From NCBI GenBank assembly GCA_003116975.1, contig BGKB01000007.1, positions 310,001 to 374,000 on the forward strand: a stretch of 64,000 nucleotides of DNA. The letters run 5' to 3'. Of this stretch, positions 1 to 64,000 are shown in pieces. Positions within the stretch are counted from its first letter, which is position 1. Every line of letters begins with the position of its first letter. The DNA is from Aurantiochytrium sp. KH105 (Eukaryota; Sar; Bigyra; Thraustochytrida; Thraustochytriidae). A model generated the notes under the pieces. That model saw only the letters and a program-made list of their open reading frames with translations, had not been told where the DNA came from and ran no database searches. Made by a program: the position numbers and the translations under genes.

Positions 1-655
1 CAGTGAGGGCGTCACGGCTACTACGAGTGCCAACCGTTGGCATATTTTGGTGGACGGCAACGCAGGCTTGCGGGTGGTCAGCTGCAAGCCAGTGAACGAC
101 CACTGCGCCCCAATCACCGGCTTGTGCTACAAACTGGGGGTATCCGAGGTGGGCCATGAGGTCCTTGAAAAGCGCAGCCGTCGAGCGTGCCCCCCATTGG
201 CCGCCGTGCCGCGCAAGATCGCGGCTCCAGGCAAAACCGGGAAGGCTTGGCGCCACCACGTGAAAGGCTCTTCCTTTACCGTCACCCTTTGTTAGCAATG
301 GAATCATGTCCAGAAACTCTACCACGCTTCCGGGCCAGCCATGCACGAGAAGAAGTGGAATTGCATCTTTGCATGCTGAACGCTGGTGGATAAAATGCAT
401 GCCATCCAGCATAAAGTGGTCAAACGAATTGAGTTGGGTTTCATGAGCGCGCCAGTCAAAGTCCGAAGCCCAGTACGCCATGAGATCATCAAGAGTGCCC
501 GCATCGGTGCCATCTGTCCAGGTACCAGGGCTTTCGATGGACGCAGCGGGTTTCTTTCTTCGAGCCAGACGAAGACGCAGATCTTCGATGGCTTCCTCAC
601 TCACACGAACCTCGAAGGGCACGGGCGCCCCGCTCGTGGACAAGCCCGGCGACAT
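1..655 (-). CDS. Epoxide hydrolase, alpha/beta-hydrolase fold (3' part cut by window edge)
   Basis: The reverse strand from the ATG at 655-653 stays open to base 1 and encodes 218 residues, so the gene is truncated by the left edge. The protein opens with the epoxide-hydrolase N-terminal region: PFEVRVSEEAIEDLRLRLA, then a YWASDFDWR segment. The hydrolase core follows. HGWPGS (H105 onward) is the oxyanion-hole motif, VAPSLPGF is typical of the family, and GDWGA holds the nucleophile Asp181. The catalytic Asp/Glu and His would lie beyond the edge. Known members hydrolyse epoxides to vicinal diols (detoxification or lipid-epoxide turnover). The combination of N-terminal domain plus HGWP and GDWG points to the microsomal EPHX1-like class. 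The substrate cannot be told from the sequence. No signal peptide or membrane anchor is seen at the N-terminus. Confidence 0.92.
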   Translation of the reverse strand, partial: MSPGLSTSGAPVPFEVRVSEEAIEDLRLRLARRKKPAASIESPGTWTDGTDAGTLDDLMAYWASDFDWRAHETQLNSFDHFMLDGMHFIHQRSACKDAIPLLLVHGWPGSVVEFLDMIPLLTKGDGKGRAFHVVAPSLPGFAWSRDLARHGGQWGARSTAALFKDLMAHLGYPQFVAQAGDWGAVVVHWLAADHPQACVAVHQNMPTVGTRSSRDALT

Positions 656-1208
656 GCTTCCCTCGCGCGTTCTGCTTCGATCGAGCCACGTTGTTTCGTT
701 GGTTTGTTCGCTCGTTCGCTCGCTCGCTCGCTCGCTCGTCGGACCTCTTCTTCTTCTCCTTCTTCTTTTCGCGTCTACATACGTCCCGCTGCGCGTTTTT
801 CGTCAAGAAGTCACCTGGCTCGCGAGCGCGGATTGCGCGGCCTCGCGCACCGCCCTGCGCTGCCGCAACGCAAAATCAATAATGGGTTGCGCAGATATTT
901 TCTTTCATCCTTTTTTGGGGGGGAGAACGCGGCCAAGGATTAGGCCAAGCTCGATTTGCCAAGCTTCATGATGCGCTTTAAAGAAAAAAAAAATCAATTG
1001 CATGCATAGAACCAGTCTGCTTTTTTGTCCTTTCAGTTTTGAAAAAAATCATCATGAAGCAAATGGAACCACTTGGGTTGCATGCAACAAGTACTCCCTC
1101 TTTCACCATTTATTAAAGTTTAGGAAGGAGATTTGTCATAAAGAGAACAAAAAACCAGGAAAAGCAACGTTCGCCTTCCCACATCCCTGATAAGCTCACG
1201 CAGCCTCC
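656..1208. other. Intergenic region upstream of the epoxide hydrolase
   Basis: This region lies between the start of the epoxide hydrolase (-) and the stop of the Ig-like protein (-). It holds a GCTC/GAGC tetranucleotide run 51-84 nt upstream of the hydrolase ATG, a pyrimidine-rich stretch around 745-770, and A/T-rich sequence at about 980-1190 that probably includes promoter elements. I see no convincing gene. Confidence 0.6.
706..739. repeat. GCTC tetranucleotide microsatellite
   Basis: About eight slightly imperfect GCTC/TCGC units lie immediately upstream of the epoxide hydrolase start. A very similar run occurs upstream of the TBC1D23 gene at 29962-29984. Confidence 0.8.
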
Positions 1209-4200
1209 TCATTTAAATTCCTTACTGACATGAGTATGCACACGACGCCGAGCCACGGGAGTGCGCCCAGTCTGTGTTTTCGGCGCGCTGAGTGCACGAA
1301 ATGCATTTTGACGACATTCGTCGCGACGCTCTCGCTCCGTGGGGTGCCGATCTTGAGCGGTACGCACATCATCATCTCGTGGATGCCGGCGCCTCCAAGA
1401 CTCTGGCTCGAGTGAGACGCTGCCTCCGCCCCGCACCATGTAGCTCACCTCGTGTCGAAAATATACCCCAATGGCAACTACGCCCATGCAAAAGAGGAGC
1501 AACCCGAGACCCACTGCGAGTCGCTGCGCCAAAGCTGCTTGAGATAATGTCATTCTTGGCTCTACATGGGAATGCGACGCACCAGAAATGACGTGGGGCG
1601 AACGCTCGGCGCCGGCCTGCCCACCGAGCTCGTCCAATGGCAAGTAGGTCCCCAGAGGCACGCGCGCGATGCGAAAGGGTTCACTTTTCAGGGTCATATA
1701 ACCAGCAGCAGACGTATCATGCGGCTTGATCAAGACATGCGCTGCATGATCCTCGGCAAGATCCCGAGGAAGATTTACAAAAATCTCGCCGCTGTTGGGC
1801 ACCTCTTGAGCCAAGACCATCTCTTGGCCGCCCGCTAGCAATTGCACAACAATGTCCACGGGCTTTGCAGCGGGCCAAAGGCATGCATTTTCGTTTATGT
1901 CCACGACCCAGGCAATCCGAGCACGCATACCCGGACGCCACGTATCTCTATGCAATGGTGCCGTCACCCCGGCTTCCAAACTGACTACATTGAAATGCAA
2001 AAGGGGAGGCGAGTAGGCGTCTCGCCCAGCTGCTTTTGGCGAATTGGTCGTGGCGCTCGAGAGTCTTTGCACCACCGTGTATTTGCCGCGTGGCATCTGG
2101 CACGGGACAGTCCACGTAGATCGCCAAGTATCGCCATTGCGCTGTGCTCGTGGGATCTTGGCATTCATTCGCTGCTCGTTTCCACGCACCCACAAGGCCA
2201 CCTCCGCGTTCGCGCGTTCAGACGAGGGCAAGCGCCATGCAAAGAAAATCTTTTCTCCGGGACGGACCCCAAGATCGCCCGATCCCGGCATAAATATTTG
2301 TGCATAGAGACCGTCCAGCCAAAAGGGCCCAGTTGCACCAAGAACGCGATCCGGCCGTTGCGCATCCACCGCCTTGATAAAAACCATAGTTCCACTCGCA
2401 AGGTCGGGGGGAACCAAGAAGACCTCCCCAATGCCTGCATCCAGCGACCGTGTTGCTTTCACGATGTGTTCCGCATTGGGTACGACAAGACGGAGCTCGC
2501 GCGCGGCACCTCGCGTGCGCGGATCCATTCTCACAGCTTGCGGCACCTTTGTTGTGGTGCCAAGCGTCCAATGCTGTCCTACGCCTTCGTGCGAGGAGAA
2601 CAGTAGAGCATCGTGTCGAAACTCTCTGGCACGCTCCGCAAAGGGAGACGTGTTATCGGAAGCGTCGGCCAGCACAAATGGACCCGAGACGGCGCGCGAC
2701 GCTGTCAGTGCTCCTGAGACGGCGAAGCCGCCACCTGCGTTAGAAGTCACGGGAACGTGTGGGAAGACGTCCAGGCGAACAGCGGTCTCGAGAAGCCGTG
2801 CTTTTCGGAGATCAGCGACGGGAAGCGTCCAGTCCAGTGACACCATTTGATGCCGACGTCTTGAAAGGCTGAGGTCGTGCGCGATCGGAAAGACCAACGA
2901 TGGATTCTGTACGGCACGGAGGACTACATCTACGCTACCAACGCGTTTGCCAGGATTGTTGAAATGCCACCGGATTGGAAGTACATCTGAATAGGTTGGA
3001 AGAGCCTCTAAGGCACCTGTAGGCTCTTGGATGTCCGCGAGCACAGGAGAAAGCAAAAAAGTCTCGAACCCAGCAACGTAAAATTCTCCCGAGATTCCCA
3101 AGATAGCTCGGGACTTGAGCCCGCGGGCTTGCAAGCGATAGTAACCACTTTGCAAGTTCGGGGCAACCGACGCAAGCGCCACAGAGGCACGTTCACGGTC
3201 CGCATCCACAGAGAGCAGCGAGATTTCACGTTTCATCCCTTTGCTGATGAGCACGAGGTCCACGACCCGGTGCACTTTTTTCAGCGATGCGTGCGCGATC
3301 CATCTCACATGTACCGTGTCTTCATTGGTGAAAGGCCCGTCTGAGCTGACAGGCTCCGAAAAATGAAGATGTTGGCCTGCAAGGGTAAAATGTGCGCTTT
3401 CCACCGTCCGTCCATCGCGTGCGACAAGCAACACACGATATCCTGGCCCTGGGGGCGTACCAGGTGGTATCTTGACGGCGTGTTGCGATGTCGTGCAGCT
3501 AGCTTTAGACACGAGAACTACTTTTTTGATGCCTGGATATGGGCTCTGCAAAAATACATCGACAATGCAGTCATGATCGCTTGGCTCAGCTCGCCACGAC
3601 AAGCGTAGAGGATCATCAAACGAGTATCTTCTCTCTAGCCCTTCCTGAACCATCCATGGATCTGGCGCCGCGGGTTCAAGCAGCAAGAGAGTCTTTGGAC
3701 GAATCGTAAATGAAGAATCGGGTACTTCAAAAGCACCACGTTGCGAGCTAAAGCGGAGCCGGAAGCGCTGCTCAAAGGCCCCTGCCACACCCACGGGTAC
3801 GCGAAAACGTAACGTCCCTGTACTTTCAAGGTGCTCTCCCACTTTGATTGCCGGCGTGCTCCGGTCTGTTGTGGCTCGCACAAGGTCGATTGTCCACGTA
3901 AGGTTCGCACCCAAGGGGGCACCCCAACCTGCAAAAGACCACTCGACGAGACCGTGTCTTCCTTCGTACCACACGGTTTCTGGCAAGGGATGCCGTAATT
4001 GAATTACTTTCCTTGCGTTTGCAAGCTTTGTCGAGCCAAACAGCAAAGCTAAGATGACCGTGACCCAGAGCATGCAGGCAGTAGTGGAGGTAGTAGAGGC
4101 GGACGGCGCTCGGCGTGGAGGTCGTCTCTTTCGATGAACGCCATTTTGACGGGCCCGAAACTTCCTCCCATGAGGCTCGGTGCCCTTTTCCCACAAAGAC

Positions 4201-4307
4201 AATTCTGTTCTTCGCCAGCAGCTCCTTGCGCTCCTTGAAGGTGTCGTCCAAGCAAAGCTCACGGCAGACGGTTTGGCTTCGAGCCAGGCCCACGTCAACG
4301 TTGCCAT
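1209..4307 (-). CDS. Membrane or secreted protein with repeated Ig-like (Kre9/Knh1-like) modules and a C-terminal TM helix
   Basis: The first ATG of the frame is at 4307 (1032 residues). An in-frame ATG at 4073 directly precedes a clean hydrophobic segment (MLWVTVILALLFGS, ending in ANA) that would be a cleavable signal peptide and give 954 residues; that may be the true start. The ectodomain is built from several beta-type repeats of about 110-130 residues. Each begins with a pattern like HPLPETVWYEG...VEWSF or GPFTNEDTVHVRWIA, followed by VDVVL or VDLVL and ending in a YRLQARG- or FTIRP-like strand. This resembles the Kre9/Knh1-type Ig-like domain of fungal wall proteins. Near the C-terminus is one membrane helix (LAVGLGLLLFCMGVVAIGVYF) followed by a basic cytosolic tail. 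A surface or secretory-pathway role is likely, but the function is unknown. Confidence 0.6.
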   Translation of the reverse strand: MATLTWAWLEAKPSAVSFAWTTPSRSARSCWRRTELSLWEKGTEPHGRKFRARQNGVHRKRRPPRRAPSASTTSTTACMLWVTVILALLFGSTKLANARKVIQLRHPLPETVWYEGRHGLVEWSFAGWGAPLGANLTWTIDLVRATTDRSTPAIKVGEHLESTGTLRFRVPVGVAGAFEQRFRLRFSSQRGAFEVPDSSFTIRPKTLLLLEPAAPDPWMVQEGLERRYSFDDPLRLSWRAEPSDHDCIVDVFLQSPYPGIKKVVLVSKASCTTSQHAVKIPPGTPPGPGYRVLLVARDGRTVESAHFTLAGQHLHFSEPVSSDGPFTNEDTVHVRWIAHASLKKVHRVVDLVLISKGMKREISLLSVDADRERASVALASVAPNLQSGYYRLQARGLKSRAILGISGEFYVAGFETFLLSPVLADIQEPTGALEALPTYSDVLPIRWHFNNPGKRVGSVDVVLRAVQNPSLVFPIAHDLSLSRRRHQMVSLDWTLPVADLRKARLLETAVRLDVFPHVPVTSNAGGGFAVSGALTASRAVSGPFVLADASDNTSPFAERAREFRHDALLFSSHEGVGQHWTLGTTTKVPQAVRMDPRTRGAARELRLVVPNAEHIVKATRSLDAGIGEVFLVPPDLASGTMVFIKAVDAQRPDRVLGATGPFWLDGLYAQIFMPGSGDLGVRPGEKIFFAWRLPSSERANAEVALWVRGNEQRMNAKIPRAQRNGDTWRSTWTVPCQMPRGKYTVVQRLSSATTNSPKAAGRDAYSPPLLHFNVVSLEAGVTAPLHRDTWRPGMRARIAWVVDINENACLWPAAKPVDIVVQLLAGGQEMVLAQEVPNSGEIFVNLPRDLAEDHAAHVLIKPHDTSAAGYMTLKSEPFRIARVPLGTYLPLDELGGQAGAERSPHVISGASHSHVEPRMTLSQAALAQRLAVGLGLLLFCMGVVAIGVYFRHEVSYMVRGGGSVSLEPESWRRRHPRDDDVRTAQDRHPTERERRDECRQNAFRALSAPKTQTGRTPVARRRVHTHVSKEFK

Positions 4308-5118
4308 CGGATCGGCGGCCCGCCCCTCTTGCTCGAGCTGTGCGCAGACGCGCGAGGTCTGCGCAAGAAGCGCAGCGGAGCGGCCCCGCGGCCCTCTGCC
4401 CGCGGGCCCCTGGTGGTCGACGGATCGTCTGCGGCCCCTCGCTCCTTCGCCGTTTCCGCTCCTCGTGAGCGACGCCTCATCAGAGATCGGGATCCCTCGA
4501 TCTCGGTCTCGATCCCTTCTTTTGGGGAAGTGCTCTATAGGTTCCACAAGTTCTCTGCCTGCGAATGAAGTGGTTCAACTCACAGATACACTTTGATTCG
4601 CTCGTAACGGATAGTTTACAGAAGTGTTGAGTACGGATAGTACGAGGACAGAGTCGTCAGGTTTTGGCAGATTGGCTCCTAAAAGAGTGGTGGTACGTTC
4701 CTAAAGCCTACAATGGTGCCAAGACCTATCGCCCTTTTCCCCCTCATGCCAACGAGCAAAAGCCTGAGTGCCATTTTTGTAAAGGCATTTTGATGTGGTT
4801 GCGGTAATTGAAACGTAATTAGGATAAAAGAGACCAACCAGGTGCCTGCTCACCTACGCGGTATCCGCAGCAGACGATTATCATCGGCCCGACTGCCGGA
4901 GCCTGGCTGCTCTGGCAGCAGCGAGGCGAGCGATCGGACGAAACCCGCGTCGGCTGTGAGGGTGAGGCGGGCACCAACTCGCTAACGATTCGCTTACATA
5001 GTGCTTGCTCGCCAAACGCGGTACATCGGAGGCGCGAGCAGACTATTATTTCCGAGCGCTTGTCCGGCTCATCAGTATCACCTGCGAGCGAGGTGGCTCG
5101 GTTACTCAACCGTGTAAA
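4308..5118. promoter_or_regulatory. Divergent intergenic region with a CGTAACGGA motif
   Basis: This region separates the Ig-like protein (-) from the DUF2254-like gene (+), so it should hold both promoters. CGTAACGGA occurs at 4603-4611, and the same 9-mer recurs in two other intergenic regions of this window (34162, 47854). The frame on the reverse strand stays open to 4547 without an ATG, so some 5' exon sequence cannot be excluded. No other gene is visible. Confidence 0.45.
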
Positions 5119-7833
5119 ATGCCAAGGTTTCGCAGCACATCAAACACTGCATCGGGCGAGCTCGATGTCCGCCAAACACATCTTCACATGCGCCAGGAAT
5201 TCGCAGAAATTGCCCGAGAAACAACGCAAAAGCGACGATCCTTTCTCGAAAAGAAGGGCAATGGCAAAGCAAGAGAGGCACCGAGGCTGTCACAGATCGG
5301 CAAAAATCGCCGTCGCGTGACTCCGAGCATTGACGCACACAACGAGAAGACTTATGACTCGGCGAGAGAACAGCGCAAGTGGCAACAATTCCGTATCTCC
5401 AAGATCGACATCAATCGGGAGCAGTCCAATCGAGAAGATTCTGTGCAGCGCAAGGGAAGCATTCAAATGTTTAGGAGAAGCACCTCCTCCAGGCTTCGGT
5501 CCGCATCGCTCTTCAAGGTTGTTCTTCTCCTCTTTTTGGCGTTCGACGCGTTCACAGTATTACTTTATTTTAGCGGCTTCAAGCTCAATCAATTGCTTGG
5601 CCCTGCGTGGAAAAGATTTCAGAGCATCGGAATGTCCGAAGCGGAAATCTCAGAGAACATCGTGCTTGATGCTGTGGACACAAATACTCTAAAGTCCAGC
5701 TTTTTCGACATGGGTCCCGAGCAGGCTCGCGCAGCGGTAAGCGACCTCACCAAAATTAACTGTGTCATATTCAGTATTGTTGTCCAGGTGACGACCATTC
5801 TCATTCAGGTTGGGGCTCGAGAGGTTTCCTCGAATGCAATCCAGCTCTTTGTCTCGGACAAATTTATTGTTGGCGGGATGACGCTATACACTTTAACATT
5901 GAGCTTCATGGTCGTGCTCACCAATTCGACCAGTGAGGTTTATGTCCCGCGAGGAGAGATCATGATTGCTTCGTTGTTCACCCTGACGTCTGTGCTTCTT
6001 CTCATCCCGTACTTTATGTATCTATCCCGCTTGCTCAATCCTTTGCGACTCGTGCGCAAGGTTGCAGAGGCAGGCCTCAAGGCATGCACATATGTAGAGA
6101 ACGCAGAGGCAGTGCAGCGCAAGACGGACGGCGAAATCGAGCGCGATCGCAAGATGGCCATCTGGGCGGTTGAAAACATATCGCAGTTCGCACTGAACGC
6201 CATTCAGCACAAACGGATCCAGTTGGTGTACGCCTGCATCGAGGTGCTCTGCCATTTCCTCATTGGTTACAGCAACCGCAAGGATTTGTGGGACAGACGT
6301 TGGTTTAAAATCACCGACATTATGCGAGAAAAACCGGACTTTTTCTCACTTAGTGACCGAGGAGCGCAGGACCTTGAGCACCGCCGTTGCTGGCTCGAGT
6401 GGAAGGTTTTGCGGCAGTTCCAGAACATGTTTACAGAATCATTTGACTCCATGAAGGATGTCTCGTATGTTATTGCGGTCAACACCCGCCAAATCGCGGA
6501 GGCCGCAGCGCAGCGGCACGACTATCACGCCATGGAGTACTGTATTCGCTACTTTAACACCTTTGTGAGGGTGTCAATAAACAAGCGCGACGGACAGACG
6601 GCGCGTAATGTTTTGCACCAGTACACGTTGCTTTGTAACTCAGTCTTGTCGAACGACAGTGAGCTGCTGAATCTCGTGCAGCAGCGTAAGCGCAAAGCCC
6701 TCACCGAAGGCCTTGAATTTCACCAGGTCGACGACCTTATCCAAATTCGGGGGAATTATGTCGTGGAAGAATCGCGAGACATTATCATTGCCATGGAGAA
6801 AAAAATGATTGCTGTCGCCGGGCACTTTGCATTCTACAGCAACATCGCCGTGCAGGCCGGCGTCATGAGCGTGTCCGAAAACATTGCCCACGAGCTGGCC
6901 AGTGTCTGTGAGACTGCCTTCCTACAGAGACGTGAAAGTCACGAAGAGATTCTGCTCGTGCTTCTCACCATGCACGAAGCACCACGCGAAAAGAACCTGC
7001 AAGCTGTCACATGGGGTATTCGTGCGGCCCAAATCAAGCTTGCCACCTTTTATGCGAACAACAATGGCATGGAATTCTTCACATGCATACAAAATACTTT
7101 TCGCCATGCGAGTCGAGCTGATCTCGTCAGGGTATGGCGTCGCCTGGAAAAGGTGCAAGCCCGCGAATTCTGGGAGGTCCTGAACCTGGAAAAGAACCAC
7201 GAATACATTACGCCCGAGTGCAAGGAATACCTACCTTTGTTCTTCGAGCCATTCGGACTGACAAATCGCGACATCGAGACGAATCTTACCGTTGTCCAGC
7301 AGGAATCTACCGAAACAAATTTCATGGAGTCGACTTTTGGTATCTTTGAGCGCGGAATCAGTGAAGCTTCCTTCCGACAAAACGGTCGACCGATGATGTT
7401 GGACCCAGGTCGCGCAATGTCCTTCTCTCCAACGATGTCGCTTACTGCGACTGACTCAAAGCAGGACTTCGTGTTGCCGCTCACCGAGGAAAAAGCGGAA
7501 CACGCGACTGACGAGGAAGAATTTGGGGCAGCCACCACGGCACATCCAGCCTATATGCCGAGCAACGACGCAACAGAGCCTACGTGTACAGCATCCTCTC
7601 GCATTCAATCTACTGCGGAAGAGGTTCTTCACATCCGTCGACGTGCATCCGATGTTTCCAGCGGCAGCCTCGTCGATATGTGTCTTGGTAGCTTGCATTC
7701 CATGCGCATTGTCGAGGACGAAAATGAGGACGAAAACGAGGACTCAAAGGACGAAGCGGAGGAGAGTTTTCCTCGTCCCAGTGACGCGTCGGCCGTCAAG
7801 ATCAACGAAGCACGCCTCTCGCGAGGAGCATAA
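5119..7833 (+). CDS. DUF2254-like multi-pass membrane protein
   Basis: The start is the first ATG of the frame (5119, A at -3), giving 904 residues. After a basic N-terminus of about 115 residues come four hydrophobic helices: near VVLLLFLAFDAFTVLLYFSG, INCVIFSIVVQVTTILIQVG, GGMTLYTLTLSFMVVL and IASLFTLTSVLLLIPYFMYL. The second to fourth, with the intervening FVSDKFIVGG and the YVPRGE segment, match the layout of the bacterial DUF2254 membrane domain. The following soluble region (WLEWKVLRQFQNMF, then a FNTFVRVSINKRDGQTARNV stretch) also resembles the cytosolic part of a bacterial DUF2254 subgroup as I remember it. The C-terminal 170 residues are acidic and low in complexity. The function of the family is unknown. 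Transfer from bacteria is possible but not shown. Confidence 0.6.
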   Translation: MPRFRSTSNTASGELDVRQTHLHMRQEFAEIARETTQKRRSFLEKKGNGKAREAPRLSQIGKNRRRVTPSIDAHNEKTYDSAREQRKWQQFRISKIDINREQSNREDSVQRKGSIQMFRRSTSSRLRSASLFKVVLLLFLAFDAFTVLLYFSGFKLNQLLGPAWKRFQSIGMSEAEISENIVLDAVDTNTLKSSFFDMGPEQARAAVSDLTKINCVIFSIVVQVTTILIQVGAREVSSNAIQLFVSDKFIVGGMTLYTLTLSFMVVLTNSTSEVYVPRGEIMIASLFTLTSVLLLIPYFMYLSRLLNPLRLVRKVAEAGLKACTYVENAEAVQRKTDGEIERDRKMAIWAVENISQFALNAIQHKRIQLVYACIEVLCHFLIGYSNRKDLWDRRWFKITDIMREKPDFFSLSDRGAQDLEHRRCWLEWKVLRQFQNMFTESFDSMKDVSYVIAVNTRQIAEAAAQRHDYHAMEYCIRYFNTFVRVSINKRDGQTARNVLHQYTLLCNSVLSNDSELLNLVQQRKRKALTEGLEFHQVDDLIQIRGNYVVEESRDIIIAMEKKMIAVAGHFAFYSNIAVQAGVMSVSENIAHELASVCETAFLQRRESHEEILLVLLTMHEAPREKNLQAVTWGIRAAQIKLATFYANNNGMEFFTCIQNTFRHASRADLVRVWRRLEKVQAREFWEVLNLEKNHEYITPECKEYLPLFFEPFGLTNRDIETNLTVVQQESTETNFMESTFGIFERGISEASFRQNGRPMMLDPGRAMSFSPTMSLTATDSKQDFVLPLTEEKAEHATDEEEFGAATTAHPAYMPSNDATEPTCTASSRIQSTAEEVLHIRRRASDVSSGSLVDMCLGSLHSMRIVEDENEDENEDSKDEAEESFPRPSDASAVKINEARLSRGA

Positions 7834-8242
7834 AATAAGAAAGTCAAGTCTCAATGTTGGCCAAGTTGGGTCTTCAGGCCAGACGAATTCTGGCTTCTTA
7901 TCCGGGGTCTCTTGTCTACAGGCCTCCAGAACCCTCTAATTCACAGTAAGGCCTCAGGTCAAAGCTACCGACTGCTGAATGTGTCGTGGCGACGGTTGAA
8001 AAAAAATAATGATGACGATGAAATATTGATGATGATGACTTACTGTTAACTCTTGGCAACTCTTGCGTGATTCATGAACAATGTGCATTCTGGATTCTTT
8101 AGCTTGAAATTTCGGTTCGGCAGCTTGACGTTCCTCTTCGGAGAAAGATCTCGTAAGAGGCTCACGTTAGACTGTACGGCCTGTCCCGAAAATTTAAAAA
8201 ATGAAAGGACCTTCACGAACAAAGGACTAGGTTAGGCCGTAG
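7834..8242. other. Convergent 3' intergenic region
   Basis: This is the 3' flank of the DUF2254-like gene (+) and of the copine gene (-). It holds AT-rich sequence with a short GATGAT run around 8009-8038 and no recognisable coding sequence. It probably carries both polyadenylation regions. Confidence 0.5.
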
Positions 8243-10048
8243 CTAGAGATGATATGCTTGCGTGAGAACCTGTCTGCCTCTTGCAGCTAGATCAGCTTGA
8301 GTCTGTGGTTGTGATTGCTGGTATGAAGGGGGCGGAGGTGGAGCACTTGGTTGCATGCTTTGAGAGGGAGCAGAAGCTGCCTGCCTCGGAGGGTTTGGCC
8401 GAATCCCACGGCGAGAAAAGAACTCAACAATTTGACCAGGAATCTCCGCGAGGGTACGCTTCGCCAAAAGCTCCCCCGAGTTTCTGCACGCAGAAAATGG
8501 TACAAATTGAACGAGATCTCGTGAAGCCTTGCGGCCCTTTCGATCGACCAAGGCCTTATCGTCAGCGTCGAGCCGCTCCATGCTAGAAAAATCCGCTGCG
8601 CCAACACCGACGATAACTACTGACAACGGAAGATCAGCACCCTTGACGAGAGCATCAACCGTCTCTTGCATATCCATGATTGCGCCGTCTGTTAGAATGA
8701 GCAAGATGGTGTAGTTTTGCGACTGCTGCGAAAGTTCTGGATCGTAGATGCGCTCGTTCATAAAATTCAGCAAGGGCGCAAAGAAGGTAGGGCCACTCAG
8801 CTGTACGGTGCTCAGCGCATGTACATATGCCTTCTCCACGCCACTCCCACCATAGACTTCTGGATTCTCGTAGTTACCAGTCAGTGGAAAACAGTGACTC
8901 ACGGTACCCTGCAGGTTGCCACCAAACCCAAGCGCAGGTATCATATGGTCAGAATCATAGGCGACCAAGATCTCAGTCATTGCTCGGATGGCCGCCTGGT
9001 ATTGGTTAACGCCGCCGCCGCGAAAGTGTAAAGACGAAGGGCTGTGCGGGTTACCATTGGACGCAGTGAAATCCACAGCCACACAGAGCCCAATTTCAAG
9101 CCCACCTGCGAGATAGTTGAGCATTTCGGTGACCGGGCTTGGTCGAAGTGCGGCAGTACGGACGCCAAGAAGCCCTGAATTCTTATAAGAGCTCTTTTGA
9201 TACTTGCGTTTCGTGGGCGGATGTTTCACATCGATCATCGTCCCGTTCGAGGCCGCTTGTAGCAAAAGATTGACACTCACCGCAGCATGGCCAATCAGGT
9301 CGTGCTTTGTCCCGTCGTCATAGTCATAGACGGAAATGAGAAGCTCTTCGTCAAGATTTCCACGACAGATCTTACCAAGGTCGAGGCGCTGGGGCTTCCA
9401 TGTCGGATTCGACTCGTTCTTGATGTACTCTGACTTAAAGACAGGGGTCCATTCACCGCCAGCACTTTTGCGCTGGATTATGTAGTAGGGATCGGATTTG
9501 CCGAAGCCACCCCAGTCTTTGGCATCAAGCTTCTTGGCGTGAAGATGCAATTCTAGAAAGCCAGTGTCGCCTAACTTTTTCTCCGCGCGAACCGTCACCA
9601 TGCCTCGGTGTCCACTGCTGCTATCGCCTGCCTTCGCTAGACGTATCTGTGTCTGCTGTCCCGGCGCGCTCATGATTGAGCCAAGCAGCGCGCGGCCTTC
9701 GCCCAAAAAGTCATGGTTTGTGTGCTTGTCGTGATCGTACACGCGAACGAGGAGCTCTTGCCGCTCCTCAAACTTGAAGAAAACGTCTATTTGCGCGGCC
9801 CAGCTGCCCTTGTGCACATTGAAGAGCGGCTCCGTTTTCCCAAGAGACATCCATTTCTTCGTCAGCGCGTCCAGGAGCAGGACCTCCGCAAAGGGATCGC
9901 TTTTGCTCAGCAAGTCAGACCCGCGCACGTCTGCGAAATCGAGTTGCAGGCACAGCTCGCATCCGAGCGCGGCATCGACGCCAGCAGCCGCGCCGTACCC
10001 GGCTTGCGGTCCTTGCGGCACAGCCACGACGCTCGCGACCGTGTTCAT
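8243..10048 (-). CDS. Copine (two C2 domains plus vWA/copine domain)
   Basis: The protein has 601 residues from an ATG at 10048. C2A spans roughly residues 28-140, with the Ca2+-loop patterns LLSKSDPFAEV and YDHDKHTNHDFLG. C2B spans about 165-290, with GFGKSDPYYII and YDYDDGTKHDLIG. The copine vWA-like domain (about 315-550) begins GGLEIGLCVAVDFTASNGNP, with a MIDAS-like DxTxSxG at about residue 327, and continues through the family-typical IPALGFGG and ILTDGAIMDM. The C-terminal 50 residues are Pro/Gln/Ser-rich. Domain order and length match copines, which are cytosolic proteins that bind phospholipid membranes when Ca2+ rises and recruit partners through the A domain. Orthology to a particular animal copine cannot be assigned. 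Confidence 0.95.
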   Translation of the reverse strand: MNTVASVVAVPQGPQAGYGAAAGVDAALGCELCLQLDFADVRGSDLLSKSDPFAEVLLLDALTKKWMSLGKTEPLFNVHKGSWAAQIDVFFKFEERQELLVRVYDHDKHTNHDFLGEGRALLGSIMSAPGQQTQIRLAKAGDSSSGHRGMVTVRAEKKLGDTGFLELHLHAKKLDAKDWGGFGKSDPYYIIQRKSAGGEWTPVFKSEYIKNESNPTWKPQRLDLGKICRGNLDEELLISVYDYDDGTKHDLIGHAAVSVNLLLQAASNGTMIDVKHPPTKRKYQKSSYKNSGLLGVRTAALRPSPVTEMLNYLAGGLEIGLCVAVDFTASNGNPHSPSSLHFRGGGVNQYQAAIRAMTEILVAYDSDHMIPALGFGGNLQGTVSHCFPLTGNYENPEVYGGSGVEKAYVHALSTVQLSGPTFFAPLLNFMNERIYDPELSQQSQNYTILLILTDGAIMDMQETVDALVKGADLPLSVVIVGVGAADFSSMERLDADDKALVDRKGRKASRDLVQFVPFSACRNSGELLAKRTLAEIPGQIVEFFSRRGIRPNPPRQAASAPSQSMQPSAPPPPPSYQQSQPQTQADLAARGRQVLTQAYHL

Positions 10049-10410
10049 GATTCACACTGAGTGAAGGCGGACGTTTGTTGTTTGGATCTTCAAAAGATCG
10101 ACCTTTGTTGTAGGCCTAGTAGCAGTTCTAGTAGTTGTCTGTAAGGTAGTGCCTAGCAGTAAGCTAAGCATAGAACAGGCCTAGCTTAAGACTCTGAACT
10201 TTATTCCGAGTCAATGATTGCATACATACCAACGTCACTCCGATTCTCAGCAAGAGATTGACAAGGGTCCTCATCTGCTTTTCTTCGTCTTCGTGAATAA
10301 GCGTCTTCGTGAATAAGCCTGGGACAAAGAAGCAGCAGTGTATCCCCCGCCGCGGCAATGCTTTTCAACGGATCTTGGCGCTCCTTATGCCACAGGTCGG
10401 TCGCTGATCG
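10049..10410. promoter_or_regulatory. Divergent intergenic region with TAGGCCTA palindrome
   Basis: This region lies between the copine (-) and CHY zinc-finger (+) starts. It contains the palindrome TAGGCCTA at 10111-10118 and a second AGGCCTA at 10177-10183, separated by TAGTAG- and CTAG-rich sequence. A short direct repeat (CGTCTTCGTGAATAAGC) occurs twice near 10287-10318. No coding sequence is recognised. Confidence 0.45.
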
Positions 10411-10782
10411 ATGGCTTTCAGAGCGCAGATTGGGCAAGCAAGCCGCATGGAGGCCGCGGAGCTACTATTGGGGCGAAAAGGAGAATCGTCGCGTGAAAAG
10501 CAGGGATGCAAACACGTGCGGAATGCAGTTCTTAAATTTCGAGCGCCGTGCTGCAAGCGCTGGTTCCATTGCGCGAATTGCCATGATGAGGCAATGCAGC
10601 ATCCATGCGAAATCCGCGATCAAATGGCCTTTCTTTGCGACGTTTGTGGCAAAGGTTTTCGCAAAGTATTCTCCATGTTCCAGGCGCAAGATGAGGTTTG
10701 CCCCTTTTGCAAGACTCTTTTTATGAAAACTGCTGTGATGGGGGATACGAATGCCCCCGATTCGGAGTCAAGTACCAAATGA
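10411..10782 (+). CDS. CHY-type zinc-finger protein (Hot13-like)
   Basis: This is a small protein of 123 residues; an ATG 12 codons further in is an alternative start. Residues about 30-100 carry the CHY zinc-finger signature: GCKH, then APCC, then FHCANCHDE followed by His, and later LCDVCG and VCPFC. The ordered Cys/His pairs match the family that includes yeast Hot13, an intermembrane-space protein that keeps Mia40 zinc-free, as well as the CHY part of plant and animal RCHY1-type proteins. Here there is no RING domain, so the Hot13-like short form is the better match. No clear mitochondrial presequence is seen. The stop lies only 25 bp from the stop of the convergent coiled-coil gene. Confidence 0.85.
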   Translation: MAFRAQIGQASRMEAAELLLGRKGESSREKQGCKHVRNAVLKFRAPCCKRWFHCANCHDEAMQHPCEIRDQMAFLCDVCGKGFRKVFSMFQAQDEVCPFCKTLFMKTAVMGDTNAPDSESSTK

Positions 10783-10807
10783 ATATGAAAAGCGAAAGCC
10801 ATGAACC

Positions 10808-13800
10808 CTATTTTACTTGAGCAGTTTGTCTCTGTCTGTCTATCGTTTGCTGACTGCTTCTTTTTTCTACACTTGCGAGCTCCGCAAGCAAAAGCTTTTG
10901 CTGCTCAACGAGAATGGCAACGAGTCCCGCTTCCATCTCCCGAAGATCCTCCTCCTTGAGCTCCGCATCTTCTTGCACGGCAGCAATACGCTCATTCACC
11001 GCATCAATCTGTTTGCGCTGGTGTGCCACACGATCGAGCAGGTGCTCAAACTCTTGATCCAGGCGACGCTTGCGCTTTGCGTGCGTCACGTTGATCTGAC
11101 CATCTTGTACGGCCGATACCTTGGAAAGCTGCTCGAGCTGCTGCTCAACGCCCCGAATTTGTCCCTCCAAGTACCCAACGTCGCGTTGCAGCTGCTCGCG
11201 CTGCTTTTCAAGTGCCTCGCGCGAGTGCTGTAGCTTCTTGAGGTCGTCCTGGATCACCCCGGTCTCTACCTTATGCTGCAAGAGATCTTCGCGCTTGTGG
11301 TTGACGAGAATGTCATGCATGCGCCGGCGCGACTTTTCCAGCGTGCGTGTGGCATCTTCGGCACGCTGCGTTTGTGCCTCGTGACGCTCCACTTGATTGT
11401 TGACGCGTTTCTCTGCCTCGGCGATATGCTTTGCCGTGCTGGCCTCAAGACGCTGCTTGAGTCTGCAAAAGCCAGCCACAGTACGCCCATGTTCGAGCTT
11501 CTGCTTGAGAGCAAAATATCGCCCGGCTTGCTCGAGTCGCTCCACCCGTCCTTGCAGGTCGAAAGCGAGATCCTCTGCCTCTTCAAGTGCGGCGTTTGCC
11601 TTTTCAAGACTCGCGCGCAACCGATCACGTTCCGCATGAGCGGCTTGCATCCCATTATCTGCATCATCCATGAGCTGCGTGCGTTCTCGGCGCATCTGTT
11701 CGAGTTCTTTTCCAAATTGGTCCTCGCATTGCTTCCGGCATTTTAGAACAGCCTCCTGAAGTTGCAGCTGCGCCTCTTCGAGCTTTCGATCTGTAACACG
11801 ATCGCACTCCTCAAGGATGGCCGCCTCGGACTCCTTGCGCTCGCGTTCCATGCTTTCTCGCAAAGATTCAAGTTTTTCGGAAGCCTGTTCCCGCTCTCGA
11901 TTGAGGGCACTGGCCATTTGGGAGGCAGCCTCGCGCGCGCACGTTGCCAAGGCGCTTTCCTTGGCTGTCTCGGCTTCTTGCTTGACACGCTCAAGCTGCT
12001 CCGTGGCCTTGTTGCGCTGAACCCGAAGCGCCCGCTCCTTTTCGGCCTGAGCCCGCAGCAAAGCGGCCTCTTCGCGCTTTCCCGCGGCCTCCGTGGCGGC
12101 TTGCAGTTGCTTCGCATGCTCCGCCATCAACTTCCCCCGCAGCTCATCCAGCTGTGCTTGGGACTTTTGCAAGAGCTTCTCTTCAAAAGCTGCTCTTGAT
12201 TTCGTCGAGGCCGTGTCACGGGCCGCAATATCTGCTCTCGCCTCGAGCTTGACTTTCTCCACGGCGGCAGCCTTCGCTTTGGCAGCCTCGGCGACAAGTC
12301 GTTCCTGCTCGCGAAGGCCGTCTTCGGTGCACTCCTGGACAATGCGCTGCCACTTCTCTGTCGACTGGGTGAGAGCCTGGGTCCGCTCGGCACGCTCTTC
12401 CTCACGGGTGCGACGAACGGCCTCCTCGAGCTTGGACATGCTTGTGTCCATTTGCGCCGCCAACTCAGCTTCATGCTTCTCCTTTAAGGTACGAACTTGC
12501 GCACGGTGCTCTGCGGTCAGCTGCTCTACGCGATCCTCGTGTTCGCGAGACAGTCGGGCATGCTCCTCGTGAGCCATGCTCTCTAGTTCCTTGCGAAGCT
12601 CTGCTAGATCTTGAGCCGCCTTTTCGGCGCCTTCCTGCAAGGCAAACGCTAACTTGGCATCTGCTTCTCGGGCGGACTCTTCTTGGGAGTTCTTCAGTGC
12701 CACAGCATGCCCAGCTTCAAGCTCTTGTCGGATTGCGTCAATACGCGATTGCATTTCGCGCTCAAGCGCTTCGAGCGCGCACTTGCAGTCCGTCTCAGCT
12801 GAGTTCATCATAGATGCCACGGCGTGGTCCTTGTCTCGTGTCAGCTCCTCCCGCATCGCTGCAAGTGCCTGGTCGTGCCTCTCGGTTGCCTCTGCAAGCT
12901 GAGCATTGTGCTGCTTCCGGGCCTCTTCGAGAGACTCTCGAAGTTGCTTTTGTAGTGCCTCGCGAGCCGTACGCACCTCCTCTTCCCGCTCTTGCGCAGC
13001 GCGAGTCACCATGCTCTGGAAGGCTGCCTTGTGAGTGGCTTCGAGCGTAGCAACCGCGCGTCGGGCCTCTTCTCGCTGTCTCTTCTCTTCCGCCTCACGA
13101 ATCGCCTGCTGTTCTGCAAGTTGCACCGCGAGGGCCTCGTGATGAGACTTTGTGGCTTCATCAAGCTCACGCTGCCACTTTTCGTCACAAGACTTCTCTA
13201 TCGCGCGCACCGCGGACTCGTGTTCGCGCTGGGCATTTTCGAGTTCTTGCCGCAGGTTCTTTTGGGCGTCGTGGGTCATCTGCGACCGAAGAGATGCCAG
13301 CTCAGCGTGCAAGGTCTCTTCGTGTCTGTTGCGAAGCGAGTCTGCGAATTCCGCGGCGGCCTGGCGTTCCGATGCTGCGACAGTAGCTGTACGCATGCGG
13401 TAAAAAGCAGAGCAAGCCTGGAGCCGCGCTCGGCCCTGCAAAGCCGCCACAATGAGACGTACAGCGCCCTGTCGCGAGAGAACCTCCATTTCCTGCGTCG
13501 AGGACTCGCGAAGCTCCAGCATCGCGGCGTGGGAGGCGCTGACTTGGCGGTGCGCGCTTGTAAGCTTGCTCTTAAGATCAGCAACCACCTCTTGACGCTT
13601 TTCACGAACAGCTTCAAGCTCTTCGCGAAAACTGTGGGCTTCTTCCCTTTGTTGCCTTTCGGCTCGCTCGGCGCGCTCTTGCGCTGCAGCCAATCGGCTC
13701 TGCGCTTCATCGAGGTCCTCTTTAAGCTGTGAGACGGCCGAGGCGCTCGCCTCGAGAGCACGTTGATCGGTCTGCAGCTGCTCTCTGGCGCGAGAAAAGC

Positions 13801-16800
13801 CCTCTCGCGCCTCTAGGAGCTGGCTTTGCAGACGCTTGATTTCGCTCGTTGCATCGAGTTTGGCCTCGCGCAGAGCAACGGCCTCGCTTTCGGCTTGTTC
13901 CAAGATGTGGCGATGCTGCGCCTGAATTGCCGCCACATCGGCTTTCCAGTCCTCAATCGTCTTGCGCAGCTGCGCGCGCGTTGTCTCAACAGCCTTCGAG
14001 AGCTCTCTCTTGGCACGTTCTTCCACGTCCACCTGTTTGCGCAGATACTCGACCTCGTTCTGCACACGAACTAGCTGCGCAGATTGGTCAGACGTGGCGG
14101 TGTGCGTGCCACCTTCCTCGGTGTCGGCGTTGAAGCCAGACTCGGAGTCGATGTCACCACCAGAACCGTCCTCATACGTTTTGTCATCCTGGTGTGCGGA
14201 CTGGGTTGCAAGCGTTGCCTGCAGCTCCGCAAGGTTGCGCTCCAGTGCAAGCTTTTGCTCTTCGCTTCGTAGCGCCTCGTCTCGAGCTCGACGCAGGTCC
14301 ATTTCGCTGACTTGAAGTTTACGATTCGTCGCAGCCATCTCGTTCCCCATCTTTTGCAAACTCGTCTGTAGCGTGGAGACCTTGTCTTCCAAGAGGCTTA
14401 TCTGCGACCGCGGAATTTGAAGCTCGCGCGCAAACTGTTTTTCGCGTTCCGCCAGCTCTGCCTTGAGTCGTGTGGCGAGCTCGGAAGACTCCTGCTTGAG
14501 TTTCGTCACGACCTCGGCTTGTTGACGCTTCAGCTCGGCCAACTGGCCTCGCAGATCCTCTGCAAAGCCAGACTCGGTCTCGGCTTGCTTGCGCACAAAG
14601 TCGAGCTCGTTCTTCACTTGCTGCACTTTTGCTTCCGCCGTTGCGCGCACAGCAGCCATTGCAGCATCTTCCGAGTTCCCAATACTCGTTATCGATTTTA
14701 GGCTCTGTTTGGCCTTGTCGAGGTGACCCTGCAAGCGCTGTTTCTCGCCTCCGAGATGATTGACCTGTCGACGTAACTCTGCTTCTTTTTCGCGCTGCGT
14801 CTCGAGGAGATGGCGAAGCTCACTTGACTCTGCGGCCTGTTCGTCATTTGCTGAACTGAGTCTTTCCACTTCGGCCGCGAGCTTTGCTACCTCGTCTTGG
14901 GCGCGTTCTTGCACCTCGCGAAGTACCTCCTTCCTCGTCTTTGCGCTGGCAGTTGTCAAGGCTTCGTTTTCCGCTTCAAGATCTTTGACTTGCTGCGAAA
15001 GCTCGTCGACCTTTTGTGAAAGACGATGCTCTGCTTGCGCCGCATCGAGCAGCTGAGCCGACAACGATTCTGAGGTTTCGCCCTGCGACTGTGCAGCCAA
15101 AGCGGCATGACGCACGCGCTCCATTTCCAGTGCAAGACGCTTGATTTCTTCGTCCTTCTCCTGCATGACGCGTGTAAAGCCGCGTTGCGAGGTGGTCAAG
15201 GTTTCTTGCGTCGCTCGAAGCGATTCACCGAGCTCCTCGGCTGCTGCCGTCTGCGAAGCAGCTTCATGGCTGGCTTTTGTTAGCGCTTCTCGCAGAGCCT
15301 TAATTTGGGCCACGTTGCTCTGCTGATCGCGACGCAAGCGATCAATTTCCTGCATTGACTCTTGCCGCTCTTGCTGAAGTACCTTGGCTTGTTGCTCGGA
15401 TCGAAGCTGGTCGTCGTGGCGCATAAGAAAGGCAGTTTCTGCAAGACTCGGCTTGCTGTGCTTGCTCTGCGATTCAGTGCCGTCTGAATCTTGCTCAGAC
15501 TTTGCCTTCCTTGGCACAGTCAACGCCTTGGACCTGTGACTGGACTGGTCTGCCACAGAGCCGTCCTCCTTGCGCGAACGGCGAGACAGAGCAGATGACT
15601 TCTGCTTGGGCCCTTTCTCTTTTCTGATGCTGCGTTCACTGACGCTTTCGCTCCGTCCAGGTGCACTTGTCACTTCATGACGTTTCGAGGAACTCAAAGG
15701 TGATGGCGACGAGGAGGCTTCTTTGACGGTGGAGTCAGAGCGGACGGCGCTTTCTCTCTCCGATTGTGGCCGCTGGACAGGATCACGGTGGTAATTGCGA
15801 GCCCGAATCGTCTCCAGTCTCTTGTAAACTTGCTCACAAGATTCACACACTTGAGCATCCTGATAAAACTGGTCCGGATGCTTAACTCCAAGGTCATATT
15901 GGAGCTTCTCGTCGAGCTGTCGCCAAGCACGACCGAAATCTTCTTCATCTCGCAGGGCAGCATCAGTGATGCGGACGGCTCCAGTGATAAAATGCATTGC
16001 GTGACGCGCAAGAAGAATGTCACGTTGGCCAATTCTGTGCATCGATGAAGAACTGGGCATACGTGAGTCTTCGGGTCTTCGATGCTTTCGGGAGGCGCTC
16101 ACTGCTCGCACACGGTCCAGTTCGGCGCTCCAAAAAGATGCATCATGGGGAAGTTTCTCCTTGGATTTCCACGTATCAATCTCAATAACATCCAGACCGT
16201 CCGATTGGTTCACGCGCAGGCCACAAAAGTCCCCGCTGCAGCGCAGAGCAAGGCTGGATGTTGTTGGTCCTGATGCAGATTTCGCGTTCGAAGATGAGGA
16301 AGACCGAGCGTCGCGCCGGCAAGAGAGAGACGGCAAACTCGGTGACGAGCTGGTGTGTAGTTTTGCTGTATCTGAGCGTCCGCTGGGCCCGCGTCGGCGT
16401 GCGGGCTTTGTCAGAGCTCGTTTGGTTGGGCGATGCGTATCCTCCTCACGAGGGTCATCGCGTTTCTCGGGGGCCCGTATAACCTCTGACACCTGCACAA
16501 CACGAAGCACGCCATCGCGATCAGCCGCAAAATCGAGACTTAAAGCCTCGATGGGCGTACTCGCGCCGACTTCGAGTGCGGCGACAAATTCTGAGCACAT
16601 TCCGGCAAGCGCCGTCTCAAAGTCGAGTGTATCCTCTGGAACCCCTCCGAGAACCTTGGTGCGACAACCGTGCTGTCTTGAGTAAGACGCGCGGCAGCAA
16701 AGCTGCTCGCGTCCCTTTGAAAGAGATACGCAGGCTTGCATGGTACGCACGGCACTTAAGCCGCCATCGCGCTTTGCGCCAGCCAAGAGAGCCTGAAAAG

Positions 16801-17350
16801 TTGCCCGATCGAGCGTGTGTGAGCTCCCATTGATCATGGTCACCCTGCAAATAGAATTTTCGTCTTCGTTAAGCGCGAGAAAGGCATCTCGAATCCGGTG
16901 CCATGATATAGCCTTGCCAGTTCGATAGCTCAATTTACCTTTGTCGTTGGTGTAAACCCATCGAGTGGGGAATCGGAGCGATTTTCGGCTTTGGTTCCTC
17001 TTCTTTTTCGCCTTTCGCTTTCCCGATCCGTTGCTCGCGTCATGTGAGCCATGATCACTAGCCTCCTCGAAGATGATTACGTCTGCGATAGGCACGAAGC
17101 ACGGGTTTGCATTCTTAGAGAGGTCTTTCGGAAAGAGACATGTCCATACCCAGCTCGGATCAGACTTGCCGTGCTGCTGGGGATGATGTTGCTGGTGATG
17201 ATCGTCGCGATTATGACGATTTACAAGGTGATCCCGTGGAGAGACTGCAGGCGACTGCGCGGCCGGTGATGTGGCCACTGGTGACGAAGTTTGCGACGCA
17301 AGAGCGTCGAGTCCAGCGTCCTGCAAGATCAATTCGCTCGCGGAAGCCAT
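10808..17350 (-). CDS. Giant coiled-coil protein with an N-terminal globular region
   Basis: The start is taken at 17350, where the ATG has an ideal context (ACCATGG), giving 2180 residues. An in-frame ATG at 17548 would add 66 low-complexity residues. Residues about 60-320 look folded and include WVWTCLFPKDLS, RFPTRWVYTNDKG and LSLDFAADRDGVLRVVQV. A CxxC pair (CESCEQVY) sits near residue 502. After a Ser/Lys-rich linker, residues from about 680 to the end are an almost unbroken heptad-rich coiled coil, dominated by Glu, Ala, Gln, Arg and Lys. It is broken by two short aromatic/basic segments, ALQGRARLQACSAFYRM and GRYFALKQKLEHGRTVAGF. A structural role (basal body, flagellum, cytoskeleton or Golgi tether) is plausible. 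I recognise no named family. Confidence 0.75.
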   Translation of the reverse strand: MASASELILQDAGLDALASQTSSPVATSPAAQSPAVSPRDHLVNRHNRDDHHQQHHPQQHGKSDPSWVWTCLFPKDLSKNANPCFVPIADVIIFEEASDHGSHDASNGSGKRKAKKKRNQSRKSLRFPTRWVYTNDKGKLSYRTGKAISWHRIRDAFLALNEDENSICRVTMINGSSHTLDRATFQALLAGAKRDGGLSAVRTMQACVSLSKGREQLCCRASYSRQHGCRTKVLGGVPEDTLDFETALAGMCSEFVAALEVGASTPIEALSLDFAADRDGVLRVVQVSEVIRAPEKRDDPREEDTHRPTKRALTKPARRRGPSGRSDTAKLHTSSSPSLPSLSCRRDARSSSSSNAKSASGPTTSSLALRCSGDFCGLRVNQSDGLDVIEIDTWKSKEKLPHDASFWSAELDRVRAVSASRKHRRPEDSRMPSSSSMHRIGQRDILLARHAMHFITGAVRITDAALRDEEDFGRAWRQLDEKLQYDLGVKHPDQFYQDAQVCESCEQVYKRLETIRARNYHRDPVQRPQSERESAVRSDSTVKEASSSPSPLSSSKRHEVTSAPGRSESVSERSIRKEKGPKQKSSALSRRSRKEDGSVADQSSHRSKALTVPRKAKSEQDSDGTESQSKHSKPSLAETAFLMRHDDQLRSEQQAKVLQQERQESMQEIDRLRRDQQSNVAQIKALREALTKASHEAASQTAAAEELGESLRATQETLTTSQRGFTRVMQEKDEEIKRLALEMERVRHAALAAQSQGETSESLSAQLLDAAQAEHRLSQKVDELSQQVKDLEAENEALTTASAKTRKEVLREVQERAQDEVAKLAAEVERLSSANDEQAAESSELRHLLETQREKEAELRRQVNHLGGEKQRLQGHLDKAKQSLKSITSIGNSEDAAMAAVRATAEAKVQQVKNELDFVRKQAETESGFAEDLRGQLAELKRQQAEVVTKLKQESSELATRLKAELAEREKQFARELQIPRSQISLLEDKVSTLQTSLQKMGNEMAATNRKLQVSEMDLRRARDEALRSEEQKLALERNLAELQATLATQSAHQDDKTYEDGSGGDIDSESGFNADTEEGGTHTATSDQSAQLVRVQNEVEYLRKQVDVEERAKRELSKAVETTRAQLRKTIEDWKADVAAIQAQHRHILEQAESEAVALREAKLDATSEIKRLQSQLLEAREGFSRAREQLQTDQRALEASASAVSQLKEDLDEAQSRLAAAQERAERAERQQREEAHSFREELEAVREKRQEVVADLKSKLTSAHRQVSASHAAMLELRESSTQEMEVLSRQGAVRLIVAALQGRARLQACSAFYRMRTATVAASERQAAAEFADSLRNRHEETLHAELASLRSQMTHDAQKNLRQELENAQREHESAVRAIEKSCDEKWQRELDEATKSHHEALAVQLAEQQAIREAEEKRQREEARRAVATLEATHKAAFQSMVTRAAQEREEEVRTAREALQKQLRESLEEARKQHNAQLAEATERHDQALAAMREELTRDKDHAVASMMNSAETDCKCALEALEREMQSRIDAIRQELEAGHAVALKNSQEESAREADAKLAFALQEGAEKAAQDLAELRKELESMAHEEHARLSREHEDRVEQLTAEHRAQVRTLKEKHEAELAAQMDTSMSKLEEAVRRTREEERAERTQALTQSTEKWQRIVQECTEDGLREQERLVAEAAKAKAAAVEKVKLEARADIAARDTASTKSRAAFEEKLLQKSQAQLDELRGKLMAEHAKQLQAATEAAGKREEAALLRAQAEKERALRVQRNKATEQLERVKQEAETAKESALATCAREAASQMASALNREREQASEKLESLRESMERERKESEAAILEECDRVTDRKLEEAQLQLQEAVLKCRKQCEDQFGKELEQMRRERTQLMDDADNGMQAAHAERDRLRASLEKANAALEEAEDLAFDLQGRVERLEQAGRYFALKQKLEHGRTVAGFCRLKQRLEASTAKHIAEAEKRVNNQVERHEAQTQRAEDATRTLEKSRRRMHDILVNHKREDLLQHKVETGVIQDDLKKLQHSREALEKQREQLQRDVGYLEGQIRGVEQQLEQLSKVSAVQDGQINVTHAKRKRRLDQEFEHLLDRVAHQRKQIDAVNERIAAVQEDAELKEEDLREMEAGLVAILVEQQKLLLAELASVEKRSSQQTIDRQRQTAQVK

Positions 17351-17857
17351 GGTCCTCACCCCAGGTTCGCGGGCGAGCGGGTCTGCCACGTCCCCTCCCC
17401 CCCCTCCCCCGCGCGCGCGTGCGCAGACGTGAGCTTGAGGGCGGCGCCCCCGCGCCAAGCGTGCCTGTGTCCTTGCTTGCCCTCCGCTTTGGATGCCGGC
17501 CTCGCTGCGCCAGTCGAAAACATTGAGAGACGAAAACTGTCTTGTCATTGAACATTCACACGATGAACGGAAAGCGAGGTATCCGTTGACCTAAACGGGG
17601 CCCAATCTGGGACTCTTGACCGGAGTCCCCCACTCCCTCCGAGTCGAAGCCGAGTCAAGTGAGCATCGGTCCCGGCGGTCGGTCTACGTATTCTGGATGG
17701 ACCGTGCAGGCAGCACAGGTTGAGCGTCGACGTTATAATCAAAAGAGCTTTTTTACCCAGGCGGAACCGAAGCCAAAGAAAAGGAAGACGGTCGTCAGAA
17801 TGAAAGATTTTACTCACCGAAAATTAGGGGGGGGGGGGAAAGGAAATTTGCGCATGC
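17351..17857. other. Region between paladin stop and coiled-coil gene start
   Basis: It includes the 5' flank of the coiled-coil gene. CCGTTGACCTAAACGG, an imperfect inverted pair of CCGTT/AACGG words, lies at about 17581-17596. The region ends in a run of G (17827-17838) just beyond the paladin stop. No other gene is visible. Confidence 0.4.
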
Positions 17858-20800
17858 TCACTGGAGAGTAATGCGTTTGACGATCGATCGGAGCTCCGAT
17901 CGAGACTGCAGCCAACTGGCAAAGGTCTCCACGCTAGTGCGATCTTCGGGGCTCACTGAGATAAGGTAGTTGACGAACTCGATGAGCTGGTAGTACCTGC
18001 GCAAGTAGTGCACGCCGCGATTGTACGCAGCAGCGCGCTGCACAGGCGACTTGTCTCCGCTTTCGGACTGCACCTTGAGCGTGTAAATGGCCTCTCGGAG
18101 ATTTTGCATGGCGTCGCACACGTCAATGACCGCATCGCACTCACGCTTGGCCACGATACCGTGCTCGAGCACGCGCTGAAGAGTGCCCACGGCCTCGTAA
18201 TTGCCTTCCAAGTAGCGGCGTTCTTCGACATCAAGGGTGTCCGTCTCGCAGCATACCCGCGCCTTGATACTGACACGTCCTGCGCGAAACTCATTCCGAA
18301 GCTCTTCGGAAAACCCAATGAGCTCGCGACGCGTCCAAAGCCTAAGTGCAGTCGCAACACAGAGCCCAGTCGTAGTTCTACCACGACCCATTTGACAGTT
18401 AAAGACCAGCTTTGTGTCAATGGATGTGTTGCGGACGATGGTAGAGATCGCATCGTAGTCTGTCACTTTCGGTGCCTGCTCATCCGTGATGGGAACTCGA
18501 AAGTACGCCACCTTGAACTCTCGGGCCATCATGTTGTACAGCTCTCGCGGCGTTTGGATGGCGGTGGAACCCTCACTAATGTCGACTTCGGTCCACACTG
18601 GTTGCAGACCCGTCTCGTCCTCGTCGTGCACAAGAAAGGATCCGTCATTTGCATAAACCTCACTAATGATGTCCTCCTTGAGGCGCTCCTCCATGTCCTC
18701 AACCCGCTGCCGCGAGATGCCCGTGAATTCGAGATTACCAAAGGGATGCTCTAGTTTGCGAAGCACAAAGGGACGCCCATTGATGTAGATAATGGGCTCC
18801 TCTCGAAGACTGATCCAGCAAATGTGTGCATCCGAGGAATCTGTAACGTGCTTGAGGATACCGCGAAGGCCTTCGACCGTGGGGATGCCCGTACCGTAAA
18901 CGGCAATGTTTTCTGCGACCCGACGAAAGTTAGGGGCGCCCGAAATCTGCACTTTCGACTGCTTCAGACGCGAGCAACCCGGAAAGTGGTCGCTTTTTGC
19001 AATGGCTCCTCGTGTCAACACCTTACCATTGCGTTGCGCCACCACGCGCAAGACGTCACGAGATGGGTCTCGCGCACTCTCGCCCGTCGGTGTGGTCGAA
19101 CCATTGGCCCCGTTCGCCCCACTGGCGGTGGCAGCGGCGGCAAGGGGCACGGCGCCGGTGTCGTCCGTTGGCGGCGCGGAGAGCACGCTGTCCGAAGCGA
19201 ACTGCAAGGCTTCCTCGCCCTTGATCTCGTGAAAAATGGTCTTGAGCTCGGGCCGACCAAAGTACCACGAGGAGAACAAGACGCTGCGGTCACCGCATTC
19301 TGAGACGCTAATCTCGTAAGCAGCAATGAGTACGAGCGTAAAGTAGCGACGCAAATTAATGAGACCCCGCTCGACAAATTCGGCCGCACGCTTGTTCGTG
19401 CGGGACTTGGACGCGCGAATGGCGCTCTCGCTAATCTTGAGGCGAATGTTCTCCACCGCGCCACAGCGGTCAATGACGAGATCGGCCCACTTTTTCGCCG
19501 TTTTGCCCTTGCTAAGTACGCGAATGAGGCTGAGCATGACGCCAAACTCCTGCTCTGCACCAAGAGATATGTCTTCTTCACTCTCTGCTTCAGATTCCGT
19601 TGTGTCCGCATTTGTTGGCGGAAAACCACTGAGAGGTGGAGTCTTGGAGCCACCTTCGCGACGGAGACTGAGACTCATCGACGGGTTCGACGTGTTTTCG
19701 TCTTCTTCATCGTCGGTATCGTTTCCGGTCAGGAAGCGGGGCATGGACGAGTCTCCACGCACGTGAGAGCGCGTCTTCATAAGCGGCGTCGTAGAACCCT
19801 TTTGTTGGTGGTCGTCGAGGCCAGAGTGCACGTCATTACTGCGTCCATAGTTGAGGAGATAACGATAGAGGTCATCGCTCGTGGGTGCAAGCTTTTGTTC
19901 GGCCTCAAGATGGCGGCGCTCAAGCTCCATGAGCGCAATAGCCATGGCCATGGTTGAGCGTCCGCGACCCATTTGGCAATGAAAGACAAAGTGCGTTCCC
20001 ACATCGAGATTGCTGCGGAGCCGCATTAGCAAGGCGTCAATGTCCGCCGCTGAGGCCGTCTCCTCTGGCGTCATGGGTACGCGCGCATAGTCCACGGGAA
20101 GTCCGGCCTCCATGAGACTCGCGTACATTTCACGCGGCGTCAGTACGTCGTCGTCGTCAGAAATCGACTCCCACAAAACCTTGAGGGAGCGATCGTCCCG
20201 CTCGGAGTGCACGAGAATGCGCCCACCATACTGCGCCGCTTCGGCGAGAATGTCCTGCTTGAGACGCAGCTCCGCTGCCTCCAGACGCTCGGCGTCGATC
20301 GCGACGAAGGTGTGCACATTTCGGAAAGGCGCGCGCGTGGACCGAAGTACAAAGGGCTGCTTGTTGATGTACACGAGAGGCTCCTCGCGCAGGTTCGTCC
20401 AGCAAACGCGCTTTGCGTTCGAGGCGTTCTGAATGTACATCGTGATCTCGCTCGCGGCGTCCACCGTCGGCGTACAGACACCGTACACGGGCGTGCCGTC
20501 GACATTGCGAAAGTTCGGTGCGCCGCGAATCGATACGTCGAGCTGGCCAGCTTCCTGCGTTCGGTCTACGAGGCCGCTTGAAAAGTGATCGTTCTTGAGA
20601 AGCGTGTCCGTGTTGAGCATCGAGCCCCGCCGCGCGGCGAGAGCAGCACGCACATCGTCAGCAAGACCTCCGCTCAACTTGAGGTCAGCGCTCGTATCGA
20701 CAGCCTCGAGCGCCTTTTCCGGGTCGTCCTCGATCGCCCGGAGGACACGACCAATCTCAGGCCTGGCGACGATCCAACGCGCGAATGTGGACGGGAAGGA

Positions 20801-22528
20801 ACCGCGCGAGGCCCGTTTGCTCACCGCAGGTTCTTCGGCGTACAAGCGGCCCTCTCCGACACTGGTAATGCCCTCAATCCCATTTCCGTCAAAGCGAAAA
20901 TGCGAACTGCCCGACGAAGGCTCTGAGATCAAAGCGCCGGAAAGGCTTGTCGAGCGCGGACTTGGCGGGTTGCCGGACATCATCATGCTGACCTGTTCAG
21001 CCATGTAGGCGTCAAAGGCAATGAGAAGTACATAGCGGTGAAGCGACGTGGCGGCACGCTGCATCTTGAAGAGTTCGGAAGGCTGATGCCGCTCGCGACC
21101 GGCGTTGCTGCGCTGAACAAAGATGGTGCCGCGAAGATCGACGAGGTGGGAGGCGTCCTCGCAGAAGAAATCAACATGGCGCTTCGCCTCGCGACCGGTG
21201 TGGATGAGCCGAATGAGATGGAGCACGGGCTGGTACCAGCCTGCCTCGAGCTGACGCGTGAGGTCATCGTCGCGCGCGGGCTCGTCCAGCTCGCTCGCAG
21301 CGGACTCATCGGGCATTTGAAGATCGGTCTCCATGGAAGACAAGGCGACGCCGCTCAAAACGCGCACGACGGCCTCGTCGTTCCCTTTGCCAATCTTGGG
21401 GCTGTTTGCGGGTGGCGAGGCAACTTCTTCGGACTCGCGATGATCCTCGCTAGGGGGGCTAGAAGCGGTGGTCTGATCGTCTTTGGTGGCAGGCGCAGCC
21501 GAGGTTTCGACGCTCATGCCGTCTCGCCCGCGCAAATCGGACGACATGCTCGGTGCAGAGAGTTTCGGTGTCCGCTTTGCCGGGACTCGGATGACACCGC
21601 GCCACATGTGAATGAGGCCTGCTGCAACCATGGCGATGGTCGAACGTCCACCGCCCGAAGCACAATTGAAGACAACCAGGGTGTTCTCCGGCGAGGAGCG
21701 CATGAGGGTATCGAGAAGGTCATCAAAGAATTTGGGCGAAGGCGCCTTTTCCGGGGTCGTGGGAATACGCCGGTACTGCACGCGGTAGCCTTGCATGCGA
21801 AACGTGAAAAATACCTCGTCTGGCGTCTTAATGTCGTCGAGGTCTAGGGCCTCCCAGTTGGCCTCCAGCTCGCGGCGCCTGTCTTCTTCGTGGAGCAGAA
21901 CGTTTCCACCGTAACGCAGGGTTTCTGCAACAACGTCTTCCTTGAGCCTGCGCTCGAGGTCCTCAAGGCGTTTCGTATCGATCCCTTGAAACTGATCCAT
22001 GTTGGAAAAGGGCCGCCGCGTATCGCGAAGCACTGTGCTCCGTCCGTTGATATAGACGGCAGGCTCCTCGCGAAGAGAGATCCACAAGACAGAGCGAAGC
22101 TTGGGGTTGCCGAGCTGCAGGTTGCCCTGGCTCGAGTTGAAGCGGCCTGCTCCCAGCACATTGAGCACACCACGAATGCCTGGCACCGTGGGCTGGGCAC
22201 ATCCGAAGATTTGCGTCGTCTGGCTTTGGCGAAGATTCCAGGTGCCACTGATGCGGACGGGGTACATCTCGTCCGAGGATTTGGACTCTGCGCTCCGCTG
22301 GGGGATGTAGTCCGTCTTGAGGATCGACCGACTGTCCAGGACCGACCCGTGTCGCGTCTGCAGAGTCTCCTGCACGCTGGGCATGCGGGCCTCGCTGAGG
22401 GCGTCTGCAAGTTCTGCCTCGGAGCTGTTCGACATCATCATTCTGCGCCGCGACGGGTTCGCGGCCGACCTTGCGCGCTGCAGCTCGCTGGCCGTGATGG
22501 TGCCTGCATCCTCCTTGCCGGGCGCCAT
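17858..22528 (-). CDS. Paladin-type phosphatase-like protein with three tandem repeats
   Basis: The protein has 1556 residues. The ATG at 22528 has A at -3 and G at +4. There are three tandem copies of the paladin module. Each contains an LKTDH- or LKNDHF-like entry, an NFR...VYG...PTV segment, a W-x-(N/S)-LREEP-x-VYINxxPFVLR block, and a cysteine phosphatase loop. The loops are CASGGGRS (Cys near residue 288), CQMGRGRS (near 852) and CQMGRGRTT (near 1378), so all three keep C-x5-R followed by S/T. The general acid and the substrate are unknown. Paladins are related to PTP-like inositol-phosphate phosphatases, and animal PALD1 has been reported to act in signalling. All three loops look intact, so catalytic activity is possible. 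Confidence 0.9.
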   Translation of the reverse strand: MAPGKEDAGTITASELQRARSAANPSRRRMMMSNSSEAELADALSEARMPSVQETLQTRHGSVLDSRSILKTDYIPQRSAESKSSDEMYPVRISGTWNLRQSQTTQIFGCAQPTVPGIRGVLNVLGAGRFNSSQGNLQLGNPKLRSVLWISLREEPAVYINGRSTVLRDTRRPFSNMDQFQGIDTKRLEDLERRLKEDVVAETLRYGGNVLLHEEDRRRELEANWEALDLDDIKTPDEVFFTFRMQGYRVQYRRIPTTPEKAPSPKFFDDLLDTLMRSSPENTLVVFNCASGGGRSTIAMVAAGLIHMWRGVIRVPAKRTPKLSAPSMSSDLRGRDGMSVETSAAPATKDDQTTASSPPSEDHRESEEVASPPANSPKIGKGNDEAVVRVLSGVALSSMETDLQMPDESAASELDEPARDDDLTRQLEAGWYQPVLHLIRLIHTGREAKRHVDFFCEDASHLVDLRGTIFVQRSNAGRERHQPSELFKMQRAATSLHRYVLLIAFDAYMAEQVSMMMSGNPPSPRSTSLSGALISEPSSGSSHFRFDGNGIEGITSVGEGRLYAEEPAVSKRASRGSFPSTFARWIVARPEIGRVLRAIEDDPEKALEAVDTSADLKLSGGLADDVRAALAARRGSMLNTDTLLKNDHFSSGLVDRTQEAGQLDVSIRGAPNFRNVDGTPVYGVCTPTVDAASEITMYIQNASNAKRVCWTNLREEPLVYINKQPFVLRSTRAPFRNVHTFVAIDAERLEAAELRLKQDILAEAAQYGGRILVHSERDDRSLKVLWESISDDDDVLTPREMYASLMEAGLPVDYARVPMTPEETASAADIDALLMRLRSNLDVGTHFVFHCQMGRGRSTMAMAIALMELERRHLEAEQKLAPTSDDLYRYLLNYGRSNDVHSGLDDHQQKGSTTPLMKTRSHVRGDSSMPRFLTGNDTDDEEDENTSNPSMSLSLRREGGSKTPPLSGFPPTNADTTESEAESEEDISLGAEQEFGVMLSLIRVLSKGKTAKKWADLVIDRCGAVENIRLKISESAIRASKSRTNKRAAEFVERGLINLRRYFTLVLIAAYEISVSECGDRSVLFSSWYFGRPELKTIFHEIKGEEALQFASDSVLSAPPTDDTGAVPLAAAATASGANGANGSTTPTGESARDPSRDVLRVVAQRNGKVLTRGAIAKSDHFPGCSRLKQSKVQISGAPNFRRVAENIAVYGTGIPTVEGLRGILKHVTDSSDAHICWISLREEPIIYINGRPFVLRKLEHPFGNLEFTGISRQRVEDMEERLKEDIISEVYANDGSFLVHDEDETGLQPVWTEVDISEGSTAIQTPRELYNMMAREFKVAYFRVPITDEQAPKVTDYDAISTIVRNTSIDTKLVFNCQMGRGRTTTGLCVATALRLWTRRELIGFSEELRNEFRAGRVSIKARVCCETDTLDVEERRYLEGNYEAVGTLQRVLEHGIVAKRECDAVIDVCDAMQNLREAIYTLKVQSESGDKSPVQRAAAYNRGVHYLRRYYQLIEFVNYLISVSPEDRTSVETFASWLQSRSELRSIVKRITLQ

Positions 22529-23466
22529 CCTGCTCGCCTCCTTCTCCTTCTCCTCGACCTCCTCGCCTTCGCCAGGCTCTGGCTCTGCGCGAGCTTTTCG
22601 CTGGGCCTCGATCTGGCTGGGCCTTCTTCGCCCGCTCCGTGTGCACCACCTCCAAACCGCCGCGCGGGCTGCTGCAGGGCGCGGTCGCGCGCGGTCGCGC
22701 CGGGCGCGCCGGGGCGTGCGCGCGGCGGGGCGGGCTGCGGACGCCTGCCGCCGACGCGAGCTCGAGCTCGAGTCGGGTCGGGCCGGGTCGACTCACGTCG
22801 TCTCGTGCAAGATCGACGGCGAAGACTGTTTGCCCGCCGCCTCTTTCCTTCTTTTCGCCTCCTCCTTCTTCTTCGCTTTTCCAAATTCAAATTCAAATGC
22901 AAATGCAAATTCGAATTCAAATTCAAATTCACACTGTCAACACCAACCAATGGCAACTTCAAATTCGAATTCGAATTCAAATTCAAACTCCAATCAGCCA
23001 GCACAGATTCAACACCAACTTCAACACCAAGTTTCTTCGAAGTGTTCATACTTTCAAAGGTCGCTGATGGGGCGGAAGATTCCTTACTGTCTTAGGTCTC
23101 TTTAGGGACGCCGGAGCCGCCCGTTGAGCCGGTTTTATTGATCCGGTGCGAGGCCGCCAAACTCGAACTGCCCTGACAGTGAGTGCCAAGGTCGACGGGC
23201 CATCGATCGACCACATGTCGTCTATCTGTGTCTCTGTTTGACCGAGCTTCTCGTCGCATCTTGAATGGCGTGGTGGTGTTTGGGGTGGGGTTGGAAATGT
23301 GAAAAAAGGAGGATAGCACTGCAAATGGGGAGGGGGGACTTCTTCGGGGGAAACGAGGCAGTCAGGTGACGGAAAGGGAAGGGAATGAAAGACAAGTGAG
23401 CCTTTGCTTCTTTTGCCCGCTTGCTTGTTTTTAGTTGCAGTGCTTGCAGGTCTTGCCTGCGCGCTT
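22529..23466. promoter_or_regulatory. Divergent intergenic region with hexanucleotide repeats
   Basis: This region lies between the paladin gene (-) and the EF-hand-like gene (+). The GC-rich 5' flank of paladin is followed by AAATTC-type repeats at 22883-22990 and then ordinary sequence up to the + strand ATG. Open frames that cross this region start without ATG or are repeat-encoded, and I reject them as genes. Confidence 0.5.
22883..22990. repeat. AAATTC/AAATGC hexanucleotide repeat in two blocks
   Basis: Block one (22883-22930) consists of consecutive AAATTC, AAATGC and GAATTC hexamers. After about 26 nt of unrelated sequence a second block (22957-22990) repeats the same words. The repeat lies roughly 350-460 nt upstream of the paladin ATG. 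Confidence 0.85.
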
Positions 23467-25119
23467 ATGATTGGACGGAAAAAGCCAGGAGATCTGGCGA
23501 GCTCTTCACAATCGACAGAGCCAAACAATAGGTATCGCGAGTCTGCGAGACAGACGAGCAAAACCATGGGAGAACCGTGCGACGCCTCGATGCGCAGCAA
23601 CAGACGCCGCGAGCGGCTACAGCAGAGAGAACAAGAAGAAGCGCTGGAGAGCGTGCGGTCCTTGAACGAATGGCGCGCAAATTCTGAACCATCTCTAAGA
23701 ACGACACCTCCGCCCACGGACCGTCTCTACCTTGATTTAGACACGCGAAATATTGGACATGGCAAGACGGAGGAGCAAAAGCAGGCCTTGCGAAAACAGA
23801 AGGAGGAACGTGCAATGCGCGAAGCCAAACGACATCAAGTCATTGTTTCCAATATTAAGCGTCTCGAAGAACTTGAAGGTGATGAACGCGACAAACTCAA
23901 CACTCAGCTCAAGGTTCTTGATCGCCTCTCACCTCGATGCAAAGGAGCGAATGATGCGGCAAACAAGATGCTTTCCCTTTTTCGCAAATGCCTTCCCGAT
24001 GAATTCGGGTTCGTACGGAAGCGCAACTTTCTGCACGAGATGCGCCGCAGTTACGGTCTCGATCACCCCGAAGCCGAACGATTGTTTCGCATCGCGAGTG
24101 ACAACGGTGACGAGATCACCTACAAGCAGTTCCGCAACGCATTTTCTCGCATCGACAAGAGCACCACCTTCATCCCGGAGTCATACCGACCCATCTTGAA
24201 GCGAGATCCGGACGAGCAGGCGCATAGGGAAGCGCCACCAAGTCCGCAGCCTGTGGCACCGAAAAGCTTTCAAAGTATGACGTACGCAGAGCGTGAAGCG
24301 CATCGTCAGCGTACACGAATCCTCAACGCGCTTGAAAGCTCTCATGTGAAGATGCAAGCCCGGTTCCGTCGAGCCGAGGAAGAACCTGGAGGCGCAAACA
24401 TTCGTGTCAGAACAAAACTTACCTATCCCGAGGTCGCACAAGTTCTAAACGAATTCGGCGTCGAGGTATCGGCTGATGCTCTCGCGAACTTGTACGGCGC
24501 AAAGGACTCAAGTGAGTCTCAAGAGCTCACCTTTTCGCAGCTCCATCGACGCACCGCAGATTACTTTGCGCAACTCGAAGCTGGAGACGCCGCGGTCGGG
24601 GACGATCATCGTAATATGGAGCTCAAGGGACAGTATCTGGGTTGTCGCCGAATGCTTAAGCCTCTGGAGGATGCGGAGAAAGCACGGAAGAAGTCTGGAG
24701 CAGTATCTGAAGCAGCTGCATCAAATCAGCATGCAGACCACACGAGTGATGCCGCTATTCCGAAGAACGATGGCCAAGAAAATGACAAGGAGGGCGCCCG
24801 GCGACGGCGGCGGCGTCGCAGACGACGCCGACATTCTGCTCTGCCTACAGTGTCCGAAACCATGGCCCAAATTCGCAATCCCACGCGCGAGGAGGACAAC
24901 ATTTGGAAAGCCCACTGGACCGACAAGACTATCCCGAAAACAGACCGAACGCCTGGAATCCGCATTACCGATACAGGTCGGCGAATGCAGCAGGGTAATG
25001 GCGACATTCTTCGCTGGGAAACCGATTCTCTCGAGCCGCACCCTCTCGAGACGTACCGCGAGCTGGACACGGGTCGATCGACACTTTCCTCGGCTTCATT
25101 CTATTCAGATTTCTACTGA
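23467..25119 (+). CDS. EF-hand-like protein with a poly-arginine segment
   Basis: The first ATG of the frame is 23467 (550 residues). The frame is open upstream through a hydrophobic stretch, but that part has no ATG, so I leave it out; an unseen 5' exon could restore it. The N-terminal third is charged and helical. Residues about 165-230 (FRKCLPDEFGFVRKRNFLHEM, then IASDNGDEITYKQFRNAF) look like a degenerate EF-hand pair, the second with a loop of DNGDEITYKQF type. A second pair may lie at about 320-375 (YPEVAQVLNEFGVEV, then LTFSQLHRR). Near residue 447 is a run of 11 arginines, possibly a nuclear or nucleic-acid-binding signal. Canonical Ca2+ ligands are mostly missing. Flagellar proteins of this general build exist, but no family is assigned. 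Confidence 0.6.
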   Translation: MIGRKKPGDLASSSQSTEPNNRYRESARQTSKTMGEPCDASMRSNRRRERLQQREQEEALESVRSLNEWRANSEPSLRTTPPPTDRLYLDLDTRNIGHGKTEEQKQALRKQKEERAMREAKRHQVIVSNIKRLEELEGDERDKLNTQLKVLDRLSPRCKGANDAANKMLSLFRKCLPDEFGFVRKRNFLHEMRRSYGLDHPEAERLFRIASDNGDEITYKQFRNAFSRIDKSTTFIPESYRPILKRDPDEQAHREAPPSPQPVAPKSFQSMTYAEREAHRQRTRILNALESSHVKMQARFRRAEEEPGGANIRVRTKLTYPEVAQVLNEFGVEVSADALANLYGAKDSSESQELTFSQLHRRTADYFAQLEAGDAAVGDDHRNMELKGQYLGCRRMLKPLEDAEKARKKSGAVSEAAASNQHADHTSDAAIPKNDGQENDKEGARRRRRRRRRRRHSALPTVSETMAQIRNPTREEDNIWKAHWTDKTIPKTDRTPGIRITDTGRRMQQGNGDILRWETDSLEPHPLETYRELDTGRSTLSSASFYSDFY

Positions 25120-25306
25120 TCGAAACATTGTAGAATTCTTCTCTCCTTCAAATTGTTTTCCACGGGACCCCTTCAAGACTTCAAAAAGGCAAAAGATCTT
25201 TATCTTTCCTTGTCTTTTCTTGACTTGTGTGCATGTGCTTGGACGCATCCAACGCGTTTGTCTTTTCTTTTCTTTTGTCGTTTTCAGCTAATTTCTCTCC
25301 CCTTCA

Positions 25307-26323
25307 TCAGAAGTCGTCTTCATCATCGCTGTCCTCAAAGACTTTGCGCCGCTTCGGCACGTTAATCTCTGTCTCCTTTTCTTGTCTTGTCTCACGAACA
25401 CTGACGTTGTCCTCTTTCTCATCATCATCATCATCGCCAACAGACGCTTCTTCGCCCATTTCTACATCCACGTTTGCATCCTCATTCGAATTCGCATTTG
25501 CATTTGCGTTTGCACTCGCATCGCGACTGGCGAGATTTGCGACATCTTCGTCGCTCTTGGAGTGCTCAGCCAACGCTTCATCGTCTTTCGCGTCAGCGAC
25601 GTCTTTGCTGCCGTCTGGAAGTTCGGCGGAAGATCGTTGTGCTTCTGCCTGAAATGCACGACGTCTTGCGAGAGCCGCTTCTCGATTCTTACGAATACGT
25701 TCCGCCACATCGTCGTTGCTACCCTTCGATTTTGATGCATTTGCATTGTCATCGTCATCGTGTGCAGGACGAGCGACGCGATTGGTCTCGTCATCACCGT
25801 CTTTTTCGTCCTCACTCTCGTCCTCGTCCTCATACGAGGTTTTCTTATGCGGAAACAACGAGCCAAAGACGCGTTCAGCCTCGGCATCACGTAGCGTTTG
25901 CAAATGTCCATTAATGTCGGATCGTTTCAAGTCTTTGCCACCACCGCCGCGATTCGTTCTGTGGACAAACTCCGCCAGAGATAACTTCATGCCTGGCACA
26001 AGATCTGCCGCCCATATCTCGCATTTGCGAAGCAAGCGGTCAATGTCTGCGGCCTCTCGGCCCTCTCCACGTGCTTCAAAGCCTTCGAACATGCCCACAA
26101 GCTTGCGAAGACCAGTTCTTTCGTCCACAATGTACTCGCTCTTCAGCCTTGGTCCTTGTTGCCGTTTCTTCTTCGCGACTACGACCTCGCCTGCGACGAG
26201 GTCGCCGTCCTCGTCCTCGCCGTCGGCCCCGGCACCGCTGTTCGCAGGGTCGAGTTGCGGCACGACGAGGTCCACGTCGCCGCGCTCGCCATCGTCGCTC
26301 TCCTCGTCCGCAAAGTCCACCAT
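25307..26323 (-). CDS. TIPIN: TIPIN/Swi3/Csm3 replication-fork protection protein
   Basis: The protein has 338 residues from an ATG at 26323. Residues about 57-140 match the Swi3 domain: GPRLKSEYIVDERTGLRKL, then a helix with FEARGEGREAADIDRLLRK and then WAADLVPGMKLSLAEFVHR. This is the order and spacing of the domain in human TIPIN and in fission yeast Swi3 and budding yeast Csm3. The rest is acidic and disordered, with an Asn/Ala repeat encoded by a GCATTT-like hexanucleotide, and it ends in a basic KRRKVF followed by acidic residues. The family forms a heterodimer with Timeless/Tof1 at the replisome and supports fork pausing and the S-phase checkpoint. The Timeless partner is not in this window. 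The length is close to that of other family members. Confidence 0.88.
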   Translation of the reverse strand: MVDFADEESDDGERGDVDLVVPQLDPANSGAGADGEDEDGDLVAGEVVVAKKKRQQGPRLKSEYIVDERTGLRKLVGMFEGFEARGEGREAADIDRLLRKCEIWAADLVPGMKLSLAEFVHRTNRGGGGKDLKRSDINGHLQTLRDAEAERVFGSLFPHKKTSYEDEDESEDEKDGDDETNRVARPAHDDDDNANASKSKGSNDDVAERIRKNREAALARRRAFQAEAQRSSAELPDGSKDVADAKDDEALAEHSKSDEDVANLASRDASANANANANSNEDANVDVEMGEEASVGDDDDDEKEDNVSVRETRQEKETEINVPKRRKVFEDSDDEDDF

Positions 26324-26710
26324 CGCGCGTCCTCAGCTCGCGCTGCCGCCTCTGCTGCCTGCGTGCCTGTCCGTCTCGCGCGCTCGTCCGTCTCGCGCGC
26401 TCGTGCGTCTGCGCTCTGCCGCCGGCGCGCTGCTCGAGGGACTCGCACTTGGTCGTTAGGTCGCGCGGGACTTTGTTTTTACAAAAGGATAGGCTACAAG
26501 TAGGCCTCGGCTAGTGTTCACGTAAGCTTGGACCGGCCGGCCATCAATGCCTGCCTGCCTTGGCTCGAATCACACCTTCAAGTTGTCGTTGGAAAGATCA
26601 TTCTCGGCCAATGATTCTGGCGAGGTCGCCAGCCAGTGCCTGACATGTGAGATAGGCCTACCTTTTCTCGATTATTTTATATACGTGTAGATAAGTGAGG
26701 TATGCAAAGC
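26324..26710. promoter_or_regulatory. Region upstream of TIPIN with TAGGCCTA palindrome
   Basis: This is the 3' flank of TBC1D23 and the 5' flank of TIPIN, both on the reverse strand. The palindrome TAGGCCTA occurs at 26653-26660, about 330 nt upstream of the TIPIN ATG. No gene is seen. Confidence 0.4.
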
Positions 26711-29363
26711 CTACTTGGTCCGTGGCTTTGGTTGCGAGAGATCAGAAAATCGCCTCTTGACAATGTCGATGCACTCACCAGCCTTCTCGATAATAAAGGA
26801 GCGCTGTTTGACACCATTCGGCCCAACCTTAAAGTGGAAAACGATCTCGCGACGTTTCTTTTTGCTGGTGATCTTGATGAGACGAGAAATCTCATGGACT
26901 TCTTGAACGCAGGCGAAACTACTACGATCCGGGTGCGCGCGAAGTTCCACCAGGCGCGACTTGGTGACGGCCAGCGTGCATTCTGTCGATCGTTTGCATC
27001 CGTCGAGGTCCAACGTCAGTCGCGCCGCAGCAAAGATTCGCGCGTCCACGCCACTACCCTCGGTCTGGGACGTCCATTCTTCGATATCAAGCCATTGGCT
27101 TTCGCTGTCATGGGCCAACAGTGCAAGCTCAAGAAGATCTTTTGGACCTGCTTTGGAGTTGGCTTTGGCAGCACCTTCCGATGTCTTGGTAAAGTAGCGA
27201 TTGGCCACACGGGAAACAAAAGCGCTGGCGGCACTTGCAATTTTTGGAGCTGTGCCATCCGCCGCTGCTCCAGCGCTGTTCGCGCCGTCTTGGTCCCGTT
27301 GCATCTGCTTTCTAGTGCTTGGGTCAGACACCTTGGGGGTATTTGTAAGTCGCGCCGAAGCTGGGGACGTCGTGTCATCTCCTTTGGAGGAGGCCACATC
27401 TGTATCTTCCGTGTCGCCTGGAACTTGGCTCGACGCAGACGAGGTGGATGAGATGGAAGAGGTCGAGAAAAGAGCTCCCAAAGGCGCCGCGTCTCCAATT
27501 CTGCTACTGAGCTGTTGATACCAGCTTGGGGAGGACCCCGAGGCAGCTTTGCGCGATGCATTCTGACCGGCAGACGCCGAGCCGGCAGAAGGTTCAGTAA
27601 CGGAACCGAAAGAGTCCATTGATAATGCCCCGCGTAGAGTTTCCATGCCAGACTCGCGCCAGGTATGAATGGGTGCGCGCGTTTTTTGGCGCAAGACGTC
27701 CGGATCGACAAGCTCGTCGATGGAGGCCCCAGACTCGAGCACAGCGCCGACTTCAGGGTCTCGAGCAACTGCGTCCCATCCACCTTCTAAAATGGAGACT
27801 TTCGAAAACGTGCGCTGAATGGCATGCAGGACAAAGAGCACAGCGCTCTGGTCCTCTTCGGCAGGAGCGACGGTCAAATCAGGAGCCATTCCGCTGTTTG
27901 CACGCGAGCGTTCTAGACCGCCGCCCTCCGAAAACGATGTTGGCGTCACGCTCGGGGAAGGTGTCGGCGAGCAAGCAGAGGACGGGCCGACGACGACGAG
28001 ATGCAGGCTCAAGTCGGTCAGTTGCAATCGGTCCGCAAGCGACTCCATTGCTTCAGAGAGAAGATCTGGCAGGTTGAGGAGCTCCGGGTCTAGATGCAGC
28101 GATCCGATTACGTGCTCTTGTTCAAAGTCCTCACGCGAACGACAGTCTACAACGCGAACGATGAACTCATTCTCGTCTCTCATGCGGTCGCGGTTAGTCA
28201 CCAAGCCCAAAAGCTGCGAAGCCGACATGTGCAGGCAAGACTGGTTTTCAAGGCGCTCTAAAAATGCCAATGTAGGAAGCTTTGGAGAAAGGAGAGCGCG
28301 CGAAAAGGTCTCTGTAAAGTGTGTTGGAGTGTGCGCGCGGAGCTTGCGCGCACGCACGATGAGCTGAGCCATCCAGGAGCTGTCGTACAGATAGGGTGTC
28401 GATTGCGCGAGATCTTCCGCGGCGGTGTTCGGGGACGTTGCATTCGGTCCGAGGACACTCGTCAGGTAGATTGGTAAGTCGCTTGGGTGCGTTTCGAGAA
28501 TCCCCGTGCGGTTCTCGAGGGTGAGAGCTAACGCAACAAACATGTGAAGGTGGGGTCCGCGGTCCTCTTCCTCTAGAAGATAGGTGTCCCAAAGCTGGTA
28601 CAATACTTTTAGGGGCACATTCCGCGCAAAGAGTGTGAGAAACCATGGCGTCGCGTACAGTTCGGGAGAGAGACTGTGCGTGTCGAGAAAGTTACAGAGC
28701 TCGGGATCATGGTACAAGAGTAAGAGCCGAAAGAGTCGAAAGCTACACTGCAGCGCATGAAAGTCTTCGTGCACAAACGAGTGCGGAAGAAAACGCTCAA
28801 TGAAGGCATAGAACATGTTGAAGACTGTTCCATCAGGGAGCGGTGGATCGCGTCGGAGCATGATGAATGGTGCAAGCACTTCATTAAGGCCCTGTTTGTA
28901 TTTGATTCCCTTACGCTTGCAGTAAAAGGTGAGCAAGCGGCTCACGAGCAGCTGCATCTCTTCTGTGCGGAATATCTCTACGTCTGCGCGTGTGCGCTGG
29001 GCATCGACGCGAATGACGCGCTGATTTTCGAGATCTTGCTTTGTGTCACGAATTGAGTCATCGAGAAGAAAGCGGTCTTTGCTCTCTGTGCCGAGGAGAA
29101 GCTGCCATACGTCCGATCGGCATTGGGCTGGGATCCGACAGCCGAGGCCGTCTCGACAGATTTTACGTATTCTGTAGACCGAAGGCCTTCTTTTTTGAAG
29201 TTCCTGTCGCAGAGAGACGCGCGGCGGCTGTTCGACGTCACCTGATTCACTTTTGGATGGGACGGGGCCATCAGCAGCAGCTACCGTCGACGGCATTGCG
29301 GAATACGGCTGAGGATGTAGTTCTGAGGACGAAGACGATGGTGATGATGATCCTGGTGCTGGC

Positions 29364-29399
<36 letters not shown>

Positions 29400-29797
29400 A
29401 TTGATGATGATGTTGGAAGTCGAGAGGTCTCAGCAGCGTCCACGGCTGCCAAAGGACTCGTTTCGGGGGACTCTACTGCTCGTGCAGATTCCTCGCCCGA
29501 GACATTGCCACCATCACTATGCCCGTCACCATTTCCAATCCCATTCTCATTCTCATTCTCATCCTCATTCTCATTTTCTCCAGCGTGATCCTCTGCTTGC
29601 AAAGATCCAGCTTCCTGCGCCGCTCTCGGCGGCAGTACGGGCGTAGGATCGGCAGCGACGAGACCTTCAGCGGACGAGCCGGCGTCAATCTGGCCCATGT
29701 TGCTACCGCCCTCGTGCTCCCCCGCGTCCACCTGCTCTTCTTCGGCGTCGCGCCCCGCCTCGACAGGCGACTCCGTCTCGTTGCCCACCGTGCTCAT
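26711..29797 (-). CDS. TBC1D23: TBC1D23-like TBC-rhodanese-PH protein
   Basis: The start is the first ATG of the frame (29797), giving 1028 residues. An acidic, Ser-rich N-terminal region contains a poly-Ser run encoded by ATC codons. The TBC domain (about 205-440) carries IRVDAQR near residue 264, matching IxxDxxR, and KYKQGLNE near 300, matching YxQ. Next come the family-typical FLDTHSLSPELYATPWFLTL and LWDTYLLEE. A rhodanese-like domain follows (VVDCRSREDFEQEHVIGSLH, about 550-575 onward). After a Ser-rich linker the C-terminal 100 residues (LDLDGCKRSTECTLAVTKS, then a KKKRREIVFHFK segment) form a PH-like domain. This order is that of TBC1D23, which bridges golgins on the trans-Golgi to WASH-marked endosomal vesicles through its C-terminal domain. 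Confidence 0.9.
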
Positions 29798-29961
29798 GGC
29801 GCTTTCCGAGCCGCGCCCCGGCGCCGTGAGCCGCAGCGGCGCCGCCGTGATGCCCCGCGCCGGGAGGGAGGGAGCCTGGGCCGACCTGCGAAGCCTGCGC
29901 AGGTCCCGCGACCCAAGCTGAGCCAAGCCACGCCAAGCTCAGCCGAGCCCAGCCTCGCGTA

Positions 29962-29984
29962 CGCTCGCTCGCTCGCTCGCTCGC
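29962..29984. repeat. GCTC tetranucleotide microsatellite
   Basis: Five to six perfect GCTC units lie about 165 nt upstream of the TBC1D23 ATG. They are the same unit as at 706-739. Confidence 0.85.
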
Positions 29985-30041
29985 GCTTGCTGCCGACGCC
30001 AACCTCGGCCGCGAACGGAGTTGCGTTCGAGGTTTGCGTTT

Positions 30042-30077
30042 TCTTGCTTGCTTGCTTGCTTGCTTGCCTGCTTGCTT
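30042..30077. repeat. TTGC tetranucleotide microsatellite
   Basis: About nine TTGC/CTTG units, one of them imperfect, lie just upstream of the GCTC run relative to TBC1D23. Confidence 0.85.
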
Positions 30078-30404
30078 CGCGTTTCTTGCGTTTGATTTGG
30101 TGACAGTGCAAGGAGCCGGGTTGGATCGGATCGGGTCGCATCGCATCGCTTGACATTGGGTCGCATGGCACGGCATCCCAGTGACCATGGCGAATGAACA
30201 TGTGGGCAGGGACGGCAGGGGCTTTGGCAATCATAATGGCAAGGAAAGGGGACCCTGGCATCATTCTTGGCATTGTCCGTGGTCAATCTGATTGTGTGTT
30301 CAGGTGCTGCTCTTGCATTAGCATTGGCAATGGCATTGCGGGCCAATGCCACTCTATTTGACCAAGTTCATGGCATCGACATTGGCACACTGCGATTTGA
30401 CCCT

Positions 30405-30442
30405 TGACTTTGGGCATCGGCACTGACTTTGGGCATCGGCAT
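30405..30442. repeat. 19-bp direct tandem repeat
   Basis: TGACTTTGGGCATCGGCAC occurs at 30405-30423 and again, with one mismatch at the last base, at 30424-30442. It lies in the 3' flank of the penta-cytochrome b5 gene. Confidence 0.85.
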
Positions 30443-30538
30443 GAAAATCGATTTTGGCACGTAAGCACTCGCCATGTCACGTAATACTTACGAGGGGCGC
30501 ACCGTGTCGCGACCATGATTCGTGCATTCCAAGCGACA

Positions 30539-33334
30539 TTAGCAACAATGGCACATGGAGGCCGGCGGCGAGTCTGGTGAAATGGGTTCATCGAGAACAA
30601 GTCGCGCAGGCGTAACCCGAGCCGTATTTTGTGAGCCCTTGCGCTGCGATCCTTGGGAGCCTTGCGCCCGGGACGGACGACGTTCTTTCCCGCTGGCACC
30701 TTCCACCTGGTTTGCTTGTCGCTCCATGCTGCCTTTACGCGAGGAAAGCCGCTCAGTGCTCTTTATACCACTGCCTTTGGAAGCTGCCGATGAAGGCCTT
30801 TCGGCTGCACCTGACGAGGAAGCATCTCGTTTAACGATTGCCTCTCGGCTTTGAGTTGACCCGGTGCCTGAAGGTACCTTATTGAGACGGCGTTTCGAGC
30901 TGTAATTCAGGTTGAGTTGGCCCACACAGTACTTTGACATTGCTTGAATGTGTTTTTCGGTGTGCCCTTGTTCTCGGAACTCGGATGTCGCATTAGCCCC
31001 TGCATGCCAATGAATGCTTGCGGCTCCACCAGGATGCTCATCTGCAAATGCTGTCAAATCATACACCTTGCCCTCCACAATAACGTAGCAGTCGCTCGTC
31101 TTGTTATGCTCCTGCACCATTTCCGGCGTGAACAGTTTTCTTCGCTGCGTGGAAGCTAGAGACAGCGTCGAGCCATCCAGAATAAAGGTTGTGGATCGAG
31201 TCGCAAAGCTTCCTTGGTGCGACACAGTGGTTGCATCGGCAATAGAGGATGCAGAGGGACGCAGCACGAGAGATGCCTTTGCTTCAAGATCCCCAGGATC
31301 CAGCACAGGAATCGGCAGAAGCCGATTCTTGAAGCTGCCGCTTGGCGATTGTGGAATTTGCGAAGCATCCATCGATGACGAAAGAGATCGAATTCGAACA
31401 GAGGATCTCTCGCTTGGCATGCCAAGAGTCGTTGCACTTGCACTCTGCGCGAGCACTTTCTCCTTGCGGGCACTTCCTAGCTCAACGAGGCTTCGACTGG
31501 TTGCAAGTGTCGACATCTTCATGACGCCTGCATCCTCAGAATCAGCGTCGAGACCGTGCTCTTCCGAGATGTTCTCCGAGATCGTAGGTTGAGACGTGAG
31601 CCCCGTGTTGCGTCGACTTTCGTAAGCTTGATCCGCTCCCGTAACAGATGACGAATCTTCTTGATGCTCTCGAAACGATGTGACAATTGGCAAGTGCCGA
31701 CGTGAGGAAAAGCTCATATTCAAGTGGCCAATGCAATACTCTTGAAGTCTTTCGATATGCTTGTTGCCGTGGCCCTGCTCGCGAAACACGCCTGTAGCGT
31801 CACATCCCGCTTGCCACTGGATAATGGATTCCCCGCCAGGATGAATTGCCGCAAAATGAGTGAGATCGTACACGCGCCCCTGAATTGCCACCCATGCGTC
31901 TTTAGGGCGATCATGTGCCGCAACGTCTGCCATTGTCAAAAGACGCTTTTTGCCTGATGGGGAGCGAGTCATGTTGACCTGCACACTCTTTAATGACCCT
32001 GATTGGCGAAGGTGGACCTTGTCTTCACCTATTGCCCCTGTTGATGCTCGCCTTGGCGTCTGCCCCACAATCCCTGCAGTATTCAATTCATAAGACTTTC
32101 GTCGTGTTTGGCGCTGAGGCGAAGCTTCAGTCTGGCAGACGCGTCCCACGCAGTACTTTTCAAGGACTTTGAGCTGATGCTGTCCATGGCCTTGCTCCCG
32201 GAACGCAGCAGTGCCGTCCATTCCAGCCTGCCAAGCAATGTTTGCAGCACCTCCAGGGTGGATACTGGCAAACTCTGTCACATCATACACGCGTCCCTCT
32301 ACAATTACCCAAGCATCGTCTGGGCGGTCATGCTCGCTGACTTCTTGAGGCGTCCAAGAGTTCATGATTGGCGAAAGACACTCGCGGTCCTCAGGGGTAA
32401 CGTCTTGGTTGGGTCGCTGAGCTTGCCCAAGGAGAGAGCCTGAAGTTTGTGGAGATGGGGTAAGATTTTCTCCGTGGTCCTCGTCAGGGCTCTGCGGTCC
32501 ATTATCACTGCTTCCACCACTTGAAGCGGCGCGCACTGATTCTAGGAACTTCTTTGTCTCTTCCATCTTGGAATCTGATTCGCTGGACAGCAAGCTCGAT
32601 CGCCGGCGCGTCGTGTTGAGATTAAGATATCCAATGAAATACCTTTCCAGCGCCTGGATGTGGTCGTAACCATGACCCTGCTCGCGAAAGACCTGCGTTG
32701 CGTCGGTTCCAGCATTCCAGGTGATGATCCCACTGCCGCCAGGGTGTTTGTCTGCGAATTCAGTCACGTCATAGACCTTGCCTTCAAGAGCAATCCACGC
32801 GTCACGTGGTTTGTCGTGCGCTTCAATATCGCTTTGCGTCCACAACTTTTTGCTCGTCGAGGTGCCGCTTGTTGCAAATGATTCAACAGATCTTCGGCCG
32901 ACAGATTCGCCTCCGCCACGAATGCTGAGGGAGTCCACGGAGCCGCGACGTCTCATTTCTCCGTGCTCCCGAGGAAGACTGCTTATAGATGGGCGTCTCG
33001 AAGTCGGAAGCGTTGGCACGGAGGTCACGACTCCAACGCAAAACTTTTGAAGAATGTGCAATTGCTTCTCGCCATGGCCTTGCTCCTCGAACGCTTTGGT
33101 TGCATCGCTTCCCGCGTGCCATGTGATATTTGCAGTACCGCCAGGATGAATTTCTGCAAACTCGGTCAGATTGTACACACGACCGTGCACAATGACGAGA
33201 CATGCCTCTGGCGAGTCGTGCTCGGCAACTTCAGCTTCCGTCCACTTGCGCTCGACTTCCATGGTGTTTGCTAGCGTCTTTGTCCCCTCGACGCTGCTAT
33301 CGCCCTCCTCCGTCTTGGTCTGAGCCGTCTCCAT
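30539..33334 (-). CDS. Protein with five tandem cytochrome b5 heme-binding domains
   Basis: The protein has 931 residues from an ATG at 33334. It contains five complete cytochrome b5 domains of about 70 residues. Each has a W/F-x-x-x-x-V-x-x-H entry, a VYDLTxFA-like strand, HPGG, and a second heme-ligand histidine in (F/R)EQGH. The axial pairs are H63/H87, H197/H221, H359/H383, H498/H522 and H767/H791, each exactly 24 residues apart as in classical b5. All five share a Trp six positions after HPGG and an AG(x)(D/N)(A/G)T block, so they are closely related and probably arose by duplication. The linkers are long and Ser/Arg/Gly-rich. There is no transmembrane helix, signal peptide, flavin, desaturase or molybdopterin domain. 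The likely role is multi-heme electron transfer or heme binding in the cytosol, with partners unknown. Confidence 0.92.
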   Translation of the reverse strand: METAQTKTEEGDSSVEGTKTLANTMEVERKWTEAEVAEHDSPEACLVIVHGRVYNLTEFAEIHPGGTANITWHAGSDATKAFEEQGHGEKQLHILQKFCVGVVTSVPTLPTSRRPSISSLPREHGEMRRRGSVDSLSIRGGGESVGRRSVESFATSGTSTSKKLWTQSDIEAHDKPRDAWIALEGKVYDVTEFADKHPGGSGIITWNAGTDATQVFREQGHGYDHIQALERYFIGYLNLNTTRRRSSLLSSESDSKMEETKKFLESVRAASSGGSSDNGPQSPDEDHGENLTPSPQTSGSLLGQAQRPNQDVTPEDRECLSPIMNSWTPQEVSEHDRPDDAWVIVEGRVYDVTEFASIHPGGAANIAWQAGMDGTAAFREQGHGQHQLKVLEKYCVGRVCQTEASPQRQTRRKSYELNTAGIVGQTPRRASTGAIGEDKVHLRQSGSLKSVQVNMTRSPSGKKRLLTMADVAAHDRPKDAWVAIQGRVYDLTHFAAIHPGGESIIQWQAGCDATGVFREQGHGNKHIERLQEYCIGHLNMSFSSRRHLPIVTSFREHQEDSSSVTGADQAYESRRNTGLTSQPTISENISEEHGLDADSEDAGVMKMSTLATSRSLVELGSARKEKVLAQSASATTLGMPSERSSVRIRSLSSSMDASQIPQSPSGSFKNRLLPIPVLDPGDLEAKASLVLRPSASSIADATTVSHQGSFATRSTTFILDGSTLSLASTQRRKLFTPEMVQEHNKTSDCYVIVEGKVYDLTAFADEHPGGAASIHWHAGANATSEFREQGHTEKHIQAMSKYCVGQLNLNYSSKRRLNKVPSGTGSTQSREAIVKRDASSSGAAERPSSAASKGSGIKSTERLSSRKGSMERQANQVEGASGKERRPSRAQGSQGSQRKGSQNTARVTPARLVLDEPISPDSPPASMCHCC

Positions 33335-33590
33335 CTTGGCTTGCGTGTTTAGCTAAAGACGAATCAAATGTGAACTGCGACACGGGGATGCGTTGAACTT
33401 TGGATCAATACTACCTGGCTGAACCCAGGAATGTGCTGTTAAGCCTATACCGCAACGAGACTGGTGCCCGCGCGCCTCGAACAGTTTGAGTCAGCCAGCT
33501 ATATACTTGTGACTCAAAAAATCGCGTCTGACTCTGAAATGTGAGTGGATGGACGATCTTGTCTTCTTGCAGCGGCGTCGGCCAGCTCGA

Positions 33591-33738
33591 CCCGAAGGGA
33601 GAATGGAAAGGTTGGGAAAGGAGAGACGAGGGAAGGAGGTGGGGGGGGTGGGAGGGAGAGGAGGGGAGAAATGGAAGAACGAAAAGTTGAGGAAGACGAA
33701 GAAGGAGATCGAGGAGAACAAGAGAAAAGGAGATCAAA
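33591..33738. repeat. Long polypurine tract with G-runs
   Basis: About 150 nt are nearly all A and G on the + strand, with only scattered pyrimidines. A G8 run and several GGGA runs lie around 33640-33665. This could form a triplex or quadruplex. Confidence 0.75.
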
Positions 33739-34087
33739 GCTGATAATTATGACGATGAGGAAAACCTCAAAGCAGGAGGAAGCTCGCAAAACACGTTTAC
33801 GATGGCCAACCTTACCGCGCACATTGCGGGCGCATTCACATCTCCCAAGCGACTTTCAGTAGTTGCTTCAACCATTTCCCTTCTTTTCAACCGTCCGAAG
33901 AACCACTCATGTGTGCACACTTGTGGTGCACACCTCAATACGCTATGAGGTCTTGCGATATCAAGTTTTCGCGGCACCCCGGTGAACGGCACTGGGCATT
34001 AGGGCCTCGGCCTGGCTGGCAAGCCTACACCTACCAGCCCCGAGGTTGGTCTGCGTATCGGAGTCTGACTCGGACGGGGACGAGGAG

Positions 34088-34156
34088 TGTCAGTGCACTG
34101 TGCCACTGCACTGCCAGGGCACTGCCAGTAGCCGCCAATGGCACTGCCAGTGCTGG
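34088..34156. repeat. CACTGCCAG-rich short repeat cluster
   Basis: The words CACTGCCAG, GTGCACTG and GCACTGCC recur several times in tandem or inverted order within about 70 nt, 110-180 nt upstream of the NACHT gene start. A related CAGTGCAGTGCCACTG sequence lies near 47811. Confidence 0.65.
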
Positions 34157-34268
34157 TAATTCGTAACGGACAAAGGGCACCAGAACCTCAAAAAAAAAAA
34201 TGGGCCAAGTGTCCCAGTACGGCCGGGCACAAGTTGTGTGCCCGTACAAACCGTGACCTCCTGACAGC

Positions 34269-37200
34269 ATGGGCGGCTCGGCGCCCGAAGAGGGGCCCCG
34301 CGCTGGCCCCGTGGAGCCACGAGACTGCGGCCACGGAAGGCAACGCCGTCTTGGAACGTGCACGGCCTGTCGAGCCGCAGCAGCGGGTGTGGTCGCCGAG
34401 CGACAAGGCCAAAAACTTGGTCTCGCGACTCAACAAGCCTTGTCTGCGAGGTTGAGAGTGACGAGAGCAACACACGCTGCTCTCGATGACGAAGATGCAC
34501 GCTATCGACGTGAAGAGATCGAGAGCAAGGGTTTCCGTCGTGATCTCGTTAAAGCCACCTCCGTCGCGGAGGCGGCGGTCCTTCTCGAGGGCCACAGACA
34601 ATCCCAACACAATAGAAGAAGAGTCGGCACCGAGACTGAAGCGGACACTTCTCCGAGCACACAAAGCATCAACGAAGCAGCATACAAGGAGACAGAGATT
34701 CTTGACGATACAAGCTTCCAAGATCTTTCAGAGTTTCGCACATGGCTCCATGAGTCTGGCATTGACACGCTACATTGGGGTCTCGCCCGAACAAAATCTT
34801 CCGCAAGTTTATTTCGAGAAATCCAAAACAAAACGAGCGTGCTTGTCATTGAGGCCGCAGATGGCGATTCGTTCAGGATCCTTCGTCTACTGCGCGTCGT
34901 GCGAGCGAGGGTAAAGCAGGAGATCGAGCGCGGTCGCATTCGGTACCTTGTCGAGGCTTCTCAGGAACTCGGTGAAACAGGACAGCTTCGGTACAGAAAC
35001 ATGCTATTGTCTTCGATGATGCGCTACGGTGAAAATGCATTCAACGCAGCAAGACGTAGCGTCGAGAAGGAAATGCAAAACATTAATACCGTTCGCGGAA
35101 GATGCATTCCTCGCCGCGCCATCACCGCCAAGCGGGACAGCCCAAGAGTCTGCGTCGAGGATCTCGAGTCTCCATCCTACCCAGGACTGCTAACACGATA
35201 CATCCTTGTAACCGTAGACGTAGCTCTGGATCGCAGACTTCCCGATGCCGACTTTTGCACCGTGGAGTATCTCCCAACGATGCACATTGCGACGAAACAT
35301 TATTGGAAGTGGAGAACGCGGGCCGAGGTCGCTCAGATTGTCAACGGAAAAACGTCCCGGTCAGCACCGTCAACAGCTCATCGCCGGAATCTTTTGCTTG
35401 GCGATGCGACCGAGTCCACCTCGGCTCTGCTACCTGGAACCGAGAAGCCTTTCTTCTGGAGCCTGTACGACGACGACTTTGAAAAAGCGTCTGACTCTGA
35501 CGACCTCTTTATTCCATTCAGTCGGCTCCGGCGCCACATGCGTCAGTGGGGTCTCACAGAAGATGAAATTGCCGATCTTTTGCAGCAGATCAAGGATGTA
35601 CTCCGCGACGAAAGTCTTCTCTCCAAATCGGACTTCAAGAAGAAGCTGGCAGACCCAATCACGGAGCTCATTGTTGCTGATCAAGACAGTCTCTCGTCGC
35701 GAGGCCTTGGCAACGAACATTATCAGGTGCTCAAAAATCTCTTTCCCAATGCAAGTCGGATTTTTTCGAGAATTCTGCATGGTGGATTCTCAGGATCCTT
35801 CGTCCTTCAGGCCCAGGCACGATACTGCGATGGGTTGCAGGGAGACCCCACGGTCGTGAAATTAGACCGAAGAGACCTCATGCGCGATGAAATCCAGCGC
35901 TTTCGAACCTTGGCGCCGTACATGGGAGACTGCGCCCCCGCGATTCTGCAAACCGACGTCGAGGGCTCCGACTCTCTCCTTGGCGGGATCAAATTTGAGC
36001 TGGTTGGTGCTGTGTGGATGCTTCCAGATTTTCGATCAAACCTGCTCAATAGTGGTGCGGCGCAGCCTCTCAGCACATTCAAAAAGCTGTTCATGCATGA
36101 AAGCGCCGAGGAGGAGCGTGCGCGCGTCGAACATGCGCTTGGCAAGGCCCGGGTTTCGAGCTCGCACGTCCTCGCAAGCCATACTTCGGATAAGTTTCCC
36201 ACGATGCAAACAGAGACCCAGGTTGCGCGCCCGCCCTCCTCGCCAGCTTCCATCTCATCGCCAATGACTGGCCCGATGTCTCCCACATCGGAGGACGAGG
36301 AACCGCGGTCAGCCCTGGACCCCGGATCTCCGAAGGAGGTGAGCAAAGGAACGAATCTTGTCTATGGCGAGGTCTATCAGGTCCTCAAAGAGGTTTTTGG
36401 CGAGATCATGCGCACCACCACGCTTTCTTCTAAAGAAACAGTCTCGTGTAGTCTCTTAGACGTCTACAGAATAGACAAGTACATTGGCCGCTTGCTCGAA
36501 CCACCGGCAGTCCCGGGCTTGACAGGTGCTGGCGCCGCGGGCCTCCCTGACTGGGCCCAGCTTGACCCGACGGGGTCCGGTAGAGCGCTTCTGCAACGTC
36601 TACTTGACAAAATCGATCGACAGACTTACCCTTATGAGATGGGTCTCGTCCACGGAGATCTCAATGGAATGAACATTCTTATTGACTCTCACAACATTGT
36701 CTGGGTCATCGATTTTGCCTTTTCCGGACGTGGTCACGTTCTGACGGACATCGCAAAGCTGGAATCCTGCGTTCTCTTTGAGTACACCCAACCGCGCTCG
36801 AACGCTGAGTATGAAGCACTGCAAGAGGTTGCAAACATCCTCATTCAAGTCGGGGACCTCCGTGAGGTCGTCTTTAACAGTCGCTTTGACATGCAAACGG
36901 ATGCCGCGCCAACTGAACAGCTCGCTAGAGTGGCCTTTGCCTGGAAGGCCATCAAGCGTCTGCGCATGTACGCTGCAAATTATTGCGACACAGATCCAGG
37001 GCCAGCGCAAATGCTTGTGGCAATGTTACACAATGCCGCTCGGGCGCTCCGCTTCACAGACATCGAGGACAAGCGTCTTCCCTACTTTGTCGCGACGCGC
37101 TGCGCACAGCGGCTCTTGGATTTCATGGAGACGAACAGGGGCTCTATCAAAATTCCTGCTCGAGCGCACAGCGAAGCGGCCTCGAGGCATAAGCCCATGA

Positions 37201-40200
37201 ACGCAAGTCTTTCCGCAGATCAGATAAAGTACGAGAAACATCGCTATTTTCACGACGTCCGGGTCCGGGAATCTTACATTCTTGACCTTTTCACGCGAGA
37301 GCCAGTTAATATACTGGAACAAACAGTCGAGCTGCAAATGATCGAAGGGAGCTCTCGCGAAAAGGTCATGCGTGAAGTGGCTAACATGGACGAGATTCAG
37401 GCCCAGAGACGTCTTCGAAAACGTCTCGACGCATTACGCGGGGATATTCTGGGTTGCACTGCCGACGAAGGACTGGGAGGTTCGTGGCCGGCTTCCGCTG
37501 TGAATGATGAAGACAATGGTCACGCGCGCTTCACAAGCGCGCTGCAAGTGCTTGGAAACCCTCGCGATGAAGGCCATCGAGTTCTCTTGGGCGGCGCTGC
37601 ATCGGGCAAGTCCTGCCTTATGCGCAAGATCCTTGTTTCAATGGGTCATGATCTTGCCTCAGATGGCCACGACGTCATTCCCATTCTTATTCTAATCATC
37701 GAACTTGGACGTCTCATGACAGAACGTAAGCTCACCTCCGAGGATGATCTTCTTGATGCTTACTTTGCAAGCACCTTTGGAGAGGGCAGCGCGCGTCTTG
37801 CATTCTTCCGGCAGATGCGCAAAGAAGACGCACTGTGCTATCTCTTTGACGGTCTCGACGAAGCCGGCGACCATAAGCCCGCCATTGAGCGCTACCTAGC
37901 TGGCCTCGTGGACCATGAGAAACGCATCATCATTTCCTCCCGCGAGACAGGCTTCAACGAGACGGCCTTTCGAAGCTTCCAATTTCTTCAGGTCATGCCA
38001 CTTACGGACCAAATGCAAAGTCAGATTGTTGAAATGCGCCTCGGGAGTGACCACCCACGTCTCCTCACGATTCGCAACGAGCTGCGGAAACCTCAATACG
38101 CTGAAATTGCCCGCAACCCGCTCATGCTGTCTCTGCTCGTTTCTCTTCTGGCGAACAAGGCCAATTCTGCTTCGCAGTCTGCGAACGGCGAGCGCCCGCG
38201 AAGCAATCAAGGCATACTTACGCGCTCGTACCTGTACGAGCGCGCTGTGGCGCAACTTTTGCACCACGGATCAATGGCAAAGTTTGGAATGCGCAGAGGC
38301 GCAGACGACAAGCACGTGCAGCGTTCGATCGAAACGCTTGCATCCAAGATAAGTTATGGGTTTCTGAAATCTCTCGCGTTCACCGCGCAGTCCTTGCGCA
38401 CGCGGGACTTTGGGCCAGACGTGCTTAATCGTGTCGCTGAAACCTATGTGGCGGACCCGATCTACTTTTCACCTGAAGTCATGGCCAAGCCTCTCGCCTT
38501 GCAAGAGGAAGTTTTTCGCGTCATCGAAGTCTTGCAGGGCGCCGTGTACTCGGGTCTCTGCGGTCTGTTTGCGACGAGCAGAGTCTCAGTTCAACCGAAC
38601 GCAGCCGCAGAGGGTTATGGATCGACGACCTCACAAACTAGCCCTCAGCAGGTATTGCGCTTCGTCCATCTTAGCTTCCAAGAGTATTTGGCAGGCTTGT
38701 TCATTGTTGACCATTTACAACGAGCTCTCCGGAGCACAAAGGATGGAGGCGAAAATCCTTTTGGCGAAACAATCAAATCACTGCTTTGCATTTGCCCCGA
38801 GCAGGAGGAGTGGGGCCATTTGCACGACCCTTGGTGGCAGGTAACTCTTGCAAGCATGGCTGGTTCCATGCCGCCTCGCACGTTTCTTGCGTTTGCGGAA
38901 TGCATTCTATCGTGGGACGATTCCTCGGGGAGCAACGTTCTGCTCTGTGCAGAGCTTCATGCTGAAGCAGCAGCGTCAGAATCTCTCGAAGGCGCTCGCG
39001 ACGTGGGAGCGGAGGCACCGCGGTCGCAGGTGGAGTCTTTGATCAAGAGCAGATTCTCCGACTATATCAACGAGGAAGAGCTGGTCGACGCACTTACGCA
39101 TCCTTCCCGCAACCTTCAGCTCATGGCGCTTGCGGAGGTTCACAAACTGTACGACTCTCGAAAGGCAGCGTACTCGATCATGTTTGGCCCTGGCATCGAT
39201 GAGACGACTGACCGCGCCCCGTTGCTCCTTTTGCCTTGGTACCGCCGCGCGTCTGCTGCCTATGCCTTGAGTCATCTAGCGTCCGCGAAGAACGACGAAG
39301 TTATCATCGACGTTCTTCTCGGGCTTTGGTCCGATGAAAGCGGCCAAGTTCGACGCGCGGCGGTTGAGGCCATCGCAGCGCTCCAGGCCGAGTCGCATAA
39401 GCTCGTCATCGATGAACTCCACCGTCAACTGCACGATGAGGTCGAGTCTGAGAATGGTCATGAACTCGTTGCCGCTCTCCGGGTTCAACATCCGCGCATC
39501 ATCGAGGATCTTCTCACGATTGCATCTCTCGACGAGAGCGGTGCGAGCTCGAGCATCAGCAATAATAGCCACGAGGCACTTCTGTCACTTCCACTTACAG
39601 TGGAGCTTTTGTACACCTTGTGCCGTGCCGTTTCTCATGCTAAAGTCCTCTCTGTGCGGAGCTGCGCGGCGCGGATTCTCATCTCACGCTGTGCACCTGA
39701 AGCGGGCGACGAGGCTGCACCCTTGAATGAGACGCTCGAGACTGCCTTTATTTCCTGGCTTGAACATCCAGAGGTCACTTTTTGCATGAGCGCCGCCCAG
39801 ATGCTTGCTCAAAGTACCTTTAAGTCATTCCGCATCGCCCAAGCACTTTCGACGCTCCAAAAACGGGTTGCCAGTCTACCGGGAGATCACTCAGACTTAT
39901 GGGATGCTGCTCTCGTCGCCCTTGTCGCGGTGGCGCAGCCTGCAGATGACCTCGTGCATGATGCCCTGCTCTTTGGACTGCACGCGAAGGCTTCCACGAC
40001 ACGTGGAGAATGCATACAGCTTTTGCAGCAGCTCCTTCCCCAAATATTGACCCAAAGCCAAGATTTCGACGAAAGTCAAGGAAAGAGAATTCTCGCGACT
40101 TCGGAACCAATCGAGGAGTTGTCCTCTGCACAAGCTTCACAGGAAGACAGGCAAGCCGAAACTTCTCGAGCACCACGAAAGAATGCATCTGGAGGCCCTT

Positions 40201-43200
40201 CTCGAGTGAAGCAAATGGTTCGCTTGGCGAGATACGCGGAAACATTGCGCAATATGGCCCAAGAGGATCCGGACGCAAACGTCGCTCGACAGGCATACGA
40301 AGTCGGCCAAATCATTCCGCAATTTGGATCCGAAATTGCGCACTCTCTCTTTGCTGACGATAGAGCGCCTCCTAAAGTCCGTTCGGCAGCGCTCAAGTCG
40401 ATCCTCCAGAGAGCCCCGAACCAAGCTGCGATCGCTCAAATGCTGCCGATATTATCGGAGTGGATTGCGAATGGACCGCGTGGTCTTGTAGACGCTGCAA
40501 TGCGAGCGATGGTGAGCCTGAAAGAGGGTGGGACACTCCACGCTGCTCTTGCAAAAGGTACTATGCTCTCGTGGCAGCAGGCATGCAAACTTGTGGAGAC
40601 GCTTGAACAAAATGCGCATAGTGTCAAGCGACTACTTGACCAGCATCAGATGGACCTTGTTCTCGAGTCTTTGTTCAAGGCCTATACAGCGCAAAAACAG
40701 GAGCAGACCGCGGCGCAAGACATGGGCGATATTGCAGAATTTGCCTTTTGTGACGCCCTTAGCGGACTTGGAGACAGTGGCTTTGCTTTCTCTGCTTCTG
40801 AGTCTTGGCTCGACCGTTTTGCCGACAGTGACGTGAACCTGCAAGTCGCACTGGCAACAATGTTGAGTGATGCGTGTGTCTGCTCCCTCGAGGAAACTAT
40901 TATGGGCTATATAAGGAGTGCTGAGACCGACAAACGCGTTCGAGCTTCGCTCGCGCTTGCTTTGCATCGCCTGAATCGATGGAAGTCTGAATCTGTGCAA
41001 TCGGCAATGGAGGCATGGCTCTTAGAAGAAGACGAGAGCATGCAGCTCGCCGCCGTTGATGTTTTATGCGAGATCGGCGACATTGGCTCTCGCCTCGTTC
41101 GCTTGTTGCCATCGCTCTTGCATGGGGCGAGCTTCAGAATTGGACCCGCTGTGCAAAAAGCGAGATCCCAACGTGCAGGGCTCCTCACGCGAAAGGACAC
41201 GAAAGCACGCATGCGCATGGCCGTACTTTCGCACCTGCGAATGCATAATGACACGAATTCTCTTGTGGATACAGTGCAAGGCAAGGTCGCTCTGCGTGAA
41301 AGCATAGCGCACGGTGTTCAGACGCTTCTGTTGCACCCCAAATTTGAGCTTGCGGAAACTGATGTCTTGCGCTGGCTGGATGATGCTGAAAATGTCAAAC
41401 TCGTGACCTGTGAGATGCTCGCCAAATCGACCTGCACGGAAGCTGCGCGCACAAAATCTGTGGCTGAAAAGCTCTTCGAAATTTTGTCAGCAATACCCGA
41501 CGGTCTGAATAATGAGTCCAGAACGAGTGATACTGCGCAAGCTGATGTTTCTCGAGTCCTTTGTAATGCTGCAAAAGTCGCACTTGTCACGAGGTTTCGC
41601 AGATTCCTGCCTTGGACTGCAGCCTCGGAACGACGACTTGCGACTGGATCAGCACAAGTGCGTGAAGCATTGCTGAAAACGTTGGTTCTTCGGGACTGGG
41701 TGCAGGATCCTGCGCTCTTCAACGCAGTGTTTCCAACCTTGCGCTCGTCTTGTCTCAATGATGATGAACGTGAAGTTCGGATAAGTGCTATCGCGCTATG
41801 TACAGACTGGCTTCGCGCTGTCAAAGACACTCGCATGGAGCCTGCTTTGGCCGAAGGGCAAGCAGATAATGTTGCCCGAATGGAAGGGTGCATCGAAGAT
41901 GTTCTCTTATCATTTGATCGTGAGCCTTCGGAGCTTTCGGCAGTTGTCGACCTCATGCGAGGGTCCACCATGTCCAAAGCCATCTTCATGGCCATGATCA
42001 CGCTGGTGCGTGAGTGCCCGGACCAGAATGTAAGCGCGCGCTGCAGACTTGCACTCTCGCAGTTGAAAAGCCCGCCCCCTTTCCAGGCAAGTGACCTTCT
42101 TAAGTTGGACACCTCCGGCCACGAGTCAAAGCTACTGTGGCTCACGCTCTTGAGGAAACTTCGACGGAATCCGGCATTTACGGAGACAATTTCCGACGCA
42201 GAAGTGGTCATCTACGTTCGCAGTTTTGTCGACCCAGAGACTGCGCGTGAATATTCGCCATCAACCGCGCTTCTAATTATAGAACTCTTGCGCTGCTTCA
42301 CGGATCTTCGCATCACGCTTGAGTCGGTCGACATTCTCAACTATCTTGACGTGGCGGCAACGGCCTTCGCGGAGGCCAGCGATGAGCGGATCCTTCGTAT
42401 TTTGTTGCAGTACTTGCTTGTCAGCGAGAATGTCCGACTGAATGCCGCGGTTGTTGGGCATATAATCGATCTTGCAGGCTCAGAGAGCACAGATGTCACG
42501 CTCGAAACAGATCGGTCGCGCAATATTATTCACTTCTTTGCGCAGTATCAGATCAAAGATACGGCGGAGACCAGCTCTCTGCTGGCGGTCATGGAGGAGC
42601 ACGAAGTTGCCGCATCTTTTCTCTTTGAGCCTGTTTTGAGTTTCTTGCGGCGCGAGCGAACTCACCGGCCATCGGACGAAGTACACAAGTCCCAAGCTGC
42701 CCTTCGTGCGCAGATTGATCAGCTTGCAAGAACAAGGCGAACGCTTGAAGCGACGTATCTAAGCAAGGAGATCAGATTCGGTTTTGAAATGCACGATACG
42801 CTCGGCGTCACATCGAAGCAACTCGCCCTTAAAGGCCGGGAAAAGATCAAGGAGCAGCGCGTGCAGAGGCAGGCGCTCAAAGACATGCGGGAAGCTGAGT
42901 GGGAGCAAGCACGCGCAGAATGGTTTCCGCCCACTCTGGTGGACCAACATCTTGAATTCATCAACGTGCCTGCTTCGCTCGAGTACCAGCAAAGTAGGCT
43001 TTCCACAGCATCAACGGGAGTTTTTCTCAATGCTATACCCGATGAGATGGCGACTGAGCGACAAATTTTTGCACAAAATGTGCTTCCGGAGATAAGGCGT
43101 CGTCTCCGGGCCATGGGCGTGCCCGTAGCGCTGCACCTGAGCAATCCAGAAGTGCTTGGGGTGTTCGTGGAGCCGATTTCTTCTTTGACCTCATCTTCAA

Positions 43201-45917
43201 CGTCTAACTTTTCGTCAGCTTCAGGAGCGAACTCTGCTGCGGCCAATCTGGCCCGAATAGCACAACGAACGAATCTTGCTCGTGAGTGCGCACCTTTTAT
43301 GGTCTGCTTTCTAGGGGCGCGTTATGGGCAGCCGCAGCATAAGGCGCAAATTGATGACAGCATTGAAATGCTGGAGAGGAGCGCCTGCTTCCTTGGGCGA
43401 CCCAACATGCCAACGAGCGCACTTTGCTATTTTCGCGACGCAACCTTTTATCAAGATCTTGCAGCGCATCTAGAGATGGAATCCATTTTCCAGCAAGCCA
43501 CGCCACGGAGAAGCACAAAGGGGGACGCCGGGGAGAAAGGAAATGCGAGCAGCAAGTACAATGGCATAGAAGTTTTCTTTAGCGACAGCGAGAAGCCGGC
43601 GCTCGCGAACCTCGAAAAAGTGTACGCTGGTGAAGACAGTACTGACATCCGTCTCAAGTCGCGCCAAGAACGTGAGAAGCAGGCGATTCTCTCACATCCG
43701 TATGCAAAGTCGACCAACGTACGTCTTAGTGCGCCCGTCAAGTTGCAGAACAGTGGTCACGTCTCTCCAAATTGTCTCCTGGACTTCTTCGCGCAAGTGA
43801 CAGAAGATCTTCTGGCCCGCATCTTGGGTGAATTTCCCGTGAGGACATCTCATCGCGCCAAACACAGCGCGGGTGCAGTGTGCGGGTCAGAGGAGCTTGC
43901 CGAAGAACTCCCCTTCCGTCTCTCTGAAGAGCAACGCGCCCATGAGCATTACCTATGGGAGCACTCGCAACTTTTACGAAGCGATACGGAATTTGGTGGC
44001 TTCTTGCCGCGCACGCGTCAGCATATTTACCAGGATCTCCAGCACTTGCTTACAGAGGACGGAAGCTCTGACAACAAGTTGCGAGCGGAGCGCCGGACTG
44101 TCAAGAATCCCAAGTTCTGGACCAAGGATGAGCATCTGGGTAACAGCGCAATCCTCCTTACGGCTGAACGCTATCAAGGGAAGACGACGGTGCTTGCAAC
44201 ATTTACCGACTGGTACAGAAGTACATGTGCGCCGTCGCTGCCTCCGATCATTTTCCACTCTTGCAGGGCTTCTGCAATGTCAGGTGACCTCACTTTAATC
44301 TTGTTGCGCTTGGGTGTTGAGCTGCTCAATGTGTTTCATCCTCGCCTGGACCTAGAGGATTGGTCTCCCCCTTGCGGCTGCGCACTGAACCTTGAATCTG
44401 TGCGGACCTGGTGGCATGGGCTTCTCTGTGAGGTCTCGAGCCTTGCGTTGTCAGATCATCGACGGCCTGTTCTCATCATTGACGGTCTCTTCGAGGTGAT
44501 GGATTCTGCTTCTGTCGAGAGCAAGGAGATCTGGATGGGGCTGCTTCCGCAAAGATATGGCGGCCGCTGTCCACCAGGGATCTCCATGATTCTGAGCGCA
44601 TCGGCTTGCAGCAATGCGAAAGCTCTCGCGCGGACAAACAAGCGGCAGAACTTCCCCTATCGTGAACTACAGGTGGGATCGCTCAGCAAAGATGAACAGA
44701 CTGTTCTTCTCACCGAGGCGCTTGCACGCTATCGCATGCGTCCCACAGAGAGCCTGTTGTTAAGAACCTCGCGAGCTGGCGCGAATTTTGCGCCTGCCAA
44801 CCTCGACATTTTCGCGCGGCATGTGGCTGGCCTCCACGAAGGTTGCACGCAAGTCGAGACAAGCATCCAACATTTGCTTGGCCTCTTGGGGAATGACGAG
44901 CTCGAGAATGGTCGAGAGGAAGGCGGTGGAAACGCGCCGGACGGGGACGCGATTGTTGCAGATCGAGATCGAGCTCATACGATCCTCGACTCGATTTTGA
45001 TTGGACTCGAAGTCGAATTTGGAGTATCGCTGTGCCGGTCAATACTGACATGTCTCGCTCTCACCGGACACATGGACGAGTCAGATCTCTTCGAATTCTC
45101 TTCGCAGTTCGCAGAGACCATCTCCCCGAAAGAATGGCGTCGCCTGTGCTTGCAGCTGGACGAAGTGGTCATTTGTGTTTCGGTTTGTGCACAGAACGAA
45201 ATTGCGCCCTGGCAGCGTCGCGGATCGTCTTTGCGGAGCGTGAACTCGCAGAGTTCTCGCTCTTCGCGCGGACCTGAGGCGCGACGCATTAGCGACCTGG
45301 CTTCCCAGGACTTCTCGGCACGCAGAAAGTCCGCGGATGGAGGCGCGGGCAGGCGCTATGTGCGGCACGTCTCGGCACCAGAAGAACTCATGCGGGCGCT
45401 GCACGCCGAAGCACACTCGGTACGTGTACTCAGTCTCCGATCTGAATGGTTCAAGCGAGGCGTCCTGCGTAGGTACTATAATACCTCAGAGACGGCAACG
45501 TGTCCTCAGCTTGCGGAGTTCTATGAAAGACTCTGTCGATTTTGGACAAGTAAACTTGACGTGTGGTATGCAACGTCAGCCCAGATCCCACTTCTCACGC
45601 ATCGCGCTGCCGTGATGCGCAAGGTTGTTCATTATGCGCTTTGCGCGTCGGACCCGCTCTCTTGTATTCGGCGCACGCTGCTATCGCCCAAGACGCTCGC
45701 TGCAATGGCAGCCCAAATCACGTGGTATGACGCCATGTCCGCCATGGCGGAGGACTTTGCGCGTGCTCTTGACTTTTTACAGCAGGGCCTCGACAGTAGA
45801 TTTACGGAAGAGGATGCAAAGGAGTGCGCGGCCAAGCTTGCATTTGCGCGCGAACGTATCAGCGCGAACGTTGACGAAATCTCCGCAAACCCGGACTGCG
45901 TTACTGAATTACTATAA
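34269..45917 (+). CDS. Giant STAND/NACHT protein: Nudix-like, APH-kinase-like, NACHT, helical repeats, DUF4062-like, second NTPase
   Basis: The protein has 3882 residues. Residues ~155-345 (FRTWLHESGIDTLHWG, then GENAFNAARRSVEKEM, then YPGLLTRYILVTVDV) resemble a divergent Nudix-like domain; this is tentative. A kinase fold of APH type follows: glycine loop GGFSGSFVLQ (~505), VVKLDR (~529), a low-complexity insert, catalytic VHGDLNGMNILI (~793) and metal-binding VIDFAFS (~814). The NACHT NTPase has Walker A GGAASGKS (~1108), Walker B YLFDGLDEAG (~1192) and the sensor-like IIISSRE. A long alpha-helical region (~1600-2850) has HEAT-like segments such as GQVRRAAVEAIAAL. Residues ~2925-3065 (NVLPEIRRRLRAMGV, then FMVCFLGARYGQP) resemble DUF4062. 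A second P-loop (AERYQGKTT, ~3297; first Gly missing) and PVLIIDGLFEV (~3400) follow. The build suggests an NLR-type sensor or conflict-system protein. The stop overlaps the convergent kinase gene. Confidence 0.8.
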   Translation: MGGSAPEEGPRAGPVEPRDCGHGRQRRLGTCTACRAAAAGVVAERQGQKLGLATQQALSARLRVTRATHAALDDEDARYRREEIESKGFRRDLVKATSVAEAAVLLEGHRQSQHNRRRVGTETEADTSPSTQSINEAAYKETEILDDTSFQDLSEFRTWLHESGIDTLHWGLARTKSSASLFREIQNKTSVLVIEAADGDSFRILRLLRVVRARVKQEIERGRIRYLVEASQELGETGQLRYRNMLLSSMMRYGENAFNAARRSVEKEMQNINTVRGRCIPRRAITAKRDSPRVCVEDLESPSYPGLLTRYILVTVDVALDRRLPDADFCTVEYLPTMHIATKHYWKWRTRAEVAQIVNGKTSRSAPSTAHRRNLLLGDATESTSALLPGTEKPFFWSLYDDDFEKASDSDDLFIPFSRLRRHMRQWGLTEDEIADLLQQIKDVLRDESLLSKSDFKKKLADPITELIVADQDSLSSRGLGNEHYQVLKNLFPNASRIFSRILHGGFSGSFVLQAQARYCDGLQGDPTVVKLDRRDLMRDEIQRFRTLAPYMGDCAPAILQTDVEGSDSLLGGIKFELVGAVWMLPDFRSNLLNSGAAQPLSTFKKLFMHESAEEERARVEHALGKARVSSSHVLASHTSDKFPTMQTETQVARPPSSPASISSPMTGPMSPTSEDEEPRSALDPGSPKEVSKGTNLVYGEVYQVLKEVFGEIMRTTTLSSKETVSCSLLDVYRIDKYIGRLLEPPAVPGLTGAGAAGLPDWAQLDPTGSGRALLQRLLDKIDRQTYPYEMGLVHGDLNGMNILIDSHNIVWVIDFAFSGRGHVLTDIAKLESCVLFEYTQPRSNAEYEALQEVANILIQVGDLREVVFNSRFDMQTDAAPTEQLARVAFAWKAIKRLRMYAANYCDTDPGPAQMLVAMLHNAARALRFTDIEDKRLPYFVATRCAQRLLDFMETNRGSIKIPARAHSEAASRHKPMNASLSADQIKYEKHRYFHDVRVRESYILDLFTREPVNILEQTVELQMIEGSSREKVMREVANMDEIQAQRRLRKRLDALRGDILGCTADEGLGGSWPASAVNDEDNGHARFTSALQVLGNPRDEGHRVLLGGAASGKSCLMRKILVSMGHDLASDGHDVIPILILIIELGRLMTERKLTSEDDLLDAYFASTFGEGSARLAFFRQMRKEDALCYLFDGLDEAGDHKPAIERYLAGLVDHEKRIIISSRETGFNETAFRSFQFLQVMPLTDQMQSQIVEMRLGSDHPRLLTIRNELRKPQYAEIARNPLMLSLLVSLLANKANSASQSANGERPRSNQGILTRSYLYERAVAQLLHHGSMAKFGMRRGADDKHVQRSIETLASKISYGFLKSLAFTAQSLRTRDFGPDVLNRVAETYVADPIYFSPEVMAKPLALQEEVFRVIEVLQGAVYSGLCGLFATSRVSVQPNAAAEGYGSTTSQTSPQQVLRFVHLSFQEYLAGLFIVDHLQRALRSTKDGGENPFGETIKSLLCICPEQEEWGHLHDPWWQVTLASMAGSMPPRTFLAFAECILSWDDSSGSNVLLCAELHAEAAASESLEGARDVGAEAPRSQVESLIKSRFSDYINEEELVDALTHPSRNLQLMALAEVHKLYDSRKAAYSIMFGPGIDETTDRAPLLLLPWYRRASAAYALSHLASAKNDEVIIDVLLGLWSDESGQVRRAAVEAIAALQAESHKLVIDELHRQLHDEVESENGHELVAALRVQHPRIIEDLLTIASLDESGASSSISNNSHEALLSLPLTVELLYTLCRAVSHAKVLSVRSCAARILISRCAPEAGDEAAPLNETLETAFISWLEHPEVTFCMSAAQMLAQSTFKSFRIAQALSTLQKRVASLPGDHSDLWDAALVALVAVAQPADDLVHDALLFGLHAKASTTRGECIQLLQQLLPQILTQSQDFDESQGKRILATSEPIEELSSAQASQEDRQAETSRAPRKNASGGPSRVKQMVRLARYAETLRNMAQEDPDANVARQAYEVGQIIPQFGSEIAHSLFADDRAPPKVRSAALKSILQRAPNQAAIAQMLPILSEWIANGPRGLVDAAMRAMVSLKEGGTLHAALAKGTMLSWQQACKLVETLEQNAHSVKRLLDQHQMDLVLESLFKAYTAQKQEQTAAQDMGDIAEFAFCDALSGLGDSGFAFSASESWLDRFADSDVNLQVALATMLSDACVCSLEETIMGYIRSAETDKRVRASLALALHRLNRWKSESVQSAMEAWLLEEDESMQLAAVDVLCEIGDIGSRLVRLLPSLLHGASFRIGPAVQKARSQRAGLLTRKDTKARMRMAVLSHLRMHNDTNSLVDTVQGKVALRESIAHGVQTLLLHPKFELAETDVLRWLDDAENVKLVTCEMLAKSTCTEAARTKSVAEKLFEILSAIPDGLNNESRTSDTAQADVSRVLCNAAKVALVTRFRRFLPWTAASERRLATGSAQVREALLKTLVLRDWVQDPALFNAVFPTLRSSCLNDDEREVRISAIALCTDWLRAVKDTRMEPALAEGQADNVARMEGCIEDVLLSFDREPSELSAVVDLMRGSTMSKAIFMAMITLVRECPDQNVSARCRLALSQLKSPPPFQASDLLKLDTSGHESKLLWLTLLRKLRRNPAFTETISDAEVVIYVRSFVDPETAREYSPSTALLIIELLRCFTDLRITLESVDILNYLDVAATAFAEASDERILRILLQYLLVSENVRLNAAVVGHIIDLAGSESTDVTLETDRSRNIIHFFAQYQIKDTAETSSLLAVMEEHEVAASFLFEPVLSFLRRERTHRPSDEVHKSQAALRAQIDQLARTRRTLEATYLSKEIRFGFEMHDTLGVTSKQLALKGREKIKEQRVQRQALKDMREAEWEQARAEWFPPTLVDQHLEFINVPASLEYQQSRLSTASTGVFLNAIPDEMATERQIFAQNVLPEIRRRLRAMGVPVALHLSNPEVLGVFVEPISSLTSSSTSNFSSASGANSAAANLARIAQRTNLARECAPFMVCFLGARYGQPQHKAQIDDSIEMLERSACFLGRPNMPTSALCYFRDATFYQDLAAHLEMESIFQQATPRRSTKGDAGEKGNASSKYNGIEVFFSDSEKPALANLEKVYAGEDSTDIRLKSRQEREKQAILSHPYAKSTNVRLSAPVKLQNSGHVSPNCLLDFFAQVTEDLLARILGEFPVRTSHRAKHSAGAVCGSEELAEELPFRLSEEQRAHEHYLWEHSQLLRSDTEFGGFLPRTRQHIYQDLQHLLTEDGSSDNKLRAERRTVKNPKFWTKDEHLGNSAILLTAERYQGKTTVLATFTDWYRSTCAPSLPPIIFHSCRASAMSGDLTLILLRLGVELLNVFHPRLDLEDWSPPCGCALNLESVRTWWHGLLCEVSSLALSDHRRPVLIIDGLFEVMDSASVESKEIWMGLLPQRYGGRCPPGISMILSASACSNAKALARTNKRQNFPYRELQVGSLSKDEQTVLLTEALARYRMRPTESLLLRTSRAGANFAPANLDIFARHVAGLHEGCTQVETSIQHLLGLLGNDELENGREEGGGNAPDGDAIVADRDRAHTILDSILIGLEVEFGVSLCRSILTCLALTGHMDESDLFEFSSQFAETISPKEWRRLCLQLDEVVICVSVCAQNEIAPWQRRGSSLRSVNSQSSRSSRGPEARRISDLASQDFSARRKSADGGAGRRYVRHVSAPEELMRALHAEAHSVRVLSLRSEWFKRGVLRRYYNTSETATCPQLAEFYERLCRFWTSKLDVWYATSAQIPLLTHRAAVMRKVVHYALCASDPLSCIRRTLLSPKTLAAMAAQITWYDAMSAMAEDFARALDFLQQGLDSRFTEEDAKECAAKLAFARERISANVDEISANPDCVTELL

Positions 45918-47501
45918 TAAATTGTCACTGCCCTGGTGCTGCGGCGCTCCCGGCGACGTTGGGCTCCGGTATTGTAATATATTTTGCTTGGCAATAATTA
46001 CAGAGCCCAGCGTGCGGACAGAGTTCACCTTGTACGCAGAGATGGCCGTGGCAATCTCCTTTTCGGATACTTCAATGGGGCCCTCAACCTCCGGAAGAAG
46101 AAATTCGGCACGGCCATAATCTGTACTCCAGGGATGCGCCGAGATCTGCGCAAAGGATGCCCGCTTGGAGAGATCTTTTTCTAGAATGGACTTTAAGAGG
46201 CCAACGACATCGTGGTCACTTTCCCTGGTCGTAACACCGGCGGATCCGGGGCGTGGTGGGTAGTTTACATCTCCTTCCTGGATCAGGTCGATGAGCGCTT
46301 GCGCAGTATCAGCAACGAAGGGGGGGGTGCCGAAGATCATCATGAACAGGGTCGCGCCAACTGCCCAAATGTCAGCAAGCTTGCCATTGAAGGCCTCCCC
46401 AGAGCACATTTCGGGCGCAAGAAAGGCCATTGTGCCATCTGTCCGATTAATCATGGGATCTTCGTCATCGCGAAAAGCCTGCGCAGCGCCAAAGTCGGAC
46501 AGCAAGAGGCGATCCGTTTTGTCGACAAGTAAATTGCTTGGCTTGATATCCTTGTGAATGATGTTGTGCTTGTGTAAATAGTCCACAGCAGAAACGAGCT
46601 GGACCATTAGTCGTCGGGCTCTGCACTCTTGAAGAGGAGATGCCTTGCTGTGATCCGGCATGAGCGCTCCGCCATCCACAAAGGACGTGACCATGTACGT
46701 CTTGGGGTGACTTGGGTCATCGATTACCTCTATGAGAGGCAAAATGTTGGGGTGACGCAAACGCTTCTGGATGGCAATTTCTCGCTTCAAATCCGTCCTT
46801 GAAGCATTACTTGTGCGCGGACCGAACTGAGCACGTTTTAGCCTTTTCCGATCGATAATTTTGATGGCACATAGCATTCCCGTCTCATGCCGTGCTCGAA
46901 CAACGACCCCAAAGCTACCTGTGCCAATCACTGCGCCAAGCTTGTAGCCATTGACTTTGATCACGTTTCCGTCCTCATCGGCGGTGACTTCATTCGAAGT
47001 TGTGATTTGCGTCTGCAGCGACGGTCCCATCTGAGGTGAGAAAGCGCCACGCTTGATCATGGATGACCGCCGACGTTCTGCGAGCGGATCAGCATCACTC
47101 GCAGCTCGATTCTCAAGAAAAGATTGCGTGGACGTTTCGGGAATCTCATTACTGCCGCTGCCATTGCTGCTGCTCGAGTGCGGTGCCGACGGAGTCGGCG
47201 AGTCTCCGCTGTCAGCGATCAAATCAAGTAATTCATGCGAAAGCTTTCGGTATTGTGCGATGAGTTTGCGCGCTTCGATTAGATTGTCAAATTCATCTGC
47301 CCCAGCTGACTTTTGTGTTTCTTCTCGCATGAACTCAAGAGCTCGGCGCACAAGGTCACTTTCTGCAGCCGTCGCCACCTTCACACGAAGCACAGAGCTC
47401 GTAGATGGTCTCGGAACCACGACGGATGAACGCGCGCTTGCATTAGTCTGTTCGCCAAAGCTGATCTCGTTGCCGAGCGGCAAGCTCGCAGATCCCCCCA
47501 T
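45912..47501 (-). CDS. CaMKK-type serine/threonine protein kinase, probably N-myristoylated
   Basis: The protein has 529 residues from an ATG at 47501. The N-terminus MGGSAS fits the N-myristoylation pattern (Gly2, Ser6), and residues 20-170 are Ser-rich linker. The kinase domain has glycine loop IGTGSFGVVV (~191), CAIKII, LIEVIDDPSHPKTYMV (very like the EVLDDP segment of CaMKK), catalytic IIHKDIKPSNLL (~313), LLLSDFGAA and FLAPEM. The usual HRD arginine is replaced by Lys. After HPW the tail (EVSEKEIATAIS, then LGSVIIAKQNILQYRS) parallels the CaMKK regulatory tail. CaMKKs phosphorylate AMPK/SnRK1 and CaMKI/IV activation loops, so this is probably an upstream activator of an AMPK-like kinase. 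Calmodulin binding is not proven. Its last two codons and stop overlap the NACHT gene on the other strand. Confidence 0.87.
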   Translation of the reverse strand: MGGSASLPLGNEISFGEQTNASARSSVVVPRPSTSSVLRVKVATAAESDLVRRALEFMREETQKSAGADEFDNLIEARKLIAQYRKLSHELLDLIADSGDSPTPSAPHSSSSNGSGSNEIPETSTQSFLENRAASDADPLAERRRSSMIKRGAFSPQMGPSLQTQITTSNEVTADEDGNVIKVNGYKLGAVIGTGSFGVVVRARHETGMLCAIKIIDRKRLKRAQFGPRTSNASRTDLKREIAIQKRLRHPNILPLIEVIDDPSHPKTYMVTSFVDGGALMPDHSKASPLQECRARRLMVQLVSAVDYLHKHNIIHKDIKPSNLLVDKTDRLLLSDFGAAQAFRDDEDPMINRTDGTMAFLAPEMCSGEAFNGKLADIWAVGATLFMMIFGTPPFVADTAQALIDLIQEGDVNYPPRPGSAGVTTRESDHDVVGLLKSILEKDLSKRASFAQISAHPWSTDYGRAEFLLPEVEGPIEVSEKEIATAISAYKVNSVRTLGSVIIAKQNILQYRSPTSPGAPQHQGSDNLL

Positions 47502-48075
47502 GGATCGGTCCTCCAGGCTTTTATTGCTTCACTGCAAGAGTCACGAGATCGATCGACAATTCTCTCGAGTTGCGTCTGTCAGCCACTGGCCCGGGTTGAC
47601 AAACAAGGTAAATTAGGTTTTAGATTGACTGATCGTGAATTTGCAAACGAGGAAAGAGAAAACAATCGGCCCGACCCGCCGGAGCCGATGCCTTTTTCGG
47701 GATCTGCGCTAGCGTACGAATCTAGGACGAGCGCGAGTTGAACTCATTGTCGGCCTAGATTTAAGCTGGGCGAGACGCATCTCCCGTAACAAGACTGGGT
47801 TTATGCTCAGTGCAGTGCCACTGTCAGCACAAGGCGGCCCTAAAACCGATGTCCGTAACGGATCAATTCAACAATCTCGTGCGCCACTACTAGGCCTATA
47901 AGTGAATGTAGGCCCTTTTTTTTTGTGCTAACAGTATGACTGAATAAGAAAGAATGGAGAAATGCAGAAATGCAGAAAGAAAGAACGAAAGAAAGAAAGG
48001 TCGATTTGTGATTGTACTCCTACTTGGAGAATTTTGAGGGGCCAAAGAGAGGGCGAATTTGCTCCATCCTGTTTC
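47502..48075. promoter_or_regulatory. Region upstream of the CaMKK-like gene
   Basis: This is the 5' flank of the kinase and the 3' flank of the flavin monooxygenase, both on the reverse strand. It contains CGTAACGGA (47854-47862), TAGGCCTA (47891-47898) and a T9 run (47917-47925). An A/G-rich AAAG-type run (47971-48000) lies near the monooxygenase stop. No gene is seen. Confidence 0.45.
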
Positions 48076-49832
48076 CTAAATGAGCGACCTCCGATACGTA
48101 TCATCTTGAGCAGGAAAAGGCGGCCGGATATTGCCGACGTGATTATAAACGCGGCGAGCCTCTTCAAAGCGATCCACGAGCACTGCGTAGTCATCGAGAT
48201 GCGCCTCGCGTGCCAGGTCCAGCATGTACTCCCATTGATCTCGGAGAACGTGCGCAGAAGCTTCGGGTAGCTCGCCAGCAGCCACGCGCGCATCCATAGA
48301 AAGCATACCTTTCTTGCGATCATCAAGATTTGGGACATCGTCCCGATGAGTGATCATGTATGCGACCCAACGGGCCTGCATCTCGAAAAACGGGAAAGGA
48401 ACGATTGGCTGGTTCAGCCCAACAAAGAAGAGCATCGGGTAATCGACGTGCATAAGATCCTTGTACACGGAGCGCACGCGTTTCGCCGAGGCAGTAAGCT
48501 CCGGCACACCAGGAGGGAGAAAGGGATAGTCGAACTGGTATCCTGTGCAAAATATGACAGTGTCGGCCTCGAGCGGGGCGCCGCGAGAAAAATGTACAAC
48601 TCGAGACCCGTGCTCGAGAGACTCGAGGCGTGGGCGCCAGCGAACGCACTGGGTGTTTGGAATCCGATAGCAGTATGGCCCCTCCATCTCGAGCTCTACA
48701 AGGTTACCCTCACGATCTGTTGCACGCGGCTCCTTGGGGCAATCATCGTCGCACACGTGCACTTGCGATGCGATTCCGTCAAGCTCACGCGCAATATCTG
48801 TCCCCGAGCTCTGAGCTCCCACCACAACCACCACTTGATCGCGGTAATCTTGAGGTCGTCTGTAGTCTTTTGAGTGAACCCAATGCCCCCCCCACTTTTG
48901 GGCGTCTGTGGCAAGTCGGCCCGGGATGAGTCTCTTATTGAAGTGCCCGTTGCAGACGACAACTGCGTCAAAGGTTTCCGTCTCAACCTCTTCACCCTTG
49001 TGCGTGACTTGGAATTCGCCAGATTCCATGATTGCAATGTGTTGGACTTGTCTGTTAAAGCGAATATATTGTACTAGCCCTTTGGCCGCGGCGAAGGCAT
49101 GCAAGTAGTTCTCCATGTCACGACTGCCCACGAAGGAGGACAAACCCTTGGGAAAGGGAAAGTCAGAAAAGGCCATGAGTCGCGTGGGAAGATTGGTGCG
49201 AAGGCCATCGTAGAGCTGTGAGTCTGGCTGGCTCAGCGACCATGTACCGCCTACCTCGGAGTGCGCTTCGAGCACTTTGACGCTGGCGCCAGCTTTGGAG
49301 AGGGCCTCAGCGCATGCCTGTCACCATTTTACGAAATTAGACGACGTTGCAAAGCAACACGATTGGAAAGAAGCACGTCGTGAGTGCCATGATACGTACT
49401 CGAGAGGTTAGTTTCTTGCAAGTTGTTTCCTTTCCTAAAAACTTTTAATTGGCAGCACGTCGTGAGCGCGTCGTGAGCGCCTTGCGGACCAATTCGGCCT
49501 CAATTTTTTCTTTGCTCAGCCAATTCCCTCTCCGCTTTGCCCCCTTCATCTTGGTCTCGCGGTCACAGAGCCAGCGGAGCGCACGCGACGGGCCATCCGC
49601 GAGGCCCGCGAGCCCCCACGCGTCCCAAGTTGCGCGCGACTCCCTGCGCCTCGCGTGCCGCCGGGTCACCTCACCTGGCTGGCCCCAGGAAAGAGCATCG
49701 CCACACATCGCAGCGTCCTGGGCCTCCCTCCTTCGTGGGCCATCTCCTGCCTTGTGCCTTGCGCCTTCGCTCGCGACTCGCGAAACGTACCAGGCCCGAA
49801 GCGCCCGCGCCCACGACGCACGTGCGCATCAT
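48076..49832 (-). CDS. Flavin-containing monooxygenase, two exons
   Basis: I reconstruct complement(join(48076..49317,49791..49832)), 427 residues. The frame open from 49317 starts inside the FAD-binding domain (ACAEALSKAGASVKVLEAH, then EVGGTW) and lacks the dinucleotide motif. A short upstream reading from the ATG at 49832 (or 49829) gives MMRTCVVGAGASGL and ends at a GTACGT donor. Joined to the acceptor at 49318 it restores GAGASGLACAEAL exactly in frame. Other family marks are GHFNKRLIPG, VVVVVGAQSSGTDIA (NADPH site, ~175), HWVHSKDYRRP near the FMO fingerprint position, and FCTGYQFDYPFLP. FMOs are FAD/NADPH enzymes that oxygenate nitrogen or sulfur atoms of small molecules. The substrate is unknown. 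No membrane helix is seen at the C-terminus, unlike mammalian FMOs. Confidence 0.85.
49318..49790 (-). other. Intron in the flavin monooxygenase gene
   Basis: The intron is 473 nt, with donor GTACGT directly after the CTG codon of GASGL, acceptor GGTGACAG, and a CTAAT branch-site-like word about 19 nt before the acceptor. Removing it joins two halves of a conserved FAD motif without a frame shift. The intron frame reads through without a stop for some distance, so exon 1 alone would appear to continue into unrelated sequence. Confidence 0.8.
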
Positions 49833-50085
49833 CCTTGTCTCGACGGCCACGCCGGGGCGTGCGGATGGGTCTCGCTGTTTGATCTTGGTCGCATGTCGCC
49901 GCTCGTCGCGCCCGACCCGCCATGGTTGAAGCTGAAGTTTGTGATGGTGGGCAAGGCCCGTACACACCTGATCACGGGGACCCGGTGTGCACCGGGATCG
50001 CGCGGCCCGGGGACCCCTGGGTCCGGGCGGGTGGCCCGGGGTGGGTGGTGGGCGCAAAGCGCGATTCTGGACGCGGCGAAAGAGG
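49833..50085. promoter_or_regulatory. Bidirectional promoter region between FMO and URB1
   Basis: The two ATGs are only about 250 nt apart and diverge. The sequence is GC-rich, with GGGTCCGGGCGGGTGG-type runs near 50020-50045. The + strand frame is open here but has no ATG before 50086. Confidence 0.45.
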
Positions 50086-53000
50086 ATGGCGGGCGAGCGC
50101 GCGGCAGCGGGCACAGACGCTGGCGTGAGGACGTCGGCGGACACGAAGATGCAGGCGTCCGCGTCGTCCAAGGCGAACAAGAGCGTTCCCGAGGTGGACG
50201 GCCCGCTCGAGGCGCAGGACTTCGTGGCCGCGCTCAACGCTGACGAGACGCACGTCGTCTGCGATGGTCTGGTCCGCTTTGTACAGGCAACGCGAGGCGT
50301 ACAACCGGAGCAGGAGAATAGTGCAGTCAATGAGTATTTGAAGTTGTCTCCAGAGTGCACCGAGATTTTCTCGTGGTGGGATGCCGTGCGAACAGGGCAA
50401 ATGACGGTGGAAAAGGGCTCCGAAGGCAGCGTCATGGCTGCCATCTTCGACGCGTTTGCTGTCATCTTGTTCCTCGCGCATCCTGTCAAAACTACGACCT
50501 CGCAGATCCAGGTCACCCGCAAGCTTCTTTCGCGGACTCGTTTCTTCAACAAATTCCTCGAGTCCACACGCGATCAAAAGCTGCTGCGCAACCTTCTCAA
50601 GCTTCTCGTTGCAATGGTCACGAAAGGAGCTGGGGTCGCTCGTGAGCTCTTTGGCAAACTCCCATTTTCCAGCCCAAACATGCTGCGTCTCGCTGACAAG
50701 GGCGATGTTGGGACTGGCAAGAATCGCACCAGGGGAGGCACCACTCGCTTTGGATCAACGCGTCACCGCTTCCTACAACTCACGCTCGCACTGCTGGAAC
50801 ACGGTGACGTCACAACCAAGAAGCGAGTCATCGAACCCAAGGGCGTGGCCCTGGCAGCCCTCCGTCGCATCGACGAGGACCCTACGGACATGGTGACTTT
50901 TTTCCTGACTGGACTTAAGACCTTTGTTTTGCAGGACACCGCGATCGGGAGGAAGGCAAAGATCACATTTTTCGGACAGCCGCTCGTCCTTGAGACCATG
51001 CTGCTCCCCTTGTACGACTCACCTCACAAGATGGTGCGAGACTGTGTGCACGATTTTCTCTTTGCCGCTGTAGTGCGTCCGGAGTCGAGCGTCTTTCCCG
51101 CTATTTCGGACATTGCCAACGCAGACTCCCTCAAAGCGGAAAACGCTGCTTTCAACAAGCGAATCGAATCACAGCTTGCGCGACGAAACAGAATCATCGC
51201 TTCGATGGCTCGTTCGCTCAATCCCGTCAATGACCCGAAACAGCGTGAGCTTCTCTTGGCCATTCTCGAGCTCGATGACTCCCTTATGGAGGCCTTCTTT
51301 GCCACGAGCTGGAACAAAATCAATCTCGATCCCCGGCCGTCCATTGTATGGGTGCGAAACGTGGTCTTTGTGCGCAAGTTGCTCAATTTTCCTCCGCCCA
51401 AGACGCAAAACCTAGAGGCCTTTCGAAATGTAACCGCCCAGACGAGTGACGACGACGTCTCAGGTGAGACAAACATGCCCACATTTAACAGCCCGGCGGC
51501 ATCCAAGCTCGATGCTTTCGCCAATACGGTGCTAGCATGTGCGCTTCCGAGCGCAACTGCTGTTTCACGCGCGATGCTGAGCAAGGGAATTCAACACAGC
51601 AGCAGTCTTGTTGTCGTTCACACACTCGATCTTCTTTCGCATTTGCTACAGCGTATCGTACTCGTCATGGAGGAGTCGCTTCGGGCAGATCAAGGAGGCG
51701 CGCCGCCGGACAGCGTTTCCCTAAGGGATACTGTTGGCCGCAAGCTCGTCCATCGCATCCCAGATGTGAGCGTTTTGATCACGCTCGTAATGACCGCAAG
51801 TCAGAAGCATAAATCATGGCAAGCCGAGGAAGCGGAGTGGGTCCTCTTCAAGGCGGCACGCGTTATGCACTGGTATGGGTCTCTCCTACCCGAAACTCTC
51901 CATGGCAAGCTTTCCATCGAAAAATTCTTGCCCCTGTACGACGCGCCGCCTTCGAGTGTATCTCTGGCGGCGCACATCTCGTTTGCGCGCATGTTTGACG
52001 CCGTGGGTGCAGCGAACCTTGCATGGCAGAGGGCCGAGGCCCTCTTGCGTGTTTGTCAACTTCGTTGCTTCTGCGCGCAAGACGTGAATACGATTGACGC
52101 GATCATTGAAAACATTTTCGTCTCGCTCGTGGCGACGTCCTCGTACGTGGCAGGGCGAAGGTCGAGCGAAAGGATTCACGCTAGGGCATGGGCCAAAGCA
52201 GCACATTCACTTGAAGACGCTACCTTTGTGGCTCGGACAATCACCGAAGCGGTGACGTCCAAGCCTTTTCCAAGCTGCGACGAAATTTTACTTCTCGGTC
52301 TCGAAGAAGCTCGGCGCAGCGAATCAGCAACAGGTAGCAAGGTGTCTCGTGACGTCATGCACCGGGTCGTGGTTGAGCTCGTTCATACACTTTCAGATCT
52401 ATCAAAGCTTGTTCCCGTTCTCGTCGAGGCAAACCTTACCGACATGATTCCTGCAGGGGACTCCATTCTCAAGTATATTCAGCATGTGCTGGGCGTCCCT
52501 GTTCCTGGGGCTGAAAAGCTGAGCTCAAGTTCTGCGGCAAGGACCTTTGTACGTGAAGTCCTGGCTGTTGACGTCACTCCAAAGCGCTCTGCACGAGCCT
52601 TTCGTACGAGCTTTGGCATTGCTTTGCAGAGCGCGTTCAAGAGCGCGGACTATCAGCGGTCTGCCCTAATCCCATCCGAGGGTGTCCCCAACGCTCGTAC
52701 GAGGTTGCTTGACGCAGTCGATGAGGTGCCATCTGAGGATGTTAATGAGATCGCACTTTTCGTTTCACGCGCGATTGGGGCCTTTCTTGATGCCGCTCAG
52801 GAGCCTCGGTCCTCGGATGCAGGACCTGCGCTAGAGTTGTGCATGGAAATTCTTATCGCATGCGTGGACAAAGATCCCGAGTGTATTGTCGAAAGTTTGA
52901 GTGGACATTCGGCTTTGCGCGAACTCGAGGTAGTCCCCCAAGCGGTGCAGGTTCGTTTGGGTCAGCTATTTGATGCAGCTCGCGATTCGACGAAACTCTA

Positions 53001-56000
53001 CGCGGCGTCCATCAGCGTTCTCACATCCTGGGTTGCTCTTTTCGAGAACAGCCCTAATGAAGACGTTGCCTGCTGCCTGCTCCTCAGTCGCCACTGCCTG
53101 GTCCAGTCGCGGCTTCAAGACGCTGCAATTAGCCTCCTCGACCGCATCTCCGCGGCGCATCTGGAATCCGAAAAGGAAAAACCACTATCGCGTGCTCTCG
53201 TTCTCTACGCACTCTCACATGGCCCTGCGGACGCCCAAACCCTCCTCCGTCTCCTTCAAATGGCCGACCGTCAGCCAGGTCCAGACGTTGACGATGCGCT
53301 TGTGGGTTGCTGCGAAAAGCTTGTGCGCGAGCATTCGTTGACGACGCGCGCGAGCTTTGTAGGCGCGGCATTGCAGGATCCCACAAGCGCAGTGTGTGCT
53401 GCGGCCTCGGTGCTTTGGACTCAGCCCTCTCTGAAGCGGGTCCATGCGCTCTCGCTCTTGTCTGGCTGGACCTCGCTCGCTGAGACGGCCCTCGCATACT
53501 TGTCTCGCGAAGGCGGCGACATTGCGCTCTTTTGGGAGTTCTTGGCTCACTGTCCTCGTCGCGTCTGTGTTCAGCACTGCTCCTCGGATCTCTCGAAGCG
53601 AATTCGCACGCAAACGATTCGTGATGCTCCTTTGCCGCGACAAGCGTTTATTGCCGAAGCGAAACTGAATTTCGCACGAAAGGGAAAACGGAGCGATATC
53701 GAGAACCTTGTGGAGGCTGCCCTCGACAGCACTGCAAGCGACCACGAGAAGGGGCTCGCTTTGGAATTGCTCGTCAGAGAAGGGAAGAAGGAAGCTGAAG
53801 AGATTGCTGCTCAGCATGCTGGCCAAGCCCCAGAAGCAGACGATGGCGGAGACAGTGCATCGGCCTTTCGCGAGGCGCTCTACGATAAATACGCGGGGCG
53901 TCTCGCAAGCGATTTGCTGCAGGGCGCGCTGGACGCAGCGTCGGATGCTGCTCGCTTCAAGGACCTTCAAATGCTCGAGCGTCTTGTTGACGTTGCAAAC
54001 GGCCAAGCGCAGGGGCGTGTTCCTGCGAGCGTTGTATCGCGCGCAATTCAGTGTGCGGCATCCGATGACAGAATGATGAAGACCGTACTTGGACTTCTCG
54101 AGTCTGGTCTTGCTTTTGCCTCCGAAGCGCACGTGGATGCTGTCTTGGCTTTCAAGGGGCTTCACGGTAATGAAGCGCTCGAGCGCATCTGGCTCAGCCT
54201 GGCGCAGCGACTCCCTGCTTCGGCATGCCCACATGAGCGCTTTGAGGGTCTGCTGGCGTCTTATAAGGGTACAATGGGTGCAGGAGACTGCGTGCGGCGA
54301 TGCCTCATTCAGATCTTTGAGGAGCAACGATCGGGTTCGCTTGACGCCTTTGCGTACTGCATTGGCGAGAGGGCATCGCTGGACGCAGAGACAATTGATG
54401 TTCCCTGCGAGAGCTCCACCGAGGCAACAGATCCAGTCGTTCTACGAACGCTTTTGACATCTCACTTCGACTGGATCTTCACGGACCTCGATTTCCAGGG
54501 CAGTCTTTCAACTTCCTTCCCCATCTTCCGCAGCATGAGTCCACAGAGCCCGCAGCCCTATTGTCTTTCTGCGTGGCGAATTTCGGACCTTGTGGACATG
54601 CATAATGAGGTCAATAAGCGCGTGCACGTGCCACAATCCACCAAGAAGAGGGCAAGGCCACAATCGCAGCATGGAAAATCAACCTCCAGTAAGCGTGCCA
54701 AGCAACTCGATGCATCATACGAGGAGCTCGGCTCCGACGGACCGGGGAGTGACAGCGACAGTGGCCATGGTAGCGACAGCGACAGCGAGTCTGGAGAGGA
54801 AGAGGAAGAGGAAGAGGTCGTTGCCGAAGACATGGCGAGCGGCGATGAGATGGATTCGCATGCGAAGGCTGTCTCTACTCTCGGAGGCGGAATCGCCAAA
54901 GATATTCATCAGGAGATTGAGGCTTTGGCTAAAAATGAGACGCATTCGGAAGCTGTCGACCCCAGCTTTGCGCTGCGAGTGCTTGACCGCTTCTTTACAC
55001 TTCACGCTGTGCTTGCGGATTTGCCTGCCACATCCGCTGATGAAGATGATAGCGACGAAGACACGATGGATGTCGATGAGAACACTGGTGAACCTCAAAG
55101 GCGTCGCGAGAGTTTGGCGGTTGCCTTCCCTTCACGACGACTTATCGACAGCGGAGTCGCTGCGTTCTGTATCTGGGCCCTGAGTTCGTTTTGTGAAGAC
55201 GTGCGCAGGATAGCAGCCCGGTGCTTGCAGCGCTTTGGTCAGCTTCTGATGCGGGATCCCTTGTTCAAGGACAAAAAGCAGTTTCTTCTCGTGCTGCGAT
55301 ACTTGCGAAATGCGCTCGAGACCGGTGTCTCGACGCGTGTGTCTGGAATTCATTGCAGCTTTATCTCTCACGCTCTTGACATCGTTGGCAAGCCTTCTCA
55401 CAGCATGTACGAACTCGTATATCGCTTCCTTCTTCGCGCCCCTGCGATGGATCTTTCCTCGGTGCCATTATTTTACCACACGTTCTCGAGCGGGACACCA
55501 AACTACCGCGTTGAGCGGAGCTGGATGGTCCGTGTCATGGAGCAAGGCATCCGATCTCGCTTTGACGTTGGCGTGCTGGTGAATCGCCACGTACCGAGCA
55601 TCTTCATGTCCTTTGTGAGCTCGCCCATAGGCGACGTATATATGCACAAGCATGTGTTGGAGGTGCTCGTTAAGACTGCACGATCAGGACCACATGGCGC
55701 CCGCGAACTTGTGCGTGCTGGTGTGATCGGTTGGGCGACCCAAGTGTTGGCGCAGAGCCTTGAGCGAGACGATCTCGCGGCATCTGCTCTCGTCGACCTC
55801 ATCGAACTGTTGTGGCACGCCGCAAAGGTCGCGGCTCTGCCCTCGAATGCTGATCATCCAGGCAAGGGCTCCGACCAGGGATCAGATGGGGTGGTCGCGG
55901 AGAGCGTCTGCAAGGCAATAGATATTGAGGCGGTATGTGCGGCATCTTGGCTGGTTGAGGAATTTCCGCGACTGCTGGTTTCCTTGGGGGACTACCAACC

Positions 56001-56550
56001 TCGTGCACTTCGTTTCGCAGTCGACGCGCTCGTCCTGTGGAGCGGCATCGCGGCTGGCTTGCATGCAATCGCGAGCGACCACAGAGTTCTTTCGGTCTGC
56101 TGCAAGCAAGAAGGCTCGCTTGAGATTGCCTGGACCGACATGGCAAACTTTCTTATATCTTGCGAAAATCTGATTGGCCAGGAGCCGGATCTGGTTCTAG
56201 GACTGTTTGCCATTGTGCTCCGCAACCGCAGCACGATTGTCTCAAAAGAAGAACGTGCTGCTCGACTCGATGTGGTTATGCGATGGTTGCTTGATCGCCT
56301 GCTGCATTGTGACCCGCAGGCGACGCCACACGAGCGTCTTCTCTCATCATGCTGTGCTGAGGCGTTCTGCGCCTGGGTCCGAGCGCACGATCTTGCGGCG
56401 GGAAGCGGCGATGCTCTTGAAGCTCGTCTGCACTCTCTAATAATGGCGGACTTCTTTGATGAGTCATCGGAAAGTACTGCGATCGTGCGGCAGCTTTCAC
56501 GAGCCTACATGCTGGATGCTCGCAAATCTCTGCTCGGCGCACTTTTGTAG
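50086..56550 (+). CDS. URB1: URB1/Npa1-like ribosome-biogenesis protein
   Basis: The start is at ATG 50086 (A at -3, G at +4), giving 2154 residues. The N-terminal 500 residues follow the URB1/Npa1 plan: an EYLKLSPECTEIFSWWD segment, helices with KLLRNLLKLLVAMV, the FLQLTLALLEHGDVTTKKRV block, and ALRRIDEDPTDMVTFFLTGL followed by VLQDTAIGRKAKITFFG. The middle is helical-repeat sequence. Near residues 1520-1595 sits a basic segment (KKRARPQ and KRAKQ), probably a nuclear signal, followed by a Ser/Asp/Glu-rich acidic stretch. The URB1 C-terminal helical region then follows (IHCSFISHALDIVG, MDLSSVPLFYHTFSSG, and a YRVERSWMVRVMEQGI block). Npa1 acts in early 60S pre-ribosome assembly in the nucleolus with Dbp6, Npa2/Urb2, Nop8 and Rsa3. 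The length fits the family. Confidence 0.88.
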   Translation: MAGERAAAGTDAGVRTSADTKMQASASSKANKSVPEVDGPLEAQDFVAALNADETHVVCDGLVRFVQATRGVQPEQENSAVNEYLKLSPECTEIFSWWDAVRTGQMTVEKGSEGSVMAAIFDAFAVILFLAHPVKTTTSQIQVTRKLLSRTRFFNKFLESTRDQKLLRNLLKLLVAMVTKGAGVARELFGKLPFSSPNMLRLADKGDVGTGKNRTRGGTTRFGSTRHRFLQLTLALLEHGDVTTKKRVIEPKGVALAALRRIDEDPTDMVTFFLTGLKTFVLQDTAIGRKAKITFFGQPLVLETMLLPLYDSPHKMVRDCVHDFLFAAVVRPESSVFPAISDIANADSLKAENAAFNKRIESQLARRNRIIASMARSLNPVNDPKQRELLLAILELDDSLMEAFFATSWNKINLDPRPSIVWVRNVVFVRKLLNFPPPKTQNLEAFRNVTAQTSDDDVSGETNMPTFNSPAASKLDAFANTVLACALPSATAVSRAMLSKGIQHSSSLVVVHTLDLLSHLLQRIVLVMEESLRADQGGAPPDSVSLRDTVGRKLVHRIPDVSVLITLVMTASQKHKSWQAEEAEWVLFKAARVMHWYGSLLPETLHGKLSIEKFLPLYDAPPSSVSLAAHISFARMFDAVGAANLAWQRAEALLRVCQLRCFCAQDVNTIDAIIENIFVSLVATSSYVAGRRSSERIHARAWAKAAHSLEDATFVARTITEAVTSKPFPSCDEILLLGLEEARRSESATGSKVSRDVMHRVVVELVHTLSDLSKLVPVLVEANLTDMIPAGDSILKYIQHVLGVPVPGAEKLSSSSAARTFVREVLAVDVTPKRSARAFRTSFGIALQSAFKSADYQRSALIPSEGVPNARTRLLDAVDEVPSEDVNEIALFVSRAIGAFLDAAQEPRSSDAGPALELCMEILIACVDKDPECIVESLSGHSALRELEVVPQAVQVRLGQLFDAARDSTKLYAASISVLTSWVALFENSPNEDVACCLLLSRHCLVQSRLQDAAISLLDRISAAHLESEKEKPLSRALVLYALSHGPADAQTLLRLLQMADRQPGPDVDDALVGCCEKLVREHSLTTRASFVGAALQDPTSAVCAAASVLWTQPSLKRVHALSLLSGWTSLAETALAYLSREGGDIALFWEFLAHCPRRVCVQHCSSDLSKRIRTQTIRDAPLPRQAFIAEAKLNFARKGKRSDIENLVEAALDSTASDHEKGLALELLVREGKKEAEEIAAQHAGQAPEADDGGDSASAFREALYDKYAGRLASDLLQGALDAASDAARFKDLQMLERLVDVANGQAQGRVPASVVSRAIQCAASDDRMMKTVLGLLESGLAFASEAHVDAVLAFKGLHGNEALERIWLSLAQRLPASACPHERFEGLLASYKGTMGAGDCVRRCLIQIFEEQRSGSLDAFAYCIGERASLDAETIDVPCESSTEATDPVVLRTLLTSHFDWIFTDLDFQGSLSTSFPIFRSMSPQSPQPYCLSAWRISDLVDMHNEVNKRVHVPQSTKKRARPQSQHGKSTSSKRAKQLDASYEELGSDGPGSDSDSGHGSDSDSESGEEEEEEEVVAEDMASGDEMDSHAKAVSTLGGGIAKDIHQEIEALAKNETHSEAVDPSFALRVLDRFFTLHAVLADLPATSADEDDSDEDTMDVDENTGEPQRRRESLAVAFPSRRLIDSGVAAFCIWALSSFCEDVRRIAARCLQRFGQLLMRDPLFKDKKQFLLVLRYLRNALETGVSTRVSGIHCSFISHALDIVGKPSHSMYELVYRFLLRAPAMDLSSVPLFYHTFSSGTPNYRVERSWMVRVMEQGIRSRFDVGVLVNRHVPSIFMSFVSSPIGDVYMHKHVLEVLVKTARSGPHGARELVRAGVIGWATQVLAQSLERDDLAASALVDLIELLWHAAKVAALPSNADHPGKGSDQGSDGVVAESVCKAIDIEAVCAASWLVEEFPRLLVSLGDYQPRALRFAVDALVLWSGIAAGLHAIASDHRVLSVCCKQEGSLEIAWTDMANFLISCENLIGQEPDLVLGLFAIVLRNRSTIVSKEERAARLDVVMRWLLDRLLHCDPQATPHERLLSSCCAEAFCAWVRAHDLAAGSGDALEARLHSLIMADFFDESSESTAIVRQLSRAYMLDARKSLLGALL

Positions 56551-57258
56551 TTACAGAATTACTTAGCTTAAAAGTTAAGTTGCCTTACTGTTAGTCCTTT
56601 CTTCTTTCTTTATACCATTTTGCCCACCGAGGCGGTCTGCTTCCTGGAGAAGCCGAAGACGAAAACGACGAACTCGGAGACCCCGAGCCCCTCTTTTCGC
56701 GCTCACTGGTGCTAGGACAACCCATCTTGCAACGGGGGCGCACCCGTTTACGGGACCCAGGCACACGACCAGGCCACCTTCACGACGGGAGTCGAAGTGA
56801 GGCGCAGCAACGAAAGCATCATGGGATCCTAGGTCTTGGCGCCGGAGGCGAATTAACATGATTGCTTCGGGGTCACATGGACAATCTTCGCCAAACCCTT
56901 CGTGCGGAACACGCGCCCAGGGCTCGGGTCGCAGAATATTATCTCGAGACCTGTCAACTTCGCACATGCCACTCTTCCCGGTCGCCAAGACACGGTCTTG
57001 TCGCAAAACAACGGAGGCGCAGGCCCTGGCATCGTTGAGTACAGACGCGCGGCCCCGCTCGTCCACCTCGCCGCAGACGAAAAGGGGATCGACGCAGGCG
57101 TCCTCGAGTCGCGCCTGACCCAGTATAACCCTTCTCTTATCTCAACGTGCAATCGTAGCGCAGGTCATCAAGAAGGCGCAATCGTAGAAAGAAGCAAAAG
57201 CAAAAGCAAAAGGAATACAATAAATCATAGGTTATACCTATTTTCCAGTCCACATGAT
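56551..57258. other. Convergent intergenic region between URB1 and IRE1
   Basis: This is the 3' flank of URB1 (+) and IRE1 (-). It has an A/G-rich run with AGCAAAAGCAAAAG units at about 57194-57212. Two frames are open on the reverse strand here (up to 57066 and 57152), but they start without a good ATG or resemble nothing known, so I treat the region as non-coding. Confidence 0.45.
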
Positions 57259-60200
57259 TCAGCTGAATGAGCGCGTGAACGAGGTCGACTCATCAGGCTT
57301 TGGACGAAGCTCACTTTCGCCGTGCGCGAAAAAGCATTGATCCCCCTTAAAACAGTCGGTACCATTCGAGGATTCCCAATTTCGGCACAATTTCGTCTTG
57401 TAGTGCGGATCTGCCTTGGGATCCCCCGTGTATCTTGGCTTCCTTGGGTGATGCGACTGGGTTGCCGCGTGGGGACCGCGCCAGTTATCGCGCGGGGCAC
57501 GCGCTGACGAGGCGAAGCCCGAGCCCCGAGGCGGGGACGACGAGAGTGGCGACGGTGACGGGGACCGCGATCGTCCTCGTGCTGCCGATCCAGGTCCGCT
57601 TTGCGAATTTCGTCGAGGTCGAGTCCCTGGCGCCGAGCTCAGACTCCCACCACCCCCTCCGTTGCTCATGCCACCATTGCTGTTGAAAAGGTGTGGAGGC
57701 GCGATGATGGGGTCATTGATGCCAGGGAATCGCGGTGGCGGCGACCATGGCTGTTGCTTGCGTGACTGCGGCGACCCTGTCACAGAAGATGATGATGCCA
57801 TCGATGGAGAATCCCTCGATGAAGTCTCAAAGCCAGGTGGCGGCCCACGAGATCCAGAACGATGACGACTCGTTACTGTCGCCGGATCAGAGGATGTCGA
57901 AGGAAAGTCTTCAAAACCCGGCGGCGGCTCGACAATTACCGGGGGAAGAATGTCCTCTTGCGTCACGGTGCTTGGCAGGTGACCATTTGAATCGTCCGGG
58001 TCCAACGAACCGTCATCTTTGATCGAAGAATACCTCGCAGGTCTCGAACTAGATGCAATAGACGCTGTCTGTTGTGCAGCTGCAGACTGCTTCTGTTTGT
58101 TTTTTCCATGTTTCGGTGGTTTTCCTGACGAAGAAGAACCGCCGGTTGCGCTCTGGCTATTTCCTTGCTGCTCGCCTAACGAATCCATGACACACTGCGG
58201 TCGAAGACGGAAAGGACGTTCGCTCTCGGTTCCTTCAGCCACGCTTGTCAATGTGTCCATGCCATCCGACGGCGACAAGGTGCCAAATTTCTCAGAACCC
58301 GCGGGCGCCTCCTTGGCACGCTTGGCGCATGCAGCAGCATCAGGGCCGTACTTGGCAACGGTGAAAGGGCCAAGAATCTCGGCAAATTCGGGCTCGTGAG
58401 CGCAAAACTCGAGAATGAAACGGTGGCACGACATGAGGAGTTTGGGAAAGCGATTCGAGCCAATGAATTCGTCCAGAAATCGATCCGGAAGAGGGGACAA
58501 CAAGTCTCGAACCTCTGGCGTCGACTCACGGATATGAGAATACTTGTTGCGCATGTAGCGCAACAAATCCCGCAGTGAATGGGTCGTGTAGTAGCGCCGT
58601 TTGCTGTCGACAACGTCGTTGCGCAGACTCGGATGCAGGCGCTGAAGCCAGCCCTGCGAGCCAAAAACTTCTCGTGCATATTCCTCAAAGCGCTCATGGA
58701 GGGTGGACTCAGGTACGGAGAAGGGTCGTGGATCGCTACCGCTCGCCCGATCCTCTACGACGCGGTCAAGCTCGAGACGATCGCTCACGTGTTTCAAAAA
58801 CTCGAGCTTGCGCGACGCTGGCCACAGAAGCGGGTGCTCCATGCACTCCTCAATACTCGGGCGCAATTGCGCATCGTGGCGAATCATCTGACCGATCAAG
58901 TCCTGTGCCTCGGGATAGTTCTTGATTCGCCCCAGATTTACCGGTGCGTCATCCATGATGTTCTTTTCTCGTTCAATGGCATCACCAAAAGGGTGGAATC
59001 CATTGCTCACCACATAAAAGAAGACGCACCCCATGGAGAAAACGTCGACCTTGCGTCCGCAACGAATCGCCACGTCGCGCTCGAGCTCGGCGTCACCTTT
59101 GCTCCGAAGAGAAGAAAGAAGTTCGGGTGCACGCCAGCCCACTGTACCTGAGCCATGCATACTCGTGCCACCATAAATGGAGCTCGTTGTACCTGAAAAT
59201 TTGCGACCGAGACCCATGTCTGAGAGCTTGGGCTCAAAGAACTCTCCAAGACCAGCAAGGTACGAGCTTCCACCGACACTGCGCGACCCTTGTGACTCTG
59301 CCTCGACCAAGGTACCCGAGCTCGCAGAGACTGATGATACCGAGACGGTCATGGCGCCGGTGACGAGGCTCGTGGGGCTCGATGCCGGCACAGAAGGCCC
59401 AGGGGCGCCGCTGCTGATCGCCGAAGGGTCCCAAGACCCCTCGGCCACTTCTGCCTTGGCTGCGTCCACCTTCTTGGTTTCAATGACGAGAATATTTTGC
59501 GGCTTAATGTCGCAATGAACGATGCATAGCGAATGAAGGTGTTTTGTTGCATCGGCAAGACTGTGCAAAAAGGCAATCGTGGTGTCTGGCAAGCGGACAT
59601 TTTTCTTTGCGCTCTTGGGCACAAGTTCCCGACGACTTCGATTCAGATCGCGGATACTCTCCACGGCCTTTTCCAGCGTAAAGTCGCATAATTCGAGTGC
59701 AAGGTAAATAAATTCCCGCGTCTCCTCTTGCGTAAAGTAGCGCACGACGTTCGAGTGGCCATCTGAGCGAATGAGAAGGTCGATCTCCTTCTTTGCCAGC
59801 TGAAATTGGCTCGCCACCACCTTTTTCACTGCAACAGGACGATCACGAAGTCGCCCTTTGAGAACCGTGGTGCCATGGCAGCCGCGACCAAGAACTGAGT
59901 CGAGCTGCACGGTGAGCTGACCCACACGCTCTGTCTCGGTAGCGGGGTCATACTGGACCTCGAGCTCTTGGGCTGACCCGCGTTTGTGACGCCGGATCAG
60001 ATTCAGCCTGCTCGCCAAAAGAACAAGAACCAAAATTAAAAGAGCGCCAATGACGGTCTGCAGCGTCCGCTCTCGTCCCGCGTCCATAGGTGCAGGTGGA
60101 TAACCTGGGGGATCAAAGTGCGTATGCCTTGGGGTCTCCGAAGGGGTTGCTCCGTGGTTCGTTGTGCCAGATCCAGGACTCGGCAGACCGCGCGAAGTAG

Positions 60201-61635
60201 GAGGAGCGCCAAGGCCTGGCCAACGAGGCGGCGAGGACGATTTAGTGACGCGGCCAGAGTCCACTGGGGAGTCAGTAATGTCGTCTGCGTCGCCATAAAT
60301 CAGGTGCTGGTCAGTCACATGATATGGGCCCTGCAACGGAAAGTCCTCGTCGACGACCGTGCACTGTTCTTGGTCCATGGCAACGCCGGCCACGCCGGCG
60401 TCACTTGAACGATAGCCAATGTCCTCAGGGAAAACAGCATTGCTGCAGCGGATATCTCTTCCCGGGCGACTTGTTGTGGCGTACACCTGCACGTGGCCGC
60501 TCTTGTATTTGATACGTTGCAGATAAATGGGTTTGGCCTTGGGCAGATTCCCAATGACCGCCTGGCCTTCGTTTCCAATCGAGACCTCGGACAAAAACCG
60601 CCAGCTCTTCTTGGACGACTGCGCCCGACTCACGCCAAAGACGGCCGTTACAGGAACGCCTTCCCAGGTCGCGCGTTGCGACATGGCCGTGTCGATCTCA
60701 AGATTTCGCGAACTCAGACGAGGAACGTCACGGTCGCGCGAGAGAAACTGGCCATATGTGAAATTCCAAACTTCCAGTCCCGACACCGCATTATACGCAC
60801 GCACGTGATAGTCGACGCGGCCGATCGTCAGTGGCGAGGCATCTGGAAAGTGCACATCTTTGTTGCTGAGCTCGGGCGGCTGGGAGTCACCAACAATTTC
60901 CCATCGCCCGTTCAAAAGTGATCCAGTATCTGAGGTAAAGACACGGAGGCGCCGACCTGTATTGGGATCAATCTCATAGTACGACGTTTTCCGCTGGCCG
61001 ACGACGCGAATTTCACCTTCTTCGCCTCCGAGTGTATCAGTGAGCGGGCAGCTATTGACGAGATCTGGGATAGAAAGAGGATGCAGCGAAAGGTCATCCT
61101 CCTCTTCAGAAAAAATATAGAGTTGGCCGTCATCTCCAGGGACGACGCCACCCTTGAAAGAGGGTGCCTGGAAAGATTTGATGGTGGGTCCCCCAACTTC
61201 ATCCGTCGTCCAGAGTTTCTCTCCATCCTCCACACGGACACCGTGCACTTCTCCATCCACAGTGCCGACAATCATAACTTCTGGCGTCTCTGCAACGCCG
61301 TAGTGAATTACCGGTGTATTGTCGGTGTTCTCCCCGGACGCACTTTCGCCCGCGGCCCGACTTGTGGCAGATGCAGTCCCTACAGCGCCAGGCTTGATTT
61401 GTACATCGACCATAAGATCGTCGGCAGCATTGTCAACGTCAATGCCATCGTCTAAAGTGATATCGTCATCTAAAACGAGGTCACCATTTTCGTCACTTGA
61501 GGCCTTGGCTGCGGTCGATGCCAATGCGCTGACAGCGCCTCTCCCTCGTCGAGGTCTTGCACCTGCTGAAGTCTGCTCCGATCCCACCAACAAAACCAGC
61601 ACAAGCCAGAAGCTAAGCAGTCTGCTGGTGAGCAT
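57259..61635 (-). CDS. IRE1: IRE1 unfolded-protein-response kinase/RNase with C-terminal CCCH zinc finger
   Basis: The start is the first ATG (61635), followed by a signal peptide (SFWLVLVLLVG); the protein has 1458 residues. The luminal half contains PQQ/WD-like segments (VMIVGTVDGEVHGVRVEDG, then YEIDPNTGRRLRVFTSD, then GLEVWNFTYG). The TM helix is near 525-547 (IGALLILVLVLLASRL). The kinase has LGRGCHGTTVLKG (~580), VAVKKV, VHCDIKPQNIL (~705; HCD instead of HRD), an ~80-residue insert, KLSDMGLGRKF (~805; DMG as in plant IRE1) and GTVGWRAPELL. The KEN RNase keeps LRDLLRYMRNKYSHIRE (~1025-1040), including the Arg-Asn and His equivalent to the catalytic residues of yeast Ire1. Beyond the usual end are ~330 extra residues with two PPPGFE motifs (~1233 and ~1263) and a CCCH finger (~1408-1440). 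It acts in the ER membrane, splicing or cleaving mRNAs on ER stress. Confidence 0.95.
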   Translation of the reverse strand: MLTSRLLSFWLVLVLLVGSEQTSAGARPRRGRGAVSALASTAAKASSDENGDLVLDDDITLDDGIDVDNAADDLMVDVQIKPGAVGTASATSRAAGESASGENTDNTPVIHYGVAETPEVMIVGTVDGEVHGVRVEDGEKLWTTDEVGGPTIKSFQAPSFKGGVVPGDDGQLYIFSEEEDDLSLHPLSIPDLVNSCPLTDTLGGEEGEIRVVGQRKTSYYEIDPNTGRRLRVFTSDTGSLLNGRWEIVGDSQPPELSNKDVHFPDASPLTIGRVDYHVRAYNAVSGLEVWNFTYGQFLSRDRDVPRLSSRNLEIDTAMSQRATWEGVPVTAVFGVSRAQSSKKSWRFLSEVSIGNEGQAVIGNLPKAKPIYLQRIKYKSGHVQVYATTSRPGRDIRCSNAVFPEDIGYRSSDAGVAGVAMDQEQCTVVDEDFPLQGPYHVTDQHLIYGDADDITDSPVDSGRVTKSSSPPRWPGLGAPPTSRGLPSPGSGTTNHGATPSETPRHTHFDPPGYPPAPMDAGRERTLQTVIGALLILVLVLLASRLNLIRRHKRGSAQELEVQYDPATETERVGQLTVQLDSVLGRGCHGTTVLKGRLRDRPVAVKKVVASQFQLAKKEIDLLIRSDGHSNVVRYFTQEETREFIYLALELCDFTLEKAVESIRDLNRSRRELVPKSAKKNVRLPDTTIAFLHSLADATKHLHSLCIVHCDIKPQNILVIETKKVDAAKAEVAEGSWDPSAISSGAPGPSVPASSPTSLVTGAMTVSVSSVSASSGTLVEAESQGSRSVGGSSYLAGLGEFFEPKLSDMGLGRKFSGTTSSIYGGTSMHGSGTVGWRAPELLSSLRSKGDAELERDVAIRCGRKVDVFSMGCVFFYVVSNGFHPFGDAIEREKNIMDDAPVNLGRIKNYPEAQDLIGQMIRHDAQLRPSIEECMEHPLLWPASRKLEFLKHVSDRLELDRVVEDRASGSDPRPFSVPESTLHERFEEYAREVFGSQGWLQRLHPSLRNDVVDSKRRYYTTHSLRDLLRYMRNKYSHIRESTPEVRDLLSPLPDRFLDEFIGSNRFPKLLMSCHRFILEFCAHEPEFAEILGPFTVAKYGPDAAACAKRAKEAPAGSEKFGTLSPSDGMDTLTSVAEGTESERPFRLRPQCVMDSLGEQQGNSQSATGGSSSSGKPPKHGKNKQKQSAAAQQTASIASSSRPARYSSIKDDGSLDPDDSNGHLPSTVTQEDILPPVIVEPPPGFEDFPSTSSDPATVTSRHRSGSRGPPPGFETSSRDSPSMASSSSVTGSPQSRKQQPWSPPPRFPGINDPIIAPPHLFNSNGGMSNGGGGGSLSSAPGTRPRRNSQSGPGSAARGRSRSPSPSPLSSSPPRGSGFASSARAPRDNWRGPHAATQSHHPRKPRYTGDPKADPHYKTKLCRNWESSNGTDCFKGDQCFFAHGESELRPKPDESTSFTRSFS

Positions 61636-62677
61636 GGGACCCGCAGAATTTCTGCAAAGGGTACCACCAGGCCCGCAATACAACGCTCAGCCTACTTCAC
61701 GCGTTGATCTCAGACCGCGCTCGGTTGAGTCGGCGTGCCGCAACGCCCTTGAGCGTTCGAAAGGGTCTGTCGCCCCTTCCGTGCGCCGATACGCGCCGCA
61801 CCGTTCTCCGCGCTGTACTTTCGCTGGTTCCGTCGCTAGACGTTGGCGCGACTCCTGTCGCTATCGCAGAAGCCCACGACTTCCGTCCTCGCTCCTCCTC
61901 GCGGTCGCGGTCGCGGTCGCGGTCGGTGCCGGAGTCGGAGTCGGAGTCGTCGTCGTCGTCGACCACGTAGTCCAGATGGATTGATCGAGCGTGCCTCCCG
62001 AAGAACCGCTCCCTTCAGCTACACGCGGCGGCGCGAGGGCGTTCCCGCGCGGACGTCGACGACTCGGGGCGCGGCGCGGCGCGGCGTAGCGCAGCTCGCG
62101 CGGGGCCCGCCGCAGCCTTGGGGCTCGGACGGGGTCGCGTCGCGATTTTGCATGCAGATCGCCGCCGCCCCCTTTGCGCCCTCTGCGGTCCTAAAATTAC
62201 CCCGCGGCGCCTATCGCCCCTATCGCGCTTAGCGCGCAGAGGCGTTCCCCCGAGTTTCCCCGCGGCCCTGGATTCAGGGCCGCGGAGCCCCGGTTCCGGG
62301 GCCGGGCGCGGCGCGCACGGCGCACGGGGGCGGCGGCAGAGGGCCGTTGGGCCACTTGATGGGCCGGTTTTTGCGCGCCCGTGGTGAGGGGGAATGAATG
62401 AATGATGACGGCGGAGATGGCGGCGGTCGCTCGGGGCGAAAGTGGGACGCGGTCGCGCGGCAGCAGAGCTGGCTTGACTGCCTGGCTCGCGGCGAGCGTG
62501 CGCTGGGCGGCCGGAAGCGACTCCCTTCTTTGGAAGTGGAGCGACGTGCGTTGCCAGTCTCGGTCTCGGTCTCTTGGTCGAGGTCCAGGTCGAGGTCTCT
62601 GCGCTTGGCGAAGCAAAGAGAAAATGCAACCCGGGCCGGGCGTGCGCGCTGCGCGCAGAGAATACTGGGCTAGCGTC
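61636..62677. promoter_or_regulatory. Divergent GC-rich intergenic region between IRE1 and tectonic
   Basis: This is the shared 5' region of IRE1 (-) and the tectonic gene (+). It includes CGGTCG/GGAGTC hexanucleotide runs (about 61903-61963), GGCGC-rich stretches (62070-62340), and a short reverse-strand frame at 61697-61966 rich in Asp/Ser/Arg. That frame ends just before the IRE1 frame and could be an upstream ORF in the IRE1 leader. No independent gene is supported. Confidence 0.5.
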
Positions 62678-64000
62678 ATGAGGGCAGCAGCCGTGGTGGT
62701 GGTGCTCGCGAGCGCTGCACCGGGAGGAGAGGCGATGACCTTTGCGTACGGGAATGCATACGAGATGCTGACGCCCGGAACCGGCAACCAAGGTGTCGAC
62801 GTGACGTGGGCTTCTGTGCCGCTCTTGACAGAAGCGTCAACCGGGTACGTCCCGCTTCCATCGGGTTGCGAATGCCTTGACCTAGCGCAGACTGCCGAAA
62901 CATGCACAGCGTTCACGTGTCACGAAACGTGCAATCTCAATATTGGCGAGTGTGACGAATTTTGTTGCAGCGACCCGGACTGCACCGCCGATGATCTCGA
63001 ACGCTTCAACGCGCTGGGCGAATGTTTGCCCGATGGTAGCTCTACAGACAGCAAATTATGCGTTGACACCACTTCGTTGGACCAGGTAAATGAAAAATAC
63101 AACATGCATGTGGAACAGGACGACAACGCATTAGAAGGCCTCGTGTGTGTAAGTGTGGAGAACAACGCCATCGAGGGGGAATTTTATTCGTCGCAAGCGG
63201 ATCTTGTGAATAATTATGCCGTGTTGGACTCGGAAACGTATCAGCCATCCTATTCTTTCGCAATTAGCGCCGACTCTGACGCAGAGACGGGCAGCCAAGA
63301 ATACCTTTTCGGCGACAATCTCGTGGCTGCGATCCAGACAGACTCGTTTCGAGCTGCTTGGGGCGGCGTGCTAAGTTTGCCTACTGCGGGCGTCGACGGC
63401 ACGTGCTCGCCGCAAAACTTTGTGGAATTCGGCACGGATGTTCAAGTGAACGAGTGCCTTCTGCCCGTCGAAAACCTGGAAGCAACATGTACTCAGACAC
63501 ATGGTCCATTGTCCACAGCACTCTACGGGGAAGACCTTTACATTGGCACGAGACCTTCTTCCGCCATCAACACCCCTTCGACCGATTGGGAAAGGGTCAC
63601 GGTGCGAAGCTTGCTATACAAGTCGCTGGAAACGGGTAGCGTATCAAGCTGGGAGAGCGGCAGTACCTCAAGCCCAACTGCTCAACCCACGTCAGAGCCC
63701 ACGGCGCTCTCGACTGCGTCTCCTACGGAATCTTCATCAGACGCAAACTCTACGGTGAGCGTCAGTCCCACCGTCGCTCCTTCTGCTTCACCGACGGATG
63801 CGCCGAGCGCGAGACGTGCCTTACAAGTGAGCAGCGTGCCGTCCACGACTTGGGATGCAAGCAGCGGCACATGCGAAAACGCGGTGGTTGGCGTCAAATA
63901 TGTAATTCAGCACAACGCCTTGGGCGTAATCACCAACGTTCAGGTAGACTTGACATTGTCAAACGTGGACTTGTCCAGTGCAGCACAGACAGCCCAGCAG
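62678..64000 (+). CDS. TCTN: Tectonic-family ciliary protein (5' part, cut by window edge)
   Basis: From the ATG at 62678 the frame is open to base 64000 (441 residues), so the 3' end is missing. A short hydrophobic N-terminus (AAAVVVVLASAA) looks like a signal peptide. The Cys-rich segment CNLNIGECDEFCCSDPDC, followed by a Leu/Phe-rich stretch, CLPDG and LCVDTTS, is the tectonic signature (compare CDVNCCCDxDC in animal TCTNs). VCVSVENNAIEGEFY and the later CENAVVGVKYVIQHN and GVITNVQVDLTLSNV also match the tectonic domain. A Ser/Pro/Thr-rich linker with repeated SPT/AP units (about residues 330-385) interrupts the domain. Tectonics belong to the MKS/B9 complex of the ciliary transition zone, implying that this organism makes cilia or flagella. 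Confidence 0.83.
   Translation, partial: MRAAAVVVVLASAAPGGEAMTFAYGNAYEMLTPGTGNQGVDVTWASVPLLTEASTGYVPLPSGCECLDLAQTAETCTAFTCHETCNLNIGECDEFCCSDPDCTADDLERFNALGECLPDGSSTDSKLCVDTTSLDQVNEKYNMHVEQDDNALEGLVCVSVENNAIEGEFYSSQADLVNNYAVLDSETYQPSYSFAISADSDAETGSQEYLFGDNLVAAIQTDSFRAAWGGVLSLPTAGVDGTCSPQNFVEFGTDVQVNECLLPVENLEATCTQTHGPLSTALYGEDLYIGTRPSSAINTPSTDWERVTVRSLLYKSLETGSVSSWESGSTSSPTAQPTSEPTALSTASPTESSSDANSTVSVSPTVAPSASPTDAPSARRALQVSSVPSTTWDASSGTCENAVVGVKYVIQHNALGVITNVQVDLTLSNVDLSSAAQTAQQ

Follow-up and report, generated by a model that had tools for sequence, protein, structure and literature searches.

The window, by which we mean the whole analysed stretch of 64,000 nucleotides, carries on its minus strand a gene identified from its sequence as IRE1. 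The stop-to-stop frame that holds it spans 57259-61683; the first in-frame ATG, at 61635, opens a single frame of 1458 amino acids (MLTSR...) that closes with a stop at 57259-57261. Neighbouring it, by Pfam, are a gene for Npa1/NopRA1 (60S biogenesis) and a tectonic-like frame, at 49987-56547 and 62402-64000. Elsewhere in the window, a 936-amino-acid frame (30545-33352, minus) holds five cytochrome-b5-like stretches (PF00173, 3.7e-110), a seemingly unusual array. The features of the IRE1 gene are as follows.

57259..61635, minus: IRE1 gene, 1458 codons plus stop, uninterrupted frame
60061..61635, minus: signal-peptide-like start and lumenal region, residues 1-525 (sequence, by eye)
59995..60057, minus: likely transmembrane helix, residues 527-547 (sequence, by eye)
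58810..59904, minus: kinase domain, residues 578-942 (Pfam PF00069, 3.5e-29; PDB yeast IRE1)
58378..58809, minus: KEN RNase domain, residues 943-1086 (Pfam PF06479, Ribonuc_2-5A/KEN, 2.7e-23, above cut-off)
57928..58365, minus: proximal tail, residues 1091-1236, fast evolving
57910..57927, minus: PPPGFE motif 1, residues 1237-1242, identical in the second copy
57826..57843, minus: PPPGFE motif 2, residues 1265-1270, identical in the second copy
57436..57795, minus: Ser/Pro/Gly/Arg-rich stretch, residues 1281-1400, disorder judged from composition, basic towards the finger
57298..57405, minus: tristetraprolin-like CCCH finger with lead-in and FAHGESELR, residues 1411-1446
57322..57387, minus: Cys/His core of the finger, residues 1417-1438

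The IRE1 gene and its genome

The kinase is followed directly by the KEN domain in the Pfam matches, and the best solved relative among PDB sequences is yeast IRE1 (3.1e-72). The kinase match lies above the Pfam cut-off, with its best stretch at residues 578-722. Read by eye against the yeast IRE1 alignment, the kinase carries VAVKK, HCDIKPQN and SDMG, and the KEN domain retains RNKYSH and the upstream Tyr; these include the catalytic residues. Two local departures from yeast IRE1 were seen in the kinase, HCD for HRD at 59494-59517 and DMG for DFG at 59200-59223, the Asp being retained in both. An excerpt of PMC3710099 gives Rx4-6H as the catalytic pattern of KEN domains. We conclude that the gene is an IRE1 with kinase and KEN domains whose catalytic residues are retained, and its product is predicted to cleave mRNA on endoplasmic reticulum (ER) stress.

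Upstream of the kinase, the lumenal region gives a weak PQQ-type Pfam match that stays under the cut-off (0.011), and residues 1-530 evolve at a dN/dS of 0.09 between the two genomic copies of the gene. The membrane helix is followed by a short basic stretch, RRHKRG, the one basic run of a helix-to-kinase linker some 30 residues long. From the lumenal sequence, 121 bases (60601-60721) recur at 96% identity at 273678-273798 of contig C79 as a small dispersed gene fragment, and a 40-base piece (61922-61961), just upstream of IRE1 or in its start region, matches contig C171.

Across the whole genome the KEN search finds only IRE1, in two copies. The assembly comprises 76.0 Mb in 367 contigs and search matches usually come in near-identical pairs, so we take it to hold two haplotypes or two subgenomes. 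The same genome holds PfaA-like polyunsaturated-fatty-acid synthase stretches, the best scoring 930 bits over positions 6-1035 of 2582 with a cut-off of 1010; that model also rings, under its cut-off, in 11 of 14 control genomes. PfaA being linked to thraustochytrids, these stretches agree, though weakly, with a thraustochytrid origin of the DNA.

A long C-terminal tail: reading frame and selection

The original prediction held that the IRE1 frame runs on past the KEN domain for about 330 residues. The frame does continue, and its length is nearer 370 residues, since the KEN domain ends at about residue 1086 and the stop follows residue 1458. The second copy, on contig C10, begins at the same Met, has the same length and frame with no indels, and is identical in both PPPGFE motifs and in the finger core; 32 residues differ between the copies over the whole protein. 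For comparison, their 3′ flanks mismatch at 56 of 699 aligned bases and are broken by five inner gap runs (a sixth run, of 98, is an uneven alignment end and is not counted as inner). An assembly error at the tail, a concern raised with the original prediction, is therefore very unlikely, as is a pseudogene.

Neither copy has an in-frame stop before 57259. The KEN domain thus cannot end without the tail unless an intron is present, and by the same reasoning a separate downstream CCCH gene is rejected, again unless an intron intervenes, because IRE1 would have no stop of its own. Chance openness of such a frame is rare: of 20,000 first-order Markov sequences with the tail's own statistics, 5 were free of stops through 368 codons, and for residues 1091-1393 alone the figure was 54 of 20,000. 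Synonymous codon choice, judged against ten other long frames of the window, leans towards genes over the whole tail (z 2.64); the three parts of the tail taken singly reach only 1.36 to 1.59, and the lumenal, kinase and KEN parts 4.4 to 7.1. By a plain codon score the tail frame gains no support between about residues 1123 and 1400, the Ser/Pro/Gly-rich part, a result that we attribute to amino-acid composition.

Sequences resembling splice donors and acceptors are present within the tail or shortly upstream of it, and 3 of the 12 listed pairings (405, 672 and 516 bases) would keep the frame, so alternative splicing or 3′-end choice could yield IRE1 forms with and without the finger, leaving the tail regulated or partly absent. 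The indifferent codon score fits such a scheme; the lack of any stop until 57259 in either copy, the lack of indels and the synonymous choice over the whole tail speak against it, and we consider it quite improbable. The tail, as read from both copies, is part of the real IRE1 frame; in-frame introns are conceivable, and we infer full-length expression.

Selection along the tail was estimated throughout from one pair of copies, that of the window and that of C10, and it is uneven. Residues 1091-1260 carry 14 nonsynonymous and 4 synonymous changes without indels and look near neutral by the local ratio, nonsynonymous changes being as fast as synonymous ones; the same 14 changes compare with 32.8 expected from the gene-wide dS (Poisson 1.8e-4). 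Beyond them, residues 1261-1393 have 1 nonsynonymous and 5 synonymous changes, and the finger region, 1394-1458, has 2 of each, its 2 nonsynonymous changes against 6.3 expected (0.05) being alone not decisive. Joined after its parts had been inspected, the span 1261-1458 shows 3 nonsynonymous changes in 441 sites, where the dS of the tail itself would predict about 18 (Poisson 1.8e-5). Over the 120 residues 1281-1400, bounds likewise picked post hoc, there is no amino-acid change between the copies. The KEN span, residues 943-1090, has 0 nonsynonymous and 10 synonymous changes. As an observation apart, dS in the tail (57262-58365) is 0.041, roughly half the value seen in the remainder of the gene (Fisher p 0.010).

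On these counts residues 1261-1458 look constrained. The prediction of a tail in one frame with IRE1 is confirmed, with its distal part conserved between copies. Were the tail a by-product of fusion with little function, the near-neutral proximal part would be expected; the constraint over 1261-1458 (the Poisson value above) is at odds with that account, which we regard as most improbable.

The CCCH finger and the PPPGFE motifs

The finger, CRNWESSNGTDCFKGDQCFFAH at residues 1417-1438, follows C-x10-C-x5-C-x3-H, is led in by YKTKLCR and ends in FAHGESELR. The first spacing, C-x10-C where C-x8-C is usual, had been pointed out in the original prediction and is correct. Searched with phmmer against PDB sequences, the finger finds 11 chains at E up to 10: the best is 9y10 ('C3H1-type domain-containing protein', 2.2e-10), followed by TIS11d (1.1e-7), tristetraprolin (4.9e-7), 6nzl ('Cytoplasmic zinc-finger protein', 4.8e-6), Roquin-1 (0.0047) and Unkempt (0.0087), the others being weaker. 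The chains from 9y10 to 6nzl, TIS11d and tristetraprolin included, are solved tandem-CCCH chains, and these matches bear out the description of the finger as tristetraprolin-like. With a query of 113 amino acids no Pfam CCCH model passes its curated cut-off (best PF25427, 22.9 against 31.1 bits; PF00642, 15.2 against 20.5), which is consistent with the odd spacing, and the finger is not among the 40 matches of a genome-wide PF00642 search at E 0.001.

Within the genome, the nearest finger is the first of a tandem tristetraprolin-like protein encoded on contigs C25 and C71 (50-53%; 1.3e-5 and 1.5e-5). The 12 other distinct finger stretches (18 loci by pattern, some of them mutual copies) have x7 or x8 in place of x10. 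At Cys2+2 the IRE1 finger has Lys, where both fingers of the genome's tristetraprolin-like protein have Tyr; at Cys3+2 it retains Phe. These two positions we take to be the base-stacking sites on RNA in TIS11d. The spacing falls within a broad CCCH definition, C-x4-15-C-x4-6-C-x3-H, given for plant CCCH proteins in an excerpt of PMC3391233.

The tail resembles tristetraprolin/TIS11 (ZFP36) in its finger with the YKTKLCR lead-in, in FAHGESELR and in its PPPGF-type GYF ligands. It differs in that tristetraprolin has two fingers, YKTEL and PPPPGF, and the IRE1 tail has one finger, C-x10-C, YKTKL and PPPGF; unlike the tristetraprolin fingers, moreover, this one is joined to a membrane-bound RNase. 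Membership of the tristetraprolin family is rejected on two of these counts, one finger instead of a tandem and C-x10-C instead of C-x8-C. A C-terminal CNOT1-binding motif is a further feature of tristetraprolin; the IRE1 C-terminus reads RPKPDESTSFTRSFS, in which nothing resembling that motif was spotted by eye.

RNA binding by the finger is likely. Specificity for AU-rich elements, put forward earlier as one candidate, finds no support in a single finger with Lys for Tyr at Cys2+2 and YKTKL for YKTEL, and remains only a candidate. There are single CCCH fingers whose function does not involve sequence-specific RNA binding, and one finger reads few bases. This background, together with the C-x10-C spacing and the Lys that depart from the genome's tristetraprolin-like fingers, would suit a module for protein-protein contact or zinc-dependent oligomerisation, or a ribosome or RNP tether, with no selection of mRNAs. 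Such a role seems improbable to us for a finger whose sequence is closest to tristetraprolin/TIS11d-type fingers, whose flank is basic (14 Lys and Arg against 3 Asp and Glu in residues 1331-1410) and whose Phe at Cys3+2 is retained. An mRNA-binding finger is the reading that we prefer.

Both PPPGFE motifs of the original prediction, noted at about residues 1233 and 1263, are present, at 1237-1242 and 1265-1270, with 22 residues between them. They lie past the likely membrane helix, on the presumed cytosolic side, their exposure being judged from composition only. Two PPPGF occur in a fraction of 0.0001 of shuffles of the tail protein that preserve its proline runs. The two motifs differ in codons at 4 of 6 places, encode the same residues and sit in unlike flanks; residues close to motif 1 change between the copies (P1245S, V1254A) and both motifs are identical. 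The window has 16 stop-to-stop frames of at least 400 codons, and only that of IRE1 contains PPPG-phi, in two places. The looser PPG-phi is found at three places in IRE1, of which one is lumenal, and two of the other 15 frames have it once each. The lone lumenal instance reads PPGY in the window and SPGY in the second copy; a cytosolic GYF domain would have no access to it.

Candidate partners are encoded in the same genome. A GIGYF-type GYF domain has GIGYF1 as its best PDB match (2.4e-16); upstream of it, in the same frame, stands YSRDEMYLF, which in our judgement resembles a 4E-binding motif. A 4EHP is also encoded; its match is at 8.7e-48, and no other eIF4E chain does better than 1.5e-25. 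By our reading of the alignment, the GYF domain retains the equivalents of all six groove residues (Y538, F549, W557, Y562, F563 and L567) listed in an excerpt of PMC12249416, and the SMY2-type Asp as well. Excerpts of PMC12171015 and PMC12249416 describe the binding of PPG-phi by SMY2/GIGYF-type GYF proteins, and one of PMC13409970 the recruitment of GYF2-4EHP by tristetraprolin through PPPPGF. The assignment of the tail motifs to the GYF-ligand type is thereby supported, as are likely partner genes for them.

DNA coding for PPPGFE is present at 9 places in the 76-Mb genome, against 4 for the backward pattern: 4 in IRE1 (two motifs in two copies), 2 in a pair of genes for a UBC-domain protein, 2 in a BUD31 pair and 1 in a repetitive protein. 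Without IRE1 the count is 5, on a par with the backward control. The motifs in BUD31 and the UBC-domain protein are unlikely to serve GYF binding, and PPPGFE is therefore no proof of such a role. Nor is the motif shared with the local tristetraprolin, since PPG-phi was not found in the 1033 codons examined of the tandem-finger frame on C25.

These counts favour an account in which mRNA docking for KEN cleavage is left to the finger and basic stretch, and PPPGFE binds some other GYF protein or nothing, without 4EHP repression. The 17 GYF matches in the genome, which fall at several unrelated places, leave the partner unfixed in the same direction. What tells against it is the pair of motifs itself, in different codons and unlike flanks and identical in both copies despite the changes beside them, and the presence of a GIGYF-type GYF domain with an intact groove. 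We think this account unlikely, and prefer recruitment of GIGYF and 4EHP.

A proposed docking and repression module, and comparison with known systems

The choice of mRNAs by IRE1 is a long-standing question. We propose, tentatively and at somewhat less than even confidence, that the tail serves as an mRNA-docking and a GIGYF-4EHP repression module together. The docking part, in which the tail would hold mRNAs through a finger that may bind RNA, is on its own slightly better than an even bet; the repressor part, in which PPPGFE would bind GIGYF, is possible. In this mechanism, stress in the ER lumen would cluster IRE1, and each clustered molecule would present its C-terminal basic stretch and single tristetraprolin-like finger as a docking site analogous to the yeast linker box. 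Because one finger would bind RNA weakly, clusters alone would have the grip needed to keep mRNAs in place for cleavage by the KEN RNase. By way of the two PPPGFE motifs the GIGYF-type GYF protein would be brought in, and 4EHP with it; translation of mRNAs that are docked or cut would then be prevented as well.

RtcB RNA ligase, a candidate for the joining of tRNA exons or of IRE1-cut mRNAs, gave no match in the 76-Mb assembly, its model ringing in 9 of 14 control genomes. The ligase families PF09511 and PF08302 gave none either, but the control genomes were silent as well, so that these two blanks do not speak for absence. More doubtful still is the fullest form of the proposal, a one-chain, stress-triggered mRNA silencer that would sense stress, pick mRNAs through its finger when clustered, cut them and block their translation through GIGYF-4EHP. 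With no RtcB found, its main work might in that case be the selective decay and repression of mRNAs and not the splicing of a transcription-factor mRNA.

Relatives were sought in two contig collections with patterns from this one IRE1, which reach close relatives only. In the viral collection, which is without eukaryotes, none was confirmed; in the genome collection, built without eukaryotes by design, the best 80 of 85 matches all fell in query residues 3-248, that is, in the kinase and not in KEN, came from records titled as bacteria and were set aside.

The fusion of a CCCH finger to kinase-KEN has a precedent. For KEN (RNase L/Ire1), Table 1 of a 2013 HEPN survey (PMC3710099) records fusions to an S/T/Y-Kinase with 'ankyrin repeats, CCCH in some'. 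Like the IRE1 described here, such proteins unite kinase, KEN and CCCH in one chain; the table line is silent on domain order, organism, membership of IRE1 and GYF motifs. The earlier statement that no IRE1 with such a tail is known is thus weakened as regards the CCCH finger. It stands for the combination, in that an IRE1 tail with GYF-ligand motifs and a tristetraprolin-like finger was not found described in full-text literature with few subscription journals, and the excerpts of PMC4891664 and PMC12898128 hold nothing on IRE1 tails.

In its kinase and KEN domains with retained catalytic residues, its likely single membrane helix and its lumenal region, the protein agrees with IRE1 (ERN1/Ire1p); it differs in the C-terminal tail of about 370 residues with two PPPGFE motifs and a CCCH finger, and in the linker of about 30 residues. 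Regnase-1 is likewise an mRNA-degrading endonuclease with a CCCH finger; its RNase fold is unrelated to KEN and, unlike IRE1, it has no ER-stress sensor. Its arrangement is a PIN RNase followed by one CCCH finger (excerpt of PMC4772114).

The closest functional parallel concerns docking. According to an excerpt of PMC4279078, cutting by yeast Ire1 requires that HAC1 mRNA first dock on a basic box within the linker, a U1A RNA-binding module considerably restores splicing once that box is removed, and in animals XBP1 mRNA reaches the membrane through a hydrophobic signal that it encodes. The yeast box and its U1A bypass likewise place an RNA-docking element outside kinase and RNase in the same molecule; in yeast this is a basic peptide before the kinase, and here, in our proposal, it is a zinc finger that follows KEN. 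If a lineage has fused a finger of RNA-binding type and motifs of the translation-repressor type to its IRE1, nature would have arrived at its own form of the laboratory U1A bypass.
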